Source: Hygrophila difformis
Lineage: Eukaryota; Streptophyta; Magnoliopsida; Lamiales; Acanthaceae
Direction: 5' to 3'
Assembly (NCBI GenBank): GCA_030278955.1
Contig: JAOANR010000003.1
Span: 31,759,227 to 31,823,226 of the forward strand
DNA length: 64,000 bases
Each line of letters opens with the position of its first letter. Position 1 is the first letter of the stretch. The notes below the pieces were generated by a model. It had not been told where the DNA came from, searched no databases, and worked only from the letters and a program-made list of their open reading frames with translations. The translations under genes were made by a program, and so were the position numbers. Of the stretch, positions 1 to 64,000 are shown piece by piece.

Positions 1-2541
1 TTAATTCGGTTTGTCCAATTCGGTTTATACCGAATTGCTTGACAAACCGAATTAGATGATGTTTCACATCCTTGCAAGGACTAATTGGGTAAGGTAATAC
101 TCCATTCCTCATGCATTTTCAATTCGGTCTATATTGCACTTAACCCAGTAGACCGAATTGACCTCTTCCTTTTATTCTTAAAACTCCAAAAATATTTTAC
201 TTCCTGAGTTGTGTAAGTTGCATGGGTGTATTGGGATTAGGCCCACTACATCTAATTTTATTTATTACACATCTCAACCCATTAGTGTCCAAATTATTGT
301 GTGATTAATACTTACACAATACCCAAACATATTCTGTTAATTTCATCTTTTCTCTTTAATTGTGTGTATGAATGAGTAATAAGGAATACCACAGATCAAT
401 GTTGGCAAAAAGGTCCTTTCACCGGGATAACGATTAGCTCGTCTTCTGTGTATTAATTATCACTTGTTATTTTGCATGGTCTGATTAGTGATTGGTGGAA
501 GCTCCGGCAAAAAGGTCCCTTTACGGGGATAACAATTAGCCACTCAGCCAATTCCTAATTAGATACAATTTTCTTTTCTTTATCTTAATTTCAACCTGAA
601 TTTCAAGCTTTGGTAATATCAGGCAGTGTCGATCAACACTGTTATGATAATACTGTAGTAAGGAACATGTGGGTTTTTACTCTCTCATGGATAGTAGGAC
701 TCTTGATGATAGAGATCACTGTCGTTAAGGGTTCCTCACTGTCTAAAAATCATTTCATCTGGAATAATTGGGAACTGGATAACAGATGTTTGCATGTCCA
801 GATAACCCCAGTTATTTCTGGCACTCTTTTAGCCAAATTCTTCTTATCTCAAGGCTAACCCATCATTGTGTATCAAATTCTGTCTAACTCCACCATATAT
901 TTTGGGTATTTTATTTTAATTCTCATATACATTTATGCATGATATTATTATGTAGATATTGTGGTCATAATATTTTGGGATCCTTCCCTTAGACATAGAA
1001 GTCTTGATTTAAATCAGATGCTACATAATAAATTTCCAACAAAAATCACTTTATAAAATCCGGATCTGAGCAAGGGATAATTTCACAGTTATGACTAATT
1101 CATCTTCTACTGGGGGTTGATTTTGAGAACTTAGAAGCAGAGTCAGCGATTAGGTCTCACTAGACTGAAAGGATCTGTGTTTTAATTGAGAGTCTAGTAC
1201 CTGTGTAGGGAATGATTTTCAAATATCCATTGTTTTCTCAAAATTGCTATGTGTTGGAAATCTTCTATTAAGAATTGCACCAAATCAGTGTCTATTTGGA
1301 TTCAGATAAGGTGTGACTAATAATATAAGAGGAACAACATATAGGCCTTGGTTAATTTTTAAGGTAGGGTTGAGTATTCTTTCAACTACTATCTTCTTCT
1401 GCCAAAGCCTAGAATTGAGTCTTGAGTGAGTACATCTGGAGTAGATCTTCACGAGTCTGTTCCACTCAGTTTGTGTCTCATAAATAACCAGATGTTATAA
1501 GTCTTGTGGCTTACTGATATTTGGGAAGTTCTAAATCTGCATCTAGTCACCAAGACCAAGGGCTCTTTTATACTAACGGAATGAGATAACTTTTGAAGCT
1601 TCTGAGTGATAGGATTTTAAACGCTTTCTTTATTGCTTTCTTTACTGCTTTCTTTTAAATGCTTTTATAGAGGTCACTCGGAAGAATTAGAGGCTGGCCG
1701 CCGGTTGTAAGGTTTAAGAGTTGTGGATTAGTTCGGGGTTTAATTTAGACTTTGGGTATGACAAGGGGGATGATAGGAGTACTTAGCATGTCAATTAATG
1801 ATGTGTTAGGTGTTGCTTATCCACCATGGAGAAATAACATACCTCGGCAGGGGGAGTTATTAATCTATGATATCTTAGAAGTTGAGGTCTTAAGAGCATG
1901 TAAATTCTAACTGTGAGTACCTGTCTGTTAAAGGGAACATACTTAGAAAGCATGACAGTTAGCTAATTGACGAATTATCCCAACCAAAGATTTGTGTAAT
2001 TAAAATGGAAGTTTAATTGTGTTTCATCTGCATTTTGTCCAATCTTTATTATTTCCTTCCTGTCCCTTCTGTCACATTTTAAATCTGCTTTCGTAGCATA
2101 ACTTTATCCGCTTTCTTAACATAATTTTTATTGCTTTCTTAGAATAGATTTAATTGCTTTATAGATTAATTCTATTGTGCTTTGTAGAATAATTTCATTG
2201 CTTTCATAATTTAGTTTAAATTATGTCAAGTAGTTGTTAGAAACCAATGCAAAACCTGAAACGAGTAACCGAGTGGAAAATCTTAGTAAACAACGTGGGT
2301 CCTGCTTCTATCGCACATCCTCTAGTGAACGATCCGGTCTTACTATAAATTACTGCAATTTTTGACACTGTGCGCTTTCGGGCCACAATTTCCAACATGA
2401 CTATATAAAAACGTGACAACCTATACACATATCCTTAATCCCAACTCCATCTTCATAATTTGGTTTCATTAAATAAAATCAAAACCGGGATTATTATTCT
2501 TCAGAAAATACCCATATAGTGGGAAATTGTCAAAAGTTTCA
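1..2541 (+). mobile_element. 3' part of a large Athila/Tat-like LTR
   Basis: From about 385 to 2400 this stretch matches, base for base over long runs, 54620-56640 in the LTR of the element at the right end of the window. Its last 45 bases (ending GTCAAAAGTTTCA at 2541) match the LTR end just before the tRNA-Asp primer site at 57031. No primer site follows 2541, so this is a 3' LTR or a solo LTR. The sequence resumes at 2542 in the middle of a chromovirus LTR, so the element inserted there. Its left end lies outside the window. Short ORFs inside are not credible genes. The match is seen directly; the Athila/Tat label rests on the primer site of the related copy. Confidence 0.75.
3..160. repeat. 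Palindromic array, core AATTCGGTTT
   Basis: One complete unit (3-53) reads forward AATTCGGTTTGTC, forward CAATTCGGTTT, inverted ATACCGAATTG, inverted GACAAACCGAATT, giving two nested stems. A second, simpler unit pairs CAATTCGGTCT (120-130) with TAGACCGAATTG (149-160). It lies about 220 bases upstream of the LTR body shared with the right-hand element, where a different motif forms the equivalent array. The array may continue left of the window. Function unknown. Confidence 0.75.
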
Positions 2542-4981
2542 GAGGATAGAAACCCGAACCAGAGGATAAAAGGCCCGACGGATCGCACGGCCCGACCCGG
2601 CCGCAGCCAAGCCGGAGGCCACGTGGTGGCCGTGCGGTCTGGATGAATCCCGCGCCAAGACCGCGCCGCATCACAGTGTGCGATCAACTTTCGGTTTTCG
2701 ACTATTTCTTACCTTATTTTCGACCCCCGACTTTGGAACTCAATCCTGGTCGAGGGAAGGAGTATATGGATGGATTTTGAGTCTAAGAACTCATTATTCT
2801 CGTCCAAAGCAAACATTAGCAGCCCCACTCCTCTCCATTTTCTCCAAACTTCTTCCAAAACCCGAAACACCAAGATCTTGCTTTCCGATCACTTTCCGGC
2901 GACAAAACTCGACCAAGGAGGCGTGGAGAACAAGGATTTTAGTATTCCAGATTGTTGGTAAGTCGTTGATAGGTTTTCGTTCATCTTTTCAAACCCGAAA
3001 ATTCGATCTAACTCTAGATTTCTTCTTTCAATTCCGATTCCTGGCCAAAGGAGGAAGATCCGTGTTGAGGAGATCCGTTCGTGACGAACCATAGATCCCG
3101 GACGACCCCGAGACTGTTTAGGACTCATATCAAGTAAGATAATGCCTTACATATCAATATTGGTGGCTTAGAACCCTTCGAAACATTACTTTTAAATCAA
3201 ACACTAAAATCGGACATAAAAGATTCAATCTATACACGTTTTCTGAGATTGGCCGAAAAACCCTATTTCGAAAATCCGAAATGAAAAACTCTGAACTAGA
3301 GAATTGTTCCCAACATCGTTGTCTAGGTTGTGTCAAAATTTCATGCATTTTCATTAAGATTTGATACCCCAAACCGCGTTGAAGATTTTCTGTGATGCAT
3401 GAACATTTCGAAAATCATGACAGTTTACATGGTCGAACTTGATGAGCATTTTTCTATTGCTTGTGCTCAAAACTAATCTTTTCTGTAAACATAAAAGTTG
3501 TAGATTATTGTCTTAGGATCATGTCGGTAAAATTTCGTGCATTTTAATTAACGTTTGGATAGTCAAAACCCGATTTGAACATACTGTGTCTTTGAAGAAA
3601 AAGTTGACAGATTTCGAGTCCAAAATTGTTGAATTAATCTGACTTAATCCGTAATGATTTTGCATAAAGTGCCTCTAATAAAACTTGTTTACTTTTGTGT
3701 CTTTTAAGTGCCTATAAAATTTCATAAATTTTGGAGGTCGTTTGCTATGTCAAAAACTCTTTTGAAAATCAGTGCGCTGTGTTAGAAAAGTTGGCAGAGT
3801 TTATGACTTGCAAAGATTGTAAAATTTCACTTGCTTCCTCACCTAATTTCGAAAAACTCAAAACATAAAAGTTGTTCGTTAGCTTGTTTTTGAGCTACTG
3901 TAAAAAAATTTCAAGTCAATTGCCTTTGAAATGAATTTTTAAACTGAGATGGCGTAAACTGTGGCAATGGCTTGGTTAAAATGTTGAAAAACTCGACTTT
4001 TGAGATACACATGATTCGTGAGATATGTCTAAACAATGAAACATTTTTTTAAAATCCCGTTAATCTAGGCTGAGGTAGATCTCCACGTTAAGTAGGGGTG
4101 AGTGCTCTGCAGGGTGCCTCTCTATCTTGAAATTCGTGCCCGAGTGGACGAAATGTGATATATTGTGAAATTGTGCCAAAACGGCCATTGTGAAATTAGT
4201 CTACACTCTCGGGTGTATCCGAATGGCTTACTCGAGTCTACGGAGTGGTACTGTATATGGCGTGATAAGCGGGTTGCTTCGGCAATTTTCCGAAACTTGA
4301 TATATGAGAAACGAGATACTTGAGAAATTGGTTGTGGCGTCCTCTTCTTAGTTAACGGAAAAAATTTAAAAGACTTAAATTTTATTTATTTATTTATGTC
4401 GTTAATTTTGCATTTTTAATTATGTCTTTAAATTATGCCTATGCCTTAAATTATCATTTTTAAATTAAATTGATTATGAGAAATTATGGATTTTATTATT
4501 GTCTAAACATGCATGCTTAAAATGGGTATTTAAAATTTAATAATTAAAAACCCCTTTATTGCTATGCTAGGGATTGTCTTACTCAGTATTCCTTAATACT
4601 GATAAATGTTGTTTATGCTTTTCTATGACAGAGTATGAAGCATGAGCTTACATCCCGGGAGGGGGGGGGCGGTGTTATTTTGGACATTTCTTATTCACTG
4701 CATATGACTGCATACGGGCCTTTTAACCCGTGTTTTGGCCATGTCGGCCCTTTTATTTAGATTCTGCTGCATACACTTTATTTCCGCTGCACAAACTTAT
4801 TTACTATCGTACGTGGATGATTATTATTTTATATAAGTACTTCCGGACTTGGTTTTTTTAAAATTATTTTTGAAATACCAGTAGCCTTGCATCTCTCAAG
4901 TGAGCTCGAATGAAGTCGTGTCTTGCTTGGGAGGTGTGGCGGTGGCATCCCGGCCTGGGTGATCAAATCCGGGGTGTTACA
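2542..4981 (+). mobile_element. Chromovirus-family LTR, 5' truncated
   Basis: It ends in GGGGTGTTACA at 4981, the 3' terminus shared by all chromovirus LTRs of this window. It holds family landmarks in order: a GC-rich block (2575-2680), the ACTTGATG / AAAATTTCAT repeats, AGGGGTGAGTGCTCTGCAGGG near 4091, the AT-rich tract, and the conserved end with GGGAGGTGTGGCGGTG. The first few hundred bases are missing because the Athila-like LTR inserted at the GAGGATAGAAACCC segment, which is intact in the LTR at 50487. The right edge interrupts the RT gene of the minus-strand element next door. Confidence 0.85.
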
Positions 4982-6634
4982 CGCTCTTCAAGTCTATCTT
5001 TGTAAATATGCTCGCTCCTCCAAGCTCATCGAGCATATCGTCAAGTCGTGGTATTGGATGGCGGTACTTGATCGTGATTGCATTGACAGCCCCGCAGTCG
5101 ACGCACATCCTCCACGTTTCATTTTTTTCGGTACCAAGAGAACTGGCACTGCACAGGGAGATAGACTCTCCCGAACCCATCCCTTATCCAAGAGTTCTTG
5201 GACTTGTTTCTGGACTTCCTTAGTTTCGTCCGGGTTCAATCGGTAGGCAGGCCTATTTGGTATGGATGCCCCTAGTACGAAGTCGATCCGATGCTCTACA
5301 CCTCTCAAGGGTGGCAATCCTGCTGGCAACTCTTCTAGGAAAACATCCATGTTATCCTCCAGCATCCTGCGAAAATCATCAGGCACATTAAGTGTAGCAG
5401 TAGAGTTCTTAGGGGTTTCCTCAATAGGTTTGACAAATGCTCGAAAACAGTGACCTGGTATGGGTGCATCTTCAATGGCTGCTTCCAGCTCATGCTTTGT
5501 TAGTAGTAAGCACATATCAGAATCTGTCAAAAGTAAAGGAGATTGATTAGAATTGTCAGAATTAATTACAATCCCTTTACCCTTCTGCTTTCTCCTGTAT
5601 TCCTCTTCCTCCTTTCGGATGTTTTCCACCAAGTTGCGATGATCAATTTTAACAGTCTTTGGTGGTAGTGAATTCATCGTGATTCGACTTTGTCCATCTC
5701 GGAACGTGAGATCGTTTTCTGTGTCTCTATATATCACGCGCTTGTCATACATCCACGGTCTTCCCAATAGCACATGGCACGCGGTCATGGGAACTACGTC
5801 GCACAACATTTCTTCTGAATAAGGCCCAATAGTGATTGGTACCCGTGCTTGCTTCGCGACTTTAGTAGCCCCATGCTCGTTCATCCAATGTAGATTGTAT
5901 GGCTTCACGTGGTCTTGCATCGGTATTCCTAACCTGCGCACAGTGTAAAGGCTAACATCATTAACACACCTCCCATTGTCTACAATTAATGAGGCAACAT
6001 TGCCTTTAAGTTTACAATGGTAGTGAAATAGATTCTCCCTCTGTTCCGGAGCATTTCCCTTTGGCTCGGCTGTGAGTGCTCTCATTGCGATGAAGTTGGT
6101 CACACACTCTTCTTCATCCTCCTCCAAGACTACTCGGCTCAAATCGCCCTCGTCTGGATATTGTTCATTATCATCAGCTTCTTGTTCATCTTCTTCATAT
6201 TCTTCTTCAGAATCAACCTCCTTCCATATCCCAGATTCGATCATAACCATTCGCCTCTCTCTCTTTGGGCAATCCCGGGAATAATGGCCCTTTTGACCAC
6301 ACTTGAAACAGGTGACATCCTTGACGTCCCGCTTGGGATTATCTCGGTCGTCCTTCCTGTACTTGTATGGATCTTTGAAGTCCTTGCCCATCTCGAAGGT
6401 TTTAGGCTTGTTGGGCCTGTCATCCTTGGGTGCATTGGGCTTCCCATATTGATCAGTAGGCTTAGGAGGTTGTTCAGTGGACCTGGTTGTCCAGTACTTG
6501 GTAGTGTTGGAGATGGTGGTGGACTTGACTGGTCTATCTCTCAATTGTCGATCAATTTCTATGGCTAGCTGAACCAAATGTTCTAGCCCAGTGCATTCCC
6601 TCAATTTGATCTCTGCCAGAACTTCTCTTTTTAA
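4982..6634 (-). pseudogene. pol: E0 zinc knuckle, aspartic protease and RT start (broken)
   Basis: The main frame gives about 536 residues. Around residue 99 is a CCHC zinc knuckle (C-x2-C-x4-H-x4-C), followed by an acidic linker. The protease region around residues 195-290 has the fold features of plant gypsy proteases (CHVLLGRPW), but the catalytic triplet reads Asp-Asn-Gly at about 209-211 instead of Asp-Ser/Thr/Gly-Gly. The RT linker and VPKK motif follow, then a one-base frameshift in a run of seven A (about 5125-5131) shifts the rest of RT (CVDCGAVNAIT, RHPIPRLDDML) into the frame covering 4977-5180. RT ends at the LTR insertion. Domain calls are secure; expression is very unlikely. Confidence 0.85.
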
Positions 6635-6637
6635 TCC

Positions 6638-7620
6638 TCACTTGAACCTCGCCATTAGTAGCGGTTCATCTTCATTAATCTGCGCTCTCATCATGAGGCG
6701 TTCCAGATCTTTGTAGTATTCATCTGCAATCCTGTTGCCCTGCACACAAAAATTAACTTTCATATACAGTTCATCAAAATAACTGCTAGGAACAAACCTC
6801 TTTTCCATAGCATGAATTAATTGAGTCCATGTAGAAATAGCTGGTAGTCCCAAACACTGACTGTCGCGCTGGAGCTTCTGCCACCAGTGTAAAGCATAGT
6901 CCTTAAATTCACACACAACGAGTTGGATCTTTGTGAATTCATTATATTGTTGACAGTCATAGATTAATTCGATGGACTGCCTCCAATCGATGAATTCTTC
7001 CAGATCACTTGTTCCCTTGAACGCTGGTATGGTGAACTTGACCCCTCGTAGATCAGCTTCCATTCTATTTAGCTCTACATGTGCCCGAGGCGTATCTTCT
7101 TCCCCGGAATCATCTTCAGGATGATCCATGGGAGGTGGATTCAAGTTCAACCTCTGCCTGGTAGGTGGATGTAAGGGCTGTCTCGGGACTGCTGCTGGAG
7201 CAGCAGGTGTCGGAGGCGGTGGTGGATGTTGGAATTGAACATTTGTCGGGGCACGAGGCCGAGGTGGTGGTGGAGGCGGTGCCCGTGGACCTCGTGGACC
7301 TTGTTGCCTTTTGTATATCCCAAAATGTAATTCCTGCTCCTCGATGGCTGTTTCAGCCTCGTCCAATACGGATTGGTGGATCCCTCTAGTGCATCCAGGA
7401 GTCAAGTTTAGGACTTGTTCTTGTATGGCGATTCGATTGAGACATCATTCATGGTGTGGACAAGCGTATTGACACGCTCGTTCATGGCATCTATGCTCGT
7501 AACATTAGCATCTACGGTTTGGCGCATTGACTCAAGAGCGGCTTGCTTGGCAGTGGTTGCGTCCAGATTCCTTAGGGCTTCCATGATGTCTCGCAGTGTA
7601 GGTTCGGTGTTTCCTGCCAT
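6638..7620 (-). pseudogene. gag: E0 Gag (broken)
   Basis: The start codon at 7620 opens MAGNTEPTLRDIMEAL, a typical gypsy Gag beginning. A frameshift near 7410 moves the protein to another frame, which continues with a proline-rich stretch (about 7180-7300) and the retrotransposon Gag domain: WRQSIELIYDC, then LHWWQKLQ, then KRFVPSSYFDELYMK. An in-frame TGA at 6635-6637 separates it from the zinc-knuckle/protease frame, which continues in the same register. Gag would form the particle that packages element RNA. The copy carries at least one frameshift and one nonsense change. Confidence 0.85.
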
Positions 7621-9278
7621 AATGATCAGAAAAAGAAAATGAAACTAGTATATGTATAAACTGTTAGTAGAAATCAACTGAAATTGGTAGAGTGACCTCA
7701 CAACCGCATCCTCACTGAAGGTCCTGAATTTCCACCAGTTGGTTCGATTCCCCATTAGAGTCGTGCTCAACTGTTTCGGACAACCAACAAGGTAAGGTGA
7801 AAAAAATAGAGTAATAGACGCACAGTGCACGAAACAGAATGCAGAGTTCGACTCAATCAAGTAAAGCACAGAGTAGTGTGTGAAGTGATCAATCTGAATT
7901 AATCAATCAGTTTAATGCGTTAATCAGCTATGCAACAGATACCTCAATCCTCACCATTTAAAAGTGTAAAATATAAACCTCACAAATATAAACGCTCGGA
8001 AATAAATATCTGCCTTACTCACACAACCCCAAAATAACTATCACCAAACTGTTGGAAAACAACTCGGTAATAATTACTGTTGAGAAACTCCACTATCTGC
8101 AATTGCAGACGGAGCTTCAACTCTGTGATTTGTGAACTAAATCAGTGGAACAGTGCAAGCACTTATTCCTCGAGGAATTCCAATGTCAAGTGCGAACACT
8201 GACGGAACTTCAACCCGATAGATTGTTCGTGATTTATTTCAGTGAAATCGTACAGTGTTAGGCAAGAAAGGCACCCACAATGAAAGATATGCAATCCCGA
8301 AAGGCTTGGAAAATTTTGAATTTTGGCACTGGGATGCGGTTCACCCAGGTGATGCGGTTTAAGGATGCGATGCGGTTTACTGGGAAGACCGCATGTGGAA
8401 GACCGCACCAATACTGGACACTTGGAAAAATTTTCGGAATTTATGCTGGGATGTGGTCTATATGAGGGATGCGGTTTAATGGAGACTACATGTAATTGAC
8501 CGCATGAAGTTTGAACACTTAGAAAATATTCTGGAGTTTTGAACCGGGGATGCAGGATGCGGTGATGCGGTTTAATTGCGAAAAGACCGCATTGATTTCA
8601 AACACTTAGAAACTTTTTGAGATTTTGTGAACTTGGGTGAGGGGATGCAGTTTAAAGGATTCGATGCGGTTGACAAGTAGACCATGAGACCAATAGACCG
8701 CATGGATAAGTCCCTTTCAATAAGATAGTGACTCACTCAAGTGCTCCCAACAGAATTGGCAGGAATAATTAATTCCCACTACACTTTTGTACTACCCAAG
8801 ACAAACTTACTCCCCAAGAAAACAAAATAACACTCCCCAATAAACCCTACTAGATTAAAATCACCAATACCCAAGAACAATATGAATACTCTCAAGAAAC
8901 TCAAGAACATTCAAAAATTCAAAATCCCAACTCTCAAATAAACACTCCAAATAGAGGATAAACAAGCATATAATACCGATTAATGCTTAAAATAGAAATA
9001 TCAATCCAAATAAACCACAATAACACCAGATTAAGAGACTCACAAAGCAATATATACCAAAATATACAAGTTTTGACAAGAACACTCTAGAATACTAAAA
9101 TGTTCATGTCTTGCTCAATACTTCACAATGAACTCGAATACGGAATCAGATTTCAGAAATATCAAGATCTAAAGCACGAAAAAAATCGATGGAAAAGTAA
9201 ACAGGATAATGGGTATTCAAGAACAAACACTATTTTTGGATTTTTGATATAAAAGAAGGGTAAACTAGGCCTAATCTA
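7621..9278 (-). other. E0 untranslated leader
   Basis: This is non-coding sequence between the primer site and gag. Apart from the palindromic array at 8333-8703, it is A-rich on the plus strand (8740-9260) and holds no credible gene; short ORFs here are chance or array-derived. The leader is long for a gypsy element. Confidence 0.6.
8333..8703. repeat. Palindromic array, core GATGCGGTTT / AAACCGCATC
   Basis: About four units begin near 8333, 8452, 8550 and 8643. Each has two forward copies (GATGCGGTTT, some degenerate) followed by one or two inverted copies (AGACCGCAT). The spacers between units are themselves related (AACACTTAGAAAA, then TTTTGAAC), so this is a tandem repeat of about 100-119 bp whose other half is palindromic. 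It lies in the E0 leader, and the same core recurs in the E0 LTR. Confidence 0.8.
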
Positions 9279-9290
9279 GCTCTGATACCA
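9279..9290 (-). other. E0 primer-binding site (tRNA-iMet)
   Basis: Read on the minus strand this is TGGTATCAGAGC, the standard plant gypsy primer site complementary to the 3' end of initiator methionine tRNA. It fixes the element's orientation and places the LTR to its right. Confidence 0.8.
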
Positions 9291-9613
9291 AAAGAACTAC
9301 TGCCATGGATCGACTAAGCACTAGTTTAGAAAGAAGAGATGAAGAACACAATAAAATAAAATGGATAAGGAGGCTACCATGTTGAAGAACCCAATCCGAG
9401 AATCGGTTGTGTTCGACAACACCCACGACTCCCCCAATCACTAATCCGAGTGGTGAACGTTACGATCAAGCACACCTCTTGCTTGAAAGGAATGATCCAA
9501 TGATGGATGATTCAATATTGACCTTCGAAAGCTCTTGGATTCACACACCAAAGAGAAACACGCAATAAGTTGTACATTCATTCAAAGGTGAGAACCAAAG
9601 TGTTAGGGAGGCC

Positions 9614-9621
9614 ATATATAT
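9614..9621 (-). promoter_or_regulatory. TATA box of the E0 LTR
   Basis: TATATATA on the minus strand, with the GATGCGGT array about 90-480 bases upstream and the primer site about 320 bases downstream, as expected for a U3-R-U5 layout. Confidence 0.5.
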
Positions 9622-9711
9622 AGATATCCCAAGTTATAAAAGAATTCAACAACCCTAGCTCGATAATCAACAAAGCAACAAAATAATAAAACCCTTAAAA
9701 TATCCCGCAGG

Positions 9712-10100
9712 GATGCGGTCTAAAGGCATCGATGCGGTTTACAAGGCAAAAAGACCGCATCGGATGCAAAACAAAAATACAACAGAAAATAAGGCAATAC
9801 GGTCTCTGGGATGCGATGCGGTCTAATCGATGCGGTTTAAACCACATGAGGTAGACCGCATGTAGTGGAAATCGCATGAAGGCTGCCAACTGGGGTGGTG
9901 CGGTCTGAGGCGTGCGATGCGGTCTAGTCGATGCGGTCTATTATAGACCGCATGTGGGAGACCGCATGCAACGGATCCGAGGGTTGGAGGACATTCTGAG
10001 GCGATGCGATCTTGGTTGGCTGGATGCGGTCTAGACCGCATCAGTTCTTGCGGAGACCGCATCAAGGCTAAAAACTCGGAATTTTGAGAATGCGGTCTTG
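9712..10100. repeat. Palindromic array, core GATGCGGTCTA, in the E0 LTR
   Basis: Repeated forward GATGCGGTCTA and inverted TAGACCGCAT copies. The clearest unit is about 9917-9970 (two forward copies, then two inverted copies ending in GACCGCAT), and another is at about 10021-10065. Several forward copies are doubled as GATGCGATGCGG. The core is the same as in the E0 leader, so the two arrays belong to one element. The array lies upstream of the LTR TATA box in the direction of transcription. Confidence 0.8.
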
Positions 10101-10144
10101 GTTCCTCGATGGGGTGATCGTCCTCTTCTTCTAAGCTCAAAATG

Positions 10145-10300
10145 GTCCTGGCCCCTTCCTGAAGGTGTTGGCCCGAATTCTACTCCCACGCCTCTGCTTC
10201 CTCAGACAGTATTTGGGATACTGTGTTGATGAATCTTTTAGCACGTTGCCTGGAACATGGGCCTTCTGGTATGATCAATGTTGTTGTTTTGGCTCCCATG
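10145..10300 (-). pseudogene. Fragment resembling a gypsy pol C-terminal tail
   Basis: The minus strand encodes a short peptide with a SRQRAKRF motif followed by an acidic helix-like stretch. It resembles the (T/S)R(S/A)RAKR tail found near the end of some plant gypsy polyproteins. Its place just outside the E0 LTR would fit the 3' end of a second E0-type body sharing that LTR, or simply an LTR-adjacent remnant. The motif is seen; the assignment is an inference. Confidence 0.35.
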
Positions 10301-10329
10301 CTAGAGCATTCACCTCCTATTTAATGTGA

Positions 10330-11242
10330 AGATCTAGAATAACAGGTTTTTGAAAATGTTTTGGCTCAATCTAGAATAACAGGTTTTTGAAAATGTTTTT
10401 ATCGTTTAGACATAGTTTGTAAATCGTGCGTTTCAAAAATTAAGTTTTTCAACATACAAAAATAAAGTTTTCGCCACTGTTTATTCCTTTTCAGTTTAAA
10501 AATTTGATATAAAGGCGATCGACTTGAAACTCACACAGTGTCTCAAAAACATGCTAACGAACAATTTTCGTGTTTTAAGTTTTTTGAGATTGGGTGAGGA
10601 AGCAAGTCAAAGTTTGCAATCTTTTCAAAAAGTGAAATATGTCTACATTTCAGAAACAACGAACTAATTTTCAAACAGGTTTTCGACCTAGCAAACGAAT
10701 TAAAAAATTTATGAAATTTTACAGTCACATTTTATTAGAGGCATTTCATCCAAAATCATCTCGGATTAAATCAGATTTGCACATCAAGTTCGGATAGAAA
10801 ATCTGTCAGAATTTTGTTCAAAAACGCAGACTGTTCAGATCGATTTTGAAGACTTAAATGTTAACGAAAATTCACGAAATCTTAACCACACATTCTTGAG
10901 ACAATTATCTACAACTTTCATTTTTACATCAAAGATTAGTTTTGAAAGAATCCATAAGAAAAATGCCAAAGAAATCGAATACTCAAATCTGTCAACTTTT
11001 CAGTTTCGTTCAAAAATCTCAGAAAATAACAGACGCGTTTTCGGGTATCAAAACTTGATGAAAATGCGTGAAACTTTGACACAACCTAGATTAAGATGTT
11101 AGAAACAAATCTTCAGTTCGGAGTTTCTCGTTTCGGATTCTCGAAATAGGAGTTTTAGTTAGATTTCAGAAAATGCACAAAGGTGAATCTTTTAAGTCCG
11201 ATTTTTATGTTTTGATTAAATCTAATGATACGAACGATCCTA
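10330..11242 (-). mobile_element. Older chromovirus LTR, left half
   Basis: This matches the inner part of the chromovirus LTRs (compare 12340-13240 and 18290-19190) on the minus strand, starting with a 34-base tandem duplication around ATCTAGAATAACAGG. It is cut by element E1 at the TCCTA target site and resumes at 20236. The part nearer the LTR 3' end is missing at about 10330. Confidence 0.8.
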
Positions 11243-14047
11243 TGTAACACCCCGGATTTGATAACCCAGGCCGGGATGCCACCGCCACACCTCCCAAGCA
11301 AGACACGATTTCATTCGAGCTCACTTGAGAGATGCAAGGCTAAGGTATTTCAGAAATAATTTAAAAGCAAGCCCAAAAAGATTTAATTTTGAAATAGTAT
11401 AATAACATCCACAATAATAAAATAAGTCGCAACGGAAATGTAACTTGGGCCGACATGGCCAAAGTGCAATAAGTAATTTAAGTTTAATAAAATGCAACAT
11501 TCACAGATATGAATTTAATTCCCGAGCCCCATTATGCGTGCATACTCATGCCATTTCTCCATACTCTGTACAAGAAAAATAAACAACGGGTTTTATCAGT
11601 ATATAAAATACTGAGTAAGACAATCCCTAACATAGCAATAAAGGAGTTTTAAAATTTAATAATTAAAAACTCATTTTTAAGCATGCATATATAAAACTTG
11701 AAATTTGACTAATTAATAGACAATAATTTAACTCACATTTTCCCATAGCTAAATTAAATTTAAAATGATAAATTAAGGCATAGGCATAATTTTAGGACAT
11801 GACATAGCAAATAATTAAATACATAAGTAAAGACATAATTTAATAAAGATAAAGTCTTTTAATTTTTTTTTCCGTTACGCCACAATCTCAACAATATTTC
11901 ATTTAGCCGGCGATCCGGCGGCCGCAACCAATTTAGTAATTTTCATTTCTCAAGTGTCGCATTTCTCAAGTAACAAAGTTCAGAATTGCCGAAGCAATCC
12001 GCTGATCGCGCCATACACAACACCACTCCGGAGCCTCGAGTAACCCATACGGATACACACGAGAGTGTAGACTAGTTTTCATTGGCCGTTTTGGCAGTTT
12101 TTCATAACGTTCAACCTCGTCCGTTTTGGCACGAAGCGAAAAGCTAGGGGGGGCACCCTACAGAGCACTCACTCCCTACATAGGTCACCCTCGTCCGTCT
12201 AGGCACGAAGCGAAAAGCTAGAGGGGCACTCTATAGAGCACTCACCCTCTACGTATGTCACCCTCGTCTGTCTAGGCACGAAGCGAAAAGCTAGGGGGCA
12301 CTCTATCGAGCACTCCCCCCTACATAGTAAGCTAAATCTAGGTTAACGGGTTTTTTAAAAAAATTTTTGATTGTTTAGACATAGCTCACAAATCGTGTGT
12401 TTCAAAAAGTCGAGTTTTTCAACATATCAACCCAATCGTTGCCACAGTGTACGCCATTTCAGTTTAAAAATTCATCTTAAAGGCAATTGACTTGAAATTC
12501 ATACAGTGACTCTAAAACACGCAAACGAACAACTTTCATGTTTTGAGTTTTGCAAAATTAGGTGAGGAAGCAAATGAAATTTTACAATCTCTTCAAAACG
12601 TAAAATCTGTCAACTTTCTGGTAACAGCGCGCTGATTTTCAAATAGGTTTTCGACCTAGCAAACGACCTCCAAATTTTATGAAAATTTACAGGCACTTAC
12701 ACGATACCAAAATAAGCAAGTTTTATTACAGGCATTTTACGCAAAATCATTATGGATTAAATCAGGTTAATTCATTAAGTTCGAGTTCAAAATCTGTCAA
12801 AGTTTTCTACAAAAACACAGTCTGTTCAAATCGAGTTTTGACTATACAAACTTTAATGAAAATGTACGAAATTTTACAGGAATAATTTTGAGACAATTAT
12901 CTACAAATTTTATTTTTACACCAAAGATTATTTTTGATCGAAAGTGATAGAAAAATGCACATCAAGTTCGACTAGGCATGCTGTCAAGTTTATCAAAAAA
13001 GTCATGCAACTCAGAAACTGTCCGACGCATTTTGGGGTACCAAAACTTGATGAAAATGCATGAAATTTTGAAAAAACCTAGATTAAGATGTTAGGAACAA
13101 ATCTCTAGTTCGGAGTTTTTCGTTTCGGATTCTTGAAATAGGGTTTTTCGTTCGATCTCAGAAAACGCGCAAAAGTGAATCTTTTAAGTTCGATTTTGAT
13201 GTTTTGATTAAAACTAATGTTTTGAACGATCCTAAGCCACCGATATTGATATGTAAGGCATCATCTTACAGTGGGTGAATCCTAGGATGCCTCTGGATCG
13301 ATCGGCGCCTTCGGATTGCCATGAACGGATCTCCTCAACACGATTTCTTCGTCCTTTGGCCAGGAACCGAAATTGCAAGGAATAATCCGTGGCAAAGGAC
13401 GAAGAAATCGTGTTGAGGAGATCCGTTCGTGGCAAGGTCAGACCCTTTAGGACGTTGGAGAAGGGAGGTCAGACCCTTTAGGACGTTGGAGAAGGGAGGT
13501 CAGACCCTTCTCCAACGACCAAAATCGTGCAGCCACCGCACGGGCCCCGGCTGGGCTGCGGTCCGATCCGGGCCGTACGGTCCGTCGGGCCTTTTCCCTT
13601 CTCTTTCAGGTTTCTATCCTCCTACGTTCCCGGGCTCGATTTTTCGGGTCATTCTCGGATTATGATTCGTATCTTAAATTTATCTCATCTCGAATTAATC
13701 CCATATTTGAAATCTTAAGTCCGTCGCGTTTGGATTCGTCGGCTTTGAATTCGTTGTCTTTCGACTCTCGTGTAATAGTTTATCTACTTAAACTATTTCC
13801 GACTTCACGGGTTCTTGGAATCAAAATTCTTTAATTCCAATTCTTTAGGCTCGATCCATTGAATATCTTCGTGCTTCCGTTCCCTCGTTTATTCCATTTT
13901 GAATTTTTGAATCTATCGGCATTTCATTTCCAAGCAATAATTTATTGTAATAAATTATTCTCTTCTTCTCGGAGATATTTCGACCTTGATCGGATTAAGA
14001 AACTAATTTTATTCCTTTGGACGCTGATAAAAATCTCGGGTATTACA
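11243..14047 (-). mobile_element. E1 3' LTR (2,805 bp)
   Basis: Bounded by TGTAACACCCC at 11243 and TATTACA at 14047, preceded on the minus strand by the polypurine tract. It carries about three tandem copies of a unit of about 72 bp (about 12110-12310; CACGAAGCGAAAAGCTAG...GAGCACTC). At 13323-13520 it has an inverted duplication and a tandem triplication absent from the 5' LTR. Confidence 0.88.
13323..13520. repeat. Inverted duplication and tandem triplication in the E1 3' LTR
   Basis: GAACGGATCTCCTCAACACG...TTGGCC (13323-13361) is followed by its near-perfect inverted copy (about 13391-13430). Then come 2.5 copies of a 31-base unit starting AGGTCAGACCCTTTAGGACG. That unit is the inverse of 19389-19425 in the 5' LTR, and about 250-300 bp present there is lost here. 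This looks like a strand switch rather than simple decay. Confidence 0.8.
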
Positions 14048-14440
14048 GTCTACCCCCCTTAAGAATCAACTTCGTCCTCGAAGTTGCGTGTTAGCTTTTC
14101 GCGAGCTTAGAACTAAGGTTCTATCGTTCATTTCGTTCATTTCTATATTGCGTTATTGTATTATTGTGTTATCATATATTATTGTATGATATTGTTTGAC
14201 TGAACCCAGAATTGAAATTTCCAAGTTGCCTACGTACCCCATGAAGGGATCAAGTCATTACGTAATTCAGAATAATTTGAATTTGTTTATTTGGGGTACA
14301 TAATATTCGGGTCAACCTCAAAAGTAATTGCTTATACATTATTGTCGGGTATCACATCCTCTCCCCCTTAGGACTTCAGTTATGTCCCCATAACTGCCTA
14401 CACATTATTCTCAAGAAGTTTCGAGTATCGTTGCCTTGCG
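14048..14440 (-). other. E1 3' untranslated region with two polypurine tracts
   Basis: Read on the minus strand it contains the tail of the pol reading frame (VMGT-type end near the AGTTATGGGGACATAACTG palindrome), a purine tract AAGGGGGAGAGGA at about 14357-14371 followed by an LTR-like TGTGATACCCGAC, about 290 bases of non-coding sequence, and then the true tract AAGGGGGGTAGAC directly before the LTR. The same arrangement occurs in element A (39835-40096). Confidence 0.7.
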
Positions 14441-14467
14441 CAGGTATGTCTGCTTTATTTATCACAT

Positions 14468-15682
14468 TCAACGTCTCATGGGTCTCCCTTGATTATTCTG
14501 CTGGTCTCGATTTTGGTCTTGGTTCGGGTTCTGTTGAGGATATTGATGTTGGAGTCGACGCCCTTGGTTGTTGTCATTTTGACCGTCTGGGTTCCGTGGC
14601 TGGTCAGGTCCAGTGACCAGATCCTCTCTTTTGGTTATATTCTTAATATGGGTTCGACACTCATTCATCCGATGTCCACGTCGACCACATCGGAAACATG
14701 TGTCGGGTTGAGGGTATCCCCTCACCAGATGAGGTTGGTTACAGCTTGAGCATCAGGGTACGTAGCCTTTACGGTTGAAAATCCTTCTATTGCTGCCTCC
14801 ATCTTTGCCTTGGGCTGGTCCATTTGGGCCTTCGCAAAGAGGATTCCTACTTGAGTCATTATCAGCTCCGCGATCCTTACCTCTCTTGTCTTGTCCTTGG
14901 GGACCTCGGCTAGTCTCACCTATCGCCTTCCGCTTCAGTCCTTGAACTCGTGCAACCGCTACCGCACGATCATAAACAGCTTGTAGGTCAGAGTAGTGCA
15001 CACCCGTGATCATTTCCCTAATGGTCAGGTTTAACCCCATCTCAAATTTCTGAGCCTTTTCAGAGTCAGTTGGTACTAGCCTCGTAGCAAATCGTACTAG
15101 CTCCTTGAATTTGGTGTAGTACTCTTGCACTGTCTGTGCGCCTTTCCTTAGGTTGATGAATTCCTCGTACTTCGCAGCTTTTGTGCTTAACGGGTAGAAC
15201 CTCTCCCTCGGAACTTCCTTAAACTCCTCCCAAGTATAGGCTTCCTCGTCTTCCTCTAATTTCCCCTGGAGGGTTTGCCACCACTCATCGGCTTCACCTC
15301 CTAAGTAGTAAGTTGCTACATGTATCTTTTCCTCATTAGGGCATTTGATAGCGTTTAAGAGTTTATCAAATGTACGGATCCACGCCTCCAGTTTGGCGGG
15401 ATCTTCCTTCCCATCATAGTGTGGTGGTTGGTAAGGATTCACCAAACCTAGATAGTTGTTTCGAGCTACTGGCGGAGGTATTGTCGCTTGTGCCCTATGC
15501 ACCTCGGCGTTTCCCAAAGCTATGAGTACTTCTACAGTCCTTAAACGTTCATCCATGTTGTTGGGAATAGGAGGCGCTCGTTCTCCTACGTTATGAGGAA
15601 TCTCATTGTTGTTAGGTACGTTGGGGAGGTCAGCGTCAGTGTTGTCCGGGATTATCTTCCTTGGTCTTCCCCTAGGTGCCAT
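14468..15682 (-). pseudogene. gag: E1 Gag with zinc knuckle (frameshifted)
   Basis: Translation most likely starts at the ATG at 15682 (MAPRGRPRK). Residues about 80-260 form a retrotransposon Gag domain: WIRTFDKLLNAI, ATYYLGGEADEWWQTLQ, RERFYPLSTKAAKYEEF and VQEYYTKFKELVRFA. The frame closes at 14753. A shift near 14740 is needed to reach the CCHC knuckle (CFRCGRRGHRMNEC) and its Gln/Asn-rich tail in the frame ending at 14468. In the intact family this protein would build the virus-like particle and bind RNA. No protease follows. Confidence 0.88.
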
Positions 15683-16066
15683 TCGGTCACAACGCACAAG
15701 GATTTGATTCTAAGGATTTAATAGAGTGTGGGAAAAATAATAATTTACTGAATCAAATGATGTTAATAGGAGTTGTTCAGAATATATTATGTAAGGTCGT
15801 ATTTAGAGTTATTTATATGGTGTGATGTTTAGAGTTTAAGATTTTGTTGCTTGGACGTGGCGTACTAGGGTGTAGGGTTTAATAAGATTTCATTTTTTCT
15901 TTTTGGAATAATAAGAGTGTTGTAATAATAGATAGGGACTCGCATTTTATTTCTCCATATGAGGAATTTTCGTACAAGGATAGGAGATGAAATAGTACTT
16001 CTATTTCCCGAAAAGGAATAACTAGGCGAAAACAGATAGATAGCGTTTATAATCTTCAATCTCCCT

Positions 16067-16410
16067 AAGCCTCGTGGGTAGGGTCTTCCATCGGGTCTTC
16101 CTCCGTTGGGCTTGGGACTGGGCTCGGCTCCGCCAAATGATTCTCCACGGGATTGAATGGTATTAGGATGTCGGTAAGGTGGAGCATATCCATCCCTTGG
16201 GCTTCGATCCTATCTATCATTGCTTCGTTCCGTTCGGTAAGTTTTTGAACTTGGATCTCTAGGTTATTTATGCGTTCATAGTCAGCCGCTCTTAAATTTC
16301 AGAGTATTGTAGGTCAGCTTTAAGTTGAGCTATGCGGTGTTTAAAGTATCGTATATTATGTTGGGAGTCAATGTACGCATTCATCCTTTTCATCATTAGG
16401 TTGCTCGAAA
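16067..16410 (-). pseudogene. Remnant of the leader coiled-coil ORF in E1
   Basis: The minus strand reads a degenerate version of the coiled-coil proteins at 25655 and 35834: MMKRMNAYIDSQ, then HRIAQLKADLQ, a stop, NLEIQVQKLTERNEAMIDR and an end in EDPMEDPTHEA. A stop and a shift around 16305 break it. It lies between the primer site and gag, showing that this ORF belongs ancestrally upstream of gag. Confidence 0.7.
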
Positions 16411-17003
16411 AGTCCTAATATATCTTCTAGGTGAAGATCTATGGGGAAAGGCAGAGAATAGTTATATGCATGCTAAGCATAGACGATCAAGACCTAAAAC
16501 TAAGGCACAATTAGTCTCAAGCTAACGCTTCTAAGTCAAGACTCAAGGTCAAGCCGAATACTAGAGTGAGAATGTTATGTAGCACAAACGATTCACATAA
16601 AAAGCTTAACACAAATATTTATCTATGCATATGCATATGCAATCCCCCCAATAAAATTTTAATTCATGTAATGCATTTATTTATCCCTGGGCTTTAAAAG
16701 ATAAATTTATTTTCATGGATAATCTAAAAATAAGGGTAAAATATTTGGGCCACTATATTGGGCCAAAAGTAATAATTTCTTGGGCTCAAATAAAAGTATA
16801 GGTATTGGGCTAAAATTTTGGGCTCAAGAATTTTGGGCTTTAAAATAATACTAATTGTAAGTAAAATAGTTTGGGCTAAAAGTTGGGCTAAAAAATAATA
16901 GCATTGAGATAATAATAGTTTAAAAATAATGGTTTAAAAATTAATACTAGTTTAAAAATAATAGTTTAAAAATAATAAAAGTAGTAGCTTTAAAAATATT
17001 CCG
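16411..17003. other. E1 leader, non-coding
   Basis: AT-rich sequence with many repeats of TTGGGCTAAAA and TTTAAAAATAATAGT. I see no gene. The same kind of sequence, with an expanded ATT/TAA tract, follows the primer sites of elements A and B. Confidence 0.6.
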
Positions 17004-17016
17004 GGCTCTTATACCA
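17004..17016 (-). other. E1 primer-binding site (tRNA-iMet, one mismatch)
   Basis: The minus strand reads TGGTATAAGAGCC, one base off the usual TGGTATCAGAGCC, three bases inside the LTR edge at 17020. Confidence 0.75.
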
Positions 17017-17019
17017 CTT

Positions 17020-20000
17020 TGTAACACCCCGGATTTGATAACCCAAGCCGGGATGCCACCGCCACACCTCCCAAGTAAGACACGACTTCATTCGAGCTCA
17101 CTTGAGAGATGCAAGGCTACGGTATTTCAGAAATAATTTAAAAGCAAGCCCAGAAAGATTTTAATTTTAAAATAGTATAATAACATCCACAATAATAAAA
17201 TAAGTCGCAGCGGAAATGTAATTTGGGCCGACATGGCCAAAATGTAGTAAGTAATTTAAGTCTAATACAATGCAACATTCACAAATATGAATTTAAATCC
17301 CGAGCCCCAATATGCGTGCATACTCATGCCATTTCTCCATACTCTGTACAAGAAAAATAAACAACGGGTTTTATCAGTATATAAAATACTGAGTAAGACA
17401 ATCCCTAACATAGCAATAAAGGGGTTTTAAAATTTAATAATTAAAAGCTCATTTTTAAGCATGCATATTTAAAACTTGAAATTTGACTAATTAATAGACA
17501 ATAATTTAACTCACATTTTCCCATAGCTAAATTAAATTTAAAATGATTAAGGCATATGCATAATTTTAAAACATGACATAGCAAATAATTAAATACATGA
17601 GTAAAGACTTAATTTAAAATAAACATGACATAGCAAACAATCTTTTAATTTTTTTTTTCCGTTACGCCACAATCTCAACAATATTTCATTAAGCCGGCGA
17701 TCCGGCAGATGCAACCAATTTAGTAATTTTCATTTCTCAAGTGTCGCATTTCTCAAGTAACATAGTTCAGAATTGCCGAAGCAATCCGCTGATCGCGCCA
17801 TACACAGTACCACTCCTGAGCCTCGAGTAACCTATACGGATACACACGAGAGTGTAGACTAGTTTTCATTGGCCGTTTTGGCAATTTTTCATAACGTTCA
17901 TCCTCGTCCGTTTTGGCACGAAGCGAAAAGCTAGGGGGGCGCCCTGCAGAGCACTCACCCCCTACATAGGTCACCCTCGTCCGTCTTGGCACGAAGCGAA
18001 AAGCTAGAGGGACACTTTATAGAGCACTCACCCTCTACGTAGGTCACCCTCGTCCGTCTAGGCACGAACCGAAAAGCTAGGGGGCACTCTATCGATGGCA
18101 ATTTTTCATTCGATTTTTTGCGGCCTAAGGCGAGAAAACCAATTCCACGAATAAGGCGCGATGTAATTTCATTTCTTTCTCTCGCTTTGTCCCCTTTGTC
18201 CCTTATGTTAGAAGATTGCGGTAATTTCTTTCTCTCGAAAAGCCACTTATTAGAGAATGGGGCCCAAACCCAGCGAGCTCAATCTAGGTTAACAGGTTTT
18301 TTGAAAAATGTTTTGATTGTTTTGACATAGCTCACAAATCGTGTGTTTCAAAAAGTCGATTTTTTCAACATATCAACCAAAGTCGTTGCCACAGTTTACG
18401 CCATTTCAGTTGAAAAATTCATCTTAAAGGAAATCGACTTGAAATTCGTACAGAGACTCAAAAACACGCCATCGAACAACTTTCATGTTTTGATTTTTTC
18501 AAAATTAGGTGAGGAATCAAGTGAAATTTTACAATCTCTTCAAAACGTAAAATCTGTCAACTTTCCGGTAACAGCGCACTGATTTTCAAACAGGTTTTTG
18601 TCCTAGCAAATGACCTCCAAAATTTATGAAAATTAACAGGCACTTACGACACCAAAATAAGCCAGTTTTATTAGAGGCATTTTATGCAAAATCATTACGG
18701 ATTAAATCAGATTAATTCATTAATTTCGAGTTCAAAATCTGTCAAAGTTTTCTTCAAAAACACAATCTGCTCAAATCGCATTTTGACTATACAAATATTA
18801 ATGAAAATGCACGAAATTTTATAGTCATAATCTTGAGACAATTATCTACAACATTTATGTTTATACCAAAGATTAGTTTTGACCGAAAGTGATAGAAAAA
18901 TGCACATCAAGTTCGACTAGGCATGCTGTCAAGTTTTTCGAAAAAGTCATGCAACTCAGAAAATGTCCGATGCGTTTTGGGGTACCAAACTTGATGAAAA
19001 TACGTGAAATTTTGATACCACATTAAGATTTTACGAAAAAATCTCTAGTTTGGAGTTTTTCGTTTCGGATTCTCGAAATAGGGTTTTTCGTTTGATCTCA
19101 GAAAACGCAGAAAAGTGAATCTTTTAAATTCGATTTTAATATTTTGATTAAAACTAATGTTTCGAACGATCCTAAGCCACCTATATTGATATGTAAGGCA
19201 TCATCTTAAAGTGGGTGAATCCTAGGATGCCTCTGGATCGATCGGCGCCTTCGGATTGCCACGAACAGATCTCCTCAACACGATTTCTTCCTCCTTTGTC
19301 CACGAACCGAAATCGCAAGGAATAATCCGTGGTTAGATCGAATTTTTGGATTCAAAAAGGTGTAGGAAAACTTAAGAAACACTTACCCACGTCCTAAAGG
19401 GTCTGACCTCCCTTCTCCAACGTCCTCTTGCTCCGGTTGCTCGTGGGGAACTCAAGAACACAAGGGATTTTGGGGTTTTTGGTTTTGAATAAGTTGGGTT
19501 GGGAGAGAAGATGAGAGTAAAGAGGAATGAATTAGGGTTGTGTGATTTGATTATTGGGTATAGGATCACTCAATTTCGTCCCTAATATCCTTCCTTCAAT
19601 GGGGATTGTGTTTCCATAGTCGGGGGTCGAAAATATGGCAAGAAATCTCGAAAACGCGGAAGATGATCGTAGGCTGTCACACGGCGCGCCCATGGCGCGG
19701 TATTGGCCAAAAACGCGAGGCCACCACGCGGGCCCCGACTGGGCTGCGGTCCGGGCCGGGCTGTGGGGTCCGTCGGGCCTTTTCCCCTCTCTTTCGGGTT
19801 TCTATCCTCCTACGTTCCCGGGCTCGATTTTTCGGGTCATTCTCGGATTATGTTTCCTATCTTAAATTTATCTCGTGTCGAATTAATCCCGTATTCGAAA
19901 TCTTGAGTCTGTTGCGTTTGGATTCGTCGGCTTTGAATTCGTCGTCTTTCGACTCCCGTGTAATAATTTATCTACTTAAACTATTTCCGACTTCACGGGT

Positions 20001-20235
20001 TCTTGGAATCAAAATTCTTTAATTCCAATTCTTTAGGCTCGATCCATTGAATATCTTCGGGCTTCCTTTCCCTCATTTATTCCATTTTGAATTTTTGAAT
20101 CTATCGGCATTTCATTTCCGAGCAATAATTTATTGTAATAAATTATTCTCTTCTTCTCGGAGATATTTCGACCTTGATCGGATTATCGAACTAATTTTAT
20201 TCCTTTGGACGCCGATAAAAATCTCGGGTATTACA
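17020..20235 (-). mobile_element. E1 5' LTR (3,216 bp)
   Basis: Bounded by TGTAACACCCC at 17020 and TATTACA at 20235. The tandem units at about 17888-18090 match those of the 3' LTR. Between about 18092 and 18280 an unrelated segment of about 190 bp (starting GATGGCAATTTTTCATTCG) replaces the short link seen in the 3' LTR. The region 19320-19720, rearranged in the 3' LTR, is intact here. The GC-rich block is at about 19679-19780. Confidence 0.88.
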
Positions 20236-21134
20236 TCCTAAGCCACTGATATTGATACGTAAGGCATTGTCTTACTTGATATGAGTTCTAGATAGTCTCT
20301 GGGTCATCTGGCGTCTACGGATTGCTACGAACGGATCTCCTCAACACGATTTCTTCCTCCTATGGCCACGAACCGAATTCGCAAGTAAAAATCTATAGTT
20401 AGATCAAAGTTTCGGATTCGAAAAGGTGTAGGAACACTTAAGAGACACTCACCAACGTCCTAGGGGTCTGTCTTCTACTTCTCAAGTCCCTCTTGCTCGG
20501 ATTTCGTCGTCGGAACTTCAAGAACACAAGGGAATTTTTGGGGTTTTCGGTTTGGGAGAAGTTTGAGAGAATGTGAGGAGAATGGGGCTGCTCTACGGTT
20601 GTGTAGGTCGAATTTAGGGTTAGGGAGCAGTCTAATATCGTCCCCGATACCCTTCCATAGCCTGGGATTGAGTTTCCATCGTTACAGGTCGAAATAAGGT
20701 AAGAAATCGCCAAAAATTGCAAGATGATCGCAACCTGTCGAGCGGCGCGCCCGTGGCGCGGGATCCCTCCAGGCCGCCCGAAGACCGCGCGGCCTCCGGC
20801 GTGGCTGCGTCTTGGGTCGGGCCGTGCGATCCGTCGGGTCTTTTCTTCTCTCTTTCGGGTTTCTATCCTCCTACGTTCTCGGGCTCGATTTTTTCGGGTC
20901 ATTCTCGGATCATGATTCATATCTTAACTTTATTTCGTCTCGACTTAATTCCGTATTCGCAATCTAGAATCCGTCGAGTTTGAATTCGTTCAATTTAAAT
21001 TCATCGACCTTTGGTTCCCGTGCAAGGATTTATTTATTTAAATCATTTCCGACTTCACTGGTCCTTGGAATTAAAATTCTCCTGCTCTTCGAATTTAATT
21101 CCATTCCTTTTTTATTAAAATTACGGGTATTACA
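20236..21134 (-). mobile_element. Older chromovirus LTR, right half
   Basis: It continues the LTR begun at 10330 across the E1 insertion, starting with the second TCCTA target copy. It contains the usual AACGGATCTCCTCAACACGA segment, a GC-rich block at about 20740-20840, and the terminal CGGGTATTACA at 21134. Confidence 0.82.
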
Positions 21135-21618
21135 AGAAAATGTTGTCATAACAAAATATTGAGAGAAAATTTTATCTCTTGGTTCAAACCAAGGTAATCA
21201 AGATGGAGATCTTAGTTGGGATCATTTTTGTCTTTGCAAGATTGAGATCATAAGATCGGATTTATGTATTAAGTCCTAATAAATATAAACAATAGATAAA
21301 AATAATTATATATATATTAATAAATGAAAGCATAATATAGAATATAATTAGTTAAATGAAGCAATAAAGCACTATAGATAGTCGAAAATAAAATTCAATA
21401 CTGATTTTATAAAAAAAATGAGATTATGGGAGCATATTTCAAATTTTAGTATGATCAGATCGTATAGTATCATAAGATTCTATATTAAGATTATTGGGAT
21501 TTTACAATTAAAATCGGGATCAAGATCGAGATTCTACTAAATTTAAGATCCTACAAAGATCTGGATCGTTTTTAAGAAGTGGAATCATAAAATGGTAAGA
21601 TCTTAAGATCAAGATTGA
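21135..21618. other. AT-rich non-coding stretch with many GATC words
   Basis: No gene is seen. GATC, AAGATC and GATCTTAAGATC words are strongly enriched (21190-21260 and 21450-21615), which suggests a decayed transposon or MITE, but no terminal repeats could be matched. Confidence 0.4.
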
Positions 21619-21620
21619 TA

Positions 21621-21868
21621 CTTCCTCTGTCTCATTTTTAATGTTACGTTTGACTTTTTGTCACTATTCACTGTTTAAGTTTGGTTCGAATTTTTATCAT
21701 AGTTAGGTAAAAAAATATAATCGTGTGAGAGCTTGTTAGATTCGTCTAATCTTGTAGTTTTAGAATATCAAATTTTTACAATTTTTTATTGTACACAATT
21801 TAAGTTATTAACCGTTATTGGCATACGTATCAGGTGGGTCCGTAATAATTATAATGAGACGGAGGTAG
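21621..21868. mobile_element. Stowaway-like MITE 1 (248 bp)
   Basis: Terminal inverted repeats CTTCCTCTGTCTCA and TGAGACGGAGGTAG, flanked by TA on both sides (21619-21620 and 21869-21870). The size, the TA target and the CTCCCTC-like ends are those of the Tc1/mariner-derived Stowaway class. No coding capacity. The internal sequence (TTGTTAGATTCGTCT) is shared with the next MITE. Confidence 0.85.
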
Positions 21869-21908
21869 TATTATCAAATTACTAAATATTGTAATACTCT
21901 ATAATATA

Positions 21909-22175
21909 CTCCCTCCATTTTTTAATTATTGTAAATTTGTAACATTTGGAACTTTGACACTGTTCACACATGCACTTTGACTTAAAGTTTTATCATAGTT
22001 ATACAAGTTAAAATATAGCCAAGTGGGATCTTGTTAGATTCGTCTCGTCATGTAGTTTTTAAATATCAAACTTTTAGAATTTTACTTGTACCGAACTTAA
22101 GTTATTGATGGTTAAAAATGTGCATTGGACTGCATGCACTGTGGATCCATTAAAATTTTTCAAAAACGGAGGGAG
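21909..22175. mobile_element. Stowaway-like MITE 2 (267 bp)
   Basis: Begins CTCCCTCCATTTTTT and ends AAAACGGAGGGAG, with TA at 21907-21908 and 22176-22177. It is related to MITE 1 inside (TTGTTAGATTCGTCTCGTC; AACTTAAGTTATTGATGG), so the two are members of one family lying 40 bp apart. Confidence 0.9.
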
Positions 22176-22177
22176 TA

Positions 22178-22829
22178 GTAATTAATAACACTATATAATC
22201 TAATCAGTTATACAATGACTATTTCTCTTCCTCCTCAGTATATCGAAATGACTAATCCCCTAAAATGAAAAAATTGGACTATATTTTATAACATCTACCA
22301 CCACATATCACGACTAAAATGGACGAAACAGAAAAAAGATCAATTCCAAATTGTTGCAACAATTCAGGTTAATCATTCAATATTTTCTCTTGAGTATAAA
22401 TATATTATGCACTTCCATTTGAATCTTCATGCGTCCCTGAACTATGGGTAAGTTCTCTAACTCATTTTGATGTTGTGAAATCAGATTGTGGCTCTCTATT
22501 GTTGCATGTTGGAAAATCGCCAAATTTATAGATGAGTTTTGATGATTTGGTTGATTTCTTGCAATGTAGACTTGGATTTGTTGACTTGGAGCTTGGAGGT
22601 TGAAGGGGGAGGCTTGTGGACTCATCTAATCCAAGGAAAGAGTAGTATTTAGCTCTGTTATGATGTGGAATTTTTTCTTGTTAGACTTACTCTGATGTTA
22701 TGATTCATTGGTGTATCTGTTTACCAGGCTTCGTATTATTAATCTTAAATTGATTGGCCAACAGTTTAAGAGAGGTAACACGGCAGTAATGTCGCAAAAA
22801 TTTGGTTTTACATTTTTGGGGCGTTACAT
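22178..22829. other. Non-coding stretch left of element A
   Basis: No recognisable gene apart from a weak minus-strand ORF. A GGGGCGTTACA at about 22817-22827 resembles a chromovirus LTR end but lacks supporting LTR sequence before it. Confidence 0.4.
22377..22625 (-). CDS. Small hypothetical ORF, 82 aa, doubtful
   Basis: ATG to stop, Gln/Asn/Ile-rich (SPQASPFNLQAPSQQIQ), with no domain I recognise. It lies in unique sequence between the MITEs and element A, so it could be part of a decayed host exon. A chance ORF is equally likely. Confidence 0.15.
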   Translation of the reverse strand: MSPQASPFNLQAPSQQIQVYIARNQPNHQNSSINLAIFQHATIESHNLISQHQNELENLPIVQGRMKIQMEVHNIFILKRKY

Positions 22830-25214
22830 AAAGTTCCAAGAGCCCGTGAAGTCAAATGTAATTTAATTAAATAAATTGTTGCACGGGAACCCAATACAAA
22901 TGGACCCAATATTTCGAACCCGAAGTTAAATGGAGATCGGAATAAAATTAAGATAGGAATTCAGAGCCCAAGAATAGCCCGAAAATCGAAGCCCAAGAAC
23001 ATAAGAGGGTAGAAGTCCGAAAGAGAGGAGAAAAGGCCCGATGGATCGCACGACCCGGCCCGACCGAAGTCCAGGCCAAGGCCGCGCGGTCGCCGCGCGA
23101 GGCGAGCCCTTGAACGCGCCACGGGCGCGCCATCTCCCAGAAACGACCCGTGCGAGATTCAATCGCCCGATTTTGGATTTTTCGAGTCGGTTGCATGTCT
23201 TTCGGCCCAAGACTCTCCATATCAGCTCTTGGACGTCCTCAAGACCTTGTGAGTCTATAAAAAGGCCTCTTGACAGTCCCGTACATCCTTTTGAACATCT
23301 TCGAAATTCCACATACCGAAAACCCTAATTCTAAGACATTGGAGGCAAGGAGTCAGCGAAGGAGGCAGTATTTTGGACAAATCCAGAGACTCCCGGGCAT
23401 AGGTGAAGAGTATGGTAAGACGTTATCCACATTTCCTATCCAAATTCTGAACACGAACCTAACTTAGTTCGTTTTTCTTTCTAAACCGCGGTTCGGATCA
23501 AGAAAGAGGAGTACGAAGGATTTCGGGAGACAAACGGTGAACGCGGAGGCCACGACTTTGAATTAGGAGAGCCGTAGAACCATATCAAGTAAGTTGATCC
23601 TTACTTTGGGTTGATGGTGGCTAAAATGTAACCCGAACATAAAGATCTATCAAGAAACCCCATAAAATCTGTCAAAATGGAATTTCATGCGCGCAGTGTT
23701 AGTACTCGAATTTTTCAGACCCTTTAACATACTCAAACGGAAAAACTCAAAACATAAAAAGTGTTCCTAAGACTCTGTTCTATGTTGTGTAAAAAATTCA
23801 TAATTTTTTGTTAGGTTTTGATGCCTGAAATCCGACCCGGTCAAACCTACAACAAAATTGAATCTTGAAATGGTGACAGATTTAGTTTTTGAACTTCTAG
23901 GCTATTTTGACACGATCTAGGCTGAATTAGGACTTGAGTTGAACATGAAATTTTTAGATCTTTGAGTCGTGAATACCTCTATAAAATTTCATAAAGATTG
24001 GAGTTTATTTGATAAGTTAAAAATCAGATCTTTGAAATTTGCTACATTCTGAATTCTGACAGATTTAAGTCTCTGTACAAATTCAAACTTTTGACTCGTT
24101 TCCTTACCCCGGATCGAAAAACTTAAAACACGAAACTTGTTCGCTACAGTGTTTTTGAGCTATTGTAAAATTTTCAGATTTTTCTACCTTGAAATAAAGT
24201 TTTAAACGAGAATGGCGCAGACAGCGACCATATGAAACCTATATGTTTGAGGAAATTGTGAAACTTTTGAAATTGGTCTTTTCTAAATGTACAACGAAAC
24301 TTCTTTTGAAAAATAAAAATGATGTTTTCGAAAATCCCCTTACGACTTGATTAAAAACAAATTAGGGGGTGAGTGCTCTGCAGGGTGCCCTCCTAACTGC
24401 GTCGTGCCTGAATGGACGATGGTGCTAAATATGAGAAATTATGCCAAAACGGCGAGATATATAGGGCCTACACTCTCGGGAGTATCCGTATGGGTGTCCC
24501 GATGCTCCAGAGTGGTACTGGGTATGGCAGATATGGCTGCGGCCGCCGGTTGCCGGCTAAACTTGTTGAGATTGCGATGCAATCGAGAAATATTTGAAAT
24601 ACCTAATTTTGGAGTAACGGGGAAATTAAAAGACTTGAAATTTATTTCTTTTTATTTAATTATGCTTTTAAATCATGTCTTGTAATTAATTTTACCATGT
24701 AAGTTATATTTATGATCATGTGGAATCCATGTTTGAAATTATGCAATTTAATTATTAGTAGTTACATAAATTAAATTGTGAAGTGTATGTATGTTTTCTT
24801 TAAATTAATTGAAGGCTTTAAAACCCCATTATTGTAGGATGGGGATTAACTTACTCAGTATTTTTATACTGACAGTATGGACAGCATGCATGAGTATAGC
24901 ATGCATTGGGCTTTGGGGAAACATTTTTAAATTCTGTTCTTAATTATGACTTGCATAACGGGCCTGTTTAACCCGTGTTTTGGTCATGTTGGCCCCTTTA
25001 CATTCTTTTACATTTCCGCTGCTAGTTAAGTAAATATTACATATGATTTACTCTGATATTTTTGAATTATGTTTATTTTATGGGCTTGTTTAAATATTTT
25101 AAATACTGAAACCCATAGCCTTGCATCTCTCTAGCAAGCTCGAAGAAGTCGTGTCTTGCTAGGGAGGTGTGGCGGTGACATTCCGGCCTGGGTTATCAAT
25201 ATCGGGGTGTTACA
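22830..25214 (+). mobile_element. Element A 5' LTR
   Basis: It matches 40097-41954 from AAAGTTCCAAGAGCCCG onward and ends GGGGTGTTACA at 25214. TATAAAAAG lies at 23256-23264, a GC-rich block at about 23056-23137, and the GGGGGTGAGTGCTCTGCAGG landmark at 24364. The 3' LTR lacks roughly 650 bp that this copy has (between the ACTTAAAAC near 24125 and the AAATTGTGAAGTG near 24773). Confidence 0.88.
23256..23264 (+). promoter_or_regulatory. TATA box of element A 5' LTR
   Basis: TATAAAAAG, conserved at 40613-40620 in the 3' LTR. It lies about 120-200 bases downstream of the GC-rich inverted-repeat block. Confidence 0.65.
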
Positions 25215-25217
25215 AGT

Positions 25218-25230
25218 TGGTATGAGAGCC
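25218..25230 (+). other. Element A primer-binding site (tRNA-iMet, one mismatch)
   Basis: TGGTATGAGAGCC, three bases inside the LTR end. Element B keeps the perfect TGGTATCAGAGCC at the same place. Confidence 0.85.
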
Positions 25231-25654
25231 CGATCATTTTTTAAACTATTATTATTATTATTATTCTTATTATTTTAAAGTATTATTTTTAACCACTATT
25301 TTTAGATGTATTATCTTTAAACTATTTATAGACTCCAACCATTATTATTTTTAAATTAAGGCCCAAATTTTTAAGCCCATAGTATTATTTTAAATTTTAA
25401 AGCCCAATACCTATATTTCTAATATAGTTCCAAAGGTTGTTTATTTTTTACCCAATATAGAGGCCCAAATCATACTACCATTATTTTTAGTCCACCATGG
25501 GAATAAATTTTATTTTTTTTAAAGCCCATGGAAAAATATACTGCATGGATTTATTTTTGGGGGAAAATCATCATTTGCATTTGCATATTGCATTCTCTGC
25601 ACCTAGATGATTAGAAGCTTGACGTATTCTAACTTAGTTTCTTGCTTGCACTAG

Positions 25655-26143
25655 ATGGCTAACCAAAATCAAGACATGATAAACCTAATGGTCAAAATGA
25701 TGAGTGCCTACCTTGATGCTCAACAAAATATACAACAACTGAAACACCGTGTAGCTCAATTGGAGGCAAATCTGCACCATATGGGAAATTTAAGGGAAGC
25801 CGACCACCATCGCATCAATCAACTCGAACATCAAATTCATGACCTCACTGAACTAAACCACAACTTAAATGAGAAGGTCGAAGCTCAGGGGATGGACTTG
25901 ATCCACCTCGCCGACATCATGTTGACTCCCAGTCCTATAGCTGAGTATTGGGCCGAGCCCAATGGATCACAGGCCCCAACTCCCGAAGCCAATAATTCAA
26001 CAGGCCCATTGGTCCATGGACCCTATGGAACCCTTGGACTCTGGCCTCACATGGTTCATCAGCCGGCAAATCCAAGCCCAGTCCCAAGCCCAGTGGAGGA
26101 AGACCTATTAGAGGACCCTGCTACACTGCCGGAAGGAGCTTAG
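25655..26143 (+). CDS. Leader coiled-coil ORF, 162 aa (element A)
   Basis: An intact ORF from ATG to TAG. Residues about 1-95 form a heptad-rich coiled coil (LEANLHHMG, RINQLEHQIHDLTELN). The C-terminal half is Pro/Ser-rich with a conserved GTLGLWPHMV segment and an acidic end. Homologues sit at the same place in element B (35834) and, decayed, in E1 (16410). It lies between primer site and the gag position and is therefore an extra 5' ORF of this chromovirus family. I know of no named domain. AATAAA at 26225 lies downstream. The function is unknown; assembly or RNA binding would be a guess. Confidence 0.7.
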   Translation: MANQNQDMINLMVKMMSAYLDAQQNIQQLKHRVAQLEANLHHMGNLREADHHRINQLEHQIHDLTELNHNLNEKVEAQGMDLIHLADIMLTPSPIAEYWAEPNGSQAPTPEANNSTGPLVHGPYGTLGLWPHMVHQPANPSPVPSPVEEDLLEDPATLPEGA

Positions 26144-26534
26144 ATTTCCTAGATATCATATCTTTTGCTAGTAAATAATTCTATTTTGTACATCCTATCA
26201 CTTGTATCCAAGTTTCTTTTAAGAAATAAAATAAAAGCTTCTGTTAGTTATATATTTAAGAATCTCTAAATTCCAAATATTTTGGTGAAAAAAAAAAACA
26301 AACTACTACGAAATCATGAACAAAGTCAGAAAGAAATCGATCCACATTTCAAGGGACAACAATCAAAACAAATAACCAAGCAGTAATACATACACAACGA
26401 AGTCGTAAACTACGAAAAACACTGAATCACAGTCAGTAGAATCCTCATCATACAACACCATGAGAAAACAACTAAACGAAATACCCCTAGTACAAGCCCT
26501 AAATAATAACGCAAAGGGGAAGGGGGCCGTAAGA
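26144..26534. other. Junction between coiled-coil ORF and antisense cargo
   Basis: This holds AATAAA signals (26225-26235) after the coiled-coil ORF, an A11 tract at 26288-26298, and then what reads as the 3' untranslated region of the minus-strand cargo gene. No gene is seen. Confidence 0.5.
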
Positions 26535-27843
26535 TCACTGGTCTGGAGGTGGAAACTGCCGACGCATATACTCATCCATCTGTCGCATGTAAGCATACAT
26601 GTCGGTCATAGTGGCCTGCTACTCCAGCTGTCTCGTGGTGATCGTGTCCATACGAGCCTGATACAGATCCATCTGAGCATCCAGAGCGTCGTATCGAGCC
26701 TGTCCGGCTGCGAATCCAACATCCATGCTAAGTCGCATCTCCTGCATCATATGCAGCATCTGGGCCATTCCCTGACCCTGTAATGGAACCATGGGGGCGG
26801 AAGTGGCTGCTCCAGAGGAGTGACCAAGATCAAACCACCATCCTCGGGCACCGTTCGAAGTGCGGCCCGAGGTGCTCCACGTCGCAAAGCCGCGCGCCGA
26901 GCGCTGTAGCGCGAAACGAGGTAGTAATCACTCGAGTCTAACTCCTAGGGATCTGTCTCCGGTGTAGTACGGATCCCCTGTGTCGCACAAAGACCACAAA
27001 TTAGGTGGACATGTGTGATCACCCTACTACCTCGGCCTCTGCGCATACCCCTCAAGTTATCCTCAATGCACTCCCCCACATTCACCCTACCGCCTCGGGC
27101 GATAAAGTGAATGGTCTCATATACATGGTCTAAGACGATGTGGCTCCGAGTGATCGGGCGGACGCGTCCTAACCATATCTGAGTAAGAGTACGCCAGGGA
27201 GTGTCCATCATCGTCAACCGCAGCTCATGTCCGTGCTCGGTCCAGGGTGGCACCTCGGCGCATAAGACACCCCACGCAGGTGGGGGTATGCGACCCTCGG
27301 GCTGTGGCCGGACACGCCCTCGTCGGGTAGGCAAAGATATAGGTTGATCGCCCGAGCACTGAATTCTAGATAGCGACCGCGAACCCAAACACAGGACCAG
27401 TCATTATGCTCCCCTAGACTGCCTATATTGGTGATAACCTCCATAGCAAGATACCCCAAGGCAATGCCCTCAGGATGGCGCGCAAGTCCAGTCCACTAGA
27501 GATGATCCAAAACTGCCCGGACCCTATCATCATCCACCTGATGGGGGTGGATGCCTCTCTCCAGAACATAAGTCCGGTTCCTGCGAAGCTCGTCCAAGTA
27601 GAACTCCTGAGCGGCCATCGTCGCAAACCGATGTCTGTCGTGTCTACGAGGACGCTCCTCGTAGAGAAGATTCTTGAGTCTCGGGCCCCGCCCCTCCTCC
27701 TCCTCCTCGGACTCACTCTCATCTACATCCAGCATTGCCGGAGCAGCGGTACTAGAGCCAGCCTCGTCATGCCGGGTATCCCGTCTCTTGGCCCCCGGAG
27801 GGCACATGAGAGATGCCAAAACGATCCACATGAAGAGTAACAT
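26535..27843 (-). pseudogene. Antisense PF20167-type ORF in element A (broken)
   Basis: The start ATG at 27843 lies directly after a splice acceptor (TTTTTGCAG, G, ATG). The protein has an Arg/acidic N-terminus (PGAKRRDTRHDE, then a Glu run) and then a domain like the plant transposon-associated family PF20167: RGIHPHQVDDDRVRAVLDHL, WVRGRYLEFSARAINLYLCLPDEG and RGGRVNVGECIEDNLRG...VITHVHLICGL. A coil-like tail follows (ARYDALDAQMDLYQARMDT). Damage: TAG near 27495, a frameshift near 27300, a stop near 26943 and a TAG near 26630. The orientation is opposite to the host retrotransposon. The family name is my recognition, unaided by search. Confidence 0.75.
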
Positions 27844-27844
27844 C

Positions 27845-28471
27845 CTGCAAAAATACCCAATATCAATTATAAAGCTACAACCCTCATGCTCGGCATCAAG
27901 CAGAATTACACAGAAAAACCTCAATATATGCTCCAACATGAATAATCCATAAAAACATCAAGCCCGATCATTCATGATCATCAAACGGAAGGTAATCCCA
28001 ATAAAGAATATATCAAGACAAATTCCAAAATTTTTGTGACATTTCGTCGAACAGATTATTTGCACAATAAACCAAGTACTAAATTCACTTACAAAATTCA
28101 TGAAAGTTGTCCACAAATTGAAACAATCACTCAAGCAACAACCCATAATCACAATAAGCAACAAACAACGACGATCAACTTAATCTCAAGGCCACATTGT
28201 CAATCAAAATTTGAAATTTGCATATTCTTCCTAAATATACAAAATCCAGCAAGAAACTACCAAGAACATACATACATTACTGCATAAACTCATACAAATC
28301 AACAAAAATAACATCAATTATTACACATACTCGCTAATTTGCACAAATAAAGCCTAAAAGTAGCAAATCCCCAATTCTTACACATAAACCTTAACTCCTA
28401 AATTCGCCCCAAAATCGAACCAACCAAGGCATAGAAACTGAAATTAGTAAGTAATAGAGGTAGATTTATAC
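27845..28471 (-). other. 5' intron of the element A cargo gene
   Basis: On the minus strand AAG, GTATAAATC (donor at 28471) runs to TTTTTGCAG (acceptor at 27845), 627 bp, AT-rich and without coding potential. Element B has the same intron with 597 bp. Being antisense, it would not be removed from the retrotransposon's own genomic RNA. Confidence 0.65.
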
Positions 28472-28652
28472 CTTACTTAGCAAATTCTGGACTGAAATAA
28501 GGAGAAATGGGATGGAAGGCGCCGAATTTGGGAGAAGAACACTTCGTGTCTTGGAAATGAGAGGGAAATGAGGTGAGGCTCGCGCACCCCACCCCGCGAG
28601 CCCTTTTTTATCAACCTGGGACGGCCGCGCGGTCCCGACGCGGGATCGGCCC
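28472..28652 (-). promoter_or_regulatory. Cargo gene 5' exon and GC-rich promoter block (element A)
   Basis: A C/T-rich 5' untranslated exon, then hairpin GCTCGCGC / GCGAGCC (about 28588-28608) and GGCCGCGCGGTCC (about 28622-28635). The block continues beyond element B at 38800-38818 (GCACCGCGCGGGCTGCGG). It matches the promoter of the element B cargo at 33507-33593. Confidence 0.6.
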
Positions 28653-31172
28653 TGTAACACCCCGGTTTTTGGTCACCCAGGTCGGGATGTCACCGCCACA
28701 CCTCCCTAGCAAGACACGGTTTCTCCGAACTTTCTAAAGAGATGCAAGGCTAGGTATTGCAGAATTTAAAAGTATTTAAAAGCATTCAAAACAGCCCATA
28801 CAATATAAGTTTGAAAATAATATCATAATGCAGCGGAAAACAATATCAGAGTGTATGTTTTGCAGCGGAAAATGTTAATAGGGCCAACATGGCCAAAACA
28901 CGGGTTAAACAGGCCCGTTCATACTACAGTCTAATGCAAGAATTTAAATATAAAAGTTTCCCAAAATCCCATGCATGTACGTGCTCATGTTCATTCCACA
29001 TACTCTGTAAGAAAAAAGAAATAAATGGTTTGGTCAGCACAACTTGCTGAGTAAGTTAATACAGACATGGTCGTGGGGTTTTAAAGCCATTAATTAATAT
29101 TTGAATAGAAGCATGATAATAAATCATAAATAATTCAATTTAGTTATCTAACCAATTTGCATAATTAATTCATGGCACTAATCCATAATACATTTAACAT
29201 AATTTAAATAAAAGTCATAATTAATTTAAATAAAGCATTTAATAATATAAAAAGACAATAAATAAATATTTAACTATCCCCATTACTCCCAAGATTTAGT
29301 ATTTCAAGTATTTCACGATTGCATTGCAATCTCGTCTAATTTAGCCGGAAGCCGACGGCCGCAGCCGTATCTGCCATACCCAGTACCACTTCGGAGCCTC
29401 GGGAAACCCATATGGATATTCACGAGAGTGTAGGCCATATATCTCATGCCATTTTGGCAACACATCTCCAAATTTCACGCGGGTCACCGTCGTCCATAAA
29501 GGCACGAAGTGAATCGTTAGGATGGCACCCTGCAGAGCACTCACCCCCTAATTTTAAAAGATCAAGTTCGTAAAGGAGATTTCCTAAATTTCAGATTTCA
29601 TGTATTTATTTCAAAGAGTCTTCTACTCGTTAAACCTTAAAGGCTGGTTTCACCGTATCAACAAGATTTCAAGATTTGACTCGGTCAACCGCAGTTTACT
29701 TCAAAATTCATTAAAAATCGAGTTTTAATCCAAAAATTCTGAACTTTTACCAGTAACTTGAAAACACATAGATGAACAAGTTTCATGTTTTACGGTTTCC
29801 AATCCGAGGTACGGAAATAGGTGAGAAATGTCAATCTTTAACACGATGATATTCTGTCCGAAAATTATAACACCAGTTTCAAGATTTCAAGATCTACCAT
29901 AGCAAACTAACTCCAAATTTGATGACATTTTACAGAGAGATACCTAAGACATATATCTACAACTTCCATGTTCGGCTAAAGTTCTGAATCGGTCTAGATC
30001 TAATGTCAAAAACGTCATCAAGTTCGAACCTAAGTTCTGTCCAGATTTCAAGATTCAAATTCAAGGCAGTTCGGTTTGAGAACGAATTCAGATAACAAAT
30101 CATAACGAAGAATTATGAAATTTTTACAGTAGCTAGAATAATGTCTTAGGCACATTTTTTGTGTTTTAAGTTTTCTCGTTTGAATAGGTTTAAGGGTTCG
30201 GAAAAATCAAGCAAAAACGCTGCGCCGTTAAAGATTTCGTTTTGACAGATTTTATGTTCTTGGTTTAAATCGTTAGATCAAGTGTATTTTAGATTCTCCC
30301 AAAACCATGTAAGATTAACTTACTGATTGTTGGGCGTCCGGGAGCGTCGATTCGGAGGCGTGGCTTCCAGTCCACCGTTTATCTTCTCCGTCGTCGGGTT
30401 CTTCGTTCTAGATCCGATTCGGGGCGTAGAGAAGAAAAAGAATGAAGTTAGAATCCGTTTTTGGATTGAGAACGTGAAAGACTGAATGGACCAGAACTTA
30501 CCACAACGTTGGAGATCTTCCGGATTCGTCCAAAACAGTCTCGCCTTGGTTTCGTGCCTCCGACGACTCCGGGGTTAGGGTTTTCGAACGTATAGAGAGT
30601 ATAGATGTTTTGAAAAGTGTTCGGGGCTGACAAGAGGTGTTATTTATAGATAGGCATGACCTAGGGACGTCCAAGGTCGGCCTTGGTGAGTCTTGAGCCG
30701 AAAGGAATACAACCGAAGTCGGAAAATCCGGATTCGGGCGAGTGAATCTCGCAACGGGCAAATCTGTAGGCTGGCGCGGGCGTGGCGCGCCGTTTAGCCA
30801 CTGACCACTCGGCCACCGCGCGGCTGCCGCCTGGACTTCGGTGCGGGTGAGTCGTGCGATCCGTCGTGCTTTTCCTCCTCTCTTTCGGACTTCTATCCCT
30901 CCATGTTCTCGGATTCGGATTTCCGTGGTATCTTCGGGTTCCTATTTCCTCTCTAAATTTTTACTCGGGTCTAAATGCATGTTTGGACTCGAATTCTCGA
31001 GTTCAATGGTGTCGGGTTTTGGTGTACAATTTATTCGATTAAATTGTCTTGCGTATTGGAACTTTGCTTCCTTTTTAGATTCGACTTCATTTCTCATTTT
31101 TTCTCTCTTTATTTATTTAGTGTATTTATTTATTATTTATTTATTTATTGTTTATTTATTTATTGTTTATTT
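28653..31172 (-). mobile_element. Element B 3' LTR
   Basis: It matches 36247-38794 closely. Its first 35 or so bases and the 3' untranslated region are missing: the ATTTATTTAC run at 31172 joins directly to the AGTTATGTCCCCATAACTG palindrome at the pol end. The TATA box TATAAATA (minus) is at 30641-30648 and the GC-rich block at about 30770-30870. Confidence 0.88.
30641..30648 (-). promoter_or_regulatory. TATA box of element B 3' LTR
   Basis: TATAAATA on the minus strand, conserved at 38230-38237 in the 5' LTR and in both LTRs of element C. Confidence 0.6.
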
Positions 31173-31180
31173 ATTTACAG

Positions 31181-33470
31181 TTATGTCCCCATAACTGTGT
31201 CTTCGTCGGTTTGGAACAGTGTCGGGTATCGCTCTGTCATGTCGGATTCCAATTCCCAAGTTGCCGTCTCACTTTCATGGTTTGACCAAAGAACCTTGAC
31301 CATCTTGACGGTCTTATTTCTCGTTACTCGCTCGTTAACGTCTAGAATTCTCACTGGGACTTCTTCGTAAGTCAGATCGTCATCAGGTTCGATCACTTCC
31401 GGTTGAAGTACATGTGTCGGGTCCGGCACATATTTCTTTAGTTGCGAGACATGGAAGACATTATGAACTCGGTCTAATTGCGGTGGTAAAGCCAGTCGGT
31501 AGGCTAGATTTCCGACTCGTTCTAGAATTTCATAAGGTCCTATGTATCGAGGACTCAACTTCCCTCGTTTGCCAAAGCGCATCACCCCCTTCATGGGTGA
31601 TATCTTTAGCATGACCCTATCTCCCACTTGAAATTCTAGGTCTCGTCGTCTCACGTCAGCATAACCCTTTTGACGGTCTTGAGCGGCTTTCATTTTCCCT
31701 TGAATCACCTTTATTTGTTGAGCCAGTTCTTTGACAAGTTGTGGTCCTACTACCACTGACTTTTCGTTTTCTTCCCAACTCAACGGGCTTCGGCACTTTC
31801 GTCCATACAACACCTCGAAAGGTGCCATGCCAATGCTAGCATGGTAGCTATTATTATAGGAAAATTCGATTAAAGATAAATGAGATTCCCAATTTCCCTT
31901 AAATTCCAACACACATGCTCTCAGCATGTCTTCTAGTGTTTGGATCGTTCTCTCGGTTTGTCCATCCGTCATTGGGTGGAAGGTGCTCATTTTAATTTGA
32001 GTACCGAGAGCTTTTTGTAACTCTGTCAAAATGAGAGACAAATCAACTGTCTCTGTCGGATATGATGTCATGTGGTACTCCATGTCTTCGTACCACATTA
32101 TCAACGTAGGCTCGGGCCAATTGGTCTATAGTCCACGTGTCCTTCATCGGGATAAATATGGCTGTCTTCGTTAGCCTATCCACAATCACCCAAATCTTGT
32201 TCATGCCTTTAGGTGATCAGGGTAATCCCGAGACAAAGTCCATCGAGATGCTATCCCACTTCCAACTTGGAATCTCTAGTGGTTGCATCAACCCTAAGGG
32301 TTTATGTCTCACTGCCTTAACCCTTTGGCAGGTGAGGCATTTCGCCACGAAGTTTGCCACTTCCTTCTTCATTCCCGGCCACCAATAGATCTTCTTCAGA
32401 TCTTTGTAAAGTTTGTCACCTCCGGGATGCATGGAATATGGCGTGTTATGTCCTTCTTCCATCAACCTTTGCTTCAACTCGGCACACTTCTGGGGCACGC
32501 ACCATCTCCCCTTGAAGCGAATGCTTCCATCCTTGTGGATAGCAAATCCTAGTGCCTTACCCTCGGCAATATACGCCTTTATCTTCTCGAGTTTCGCATC
32601 GCCCGGTTGAGCGAGCTTAATCTCGTCCAATATTGGAGTTTCTACGACCATGGCGTTGATCGTTTCACTTACTGTGCCCGGATGCATAAGCTCTACATCT
32701 AATCTCGCCAAATCCATGTACAATTCCGGCGGAATTACCAACGAGTTCGTCACATGTTGGGTCCTCCGGCTTAGGGCATCGGCTACCACATTCGCCTTCC
32801 CTTCGTGGTAGGATATTTCCAAGTCATAGTCTTTAATAAGTTCCAACCACCTTCGTTGTCCTAAATTCAACTCCTTCTGAGTGAATATATATTTCAAACT
32901 CTTGTGGTCGGTGAACATTCGACACTTTCGCCCATAAAGATAATGTTTCCATATCTTTAGAGCGAAAACGACTGCTGCCAACTCCAGGTCATGTGTCGGG
33001 TAATTCTCCTCATGAGGTTTTAGTTGGCATGATGCATATGCTACGACTCTCGAGTCTTGCATCAAAATGCAACCTAGGCCTTCCTTCGAAACATTGCTAT
33101 AAACTTCGAAGTCACCATTCTCTGATGGTAGTGTCAATACGGGTGTCGTTGTGAGTCGTTTCTTCAACTCTTGAAACGCAGCTTCACACGCTTCGATCCA
33201 CTCGTATTTGACTCCTTTCTTCAGTAGCTGGGTTAAAGGACGTGCGATTTTCGAAAAATCCTTTACGAAACGTCTATAGTATCCAGCCAATCCAAGGAAA
33301 CTCCTTATTTCCGTTGGACTTGTCGGCGCTACCCATTCGGTTATGGTAGAACTTTCGCCGTATCCACTGAGACTCCATCAACGGATAGTATATGTCCAAG
33401 AAATGCTACCTCCTTCAACCAAAAATCGCATTTGGACAATTTGCCGTGTCGTTGATTGTGTAGAATATTG
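31181..33470 (-). pseudogene. pol: Element B pol remnant: RT end, RNase H, integrase, chromodomain
   Basis: In order: the RT C-terminus ([17 protein letters not shown], in another frame, about 33470-33345), RNase H ([55 protein letters not shown]), the integrase HHCC zinc motif ([18 protein letters not shown]...CLTCQR), the integrase core and a C-terminal chromodomain (YEEVPVRILD; VKVLWSNHESETATWE). It ends VMGT. Defects: a frameshift near 33340, a stop at 32217-32219, and frame loss in the core near 32030-32110. The first catalytic Asp of RNase H reads Asn ([11 protein letters not shown]). The chromodomain places it in the Del/Tekay-like chromoviruses; the clade is an inference. Confidence 0.88.
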
Positions 33471-33479
33471 GGAGATAAA

Positions 33480-33695
33480 AAAAAATAAATAAATAAAACC
33501 TTTTTCGTGGCCCGCGCGGTGTCCGTGCGGCGGCGCGCGGCGACCGCGCGGCCACGACAGATCGGGAAAACGGGCTCGCGCCCCGCGCGAGCCATTTCAC
33601 TCCTTCCCACATCCGAAACCACTTTCAATTTGCTCTCAAATTCGCTTTCCCGTTTTCGAATTCTCCTGTTTCCGAGTTCGATTTTGCTTTGCAAG
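33480..33695 (+). promoter_or_regulatory. Cargo promoter block and 5' exon (element B)
   Basis: Nested GC-rich inverted repeats: outer GTGGCCCGCGCGGT (33507-33520) with ACCGCGCGGCCAC (33543-33555), an inner degenerate pair, then GGCTCGCGC / GCGCGAGCC (33573-33593). A C/T-rich untranslated exon follows and ends AAG before the intron donor at 33696. Confidence 0.6.
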
Positions 33696-34292
33696 GTATA
33701 TATCTACTACTTCTACTTGTCAATTTCAGTTTTTACGCTTTGAATCGCTTGATTTTTGGACGGATCTCAAGATTAGGGTTTATGAGTTAGAATTGGGGAT
33801 TTATGATTTCTAGACTTAATTCGCGCGAATTAGCGAGTTTATGTGATACTTGATGCTATTTTAGTTGTTTAGGAAGTATTTGTGCAACAATGTATACCTA
33901 GTTTTGGGAAATTTTTACTAGATTCTTGGTTTTAGGAAGAATATGAAATTCCCGATTTGTATTGGTATTGCGGCCATGAGAAAGAGTTCATTGTGTTGTT
34001 TTGTGCCACATTATGATGATGAGTTGTTGCCTAGGCAATCGTTTCTATTTGGGGATGATTCCCATGTATTTGTAAGTAAGCTTTGAATTTGGTTTATTGC
34101 GCACATAGCGTGTTTGACTAAATGTCCCAAAGAGTTTTGGGATTTGTTTGGACGTATTCTTTGTTTGGTTATCCCCTTGGATTGCTCGTGTTAGAGACTA
34201 CACTTCATGTTCTTGCGTTTTTCTGTCCTATACTTGGTACAGTCGTTGTGTAGGATTTAACCTTATATTTGGTATTGGTTGGGTATTTGCAG
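33696..34292 (+). other. 5' intron of the element B cargo gene
   Basis: Donor AAG, GTATATATC; acceptor GGGTATTTGCAG; 597 bp. It matches in position and ends the 627-bp intron in element A. Confidence 0.65.
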
Positions 34293-34293
34293 G

Positions 34294-35424
34294 ATGCTGC
34301 TTTTCCTGTGGGTTGTCTGGGCGTCTCTTATGGTTCTTCCGGGGGCCAAGAGACGAGCCACTCGGCGTGACGCAGCTGGCCCTAGTACTGCTGCTCCGGT
34401 GATGCCGGATACTGACGATAGTGAGTCTGAGGGGGTCGAGGAGCAGAGGGGTCCGAGACTCAGGGGTCTTCCTGACGAGGTGCGTCCCCGCCGACACGAT
34501 AGGTATCGGTTTGCGACGATGGCTTCACAGGAGTTCTATTTCGACGAGCTTCGTTGGAACAGGGGTTATGTTCCGGAGAGAGGCATGTATCCTCGTCATT
34601 TAGACGATGACAGGGTTAGGGCGGTTTTGGACCATCTTAAATGGACTGGACTCTCGCGCCATCCCAAGGGCATTGCTTCTGGTTATTTAGCTATGGAGGT
34701 CATAGCCAACATTGGCGGTCTTGGGGAGAACAGCGACTTATCTCAAGTCTGGGTTCGTGGTCGCTACCTAGATTTCAGTGCTCAGGCGATCAACGTCTAC
34801 TTCGGTCTCCCTGACGACGGCGTATTTCAGCCACAGCCTGAGGGTCGTATACCCGCACTGAGGTGGCGCCTCGACTAGAGCACGGTCACGAGCTGCGGCT
34901 GGCGACGATGGACACACCGTGGCGTGAGCTTGCGCAGATATGGTTAGGGCGCGTCCGGCCGATTACCCGGAGCCACATCGTCCTAGATCATGTCTAATGA
35001 GACCATTTGCTTTATCGCCCGAGGTGGTAGGGTGAATGTTGGGGCTTGTATCACGGATAATATGAGGGGTATGCGCCGAGGACGAGGGAGTAGGGTGATC
35101 ACTCATGTTCACCTTATTTGTGGTTTGTATGCGGCTCAGGGGATCCGTACGACACCGGAGACGGATCCTTACGAGTTAGCTGCTGGTGACTACTACCGTA
35201 TCCCTACCTACGCTGCTCGACGCGGTGCTTTGCGATAGGGAGCTCCTCGGGCTGTCCTTCGCCCGGAGCCCGATGGTGATGGTTTGATTCTAGTTGTTCC
35301 TCCTGAGCAGCCACCTCCACCTCCCGTGGTTCCCCAGCAGGATCCGGAGATGCCGCAGATACTTCAGATGATGCAGGGTATGCGGCTTAGTATATTTGCT
35401 GGGTTCGCAGCCGGGCGGACCATG
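34294..35424 (+). pseudogene. PF20167-type cargo ORF in element B (broken)
   Basis: ATG directly after the splice acceptor (MLLFLWVVWASLM, a hydrophobic start, then PGAKRRATRRD). The domain regions are the same as in element A: RGMYPRHLDDDRVRAVLDHL, WVRGRYLDFSAQAINVYFGLPDDG and RGGRVNVGACITDNMRG...VITHVHLICGLYAAQGI. A small deletion near 34855 shifts the frame (stop at 34876-34878), a stop occurs near 34997, and another at 35236-35238. Its 3' end is cut near 35420, fused to the antisense coiled-coil ORF. The parent protein's role is unknown; members of this family are scattered in plant genomes within transposable elements. Confidence 0.75.
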
Positions 35425-35834
35425 TGAGGCCAGAGTCCAAGGGTTCCGTAGCATCCACGGATAAGGCCTGATGGACTCTCCACTGGGGGTGTTGGGCTTT
35501 GTGGTCCCATCAAGTGGTCTTCCACTGGGCTGCATGGTACCACTATATCAGTGAGATCGTGCAGATCCATCCCTAAGTCCTTGATTTGGTCTATCATCGC
35601 ATCGCTTCGTTCGGTGAGTTTTCGCACTTGAGTTTCTAAGTCTTTTATGCGACCCTGATCAACAGCTCTCAAATTCAGGAAGTGTTGGAGGTCATCTTCC
35701 CTTAAGTCTCCCATTTGGTGCAGATTTGCCTCCAAGTGAGCTACACGATGTTTCATTTGTTCCATGGTTTGTTGGGAGTCGAAGTGAGCGTTCATCATTT
35801 TGATCATCAAGTTCATCATGTCTTGACTAGCCAT
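35410..35834 (-). CDS. Leader coiled-coil ORF (element B, 3' truncated)
   Basis: ATG at 35834. The coiled coil of about 110 residues (MKHRVAHLEANLHQMG; DLETQVRKLTERSD) and the conserved GTLGLWPHMV are retained. The natural C-terminus is replaced by junction-derived residues because the cargo joins here; the frame runs on to 35364. It carries a 10-residue insertion after DLRED compared with the element A copy. Confidence 0.65.
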
Positions 35835-35839
35835 CTAGC

Positions 35840-36118
35840 GTAAGCAAAAGATCTAGGTTAAAATTCGCTAGAATTCTAAGTTAAAATTCGCCAAGATTCT
35901 CAGTTAAAATTCGCCAAGATTCTAAGTTCTCTAAAAAAGGAAATGCAATATGCAAATGCAAATGATGATTCCCCCCCAAAAATAATTCAAGCATTGTTTA
36001 CATATATACATACATTTTTTTTTCTATTTTCCATGGGTTTAAAAATAAAATTTATTCCATGGAAATAATACTTTTAAAAATTTAAAATAATAGTCAAGAT
36101 GCTAGTGCACATTTAAAA

Positions 36119-36184
<66 letters not shown>

Positions 36185-36230
36185 GTTTAAAAATAATAAT
36201 GGTTTAAAAATAATAGTTTAAAAATAGCCG
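35840..36230. repeat. Element B leader with (TAA)n microsatellite
   Basis: Three short repeats of AGTTAAAATTCGC(C/T)A at about 35858-35915, then AT-rich sequence with about 22 TAA units at 36117-36184. No gene seen. Confidence 0.75.
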
Positions 36231-36243
36231 GGCTCTGATACCA
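36231..36243 (-). other. Element B primer-binding site (tRNA-iMet)
   Basis: A perfect TGGTATCAGAGCC on the minus strand, three bases inside the LTR edge at 36247. Confidence 0.9.
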
Positions 36244-36246
36244 ACT

Positions 36247-38794
36247 TGTAACACCCCGATTTTTGGTCACCCAGGTCGGGATGTCACCGCCACACCTCCC
36301 TAGCAAGACACGGTTTCTCCGAGCTTGCTAAAGAGATGCAAGGCTAGGTATTGCAGAATTTAAAAGTATTTAAAAGCATTCAAAACAGCCCATACAATAT
36401 AAGTTTGAAAATAATATCATAATGCAGCGGAAAACAATATCAGAGTGTAGGTTTTGCAGCGGAAAATGTTAATAGGGCCAACATGGCCAAAACACGGGTT
36501 AAACAGGCCCGTTCATACTACAATCTAATGCAAGAATTTAAATATAAAAGTTTCCCAAAATCCCAAGCATGTTCGTGCTCATGTTCATTCCACATACTCT
36601 GTAAGAAAAAGGAAATAAATGGTTTGGTCAGCACAACTTGCTGAGTAAGTTAATACAGACATGGTCGTGGGGTTTAAAAGCCATTAATTAATATTTGAAT
36701 AGAAGCATGATAATAAATCATAAATAATTCAATTTAGTTATCTAACCAATTTGCATAATTAATTCATGGCACTAATCCATAATACATTTAACATAATTTA
36801 AATAAAAGCCATAATTAATTTAAATGAAGCATTTAATAATTTAAAAGACAATAAGTAAATATTTAACTATCCCCATTACTCCCAAGATTTAGTATTTCAA
36901 GTATTTCACGATTGAATTGCAATCTCGTCTAATTTAGCCGGAAGCCGGCGGCCGCAGCTGTATCTGCCTACCCAGTACCACACCGGAGCCACGGGAAACC
37001 CATATGGATATTCACGATAGTGTAGGCCATATATCTCATGCCGTTTTGGCAACATATCTCCAAATTTCACGCGGGTCACCATCGTCCATAAAGGCACGAA
37101 GTGAATCGTTAGGAGGGCACCCTGCAGAGCACTCACCCCCTAATTTTAAAAGATCAAGTTCGTAAAGGGGATTTCCTAAATTTCAGATTTCATGTATTTA
37201 TTTCAAAGAGTCTTCTACTCGTTAAACCTTAAAGGCTGGTTTCACCGTTTCAACAAGATTTCAAGATTAGACTCGGTCAACCGCAGTTTACTTCAAAATT
37301 CATTAAAAATCGAGTTTTAATCCAAAATTCTGAATTTGACAGGTGACTTGAAAACACATAGATGAACAAGTTTCATGTTTTAAGTTTTCCAATCCGAGGT
37401 ACGGAAGTAGGTGAAAACGTCAATCTTTAACAGGATGATATTCTGTCCGAAAATTCTAACACCAGTTTCAAGATTTCAAGATCTACCATAGCAAACTAAC
37501 TCCAAATTTGATGAAATTTTACAAAGAGATACCTAAGACATATATCTACAACTTCCATATTCGGCAAAGTCTGAATCGGTCTAGATCTAATGTCAAAAAC
37601 GTCATCAAGTTCAAACCTAAGTTCTGTCAAGATATCAAGATTCAAATTCAAGGCAGTTCGGTTGGAGAACGAATTCTGATATCAAATCATAACGAAAAAT
37701 TATGAAATTTTTACAGTAGCTAGAATAATGTCTTAGAAACGTTTTTTGAGTTTTAAGTTTTCTCGTTTGAACAGGTTTAAGGGTTCGGAAAAATCAAGCA
37801 AAAACGTTGCGCCGTTAACGATTTCGTTTTGACAGATTTTACGTTCTTGGTTTAAATCGTTAGATCAAGTGTATTTTAGATTCTCCCAAAACCATGGTAA
37901 GATTAACTTACTGATTGTTGGGCGTCCGGGAGCGTCGATTCGGAGGCGTGGCTTCCAGTCCACCGTTTATCTTCTCCATTCGTCGGGTTCTTCGTTCTAG
38001 ATCCGATTCGGGGCGTAGAGAAGAGAAAGAATGAAGTTAGAATCCGTTTTCGGATTGAGAACGTGAAAGATTGAATGGACCAGAACTTACCACAACGTTG
38101 GAGATCTTCCGGATTCGTCCAAAACAGTCTCGCCTTGGTTTCGTTCCTCCGACGACTCCGGGATTAGGGTTTTCGAACGTATAGAGAGTATAGATGTTTT
38201 GAAAAGTGTTCGGGGCTGACAAGAGGTGTTATTTATAGATAGGCACGACCTAGGGACGTCCAAGGTCTGCCTTGGTGAGTCTTGAGCTGAAAGGAATACA
38301 ACCGAAGTCGGAAAATCCGGATTCGGGCGAGTGAATCTCGCAACGGGCAAATCTGTTGGCTGGCGCGGCCGTGGCGCGCCGTTTAGCCACTGACCGCACG
38401 GCCACCGCGCGGCTGCCGCCTGGACTTCGGTCCGGGCGGGTCGTGCGATCCGTCGTGCTTTTCCTCCTCTCTTTCGGAGTTCTATCCCTCTATGTTCTCA
38501 GATTCGGATTTCCGGGGTATCTTCGGGTTCCTAATTCCTCTCTAAATTTTTACTCGGGTCTAAATACATGTTTGGACTCGAATTCTCGAGTCCATTGGTG
38601 TCGGGTTTCGGTGTACAATTTATTCGATTAAATTGTCTTGCATATTGGAACTTTGCTTCCTTTTTAGATTCGACGTCATTTCTCATTTCTTTCTCTCTTT
38701 ATTTATTTAGTGTATTTATTTATTTATTGTTTATTTATTTATTGTTTATTTATTTAATTATTTGTTTTATATTGCAAAATTCTCGGGTATTACA
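36247..38794 (-). mobile_element. Element B 5' LTR (2,548 bp)
   Basis: Complete, TGTAACACCCC to CGGGTATTACA. TATAAATA (minus) at 38230-38237, GC-rich block at about 38360-38455, and an ATTT-rich tract at 38690-38765 next to the outer end. Confidence 0.92.
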
Positions 38795-38889
38795 GGCCCG
38801 CACCGCGCGGGCTGCGGAAAACATTTTTTTTTTCATTTTTTTTATTTTATTTTGTTTTTCTTTATTTCATTTTACCTTACACGACTTAA

Positions 38890-39834
38890 TTGACCCGAGC
38901 TTACATTGATAATGTGGTACGACGACATGGGGTACCACATGACATCATTTCTGATAGAAACAGTAGATTTGTCTCTCACTTTTGGACGGAGTTACAAAAA
39001 GCTCTCGGTACACAAATTAAAATGAGCACTGCATTCCACCCGATGACGGATGGACAAACCGAGAGAACGATTCAAACATTGGAAGACATGCTAAGGGCAT
39101 GTGTATTGGAGTTTAAGGGAAGTTGGGAAAACCATTTACCCCTAATTGAGTTTTCCTACAACAATAGCTACCATGCTAGCATTGGCATGGCACCGTTCGA
39201 AGCACTGTATGGACGAAGGTGCCAAAGCCCGTTGAGTTGGGAGGAAAGCGATAAGGTTGTGGTAGTGGGACCACAACTTGTCGAAGATATGGCCCAACAA
39301 ATAAAAATGATCCAAGGGAAGATGAAAGTTGCCCAAGACCGCCAAAAGGGGTATGCCGATGTGAGACGAAAAGACCTAGAATTTCAAGTGGGCGATAAGG
39401 TTATGCTGAAGATATCACCAATGAAGGGGGTGATGCGCTTTGGTAAACGAGGGAAATTAAGCCCTCGATACATAGGACCTTATGAAATTCTAGAATGAGT
39501 CGGAAATCTATCCTACCGACTGGCTTTACTGCCACAATTGGCTCGAGTACATAATGTATTTCATGTCTCGCAATTGAAGAAGTATGTGACGGACCCGACA
39601 CATGTACTTCAGTCGGACGCGATTGAACTAGATGATGATTTGACTTATGAAGAGGTCCCAGTACGAATACTCGATGTCAAGGAAAGAGTGACAAGAAATA
39701 AGACCGTGAAGATGTTCAAGGTTCTTTGGTCGAACCATGAAAGTAAAACAACGACATGGGAATTGGAGTCGGACATGAGGGAACGTTACCCGACCTTGTT
39801 TCAAACTGATCCAACCACAGTTATGGGGACATAA
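38890..39834 (+). pseudogene. pol: Element A integrase C-terminus and chromodomain
   Basis: It begins inside the integrase core ([21 protein letters not shown], with FHPMTDGQTERTIQTLEDMLR), then SLIEFSYNNSYHASIGMAPFEALYG-type sequence, the GPYEILE barrel region, and a chromodomain (YEEVPVRILD; KVLWSNHESKTTTWELE) ending VMGT. An in-frame TGA at 39496-39498 stands where element B has Arg (ILERVGNL), a CGA to TGA change. The upstream integrase, RNase H and RT are absent; the sequence joins the cargo promoter side near 38885. Confidence 0.88.
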
Positions 39835-40096
39835 CTGTAAGCCTAAGGGGGAGAGGATGTAACACTGTGTAATTTAGTCCGAAATAAATAAACAAATTCA
39901 AATTATTTTGAACTACGTAATGGCTTGATCCCTTCACAAGGTACGTAGGCAACTCGGAAATCTCAATTCTGAGTTCAGTCATAATATAATATATAAATAA
40001 AGAAAACACGGAACGAACGGAAAGACACTAGTTCTTAGCTCGAGAGAAGCCGAAACGCAACTTCGAGGACGAAGTTGATTCTTAAGGAGGGTAGAT
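39835..40096 (+). other. Element A 3' untranslated region with two polypurine tracts
   Basis: The AGTTATGGGGACATAACTG palindrome spans the pol stop. AAGGGGGAGAGGA (about 39845-39857) is followed by LTR-like TGTAACACTGTG. About 240 bp later AAGGAGGGTAGAT (40084-40096) precedes the true LTR start. Confidence 0.7.
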
Positions 40097-41954
40097 TGTA
40101 ATAACCGAGAAATTGGTCTCATAAATAAATAAATAAATAATTAAAAGATGAAATGAGAAATGAAATTTAATTCAAAAACGAATGAAAGTTCCAAGAGCCC
40201 GTGAAGTCAAAGGTAATTTAATTAAATAAATTGTTGCACGGGAACCCAATACAAAATGTACTCAATATTTCAAACCCGAAGTTAAATGGAGATCCGAATA
40301 AAATTACGATAGGAATTCAGAGCCCAAGAATAGCCCGAAAATCGAAGCCCAAGAACATAGGAGGATAGAAGTACGAAAGAGAGGAGAAAAGGCCAGACGG
40401 ATCGCACGACCCGGCCCGGACCAAAGTCCAGGCCAAGGCCGCGCGGTCGCCGCGTGGGGCGAGCCCTCGAACGTGCCACGGGCGCGCCATCTCCCAGAAA
40501 CGACCCGTGCGAGATTCACTCGCCCGATTTCGGATTTTTCGAGTCGGTTCAATGTCTTTCGGTCCAAGACTCTCCATATCAGCTCTTGGACGTCCTCAAG
40601 ACCTTGTGAGTCTATAAAAAGGCCTCTTGACAGCCCCGTACATCCTTTTGAACATCTTCGAAATTTCACATACCGAAAACCCTAATTCTAAGACATTGGA
40701 GGCAAGGAGTCAGCGAAGGAGGCAGTATTTTGGAAGAATCCAGAGACTCCCGAGCATAGGTGAAGAGTGTGGTAAGACGTTTTCCACATTACCTATCCAA
40801 ATTCTGAGCACGAACCTAACTTAGTCCGTTTTTCTTTCTAAACCGCGGTTCGGATCAAGAAGGAGGAGTACGAAGGATTTCGGGAGACAAACGGTGAGCG
40901 CGGAGGCCACGACTTCAAATTAGGAGAGCCGTAGAACCATATCAAGTAAGTTGATCCTTACTTAGGGTTCATGGTGGCTAAATGTAACCCGAACATAAAG
41001 ATCTATCAAGAAACCCCATAAAATCTGTCAAAATGGAATTTCACGCACGCAGTGTTAGTACTCGAATTTTTCAGACCCTTTAACGTGCTCAAACGGAAAA
41101 ACTCAAAACATAAAAAGTGTTACTAAGACTCTGTTCTACGTTTTTTAAAAATTTCATAATTTTTCATTAAGTTTTGATGCCTGAAATCTGACCCAGACGA
41201 ACCTGCAACAAAATTAAATCTTGAAATGGTGAAAGATTTAGTTTTTGAACTTCTTGGCTATTTTGACACTCGATCTAGGTGAATTAGGACTTGAGTTGAA
41301 CATGAAAGTTGTAGATCTTTGAGTCATGAATACCTCTGTAAAATTTCATAAAGATTAGAGTTCATTTGATAAGTTAAAAATCGGATCTTTGAAATTTCCT
41401 AAGTTCTGAATTCTGACAGATTTAAGTCTTTGTACAAATTCAAACTTTTGACTCGTTTCCTTACCCCGGATCGAAAAACTTAAAATTGTGAACTGTATGT
41501 ACATGTTTTCTTTAAATTAATTAAACGCTTTAAAACCCCATTGTTGTAGGCTGGGGATTAACTTACTCAGTATTTTTATACTAACAACCATTGTATTTTC
41601 CTTTTTCTTTCAAAGTATAGACAACATGCATGAGCATAGCATGCATCTGGCTTTGGGGAAACATTTTTAAATTCTGTTCTTAACTATGACTTGCATAACG
41701 GGCCTGTTTAACCCGTGTTTTGGCCATGTTGGCCCCTTTACATTCTTTTACATTTCCGCTGCTAGTTAAATAAATATTACATATGATTTACTCTGATATT
41801 TTTAAATTATGTTTATTTTATGGGCTTGTTTAAATATTTTAAATACTGAAACCCATAGTCTTGCATCTCTCTAGCCAGCTCGAAGAAGTCGTGTCTTGCT
41901 AGGGAGGTGTGGCGGTGACATTCCGGCCTGGGTTATCAAAACTGGGGTGTTACA
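40097..41954 (+). mobile_element. Element A 3' LTR (1,858 bp, internally deleted)
   Basis: TGTAATAACCGAG to GGGGTGTTACA. TATA at 40613-40620; GC-rich block at about 40413-40495. About 650 bp is deleted near 41487 compared with the 5' LTR. Confidence 0.9.
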
Positions 41955-42640
41955 CTATGCCCATGACTTTTTATATGAAGAGAATATTTGACAAATGCAC
42001 ATATGTTGGACGGAAGAGATATTTTCCTTAAAAAAAGTGGTGAAAGGAGCTTGTTAGATGATTAAAATCACCCATAACAGCCCTCCGATCCAAAACAAAA
42101 CAGCTATACTCTACCAACACAAGTAGGCATTAGCAATTGGCCTGATCACAACTACGCATCGAAACACAACTATTTAAATTGCTTAACTTCAAACACTTTG
42201 CCTAGACAAAATCAAACATGAAACAGACGCACCTCTGTGTTACACCAGGTAAAATCAAATATCAAAACACAGCAACATTAATTTCAAACAGACGGACATC
42301 AGACCAAGCAACCAACACCAGTTTTAAAACCAACCTTGAAGCTTCCCTACTCCAGCTGCTCCACATCTTGCCCAGAGGTCCACAAGATCGTATCTCTCCC
42401 TTATGAATATTGTCTCAGACCAAAGCCTTTGACGGAACAACCTGATTGCAATCTTTCCTTCATCTTGTTGCTCCGCTACCTGCTAAATACTCGGCCACAA
42501 CATTGCACTACCTCCGCCTATATCATATTCTGATTTCTCCTCCATGTTTCAGCCGCATTATATCACAGGTATTACTAAGTAGCTAAACCAGAATTTACAT
42601 ATCGCACAACTCCTGAAATCTGCACAATCGACTATTAAAA
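41955..42640 (-). other. LINE 3' untranslated or flanking sequence
   Basis: No gene seen; the small ORFs here are not credible. The boundary between LINE and older sequence could not be found. Confidence 0.4.
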
Positions 42641-42649
42641 CCATTCCTC

Positions 42650-43060
42650 CCTACTATTATCTCCCATAGCTCCTTTCTTTGCCCAATAATCCGCAATATC
42701 ATTTCTTTCACGCATAATATGTTGAAAGCGCACTTCCCCCGCAAAGTTAATAACTGTCAAAATTGGCCCTAGCAACTGATGGAAATGCCCAGGCACTGCT
42801 CTTTTTAAGCCAACACACTACATTATAGGAGTCACATTCAAAAACTAATTTGGGAAGTGGGAAGCCTTGATCTCGTATGATAGCCTCACAAACACGCTTG
42901 AGTGCTATGACCTCAACTGTATTAGAATCCGAACACCCAATATGATCGGACAGAATAAATATTGCATTCCCTTCATCATCTCTTATAATACTACCAACTC
43001 CAGCTGGCCCCGGATTGCCAAGTGAAGAGCCATCCGTATTAATTTTCCACCACCCTCTAT
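42650..43060 (-). pseudogene. LINE RNase H domain
   Basis: The minus strand encodes GWWKINTDGSSLGNPGPAGVG (first catalytic Asp in TDGS), IIRDDEG, a VEVIALKR helix, VFECDSYNVV (catalytic Asp) and HIMRERNDIADYWAKKG (catalytic Asp). This is the RNase H-like fold (RVT_3) typical of the C-terminus of plant L1 LINEs. Upstream stops and shifts separate it from RT. Confidence 0.8.
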
Positions 43061-43070
43061 CCGCCCGAAT

Positions 43071-43481
43071 CTAAACCAATCCACTTCTGGGAGTCTTAGC
43101 CATGTGTTTATTTCTCTCTATCAGTCCATGCGGAAAAGACTCATTTAAACTACTAAAGTTAACCTCCCTTCCATCCTTCATCAACTTCCACCACAGAGCC
43201 ACCCTCCATCTAATTTCCTCCTCCATCATGTACCCATCAAAACTCCTCCCTTTGAAGATCATTTAGTTCCGCCATTTCCAGATTGTCCAAAGCACTGCCA
43301 TTCCTGTGATCATCCAAGCTTCCCTCCATCCGTGTTTAAGGTCAGCACCCAGCCACCACCTCAAAAGATCAATAGCGCTTCCTGGAATAGCCCAACTCAC
43401 TCCAAACCATCTAGCACCTTTATACCATATTTGACCCACCACCACGCACTGATAGAAAAGGTGATCTATCGATTCACTCGC

Positions 43482-43512
<31 letters not shown>

Positions 43513-44730
43513 ATACACATTGGTCATTTCCATTTTGTAAACACCCTCGCATAACCAATACCTCCCTGACTGGAAACGCCCCTACTAAAATTTTCCATGC
43601 TAAGAGTAAAAAACCTTCAGTAGGCATTTGGTCTTCCAAAGGCACCTCCACATCCACTTCGTTTCTGCATCCACCTCACCACTCCTGCGATTCCAGCAAG
43701 ATTTGGTCGAGATGTTTCCATTCGCCTCCCTTAACCACTTCACCTGGTCTTCCAAATACCTGCAAAAATTTTTCCTGTTTATTACATTCATGAAATTGGC
43801 CCACACTCCCCTCTCCCAGTCGAATAAAGGCCTTCTCAACCTAATACACAATTCCCACTCAAATCCCCTCCAATTTCCAAACTCATCTATTTTCCCTTCC
43901 TCATTTAACGCCAATACAAAAATGCGGGGAAATAACTCCTTCAAAGGTCTTTCCCCATCCACCCATTTATCCAACCAAAATCTGGTTCTAGATCCATTTC
44001 CAACTAAAATTATGAAATTATCTCCAACCCCCTCCCTGCTAGAACCCTCCCATGAGCTGCATATCCTACCCCAAAGTGAACGACAACTTCTAATCTCCGG
44101 AACCAATGGAGAGTTATTTCTATAATACTTCGCATCAATGACATCCTTCCACAATGAATTCTCCCTGCCAAACCTCCACCTCCATTTCAATAATAAGGCT
44201 GTATTGAACCTTTGACAGTTCCATATATTGAGACCGCCCTCTTCCTTTCTCATACAGACCCGGTCCCAATTCACTAAGTGAATTTTCCTCTTCCCATCCC
44301 AATCCTTCCAGAAAAAATTCCTCTTCAATCTCTCCAACCTTTCGGCCACAGTAGCTAGGATTTTGAAAATTGATAAAAAATACACCGGTAAACAATTAAT
44401 ACCGAATTAATCAAGCAAAGTCTCCCTGCCTGTGATAATAACCGACCCTTCCAACCCGCCAACCTTTTCTCCACCTTCTCCAAAATTGGTTGCCACAATG
44501 ACGTGTTGTTAATTCTCCCCCCAACCGGAATCCCCAAATATTTCATAAACCACACTCCCTCCCCACACCCAAGCACATCAGCCGCATCTCTAACCACTTC
44601 CACCGAACAGTTCAGTCCATAGATACGGCTTTTCCCAAAATTAATTTGCAGACCCGTCGCCAAAGAAAAACATATTAGTAGTCTTTTAATAACTATAGCC
44701 TGGTCCACTTCCCCCTCACAAAATAATATT
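43071..44730 (-). pseudogene. LINE RT C-terminus and zf-RVT region
   Basis: It starts right after the YADD break with ILFCEGE, then LATGLQINFGKSRIYGLN, KYLGIPVGGR and LAGWKGRLLSQAGRLCLINSVL (44708-44355), typical of L1 RT after the catalytic site. In another frame (44385-43600) follow RLKRNFFWKDWDGKRKIHLVNW and the W-rich connection. The zinc region has LLAWKILVGAFPVREVL, DQCVF and, after the G30 tract, ESIDHLFYQC. Three or more frameshifts. Confidence 0.85.
43481..43510. repeat. C30 homopolymer (G30 on the LINE coding strand)
   Basis: Thirty consecutive C on the plus strand, inside the zf-RVT region between the CVF and ESIDHLF codons. The ancestral LINE probably had a short G-rich loop here, since expanded. 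Assembly length may be unreliable. Confidence 0.85.
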
Positions 44731-44735
44731 GTATC

Positions 44736-46179
44736 TGTAATACCCGAGAATTTTGCAACATAACAAAATAATTAAATAAATAAATAATAAATAAATAAAT
44801 AATAAATAAGTAAATAATAAATAAATACACTAAATAAATAAAGAGAGAAAGAAATGAGAAATGAAGTCGAATCTAAAAAGGAATCAAAGTTCCAATACGC
44901 AAGACAATTTAATCGAATAAATTGTACAACAAAACCCGACACAAATGAACTCGAGAATTCGAGCCCAAACATGCATTTAGACCCGAGTAAAAATTTAGAG
45001 AGGAAATAGGAACCCGAAGATACCCCGGAAATCCGAATCCGAGAACTTAGAGGGGTAGAAGTCCGAAAGAGAGGAGGAAAAGCACGACGGATCGCACGAC
45101 CCACCCGGACCGCAGTCCAGGCGGCAGCCGCGCGGTGGCCGCGCGGTCAATGGCCAAACGGCGCGCCACGGCCGCGCCAGCCTACAGATTCGCCCGTTGC
45201 GAAATTTACTCGCCCGAATCCGGATTTTCCGACTTCGGTTGTATTCCTTTCGGCTCAAGACTCACCAAGGCCGACCTTGGACGTCCCTAGGTCGTGCCTA
45301 TCTATAAATAAGACCTCTTGTCAGCCCCGAACATTTTCCAAAACCCTACAACTCTCTATACGTTTGAAAACCCTAATTCCGGAGTCGTCGGAGGCACGAA
45401 ACTAAGGTGAGGACTGTTTGGACAAAAATTGGGAGATCTTCAACGTTGTGGTAAGTTCTGATCCGAACCTTATTCCATATACGATCCGAAAATGGATTCT
45501 AACTTCATTCTTTTTCTTCTCTACACCACGAATCGGATCTAGAACGAAGAACCCGACGAACGGAGAAGATAAACGGTGGACTGGAAGCCACACCTCCGAA
45601 TCGACGATCTCGGACACCCAACAATCAGTAAGTTAATCTTACTATGGTTTTGGGAGGATTTAAAATACACTTGATCTAACGATTTAAACTAAGAACGTAA
45701 AATCTGTCAAAACGAAATCTTTAACGGCGCAGCGTTTTTGCTTGATGTTTCCGAACCCTTAAACCTGTTCAAACGAGAAAACTTAAACACGAAAAACTTT
45801 CCTAAGAAATTAATCTAGCTACTGTAAAAATTTCATAATTTTTCGTTAGGATTTGATATCTGAATTCGTTCTCAAACCGAACTGCTTTGAATTTGAATCT
45901 TGAAAACTGGACAGAACTTAGGTTCGAACTTGATGACATTTTTGACATTAGATCTAAACCGATTCAGAACTTTCGCCGAACATGGAAGTTGTAGATATAT
46001 GTCTTAGGTATCTCTCTGTAAAATTTCATCAAATTTGGAGTTAGTTTGCTATGGTAGATCTTGAAATCTTGAAACTGGTGTTAGAATTTTCGGACAGATT
46101 AGCATCCTGTTAAAGATTGACGTTTTTCACCTACTTCCGTACCTCGAATTGAAAAACGTAAAACATGAAACTTGTTCAT
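44736..46179 (+). mobile_element. Element C 5' LTR, truncated
   Basis: It matches 47613-49030 of the 3' LTR. TATAAATA at 45303-45310 and a GC-rich block with two forward and two inverted arms at about 45120-45180. At 46179 (CTTGTTCAT) it jumps into the pol linker. Confidence 0.9.
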
Positions 46180-47079
46180 AACCTTGAGGCGGAAGAGAAC
46201 AAGGTTGACAACATTCCATTGGTAAGAGAATACCCGGACGTGTTTCCTGAAGACGTTCCGGGCATGCCACCTGAGCGAGATCTTGAATTCACTATAGATC
46301 TCATTCCGGGAACCGAGCCTGTCTCAAAAGCTCCATACCGGATGGCACCATTGGAAATGAAGGAGTTAAAGGAACAACTCGAAGAGCTGTTAGGAAAAGG
46401 ATACATAAGACCGAGTACTTCCCCCTGGGGAGCACCGGTTTCATTCGTCAAGAAGAAAGACGGAGGATTACGTCTCTGTATAGATTATCGGGGACTAAAC
46501 CAAGTGACGATTAAGAATAAGTACCCATTGCCGAGAATTGAGGATCTATTTGATCAACTGAAGGGAGCTTCAGTATTCTCGAAGATCGTCTTGCGATCTG
46601 GGTATCATCAATTGAGGATCGCCGAGAAAGACATTCCGAAGACGGCGTTTCGAACTCGATATGGCCACTACGAGTTCACAGTGTTATCCTTTGGATTAAC
46701 AAATGCTCCAACAATGTTCAAGAATCTCATGAACAATGTGTTTAGAGAATTGTTAGATCAGTGCGTCGTAGTTTTCATCGATGACATCCTGATCTACTCG
46801 AAGAGCGAGGAGGAGCATGCCCAACACTTACATCAAGTGTTAGGAATCTTGCGGAAGAACCAACTATACGGCAAGTTGTCCAAATGCGATTTTTGGTTGA
46901 AGGAGGTGGCATTTCTTGGACATTTCGTATCCGCCGATGGAGTCTCAGTGGATCCGGTGAAAGTTTCTGCCGTGACGGAATGGCCAGCGCCGACAAATCC
47001 AACGGAAATAAGGAGTTTCCTTGGATTAGCTGGATACTATAGGCGTTTCGTGAAGGATTTTTCAAAATCGCACGACCTT
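46165..47079 (+). pseudogene. pol: Element C reverse transcriptase (motif A Asp lost)
   Basis: The frame opens at an ATG in LTR sequence (MKLVHN) and runs into the linker ([22 protein letters not shown]). RT motifs: [20 protein letters not shown], then motif A as [12 protein letters not shown], where plant gypsy RTs have Asp before Leu-Arg-Ser (here Val), then [12 protein letters not shown], motif [10 protein letters not shown] (intact) and [14 protein letters not shown]. The frame shifts near 47070 before RNase H. The loss of the motif A Asp and the LTR fusion make an active enzyme very unlikely. Confidence 0.88.
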
Positions 47080-47454
47080 TAACCCAGCTACTGAAGAAAG
47101 GAGTCAAATACAAGTGGACCGAAGCGTGTGAAGGTGCGTTTCAAGAATTGAAGAAACGACTCACAACGACACCCGTATTGACGCTACCATCAGAGAATGG
47201 TGACTTCGAAGTTTACAGCAATGCTTCGAAGGAAGGTTTAGGTTGTGTCTTGATGCAAGACTCAAGGGTCGTTGCATACGCATCACGCCAACGGAAACCT
47301 CACGAGGAGAATTACCCGACACACGACCTGGAGTTGGCAGCGGTCGTTTTCGCTCTAAAGATATGGAGACATTATCTTTATGGGCGAAAGTGTCGAATGT
47401 TCACCGACCACAGGAGCTTGAAGTATATATTCACTCAGAAGGAGTTGAATTTGA
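47080..47454 (+). pseudogene. Element C RNase H fragment
   Basis: [48 protein letters not shown]. The first catalytic Asp is Asn, as in element B. It is cut after KELNL and joined to the 3' untranslated region (GAACTACGTTATGGCTTGAT). Confidence 0.82.
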
Positions 47455-47612
47455 ACTACGTTATGGCTTGATCCCTTCATAGGGTACGCAGGCAGCTTGG
47501 AAGTTTTAATTCTAAGTTCAGTCACAAAATAATAAAACAAACAAAAGACCTCAACTCGAGAAAAGCCGAAACACAACTTCGAGGACGAAATTGATTCTTA
47601 AGGAGGGTAGAC
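47455..47612 (+). other. Element C 3' end with polypurine tract
   Basis: The conserved CTTGATCCCTTCAT...GGTACGCAGGCAGC stretch and AAGGAGGGTAGAC just before the LTR start at 47613. Confidence 0.75.
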
Positions 47613-50085
47613 TGTAATACCCGAGAATTTTGCAACATAAAACAAATAATTAAATAAATAAATAATAAATAAGTAAATAATAAATAAATACACTAAATAA
47701 ATAAAGAGAGAAAGAAATGAGAAATGAAGTCGAATCTAAAAAGGAATCAAAGTTCCAATACGCAAGACAATTTAATCGAATAAATTGTACACCGAAATGC
47801 ATGTTTGGACTCGAGAATTCGAGTCCAAATATGCATTTAGACCCGAGTAAAAATTCAGAGAGGAAATAGGAACCCGAAGATACCCTGGAAATACGAATCC
47901 GAGAACTTAGAGGGGTAGAAGTCTGAAAAAGAGGAGGAAAAGCACGACGGATCGCATGACCCGCCCGGACCACAGTCCAGGCGGCAGCCGCGCGGTCAAT
48001 GGCCAAATGGCGCGCCACGGCCGCGCCAGCCTACACATTCGCCCGTTGCGAGATTTACTCGCCCGAATCCGGATTTTCCGACTTCGGTTGTATTCCTTTC
48101 GGCTCAAGACTCACCAAGGCCGACCTTGGACATCCCTAGGTCGTGCCTATCTATAAATAAGACCTCTTGTCAGCCCCGAACATTTTCCAAAACCCTACAA
48201 CTCTCTATACGTTTGAAAACCCTAATTCCGGAGTCGTCGGAGGCACGAAACCAAGGCGAGGACTGTTTGGACGAAAATCGGGAGATCTCCAACGTTGTGG
48301 TAAGTTCTGATCAGAACCTTATTCCATATACGATCCGAAAACGGATTCTAACTTCATTCTTTTTCTTCTCTACACCACGAATCGGATCTAGAATGAAGAA
48401 CCCGACGAACGGGGAAGATAAACGGTGGACTGGAAGCCACGCCTCCGAATCGACGATCCCGGACGCCCAACAATCAGTAAGTTAATCTTACTATGGTTTT
48501 GGGAGGATTTAAAATACACTTGATCTAACGATTTAAACTAAGAACGTAAAATCTGTCAAAACGAAATCTTTAACGGCGCAGCGTCTTTGCTTGATTTTTC
48601 AGAACCCTTAAACCTGTCCAAACGAGAAAACTTAAAACACAAGAAACGTTCCTAAGACATTAGTCTAGCTACTGTAAAAATTTCATAATTTTTCGTTAGG
48701 ATTTGTTACCTGAATTTGTTCTCAAACCGAACTGCTTTGAATTTGAATCTTGAAAACTGGACAGAACTTAGGTTCGAACTTGATGACGTTTTTGACATTA
48801 GATCTAGACCGATTCAGAAATTTAGCCGAACATGGAAGTTGTAGATATATTTCTTAGGTATCTCTCTGTAAAATTTCATCAAATTTGGAGTTAGTTTATT
48901 ATGGCAGATCTTGAAATCTTGAAACTGGTGTTAGAATTTTCGGACAGATTAGCATCCTGTTAAAGATTGACATTTTTCACCTACTTCCGTACCTCGGATT
49001 GGAAAACTTAAAACATGAAACTTGTTCATCTATGGGTTTTCGAATCACTGGTCAAGGTTCAGAATTTTTGGATTAAAACTCGATTTTTAATGAATTTTGA
49101 AGTAAACTGTGGTTGACCGAGTCAAATCTTGAAATCTTGTTGAAACGGTGAAACTAGCCTTTAAGGTTTAAACGAGTAGAAGACTCTTTGAAATAAACAC
49201 ATGAAATCTGAAATTTAGGAAATCCGCTTTACGAACTTGATCTTTTAAAATTAGGGGGTGAGTGCTCTGCAGGGTGACCCGCGTGAAATTTTGAGATATG
49301 TTGCCAAAACGGCATGAGATATATGGCCTACACTTTCGTGAATATCAATATGGGTTTCCCGAGGCTCCGGAGTGGTACTGGGTATGGCAGATACGGCTGC
49401 AGCCGCCGGCTTCCGGCTAAACTTGACGAGATTGCAATGTAATCGTGAAATACTTGAAATACTAAATCTTGGGAGTAATGGGGATAGTTAAATATTTATT
49501 TATTATCTTTTTTAAATTATTAAATGCTTTATTTAAATTAATTATGGCTTTTAGTTAAATTATGCTAAATGTATTATTGATTAGTGCCATGAATTAATTA
49601 TGCAAATTGGTTAGATAACTGAATTGAATTATTTATGATTTATTATCATGCTTCTATTCAAATATTAATTAATGACTTTTAAACCCCACGACCATGTCTG
49701 TATTAACTTACTCAGCAAGTTGTGCTGACCAAACCATTTATTTCCTTTTTCTTACAGAGTATGTGGAATGAACATGAGCACGTACATGCATGGGAGTTTG
49801 GGGAACTTTTATATTTAAATTCTTGCATTAGACCCTGTTTAACCCGTGTTTTGGCCATATTGGCCCTATTTACATTTTCCGCTGCAAAACTTATACTCTG
49901 ATATTGTTTTCCGCTGCATTATGATATTATTTTTGAACTTATATTGTATGGGCAGTTTTTAAATATTTTTAAATCCTGCAATACCTAGCCTTGCATCTCT
50001 TTAGCAAGCTCGGAGAAACCGTGTCTTGGTAGGGAGGTGTGGCGGTGACATCCCGACCTGGGTGACCAAAAACCGGGGTGTTACA
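47613..50085 (+). mobile_element. Element C 3' LTR (2,473 bp)
   Basis: Complete. TATAAATA at 48152-48159, GC-rich block at about 47950-48040, GGGGTGAGTGCTCTGCAGGG at 49256, and the usual GGGAGGTGTGGCGGTGACA end. Confidence 0.93.
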
Positions 50086-50486
50086 GTATCATCCGCGTAC
50101 TGAAGATGTGATATGACGGGACCTCTATCACCCGCGGACAGCCCTTTATAAATCCCCATTTCTGCTGCCCGAGCTATCATTCTGTTTAAAATCTCCACCA
50201 CCAGCACAAAGAGATACGGAGAGAGGGGGTCGCGTTGCCTCAACCACTTTGTAATGCATTTCTTAACCCAACTTATCCATATATCCCCAAAATTCATCGC
50301 CTTTAGCACTCCCATTAAAGCATCCCCTGAAATATTATCATAGGCTTTGGCGAAGTCCAATTTCACTACGAATCCCCTGCGCCCACTAATTTGAGTCGAA
50401 TTAATCACCTCTGAGGTGACCAACACCCCATCCAAAATTTGCCTCCCTTTTATAAGGCCATTTGTGATACTCCCACAACTCTCCCC
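50086..50486 (-). pseudogene. LINE RT, N-terminal part with YADD
   Basis: The minus strand encodes GFVVKLDFAKAYDNI (motif A), MNFGDIWISWVKKCIT, RQRDPLSPYLFVLVVEILNRM (motif B, Gly to Arg in RQGDP) and SHLQYADDT (catalytic motif C), where element C is inserted. About 25 residues normally between ITT and RQGDP are missing. It is cut upstream by the LTR at 50487. Confidence 0.88.
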
Positions 50487-52540
50487 TGTAATACCCGAGA
50501 AATTTGATTAAATTCGAGAACGAAAGAATTTAAATTTCCGAGAACCCATGGAGTATAAAACAATTTAATTAATTAAATTATTATACTGGAGTGTTACGAA
50601 CATTAATCATAGGAATTACGATCCAGAAATGACCAGAAAAGTCGAACCGAAAACGTAGAGGATAGAAACCCGACAGAGAAAAGAGGAAAAGACCCGACGG
50701 ACCACACGAACCGCTGGAACCGGCCAAACCGGACGTCGCGGGCCCTCTGCGCGGCCTCCGCACGAGAGTAGGACGACGCGTCCAAGGTTGAGCTCGCGCG
50801 CACGTCGCGCGGCCAAAGCAATATGGGCACGTTATCACCGCGCCAGAGGAGCAGGAGGTGTGAACTTTCCCTCCATGGCGATTTTCTTGCCAAATTTTCG
50901 ATTCCTATCGGTGGCAAGCCAATCACAGCCTTAGGAAAGGCTTAAGAATGGGCTAGGGTCGTCCCTTGCCCATTTTTACAGAAAACAAGTTCTCTTTCCC
51001 TCATTCTTCCTCTCCAAGCCAAAAACCCTTCGAGTTCACTTTTCGGCAAGGATTCCGGCGAAGGCGAGACGATCGGGACAAAGCCTCTGCCTTCTAGGAC
51101 TTTGGTAAGTTGTAGTATAGTTTTTAATTCATCCATAGATCCCAGAAACTCGAAATCTAACACTCTATTCCTTGATTACAATATCATGTCAGGGGCGAAC
51201 AAGAAGAGATCGGAGAAGTTGGTCGTTCGTCGTGACCTTAGGACATTCGAAACGCCCCTACAACGATTTTATTCTCTAAATATGTAAGTCAAGACCTTAC
51301 TCTACAATTTTTGTGGTTTCTTGTTGTTTAAAATCAAGAACTAAACTCAAAACTAAAATCGGATTTCAAGAACCCTCTTCTCAACCCATTTCAGTAATTC
51401 GACTAGAACGCTATCTTCGGGAACTCAAACCAAAAACTTTTCAACATAGATTTTGTTCATAAGATCGTAATCTACCTTGTGTCAAAATTTCAGTCATTTC
51501 CATAAATCTTTGATACCCCAAATCGCGATGTAAATTTTCTGTGTAAAAACCGAACGTTCGAAACCTTGACAGTTTTAATGATCTAACTTGATGCATGTTT
51601 TTCACCCATTTCTTGATCGAACCAAACTTGCATTTGTAAACAAAATTTGTAGATATTTATGTCTAGATCATGCATACAAAATTTCATAAATTTTGGAGTT
51701 CATTTGATATGTTAAAACGGACGAATTTAAAAACTGTGTCAAACCGATTTTTGAAATCATGCGTTGATAGTGTGTTGAGGGCGATTTTTGAACACTTGAC
51801 TCTCATTATTTCCGAAAACTTAAAACACGGAAGTTGTTTTGTAGAGGTGTTTTCTACAACCTGTAAAAATTTCAGACCAATTGGACTTGAATTGAATTTT
51901 TAATCTGTGTTGGACTAAACTGTGTCGAAATTGGCCTTTCTAGTAGAAAACCCTTGTTATAATAAACTCGAATTTCGACCAACTTCAAAACTTTATTTGG
52001 AGAAACTCGAAACATGAAAGTTGTTCGTAAAGGTGTTTTTAAGCTACTGGGTGAATTTTAGAATTTTTGACTGTAAGATGAATTTTTAAACTAAAAAGGG
52101 CATATCCTGTGGTGAATTGATTTTTTCGAACTTGAGAAAAAAACTCGAACTATGAAATGCGATTTCGAATCTTTTTATACGACAAACGTGAATTTTCAAA
52201 AAATCCCGTTCACTAGGCTGAGCTGATCTTCATACAATTATCTTTGAGACTGCCTCGTTAGTGGTCTCCCTACTATCTGAGATTGCCTCCTTAGTGATCT
52301 CGCGCGCTGTGTTTATTTGGACTGCCTCGTTAGTGGTCTCCCTACTATCTGAGATTGTCCCATTAGTGATCTCGCGTGCTGTGTTTATTTGGACTGCCTC
52401 GTTAGTGGTCCTACGATTATTGAGACTGCCTCGTTAGTGGAATCCCTTTTATTTGGACTGCCTCGTTAGTGGTCCTACGATTTGAGATTGCCTCGTTAGT
52501 GATCTTCCCTGTGTGTTGTCCTCTTCTTAGTTAGCGTGAT
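50487..52540 (+). mobile_element. Chromovirus LTR D, 3' truncated
   Basis: Starts TGTAATACCCGAG and has the family landmarks (GC-rich block at about 50690-50845, GAGGATAGAAACCCGAC at 50657, ACATGAAAGTTGTTCG). Its 3' part is missing because the Athila-like LTR begins at about 52541, after GTCCTCTTCTTAGTTAGCG. Confidence 0.8.
52245..52512 (+). repeat. Tandem repeat of about 33 bp in LTR D
   Basis: Eight degenerate units built on GA(G/C)ACTGCCTCGTTAGTGG with two alternating tails (TCTCCCTACTATCT or ATCTCGCGYGCTGTGTTTATTT). It occupies the same LTR position as the different 72-bp tandem repeats of E1 (12110-12310 and 17888-18090). Confidence 0.85.
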
Positions 52541-52857
52541 TGATAATGGCCAGAAATGACCATTATTTTCAATCCATTTCCGTGTCTTAAACGGGCATTT
52601 GATCGCATTCCGGTCTTACATTAAGTAAGAAAGCAGTCGAATTGGACTGATTTATGCATAATTGTAAAAATAATAAGCTGGTGTGAAAAAGGCATAAATA
52701 TGCAATTTTATTACATATTTATGTTAGAAAAATCCAAACACATGAGAAAAAGAAAAGAAAAGAAAGAGGACACAAAAAGATGGGAAAAAGAGAGAAAAGC
52801 CCACAAAAAGAATATTTTCGGCCCATCTGGCCCAATCCAGCAGGCCCAGGAACACCT

Positions 52858-53105
52858 TTGTCGCGGAAGCCCCTTTGTCGCGATGCATGGTTCCGCGACA
52901 AAGGAGGGTTCCGCGACCAAGCAAGCTCAGATGAAGGAGAAGACCAGCCAGATACTTTTGTCGCGATACCTTTGTCGCGATGCCCTGTTCCGCGACAAAG
53001 GTCTATTCCGCGACAAAGACACCCAATTAGAGACACAAGACCCAGTCGAGAAGCTTTGCCACATGCAGTGTGTTCCGCGACCAAACTTGGTGCTCCGAGA
53101 CAAAG
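52858..53105. repeat. Palindromic array A, core TTGTCGCGGAA
   Basis: Units at 52858-52923 and 52958-53018 each read forward, forward, inverted, inverted (TTGTCGCG / TTCCGCGACAAAG). A third, with only inverted copies left, lies at 53071-53105. It ends about 70 bases upstream of the TATA box at 53174. Confidence 0.85.
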
Positions 53106-53173
53106 CTGTGATGTGTGTGATGTCTTGAGACACAATGGGCTCAAATCAAGGCCCATGAGCTTAGGGTTTACCC

Positions 53174-53183
53174 TATATAAATA
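53174..53183 (+). promoter_or_regulatory. LTR TATA box
   Basis: TATATAAATA, preceded by GGCCCATGAGC and the telobox-like TTAGGGTTT (53161-53169), both common in plant promoters. The presumed transcript start is near 53205-53215. Confidence 0.6.
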
Positions 53184-53807
53184 TGAGGTGTTTCCTTTGA
53201 GCAAGGGTTGGAAGAATTTTAGAGAGAATATACACTATTGAAGACAAGTTGGGAGCTCAGTAGTTTAGTTTAGTTTAGGGTAATTTAGTTAGGTTTTTCT
53301 TGTATTATTTAATTTATGCATTAGTTAGATGTAGATTATAGCTTTTTAGTTTAGATAGCCAGTTTTTACATCTTGTTTCTTGTTCTAAACTTTTGTTTAA
53401 GGGTTTGTAATACCTAAATCATGGGTATTAACAAACCCACTTAATAATATGGGAAAACATTCTCCATTTGTGTCCCAAAAATCATGAAATGGGTTCCACA
53501 CCCCATGGATCTTACTGCTTTCGTTTTCTTTGGGTCATTTGATCCTTATTTTGCATTTTAATGTCACTGCTTGGTGACTCTTCTTTGGATAATGTTGCAT
53601 GCTTATGGGTGATCAAGCTTAGATTAGGGTTTCTTAAGTTTTAAGTTTGTTTTATTTCCATTATGTTCAAGCATGTTCTAGCTAGATTTAAATTCTGTTT
53701 TGTTATTTTTAGCTCAGTTTACCTTTTGAATCTGAAATGGGTGAGATCACACACAATGCATGCCACTGTTCCACTTTACTTTTCTGACATGTGTCCTGGA
53801 CACGCTT

Positions 53808-54262
53808 TTGTCGCGGAACAACTCTTGTCGCGGAACCACGTTCCGCGACAAAATGATGCTTTGGCGACAAAGGTGCCAAAGAACAGTTGTTAGCCATATT
53901 TTAAAACCCTTGGTCGCGAAACAACTCTGGTTCCGCGACAAAATCCGTGATTAGCGACCAAGGACCCAAATACTTATGATTTTATTATGGAAGGGCTTTG
54001 TCGCGAAGCAACCTTGTCGCGGAACCACGTTCCGCGACAAAACCTATTGTCCGCGACAAAAATTATGCCCTTGTCCCATTTTCAACCTTTTTGTCGCTAT
54101 ACCTCCTTGTCGCGGAACCATGTTCCGCGACAAAATTTTTGCTTAGCGACAAAACAAACCCTAATTTTCAAAATATCCATTCCTCTTATTTCCCACCCCT
54201 TTGTCGCGAAACCCTTGTCGCGGACCCATGGTCCGCGACACAAACTCTATTCCGCGACAAAG
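53808..54262. repeat. Palindromic array B, core TTGTCGCGGAAC
   Basis: Five units start at 53808, 53911, 53998, 54091 and 54201 (spacing 87-110). The clearest inner stem is TTGTCGCGGAACCACG / TTCCGCGACAAA; outer copies are more degenerate (TTGGCGACAAAG, TTAGCGACAAAA). It lies downstream of the TATA box, so it would be transcribed. Confidence 0.9.
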
Positions 54263-56654
54263 TGGCACCTTTTTGCCAAATTTTTATTCTTCATCTCACC
54301 CTATTAATTAATTGAACCTTTATACTAATATTTTGAGGTTGAAATCCAATGATCTCAACCCATGATTAATTTGATATAAAGAACTTTGTTCAATTTCCCA
54401 TTAAAAGATTCTTCTACAAAAATTAAACTCTAATGATCTAAGTATATAATCCGGACTGTAATTAATTAATTATGGAATGAGTGATTATTTAGACATGACG
54501 AGTGAATATGGAATCAATTCCATATCTTGCATGAGAAACCAATGTCTCTCATGCAAGATGACCCAAAAATATTTTCTTTTATTTAGTTATTTTGTCTTTA
54601 CCCGTGTTGTGTGAAACAGCTAGTAAGAGATATATCAGACTAATGTTGGCGGGTATTCCCACACGGATAACTAGCTCGTGGTCTATATATTAATTAAAAG
54701 TTGTTATTTTGCATGGTCTGGATAGTGGCCGGTGGAAGCCTTGGCGGTTCGTCCATCCGGGATTATAATAGCTGCTCAGCTGACTCCTATCCGGATACAG
54801 TTTTCTTTTCTTTATTTTAATTTCAAACCTGAATCTGGAGCTGTAGTAATGTTAGATGATATATGCCAATGTCATCTAATAATTATTCCAGTAATAGAAC
54901 ATGTGGGTTTTTATCCAAACTCACAGATAGTGGAGTCTAAGATGACGGCGGCAACTGTCATTTGAGGCATTCCACTGTCTAAAAATCATTCCATCTGGAA
55001 TAATTGGGAACTGGATAGCAGATGTTTGCAGTCCAGATCACCCCAGTTATTTCTGGCACTCTTTTTAGCCAAATAAATTCTTCTCATCTCCGGCTATTTC
55101 ATCTTTGTGTTTCAACTTCTGTCTAAACCCACCGTATATGTTGGGTTATTTGATTTTACACTTCTCATATAAAATTATGCATGATAATATTATGTAAATA
55201 TTGTGGTCATATTATTTTGGGATCCTTCCCTTGGACATAGAAGCCTTGATTTTATAATCAGATGTCTCATATTAAATTTCCAACAAAAATTCATTTATAA
55301 AATCCGGATCTGAGTAAGGGATAAATTCCACAGTTATGACTAATTCATATCCGACTGGGGGTTGATTTTGGGAAATTAGAAGCAGAGTCAGCGATTAGGT
55401 CTCACCTAGACTGAAAGGATCTGTGTTTTAATTGAGAGTCTAGTACCTGATAGGGAATGATTTTCAGATTTATTATTTTCCAAAATTGCTGTTTGTTGGA
55501 AATCTTGTATTAAATATTGCACTGGGTCAGATTCCACTTGGATTCCGATAAGGTGTGACTGATAATACTAGAGGAACAACATTCGGGCCTTGGTTATTTT
55601 CTAAGGTAGGGTTGAGTATTCTTTCAACTGCTATCCTCTTCTGCCAAAGCCTATTTTGAGTCCTGAGTGAGTGCATCCGGAACGAACTAATTTATTAGTC
55701 CGTTTCATTAGTTTGTATCTCATAACCACCCGAAGGGAAGTGAACACTGCGAGCTGTTCACTGAGATTAGGGAATTCTTGATCCACACCCAGTCATCCTG
55801 ACTGGGGGCTTTCTTTTACTACCAGGGTCAGACTTTCAAAAACCTCCGAGTGATAGGATTTTAAATGCTTTCTTTACCGCTTTCTTTTAACTGCTTTCTT
55901 TAGAGGTCACTCGGTTGTATTGAGAGTTGCGTAACTGCTACTAGGACTGATAGTTAAGGGATAGTTCAGGGTTTGATTAGAATCTTTGGGTGTGACATGG
56001 GGGGATGATAGCGGTACTTGCCACTTCAATAAATGATTTGTCAGGTGTTGCTTGTCCACCACAGATGAATAGCATGCCTCTACACGGCCGTGTGAGGGCA
56101 GTTGTGAGTCTGTGGTATCTTAGATTTTGCTGTCTTAAGAGCATGTAAACTCCTACTGTAAGTACCTGTCTGTTAAAGGGAACATAGTATAGAGAGCATG
56201 AGAGTTAGCTAATTGAATGGATTATCCCAAACAAAGATCTGTGTATTAAAATGGAAGTTTAACTGTGTTTCATCTGAACCTTGTCCAATTTTTATTATTT
56301 TCTTCCTGTCCCTTCTGTCATAATTCAAATATGCTTTCTTAGAATAATTGTAACCGCTTTCTTAGAATAATTTTATTGCTTTCTTAGATTAAATTCAATT
56401 CGCCTTCTAGAATAATTTTACCTGCTTTATTTTAATTGCTTTCATAGCTTAGTTTAAATTATGTCAAGTAGTTGTTAGTCATAACACAAACTTGAATCGA
56501 GTAACCGAGTGGAAAATCTTAGTAAACGACGTGGGCCCTGCTTCCATCGCACATCCTCCAGTGAACGATCCGGTACTTACTATAAATACTGCAATTTTTG
56601 ACTCCGTGCGCTTTCGGGGGCACAGTTTCTTAACACGAGTAAATAAAAAATGTG

Positions 56655-57048
56655 ATTTTTCAGAAAATACTCATGTAGTGGGAATCTCCCGAAAATTTCA
56701 TGGTAGGTAATCTCATGACATGAAATCATGAGAAGTATCATGGCACATATGCCGGGGACCCTTAGTGTGACAGGCTGAAGGTCAATCTATCCCGGTTGTA
56801 CCATGAGACTTGTCAAAAGTTTCATGACATGAGAGGACTGCAGCGCCATTTGAAATTAAAGCATCCCACCTGAGTAATAAAGAGTGACACTCTTAATGTA
56901 TCCCTAAACCCATTCCATAAATCATAACTCTTTTCGTTTAATAAATTTAAACCTGATATATTTTATAATAAATTCAAACTCGATATACTTCAGAAAATAC
57001 TCGTGTTAGTGAAATTTGTCAAAAGTTTCATGGCGCCGTTGCCGGGGA
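56655..57048 (+). repeat. Triplicated LTR-end / primer-site segment
   Basis: The segment TTCAGAAAATACTC...AAAATTTCATGG occurs at about 56659-56701, GTCAAAAGTTTCATGACATG at 56816-56835, and the true LTR end plus primer site at about 56991-57048. A degenerate primer-like TGGCACATATGCCGGGGAC lies at 56737-56755. Confidence 0.65.
57031..57048 (+). other. Primer-binding site (tRNA-Asp)
   Basis: TGGCGCCGTTGCCGGGGA, perfectly complementary to the 3' end of plant tRNA-Asp with CCA. It marks the LTR end and the start of minus-strand DNA synthesis. Confidence 0.92.
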
Positions 57049-57553
57049 GGATGCAGCGTCGTTTATTAAGAGACTTACACTCCTGATTACTCATAGATTA
57101 GTTTAGATCAGCTTAGTTTAGTGTAATATATTTAACAGAAAAAGTACCCTCAAGACTAATTGAACATTTAGAGTACCAAGACTCTAAATGTGAGGATGTT
57201 GAACTGAGGAGAAAACCTAACCTATTGGGTATTTATCTGTCTTGCAGGAAATTCGGAACCACCCATAAAGAAGGAGCAGAAAAAGCATGGAAAACCAGGT
57301 TCTTGGTTGGGAAAATTCCACGAATCTGAGAAATTATTTTCGGAATTTAAAGCAATTTAAGATCCGGAATAAATCTCGCAGATAAATGGAACTGACCCAA
57401 CCTAATTTTATGCAAGTAGATTATTTTAAATAATGGCCCAATGTTTTGAATTTATTTGGTCTGAATTCATTCAGGTCCAAATCAAATAAAATGGACGCAG
57501 GCCCAACATCGCACTCGGGCCCAGTCCGTTGAAAATTTGAAAATTCAAAAAGT
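57049..57553 (+). other. Leader segment, non-coding
   Basis: No gene. It contains the stem-loop CATTTAGAGT / ACTCTAAATG (57165-57190) followed by TGAGGATGTTG and, about 45 bases on, a possible splice acceptor TCTTGCAG (ending 57247). Confidence 0.5.
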
Positions 57554-57965
57554 TTGTCGCGGAATGACCATTTTGTCGTGGAACAACGTTCCGCGACCAA
57601 ATGCAACTCAGCGACAAAGTTCCCCTTATCATCAAACCCTGTTTGTCCTTGTCGCGGAGTAACCATTTTGTCGCGATGCACAGCATCGCGACCAAGTGCA
57701 ATTCCGCGACAAAACTCCACTCATCCCTGAACTCTGTTTGTCTTTGTCGCGGAACACTTTGTCGCGGAGCACTGCATCGCGACAAAGCTCCTGTTCCGCG
57801 ACACGAGCACACCACCCCATTCTTCCTTGCCATTTTGTCGCGGTACACTTTGTCGCGGTGCATGACTCCGCGACAAAGTCCCATATTCCGCGACACCTCT
57901 AATGTCGCCGAGCCTGGTCGCGTAATCCTGTTCCGCGACACTGGGCTAGGGTTCCGCGACCGGCC
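57554..57965. repeat. Palindromic array C, core TTGTCGCGGA
   Basis: Units start at 57554, 57649, 57744 and 57835 (spacing 95, 95, 91), with a degenerate fifth at about 57902-57965. Each reads forward, forward, inverted, inverted; in some units the inner pair is TCGCGATGC / GCATCGCGAC. Spacers carry a shared AACTCTGTTTGTC. The array ends directly at a GGCCCAT box and TATA-like sequence. Confidence 0.9.
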
Positions 57966-57979
57966 CATTAGTATTTAAA
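57962..57979 (+). promoter_or_regulatory. Candidate internal promoter of the spliced gene
   Basis: GGCCCAT (57963-57969) and TATTTAAA (57972-57979), about 155 bases before the ATG, followed by a C/T-rich untranslated region. Position and composition mirror the LTR promoter at 53155-53183. Confidence 0.5.
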
Positions 57980-58132
57980 CCTCTCCACCTCCCTCTTCTT
58001 CCCTACGCATCCCACACTTAGAAAATTTTCGGAAAAATCTCTCGTACGCGAAACTGCCATTTTCGAACGAACACCACCGTGTTCCTTCGCAAACCCGACC
58101 ATTCTCAGGGGAAACTCTGCCCGATTTCTGCC

Positions 58133-61100
58133 ATGGAACCTTCGTCTTCATCTTCTCCAAAGCAAGCCGAGCCCTGGTAAGTGCTCTCTTGTCTGTTCCT
58201 CGCTTGCCCATTGCCCTGTTCTCGCATTTTCGGGGGTTTTCGTATTTTGGCTCTTGAGAATGTGTGAATAGGTTTCCTTTTGGGATTATTCCGATTAGTG
58301 GAGTTCGATTTTAGGGACTGTGCAGTTTGGGCATGTTTGGATTTTGATTCCCTGATTTCGTTGTTAATGGCCGAGCATGATTAGGAGCTAGGCAGTTTGT
58401 TTTGGTTGTTGCAGAGGCATGAATAGGAGTAGGGGTATGCTTTTTGTTAATAAGGATGCATATGGGAGTTCGGTTTGGCAGTGATAAATTTTACCAGTGA
58501 TGAGTTTTGAGTTTGTTGGGTTCTTAGGTTTCCCCCTTGCTAATTCTTGTTTTAATCTTTGTTTACCTTTTGGGATCCGTGTTATTTTAGATTTGTATGA
58601 ATCTTGAAGCCTGGAATCTGAGAACCGATGAACACTTGGTTGTTTTTGAATAGCTTGATTGGCCTTAATAGTTTTGTATTCAAAGCATGCTGGGTTCACT
58701 TTGTTTCATGATTTAGAATAAGTGAGCATGTCAATTGTTTGATTTTCTGTTTTTGATAAGTGGAAGCATGATATTGTGTTCTTGTTGTAAGTTCATGAGT
58801 GTTGCATGCCTTGTGGGCATTTAATGCTGGTTCCCTATTTTGGCATGTAGGCTGCAAGTTTTTGTGAAAGGTATGTTTGTCTGTGTTGGGCAATCTGTGC
58901 ACCAATTCCCTTTGCAAGTTTACTTTTCCACAAAAAGACAAAAATAGTGATAGGAATTTTGGTTGGCAAGTTGTTTTTGTTCCCAATGGAACTAAAAAGT
59001 GTGAGTTAAGTAGCAGTATTTTGCCACCTCAACTGCTATCTTTTTACAAAATCCAAAAATGGGACCACACACATCCCACTTTTCATTAAATAAAATCAAG
59101 TCAACCTTTTCAAAATTAAAAATAGTGCTTGCAAATTTTCTTGAACGTTTTAACTGTCCAATGACAGTCCAAACAATCCGGAAATAGCAAATCCATCCCG
59201 CCACGCCTCCATTGCACATTCCATTTTCGAGCTATCCATTCCATCATCGTCATTTCATTCCATTTTCAACAAGTGCCTCGAGCTTGTTTAATAAAATTGG
59301 AAAAGCAAACTTTTTGGGCCCATTAGCCTACTAAAAAATTCTCTAAGTCCAATGACTTAGACTTCTTTAAATTAATTAATGGCATATGCCTTATGATAAT
59401 GTTTTGAGTACTAATCAAATAAATCACATTTCGAGCAAAGCTCAAAATGTGAGGATGTTGGTTTTTGGCTTGAAACTCAATTTTCAAAAATATATAAAAA
59501 CTTGATTGGAATTAATACTTTCTATATTTTTCAGGAATGAACTAGTGATTAAGTCAGCTATTGGATTGCCCGATTGCACCCTGCATCAGGCAGCAGTAGA
59601 AGCATCTGCAAACAGGACTCAGATTAAGAAGCTCAGGGAGGCTCTGATAAGCGTGTACGGTGTTCCATTGGACCAGGGCACTGAAGCTGAGTTATCATTG
59701 AGGCCCGGATGGGACGTAAAAATCCCTCCTGCAGATAGATCAACCGCCCTGACGAACTGGGAACTAATGACAGACCATGCCCCGCATGATTCCATAATGA
59801 CACCCGAAGTGCATTTGGAAAGAATCACACTGAAGTTCCAAATACACACAGCTGTCTGGCAACGTCATCTAGAAGATGGAACAGTGGGAATCGATATCTC
59901 GAACTATGATATACTCATTCCCGACCAGCCCATAGACCCACAAGTGCGATTGCAGTTCGTGGAAAGACCTTTACCGGTGAGCCAGATACTGGCAAAGGGA
60001 GCCATTTCAATGCATGAAGCCTTCCCTTGCATTTGGAACCCGAGGTTATTTGACAACATGGGAAGAGAAGAGCAGAGATGGGTAACCAGGCAGGCTAAGC
60101 TAAGACACCGGGAAATGAGTTACAACCTGCGCCACAAACTGAGGAGAATCGAGGAGTTCAACACAGAAAGGAACTCCACCATGATAAACAAGTTTAGAGA
60201 AGAAATCAATGCAGCTCGGACGGAATGGCACGAGATGGCACGTCTGTGGGGACAAGGCAAAGGTTTCATAACACAAGAAAGATTGGATAAAGGATTGACC
60301 TTGCCAGATGAGGATAATTTTGAGACGATTTTCATAAACAAGCGGTTTGGCCAGACAAGACCAATGGAGAAGGGAACTGAGGTGAACCCTGGATTTCCCG
60401 AGCGCATCAGAGAACTAAGGGAAAAAGCCCTTTATGAGGTGCAGCACCACAATTGGTCAGTATTGACCAAAAAGAAGGTGCAACTCAGATTAATGACCGA
60501 GGCTGAGGCAAAGGAATATCTGACGTTTGACAAAGCACAGATGATGACTTATGTGACAGAAGAGCTAGAAAGAGACATGATCAACACCATGATGGAGCAA
60601 TATAGAACTTCATATCTTGAACTCCTCATGGAAATGGATAGAGAAGCCTTGAGGTATGGGAAGGAGGGAAATAAAACGAAGGTCATGCACTATAACCACA
60701 AAATCAGGAGCCTGTTTTGCACACGGATTAAGGAGGCTTGGGAATTTAAACTGGTCCGGGTAACAAGTCAGACATTCGTGCACGATTATCTGAGATTTGC
60801 ACACAAATTGTTTGGAACTCAAGAAGCTCAGGAGGATCCGGAGGACCCAGATGCTGAGATTGATGCCTATTTTTCCACCCCTCCTGAGGCCAACCCACAG
60901 CCTACCCAGCCAGCAGTACAAGCTTCGGCTTTACCGCTAAGAGGGCAGACTGAAGTGCAAGAAGTTGCTACGTCCGAGCCAGTGGTGCAACAAGAAGCAG
61001 TCCGGACTCCAGTACAGCCAGCTCAGACTGAAATGACAACACCTGCTGCAGCACCTGCCACCACTGTTGCAACCATCCCGCCCGAGCAGACATCCAATAC

Positions 61101-63861
61101 TGTTGTTACACCTGAAAGTCAGCCAGCACCTCAACCGGGAACGAGGAGAAGGTTGATAAAATCTGCTGACAAAGATAAACCAGCAAGAGCTCCGGAAAAG
61201 AAAGTGGAGATCAAGGAACCTGAGCCAACTGCTAGGAAAGTGGCAGAGCCCACCGATCCCAAGGACAGAGGTAAGAAGCCGATGCCACCACCACCCCCGA
61301 AAAAGAAGCATCAAGTGGCATTCGATGCTGAGCTAGCCAGAAAAATGCAAAATGATGAACTTGCATTAGCTGGTCTGCTGGATCAAGTAACAGGTTGTTC
61401 GGGAGTAGAGAAAGTGACTGAGGAAGAATGCTTGGCGAGGGAACAGAAAGCTGCAGAGGAGGAGCAGATCAGAAAGAATATTCAGCAGATGAAGGACGAA
61501 GAGACTGCCAAGAAAATGCAAGCTGATCTGGAAAGCAGGAAATCTGGAGAGGCTGAACAGGGTGATGAGGAAGATTTCGAGCTGAAAATCACTGGTGGAA
61601 TCGAAGGAAGGGGATTGAAGATCAAAGAAGAACAACCGTCAGGATGGACTGGCCCTTTTATTCGTAGTGCTGAGACACTTCGGGAAGAATTGAGACAGAA
61701 CATCAACGAACAGATTGAAACGAGAATTGATGTTGGAGAAAAGCCAAATCAAATCAGATATCAGATAGAAGTGGGTCAATTGATTGATCCTCTCGTGGGC
61801 ACGGCCAGGATTGAAGAATTCATCACTCAAAAAGGCCCGTCGCACCAACCTGAACAGTCAGAAGGACCACAAGATTCCATAGATCCGGTAGCACTGGCCA
61901 AAACCTTGGGAAAGCAGCCAGGCGACCATCCCATGGCCTCTGCACTTAAGGAAAATGTTCAGGAAATCGTGACTGAAGCTGCAGAGGGAAATGATTCAGA
62001 AGAAGAAGCTCGGCAGGAGGAGCATGAATTCATGGACCAGATGGCGCCTATTTTGCAACGTCCAGTTGGACGAGCTGCAAGAATTAGGGAGGAGGAGGAG
62101 GTATCAACTGATGTTGATCACCGTAATTTTCATGTAACTACTTTTTCTTTGCCTGTAAATAGTGAACTCAATACAATGAAAATTGTAATTAAGCAGGTTG
62201 AGGAGGAATTCGGAGATGAAACAGCTCATGGAGGAGGAGAGCCAAGTCAGAGGAGAGATGAGGCTGAACCAAGGGATGACCAGCCACAGGAAGGAGACGA
62301 TCAAACAGACTGGCACACGAGCGACGAAGAATCTGTCGGATCCATTCGACCAGTCGAGTTCTGGTCCGAGAATACTGTGAGGCAGAGGATGGGCGTTTCA
62401 AAGGGATATGAGAAGAAAAAGCTGAGCGCAGAACAGGTTCAAATCAAGTTCAATGGCAATAAAGAAAATGCAGAAAAGTATAAGAAATTGCAGAAAAGGA
62501 TAGTGCCGGACAAAGGATTCAGACCCGATGCCCTATCTCACCCCACTGTTGAGACCTTCTACAGGAATCAAGAGTGGGGGAATTTCATGCTACACCAGGA
62601 GGAAGATGGCTTCGTGGAGCTGACAAAGGAATTCTTCTGCAATATCGACAAGGCTGCCAGAACAACATGGATCCGAGGACAAGTGATAAACATCGCACCT
62701 GACTGGCTGAATCAGTTCTTCGGGACTCCAGATATCCGAAGCGAATTCCCCCCTGATGAGATCATGACAAAGAGAGCCAAGACGAGCGAATATGCGAGGT
62801 ATGCAACCTTGGCAAACAGCATGACAAGAATAACTGCCCCCGGGCACACATTCGATGCAAATTGGCTAAGTCTGAAATTCATGCCAACTTATGAGTTTTA
62901 CATGTCTAAAATCCGGCCTAATTCGCACCCACACACCACATCTGGGAATGTATTAATGGGATTTGCAAGAATGTGGAGCGGAGCGAAGCTGAATGTGGGG
63001 AGGCATGTGTTCGAAGTGATGATAACCCGGATAGAGGACAGACAAGTGCTATGCTATCCAAATCTGATTAGGAGAATCTGCATTGCTCAGGGAGTTGATT
63101 TGAGTGCTTTCGAGGGTGACGTGGTGGTGAAAGTAAATCCACCCATCAGTGTGCCGAGACTTCCCCTGTGTGAGAGTGTTAAGTATTCTCTCCCTCAGAT
63201 GTTCGGCAGAGACAATCCAGACGACCAATCCTCTTTCATATCAAGTGGGCAAGCATCGAGAAAAAGAAAGAGACAGCCCAAGACAAAGAAGGGAACACAT
63301 AAAACCTGTGCTGATGCAGGACCTTCAAATGTCCAAGAAGAGCCCCCTGCAGATCAAGAGCAAACAGAAGTGCCAAATCCAATTCCGGCAGCTCCGACTC
63401 GACCTCAACCTCAGATGCCTCCTCAAAGCCATAACGTATCTCAATTCCCTGTTGATTCCCAAGCAATTGAGATGGTGAGCAGGATGAGCCAATCTATGCT
63501 CGAGGGAATGAAGTCCATGACTAATGTAGTCATGGCAAGCCAAGAGGAACAGCGAAAAAGGGCCGAAGAGGAACGTGAAGAGCGAAGGAGGGAGAGAGAA
63601 GAAGAACGCCAAGAGCGTAGGAGAGAAAAGGAAGAGAAGCGAAAGGAGAAGCAGGAGAAGGAAAAGAAAGAGGAGGAGTTCAAGAAAATGATGATGGAAA
63701 GGGAAGAGCGCATGCACAGAGAAAGAGTGGAGAGTGAAGAAAAGCAGCGCAAGATGATGGAAACACTGATGCAAGCACTCATCAGTCAACTTCCCAAGCC
63801 ACCCCCACCTCCATCAGATGCAGCAGGACCATCAAATCAGCCAGGAGAGAAAACGGATTGA
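58133..63861 (+). CDS. Spliced element gene with PF20167-like C-terminal domain, about 1,456 aa
   Basis: Exon 1 (58133-58176) starts in good context (CCATGGA) and encodes MEPSSSSSPKQAEP plus two bases. The donor GTAAGT at 58177 and acceptor TTTTTCAG at 59534 join it in frame to exon 2 (59535-63861) as W-NELVIKSAIGLPD. Without splicing exon 2 has no early ATG. Residues about 1-460 are charged and unrecognised (MREEQRWVTRQAKLR-like helices); about 460-720 are Pro/Ala/Lys/Glu-rich. Residues about 1000-1220 resemble the plant transposon-associated family PF20167 (VETFYRNQEWGNF, VIRGQ-like WIRGQVINIAPDWLNQFFG, LKFMPTYEFYM, LNVGRHVFEVMITRI, YPNLIRRICIAQGVD). The C-terminus is a long Arg/Glu/Lys coiled coil ending in a Pro-rich tail. 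No catalytic motif. The function is unknown. The frame is open, so the copy is young. Confidence 0.75.
58177..59534 (+). other. First intron of the spliced gene (1,358 bp)
   Basis: GTAAGT donor, TTTCTATATTTTTCAG-like acceptor, AT/T-rich, no long ORF in frame. Near its 3' end is a stem-loop CACATTTCGAGC / GCTCAAAATGTG (59425-59451) followed by AGGATGTTG, echoing 57165-57201. Confidence 0.7.
62101..62196 (+). other. Possible in-frame intron (exitron) of 96 bp
   Basis: GTATCAACTG opens and AATTAAGCAG closes an AT/T-rich segment inside a Glu-rich coding region, with a T-rich run CTACTTTTTCTTTGCC inside. Its 32 codons are in frame and code for hydrophobic, unlike neighbouring, residues, so the protein reads through either way (EEEE to VEEEF if removed). 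Confidence 0.45.
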
Positions 63862-64000
63862 GTATGCAATGGTCTCTTCAATTGAGCGTAATTGTAAATA
63901 TCATATAAGAGAATTTCATTTCCCGTGTGCAAAATCGTTCTGATTGCAATGGAATCTCTTGTAATTGATGTCATTCACTGTTTTAATTTTGGAATTTTGC
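63862..64000 (+). other. 3' flank of the spliced gene
   Basis: After the TGA at 63859-63861 the sequence is AT-rich; no poly(A) signal could be fixed and the element continues beyond the window. Confidence 0.4.

Follow-up and report, generated by a model that had tools for sequence, protein, structure and literature searches.

Promoter-proximal arrays of a nested four-site motif in LTR retrotransposons of Hygrophila difformis: candidate binding sites with lineage-specific words

Arrays of target motifs for VANC proteins have been reported in the VANDAL (MULE-type) transposons of Arabidopsis, where VANC21 binds its own motif and induces loss of methylation (PMC5735166, PMC10398659). In the cited portions of these accounts the motif is short, family-specific and dense in noncoding transposon DNA, related families carry different motifs, and the motif sets turn over fast; the VANC21 motifs share one orientation, and VANDAL motifs spread by tandem repeats. 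LTR sequences that bind host factors are represented by the BII boxes of Tnt1, for which the cited portions describe no four-site nested dyad, no repetition of the boxes ahead of an internal promoter and no lineage-wide word swap (PMC3316501). Accessory genes of plant Gypsy elements include gene23 of Grande and the TRP28 ORFs of Retand; in the parts of the reports cited here the extra gene lies after pol in antisense orientation and, in Grande, has a separate promoter (PMC7264820, PMC11963269; neither main text mentions an F-box). Sunflower Athila clade C elements show local drops of methylation in all contexts, in LTR regions or near their edges, and the cited portions describe no cis motif arrays (PMC12844716).

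We analyzed 64,000 nucleotides of Hygrophila difformis contig JAOANR010000003.1 (the window), which contain most of a young LTR retrotransposon, element A (Table 1). It has the LTRs, target site duplication (TSD) and primer-binding site (PBS) expected of a Ty3/Gypsy element, and from PBS and integrase features we assign it provisionally to the Athila lineage. The order gag-RT-RNaseH-INT was seen in a related element carrying the same word; between the LTRs of element A, no gag-pol frame was found among the listed open reading frames. As in VANDALs, a family-specific short motif is dense in noncoding DNA, related families have different motifs, and the set of motifs turns over fast. However, these are LTR retrotransposons rather than DNA transposons, their sites follow two forward and two inverted copies (F-F-R-R) with polar spacing instead of sharing one orientation, array 2 has spacers that show no relation to one another, and the binding protein is hypothetical, whereas VANC21 binds its motif. 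Unlike the antisense genes of Grande and Retand, the accessory gene is in the sense direction, putatively spliced and preceded by an array of the LTR-promoter type.

Table 1. Coordinates of arrays, promoters and associated features (window positions)
Feature	Position	Strand	Remarks
Element A 5' LTR	52541..57030	+	TSD GTGAT; element called young
Array 1 (TTGTCGCGGAA)	52858..53103	+	5' of LTR TATA; site order at <=3 mismatches FFRRFFRRRR
LTR TATA box CTATATAAATA	53173..53183	+	70 bp 3' of array 1
Array 2	53808..54260	+	18 sites at <=3 mismatches, order FFRRFRFFRRFFRRFFRR; downstream of LTR TATA
Primer-binding site TGGCGCCGTTGCCGGGG	57031..57047	+	presumably Athila/tRNA-Asp type
Array 3	57554..57962	+	19 sites at <=3 mismatches, order FFRRFFRFFRRFFRRFFRR; upstream of internal TATA
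Internal TATA box GTATTTAAACC	57971..57981	+	ahead of putatively spliced accessory ORF
Putative exon 1 (ATG ... TG^GTAAGT)	58133..58176	+	splice call by eye from sequence
Putative exon 2	59535..63861	+	within ORF 59506-63861 (1451 aa); in phase with exon 1
Element A 3' LTR	~65476-69966		past window end; 99.4% identical to 5' LTR
Tail of CAATTCGGT-word array in related LTR	3..159	+	position corresponds to array 2
E0 LTR array (GATGCGGTYT)	9712..10098	-	about 86-90 bp upstream of minus-strand TATA
E0 LTR TATA TATCTATATATAT	9614..9626	-	by eye
E0 primer-binding site TGGTATCAGAGC	9279..9290	-	presumably tRNA-Met type
E0 leader array	8333..8704	-	

At no more than one mismatch, the word TTGTCGCGGAA occurs 30 times in the window, always within 52858-57941; 1.14 matches are expected in the window, and 0/100 shuffles reach this count. 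The three arrays together hold 10 FFRR blocks, equalled in 0/50000 orientation shuffles; the order of array 1 taken alone is matched by 598/20000. A word-blind detector run over the window and its flanks returned 70 overlapping scanning windows with a score of at least 7, where a Markov-1 control gave 2, and a hand count of the list places 62 of the 70 on arrays and 8 on other repeats. Word-blind matches at loci L019 and L027 were inspected and rejected as arrays, being other repeats. The F-F-R-R arrays of the original prediction at 52858-57965 are therefore real, by block count and word-blind detector alike. Genome-wide, the TTGTCGCGGAA word pair occurs 4684+4547 = 9231 times and the CAATTCGGTYTA pair 2053+2178 times, with 0 occurrences of either read-backwards control. 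Arrays were also found in other copies, at 20/20 loci fetched by word.

Three families had been proposed to share this architecture, and this holds for the TTGTCGCGGAA arrays and not, in its strict form, for E0. The E0 LTR array has the order FFRFFFRRRFFFRRFFRRF (626/20000 shuffles as good) and the leader array the order FFFRRFFRFFRFFR (11551/20000), and no clear TATA box was found after the latter. Since these orders are poorly set apart from shuffles, strict F-F-R-R is unproven for E0, and the GATGCGG element fits the array model only loosely. The array at 3-160 is too short to test alone (5923/20000 orientation shuffles as good); it is the end of a longer FFRR array (L011) that starts to the left of the window.

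The inner spacing of the units is nearly fixed. Among 125 distinct TTGTCGCGGAA units, collected with equal limits on both sides, the F-F spacing is 13-20, the R-R spacing 18-22, and the inner F-R spacing is 20 in 112; R-R exceeds F-F in 117/125, so that the units are polar. Complete units of the C word behave similarly, with an inner gap of 4 in 20/22 and R-R larger than F-F in 21/22. The placement relative to promoters is also regular. In 16 of 23 copies the LTR TATA box lies at +70 to +72 after array 1, in one at +92, and in 6 of the 23 examined none was recognized. At all nine loci that show an internal TATA box (9/9, 8 elements), the nearest motif is 16 bp upstream. The array at 57554-57965, too, lies directly 5' of the internal TATA box, which corrects the earlier description. 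Sites are more alike than spacers in 21/21 pairs among seven related arrays. In array 2 the spacers resemble one another at about shuffle level and the units more than that, and a simple tandem repeat was ruled out for this array.

These measurements bear on passive, satellite-like growth of inverted repeats without function. A tandem periodicity of 95 bp within part of array 3 fits such growth, but array 2 has non-repeated spacers, the inner spacing hardly varies, the TATA spacing is regular, and elements with different words keep one layout at homologous places. We consider passive expansion very improbable.

The words themselves change between related elements. LTRs that are about 80% alike share both the layout and the places of the arrays but have a different word, CAATTCGGT in place of TTGTCGCGGAA, and a word change also separates elements with integrases 82% alike; the idea that shape is kept while sequence is not is thus upheld. 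For a survey, 20 elements were chosen by integrase sequence, not by word, from 2030 integrase-end sites in the genome. An array after pol was present in 18/20, with five words (TTGTCGCGG, AATTCGGT, ATGCGGT, AATTCGAATT and TACGACGC/TACGGCGC) in about three groups; as AATTCGGT, ATGCGGT and AATTCGAATT differ by only one or two bases, there are about three fully unrelated words. In 10 of the 18 arrays the word is palindromic, and F-F-R-R order is not definable there. The statement that the cores share only a CGG step does not generalize, since TTCGAATT has no CGG and, of TACGACGC/TACGGCGC, only TACGGCGC has it.

Within an element, one word is the rule. Arrays 1-3 of element A agree with the earlier claim that a single word serves both LTR and internal region, and one of three words was found per stretch in 17/17 stretches (16 arrays). 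LTR words were checked in three survey elements and were informative in one, the TACGACGC element, whose LTR arrays carry the same word as its array after pol. The rule is not absolute, as L049 combines two words in one element.

A structural role in nucleic acid would select shape and leave sequence free. F1-F2-R1-R2 can be drawn as a long hairpin whose internal loop is asymmetric, in RNA (possibly antisense) or extruded DNA, with proposed roles in packaging, dimerization, RNA stability, or as an siRNA source or decoy. The arrays do fold strongly, with the antisense fold more stable in 10/11, and the polar, asymmetric loop sizes fit a hairpin. Among A-type pairs there were 7 matched double changes against about 1 expected, and 4 unmatched doubles; the C1-to-C2 comparison gave 5 matched doubles against about 0.5. 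The permutation tests of covariation and the flank counts used a set of 132 units, taken with unequal search windows per side (R-R larger than F-F in 124/132). Inner arms covary (0/2000 permutations as good, among related copies), and their flanks show 153 A-C against 18 G-U combinations on the sense strand, equivalent to G-U on the antisense; this bias is, however, identical across many related units and may be a single inherited feature. Single changes in A-type pairs comprise 15 G-U and 18 A-C, so that neither strand shows a wobble preference, and 37 others break the pair. Outer arms covary little (193/2000 permutations as good for tails, 24/2000 for flanks) and were rejected as compensatory partners. 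The predicted compensatory arm changes are thus confined to a small excess of matched doubles, in a drift made mostly of uncompensated single changes. Selection on hairpins would not need every stem in all units of an element to be built from one word, and arrays 1 and 3 end just 5' of TATA boxes. No Rfam family matched above its gathering score in the window (0 matches). With the wobble test flat, we set the RNA hairpin of the original prediction aside as the main explanation and regard a hairpin role as unlikely, although the flank bias and the antisense folding point the other way.

A binding function can be considered next to the Tnt1 case, in which the BII boxes sit upstream of the TATA box. 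The arrays could be sites for host transcription factors amplified as an LTR enhancer, with different lineages recruiting different host factors. The place of the arrays just upstream of a TATA box fits such an enhancer, as does the binding of defence-induced host factors by the Tnt1 LTR boxes (PMC3316501). On the other side, the layout is kept while the word changes, LTR and internal arrays change in concert, and there is no reason to expect that host factors unrelated to one another would all require one polar four-site layout. We therefore think this rather unlikely; a single host factor family of variable specificity is possible as the reader. The host-factor explanation overlaps with the one that we prefer, which leaves the reader as either a host or an element protein.

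The search for a reader among accessory gene products found no binding protein. The exon 2 ORF of element A matches PF20167 (Putative plant transposon protein; E 3.6e-13), and a single-sequence fold model of this domain was unusable (pLDDT 30.3). The PF20167 frame accompanies TTGTCGCGG in the window, similar frames, judged by eye, accompany other words, and F-box/TPR exons occur in both TTGTCGCGG and CAATTCGGT elements; the type of accessory gene does not follow the array word. No VANC-like family was named among the Pfam hits of the accessory proteins scanned (F-box/TPR or PF20167), and a search of solved structures with the F-box exon gave 8 matches (E 0.034 to 0.66), none convincing.

Positions, geometry, the one-word rule with its one mixed exception, word turnover and the better conservation of sites than of spacers are established. 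With a probability of roughly 0.6, we interpret the arrays as promoter-proximal sites at which an oriented DNA-binding factor would recognize a specific sequence, with this specificity changing from lineage to lineage, by analogy with VANC targets. Each 60-70 bp unit would offer four copies of one word, two direct and then two inverted, to an oligomeric factor whose orientation would be constant with respect to the direction of transcription. Arrays lie 5' of the LTR TATA box, farther into the LTR, and 5' of the internal TATA box that precedes the putatively spliced accessory gene; the candidate factor would activate transcription from the adjoining promoters. Less surely, it may do so by protecting these promoters against silencing, in the manner of VANC in VANDAL transposons. 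The observed over expected CpG ratio is 0.85-1.52 in arrays versus 0.06-0.76 in adjoining sequence, and such CpG retention may be taken as a hint, and an indirect one, of methylation loss at the targets. The earlier argument for element-specific recognition is upheld. Because one word per element is the rule and other lineages have other words, word and reader probably coevolve.

We tentatively extend this interpretation to a private, evolvable address. One protein scaffold might read the four-site layout at all of its own promoters while lineages switched words, L049 being a mixed-word intermediate, and the reader would protect or activate its kin only. Several mutually blind retrotransposon clans would then coexist in one genome.

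If the binding interpretation is correct, sequence-specific self-recognition, known in VANDAL DNA transposons, arose also in LTR retrotransposons, which make up the bulk of many plant genomes. A series of words at the same place and with the same geometry in one genome, with L049 as a possible intermediate, would make a change of the word read by the reader directly testable. It could also explain the lower methylation of some Athila-type LTRs.

The three arrays of element A, the LTR element at the right end of the window, carry the word TTGTCGCGGAA in the order of the original prediction, two forward and then two inverted copies in 60-70 bp (F-F-R-R), and 0/50000 orientation shuffles equalled that order. 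Other copies have the arrays as well. Exact TTGTCGCGGAA pairs occur genome-wide 4684 times in forward and 4547 times in reverse orientation, with 0 for the pattern read backwards, and at least one array was present in 20/20 loci fetched around such pairs (L012-L031), which were selected by word and thus demonstrate layout, not array frequency. Geometry was measured, with equal limits on both sides, in 125 distinct complete units from 22 sources (the window, L009 and L012-L031); these come from related copies and are not 125 independent events. Start distances were 13-20 for F-F, 20 in 112/125 for F-R and 18-22 for R-R. R-R was longer than F-F in 117 units, shorter in 7 and equal in 1, and the units are therefore polar relative to transcription. 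Sites were more alike than spacers in 21/21 pairs among seven arrays; inside array 2, spacers (0.44-0.52) were about like shuffled sequence (0.38-0.47), with units at 0.60-0.86. CpG observed/expected was 0.85-1.52 inside arrays vs 0.06-0.76 around them. Dense GATCCTA inverted motif repeats of a different kind were seen in L019 (8690-9240).

Features of element A and of the accessory genes in related elements
Feature	Position	Strand	Remark
Array 1, TTGTCGCGGAA sites	52858-53103		
Array 2, TTGTCGCGGAA sites	53808-54260		
Array 3, TTGTCGCGGAA sites	57554-57962		
Element A, 5' LTR	52541-57030		complete young LTR insertion
Element A, 3' LTR	about 65476-69966, just past window edge		99.4% identical to 5' LTR
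Element A, primer-binding site	starts 57031		
Element A, putative ATG exon	58133-58176		GTAAGT donor; by eye
Element A, long sense-strand frame between LTRs	59506-63861		1451 aa, PF20167
F-box + TPR_27 accessory gene, L018	6709-6047	(-)	
F-box + TPR_27 accessory gene, L029	3898-4608	(-)	
F-box + TPR_27 accessory gene, L031	3835-4548	(-)	
F-box + TPR_27 accessory gene, L040	2411-1545	(-)	

The claim that shape is kept while sequence differs held at homologous places. LTRs at the window's left end and in L010 are about 80% identical to the window LTR over 54672-56649 and, directly before array 1, 83% over 139 bases and 80% over 270 bases; they hold CAATTCGGT arrays ahead of TATA and again further on. 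By eye, L010 5210-9932 is a solo LTR with CAATTCGGT arrays and the target-site duplication TGCTT. One CAATTCGGT element, on C1, uses its word both in the LTR (L038) and internally, in an array past integrase (L037) that precedes TATA and a short ATG exon with GTAAGT. In 22 complete CAATTCGGT F-F-R-R blocks the inner gap was 4 in 20, and R-R exceeded F-F in 21 and equalled it in 1; the remaining blocks lacked sites or had extra ones (FRR, FFR, FFRRR). Genome counts of the CAATTCGGT pair were 2053 and 2178, vs 0 in the control. Between the CAATTCGGT and TTGTCGCGGAA groups, integrases are 82% and F-box exons 54% identical. In each of 17 stretches (16 arrays, one divided by the window edge) a single one of the three words was present, and exact copies of the remaining two were absent.

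The integrase end, searched with a degenerate pattern, was matched at 2030 places genome-wide. From 100 listed, all on C1, 20 loci were chosen for codon variety, and about 850 bases downstream of each integrase end were read. An array was present in 18/20 and absent from these bases at L055 and L056. Five words occurred in total, namely TTCGAATT in 10 loci, TTGTCGCGG in 3, TACGACGC/TACGGCGC in 2, AATTCGGT in 1, ATGCGG in 1 and a mixture in 1 (L049, with 15 ATGCGGT and 9 AATTCGGT sites); a choice made for variety over-represents rare types, and the tallies are therefore not frequencies. Since AATTCGGT, ATGCGGT and AATTCGAATT differ by one or two bases, there are about three clearly unrelated groups. 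Because TTCGAATT is palindromic, F-F-R-R is unreadable in its arrays; in 27 of its units, whose inner distance of 10 is set by the count definition, R-R exceeded F-F in 15, matched it in 10 and fell short of it in 2. In L049 (120-780, sense) two words were seen within single units, several with AATTCGGT outer and ATGCGGT inner, and this array is possibly an intermediate of a word switch. Array arms in L046 and L047 read TACGACGC or TACGGCGC, frequently one per side of the unit; this recurrent one-base difference is hinted at in the word of E0 (GATGCGGTTT/GATGCGGTCT). The L046 element is probably rearranged, since LTR sequence seems present in that locus.

If one word serves all promoters of an element, the L047 element, whose word is TACGACGC, is expected to have it in the LTR too. 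L061, fetched at the expected LTR distance, contains two arrays that flank CTATAAATAG and together comprise 11 TACGACGC and 12 TACGGCGC sites, and no exact copies of the other words. One of three such checks was informative, and it was positive (1/1); those for L041 and L052 hit either coding sequence or a different insertion. By eye, the coding pieces there resemble the window PF20167 frame. E0, a separate minus-strand element of the window, has ATGCGGT in common with the survey and has the primer-binding site TGGTATCAGAGC. Of its two arrays, one is in the LTR, about 86-90 bp ahead of TATA, and the other in the leader, ahead of gag; the earlier claim stands as to one word common to both, and strict F-F-R-R fails.

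Arrays 1 and 3 mostly stand at a regular distance ahead of TATA-like strings. In 23 copies the first such string lay 70-72 bp downstream of array 1 in 16 and 92 bp in 1, and was unrecognised in 6. Internally, the nearest motif start was exactly 16 bp upstream of TATA in 9/9 loci showing GTATTTA[AT]ACC (8 elements, as L007 and L018 overlap). By a different measure, from the last site found, TATTTAT followed three further TTGTCGCGG survey arrays at 17, 17 and 39 bp; a TATA-like string was present 17-39 bp past some survey arrays and missing past others. TATTTAA follows array 2 at +15 (+34 in L018) in one element group, and no clear TATA was seen after array 2 in the remaining elements, the window copy included. 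Among same-word related elements, L025 has gag, RT, RNase H and integrase in a single frame and L018 includes the integrase end; after pol the order is array, TATA, short exon, intron and F-box/TPR_27 exon, which we interpret as a predicted internal promoter module. The same kind of module precedes a different ORF in element A (PF20167, not F-box); depending on the element, PF20167 or F-box exons follow it (window example 58133-63861). Element A has the target-site duplication GTGAT. Its AG acceptor ends at 59534, and by eye the 58133-58176 exon joins the PF20167 frame in phase, a putative splice. No gag-pol frame is among the listed frames between its LTRs, and this copy therefore looks non-autonomous. 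A second PF20167 frame in the window (34279-34878) is under Pfam's cut-off.

The accessory gene lies in sense orientation after pol in Athila-type elements and is putatively spliced. Its exon matches F-box (PF00646, 1.6e-5) and TPR_27 (4.1e-8) in L018. L029 and L031 hold the same gene, with TPR_27 above cut-off in both and F-box above it in L029 and under it in L031; in the CAATTCGGT element L040, TPR_27 scored 8e-7 and F-box fell just under cut-off (19.9 vs 20.5). Among the four exons dN/dS is 0.13-0.27 in 6/6 pairs (dS above 1 in 5/6), which indicates constraint by purifying selection. The L018 and L029 exons (dS 1.27, 68% protein identity) are more diverged than the 5.2-kb alignment spanning them (88.9% identical), which suggests that lineages have exchanged this coding exon.

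We read the arrays as a whole as DNA sites that would be under symmetrical selection. Structure, for example antisense RNA pairing, may act besides such sites. In eight non-independent A-type comparisons, matched double changes numbered 7, against a rough expectation of about 1, and unmatched ones 4; single changes in paired positions showed no preference for G-U (15 G-U, 18 A-C, 37 others). Between the CAATTCGGT LTRs C1 and C2, 5 doubles were matched and 1 unmatched, with 9 A-C or G-U singles and 7 others. The inner-arm tail covaries beyond class (0/2000), and the outer arms do not (193/2000). Two results run against the DNA reading: sense-strand inner flanks have 153 A-C vs 18 G-U, and in antisense RNA those A-C combinations would become G-U pairs; and the antisense strand folds better in 10/11 arrays, two of the 11 being 3' LTR duplicates.

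For comparison we used reports on VANC (PMC5735166, PMC10398659), sunflower Athila methylation (PMC12844716), extra ORFs (PMC7264820, PMC11963269) and further literature (PMC13317346, PMC3316501). Neither such arrays nor Athila-type elements with F-box genes were found described in the openly accessible literature, a weak negative. The closest working analogue is VANC-VANDAL, in which VANC proteins bind family-specific motif arrays; its orientation rule differs and a reader protein is only hypothetical here, so the arrays are not classed as a member. As a promoter feature the arrays are real, ordered and widespread, with a layout that stays and a word that changes.
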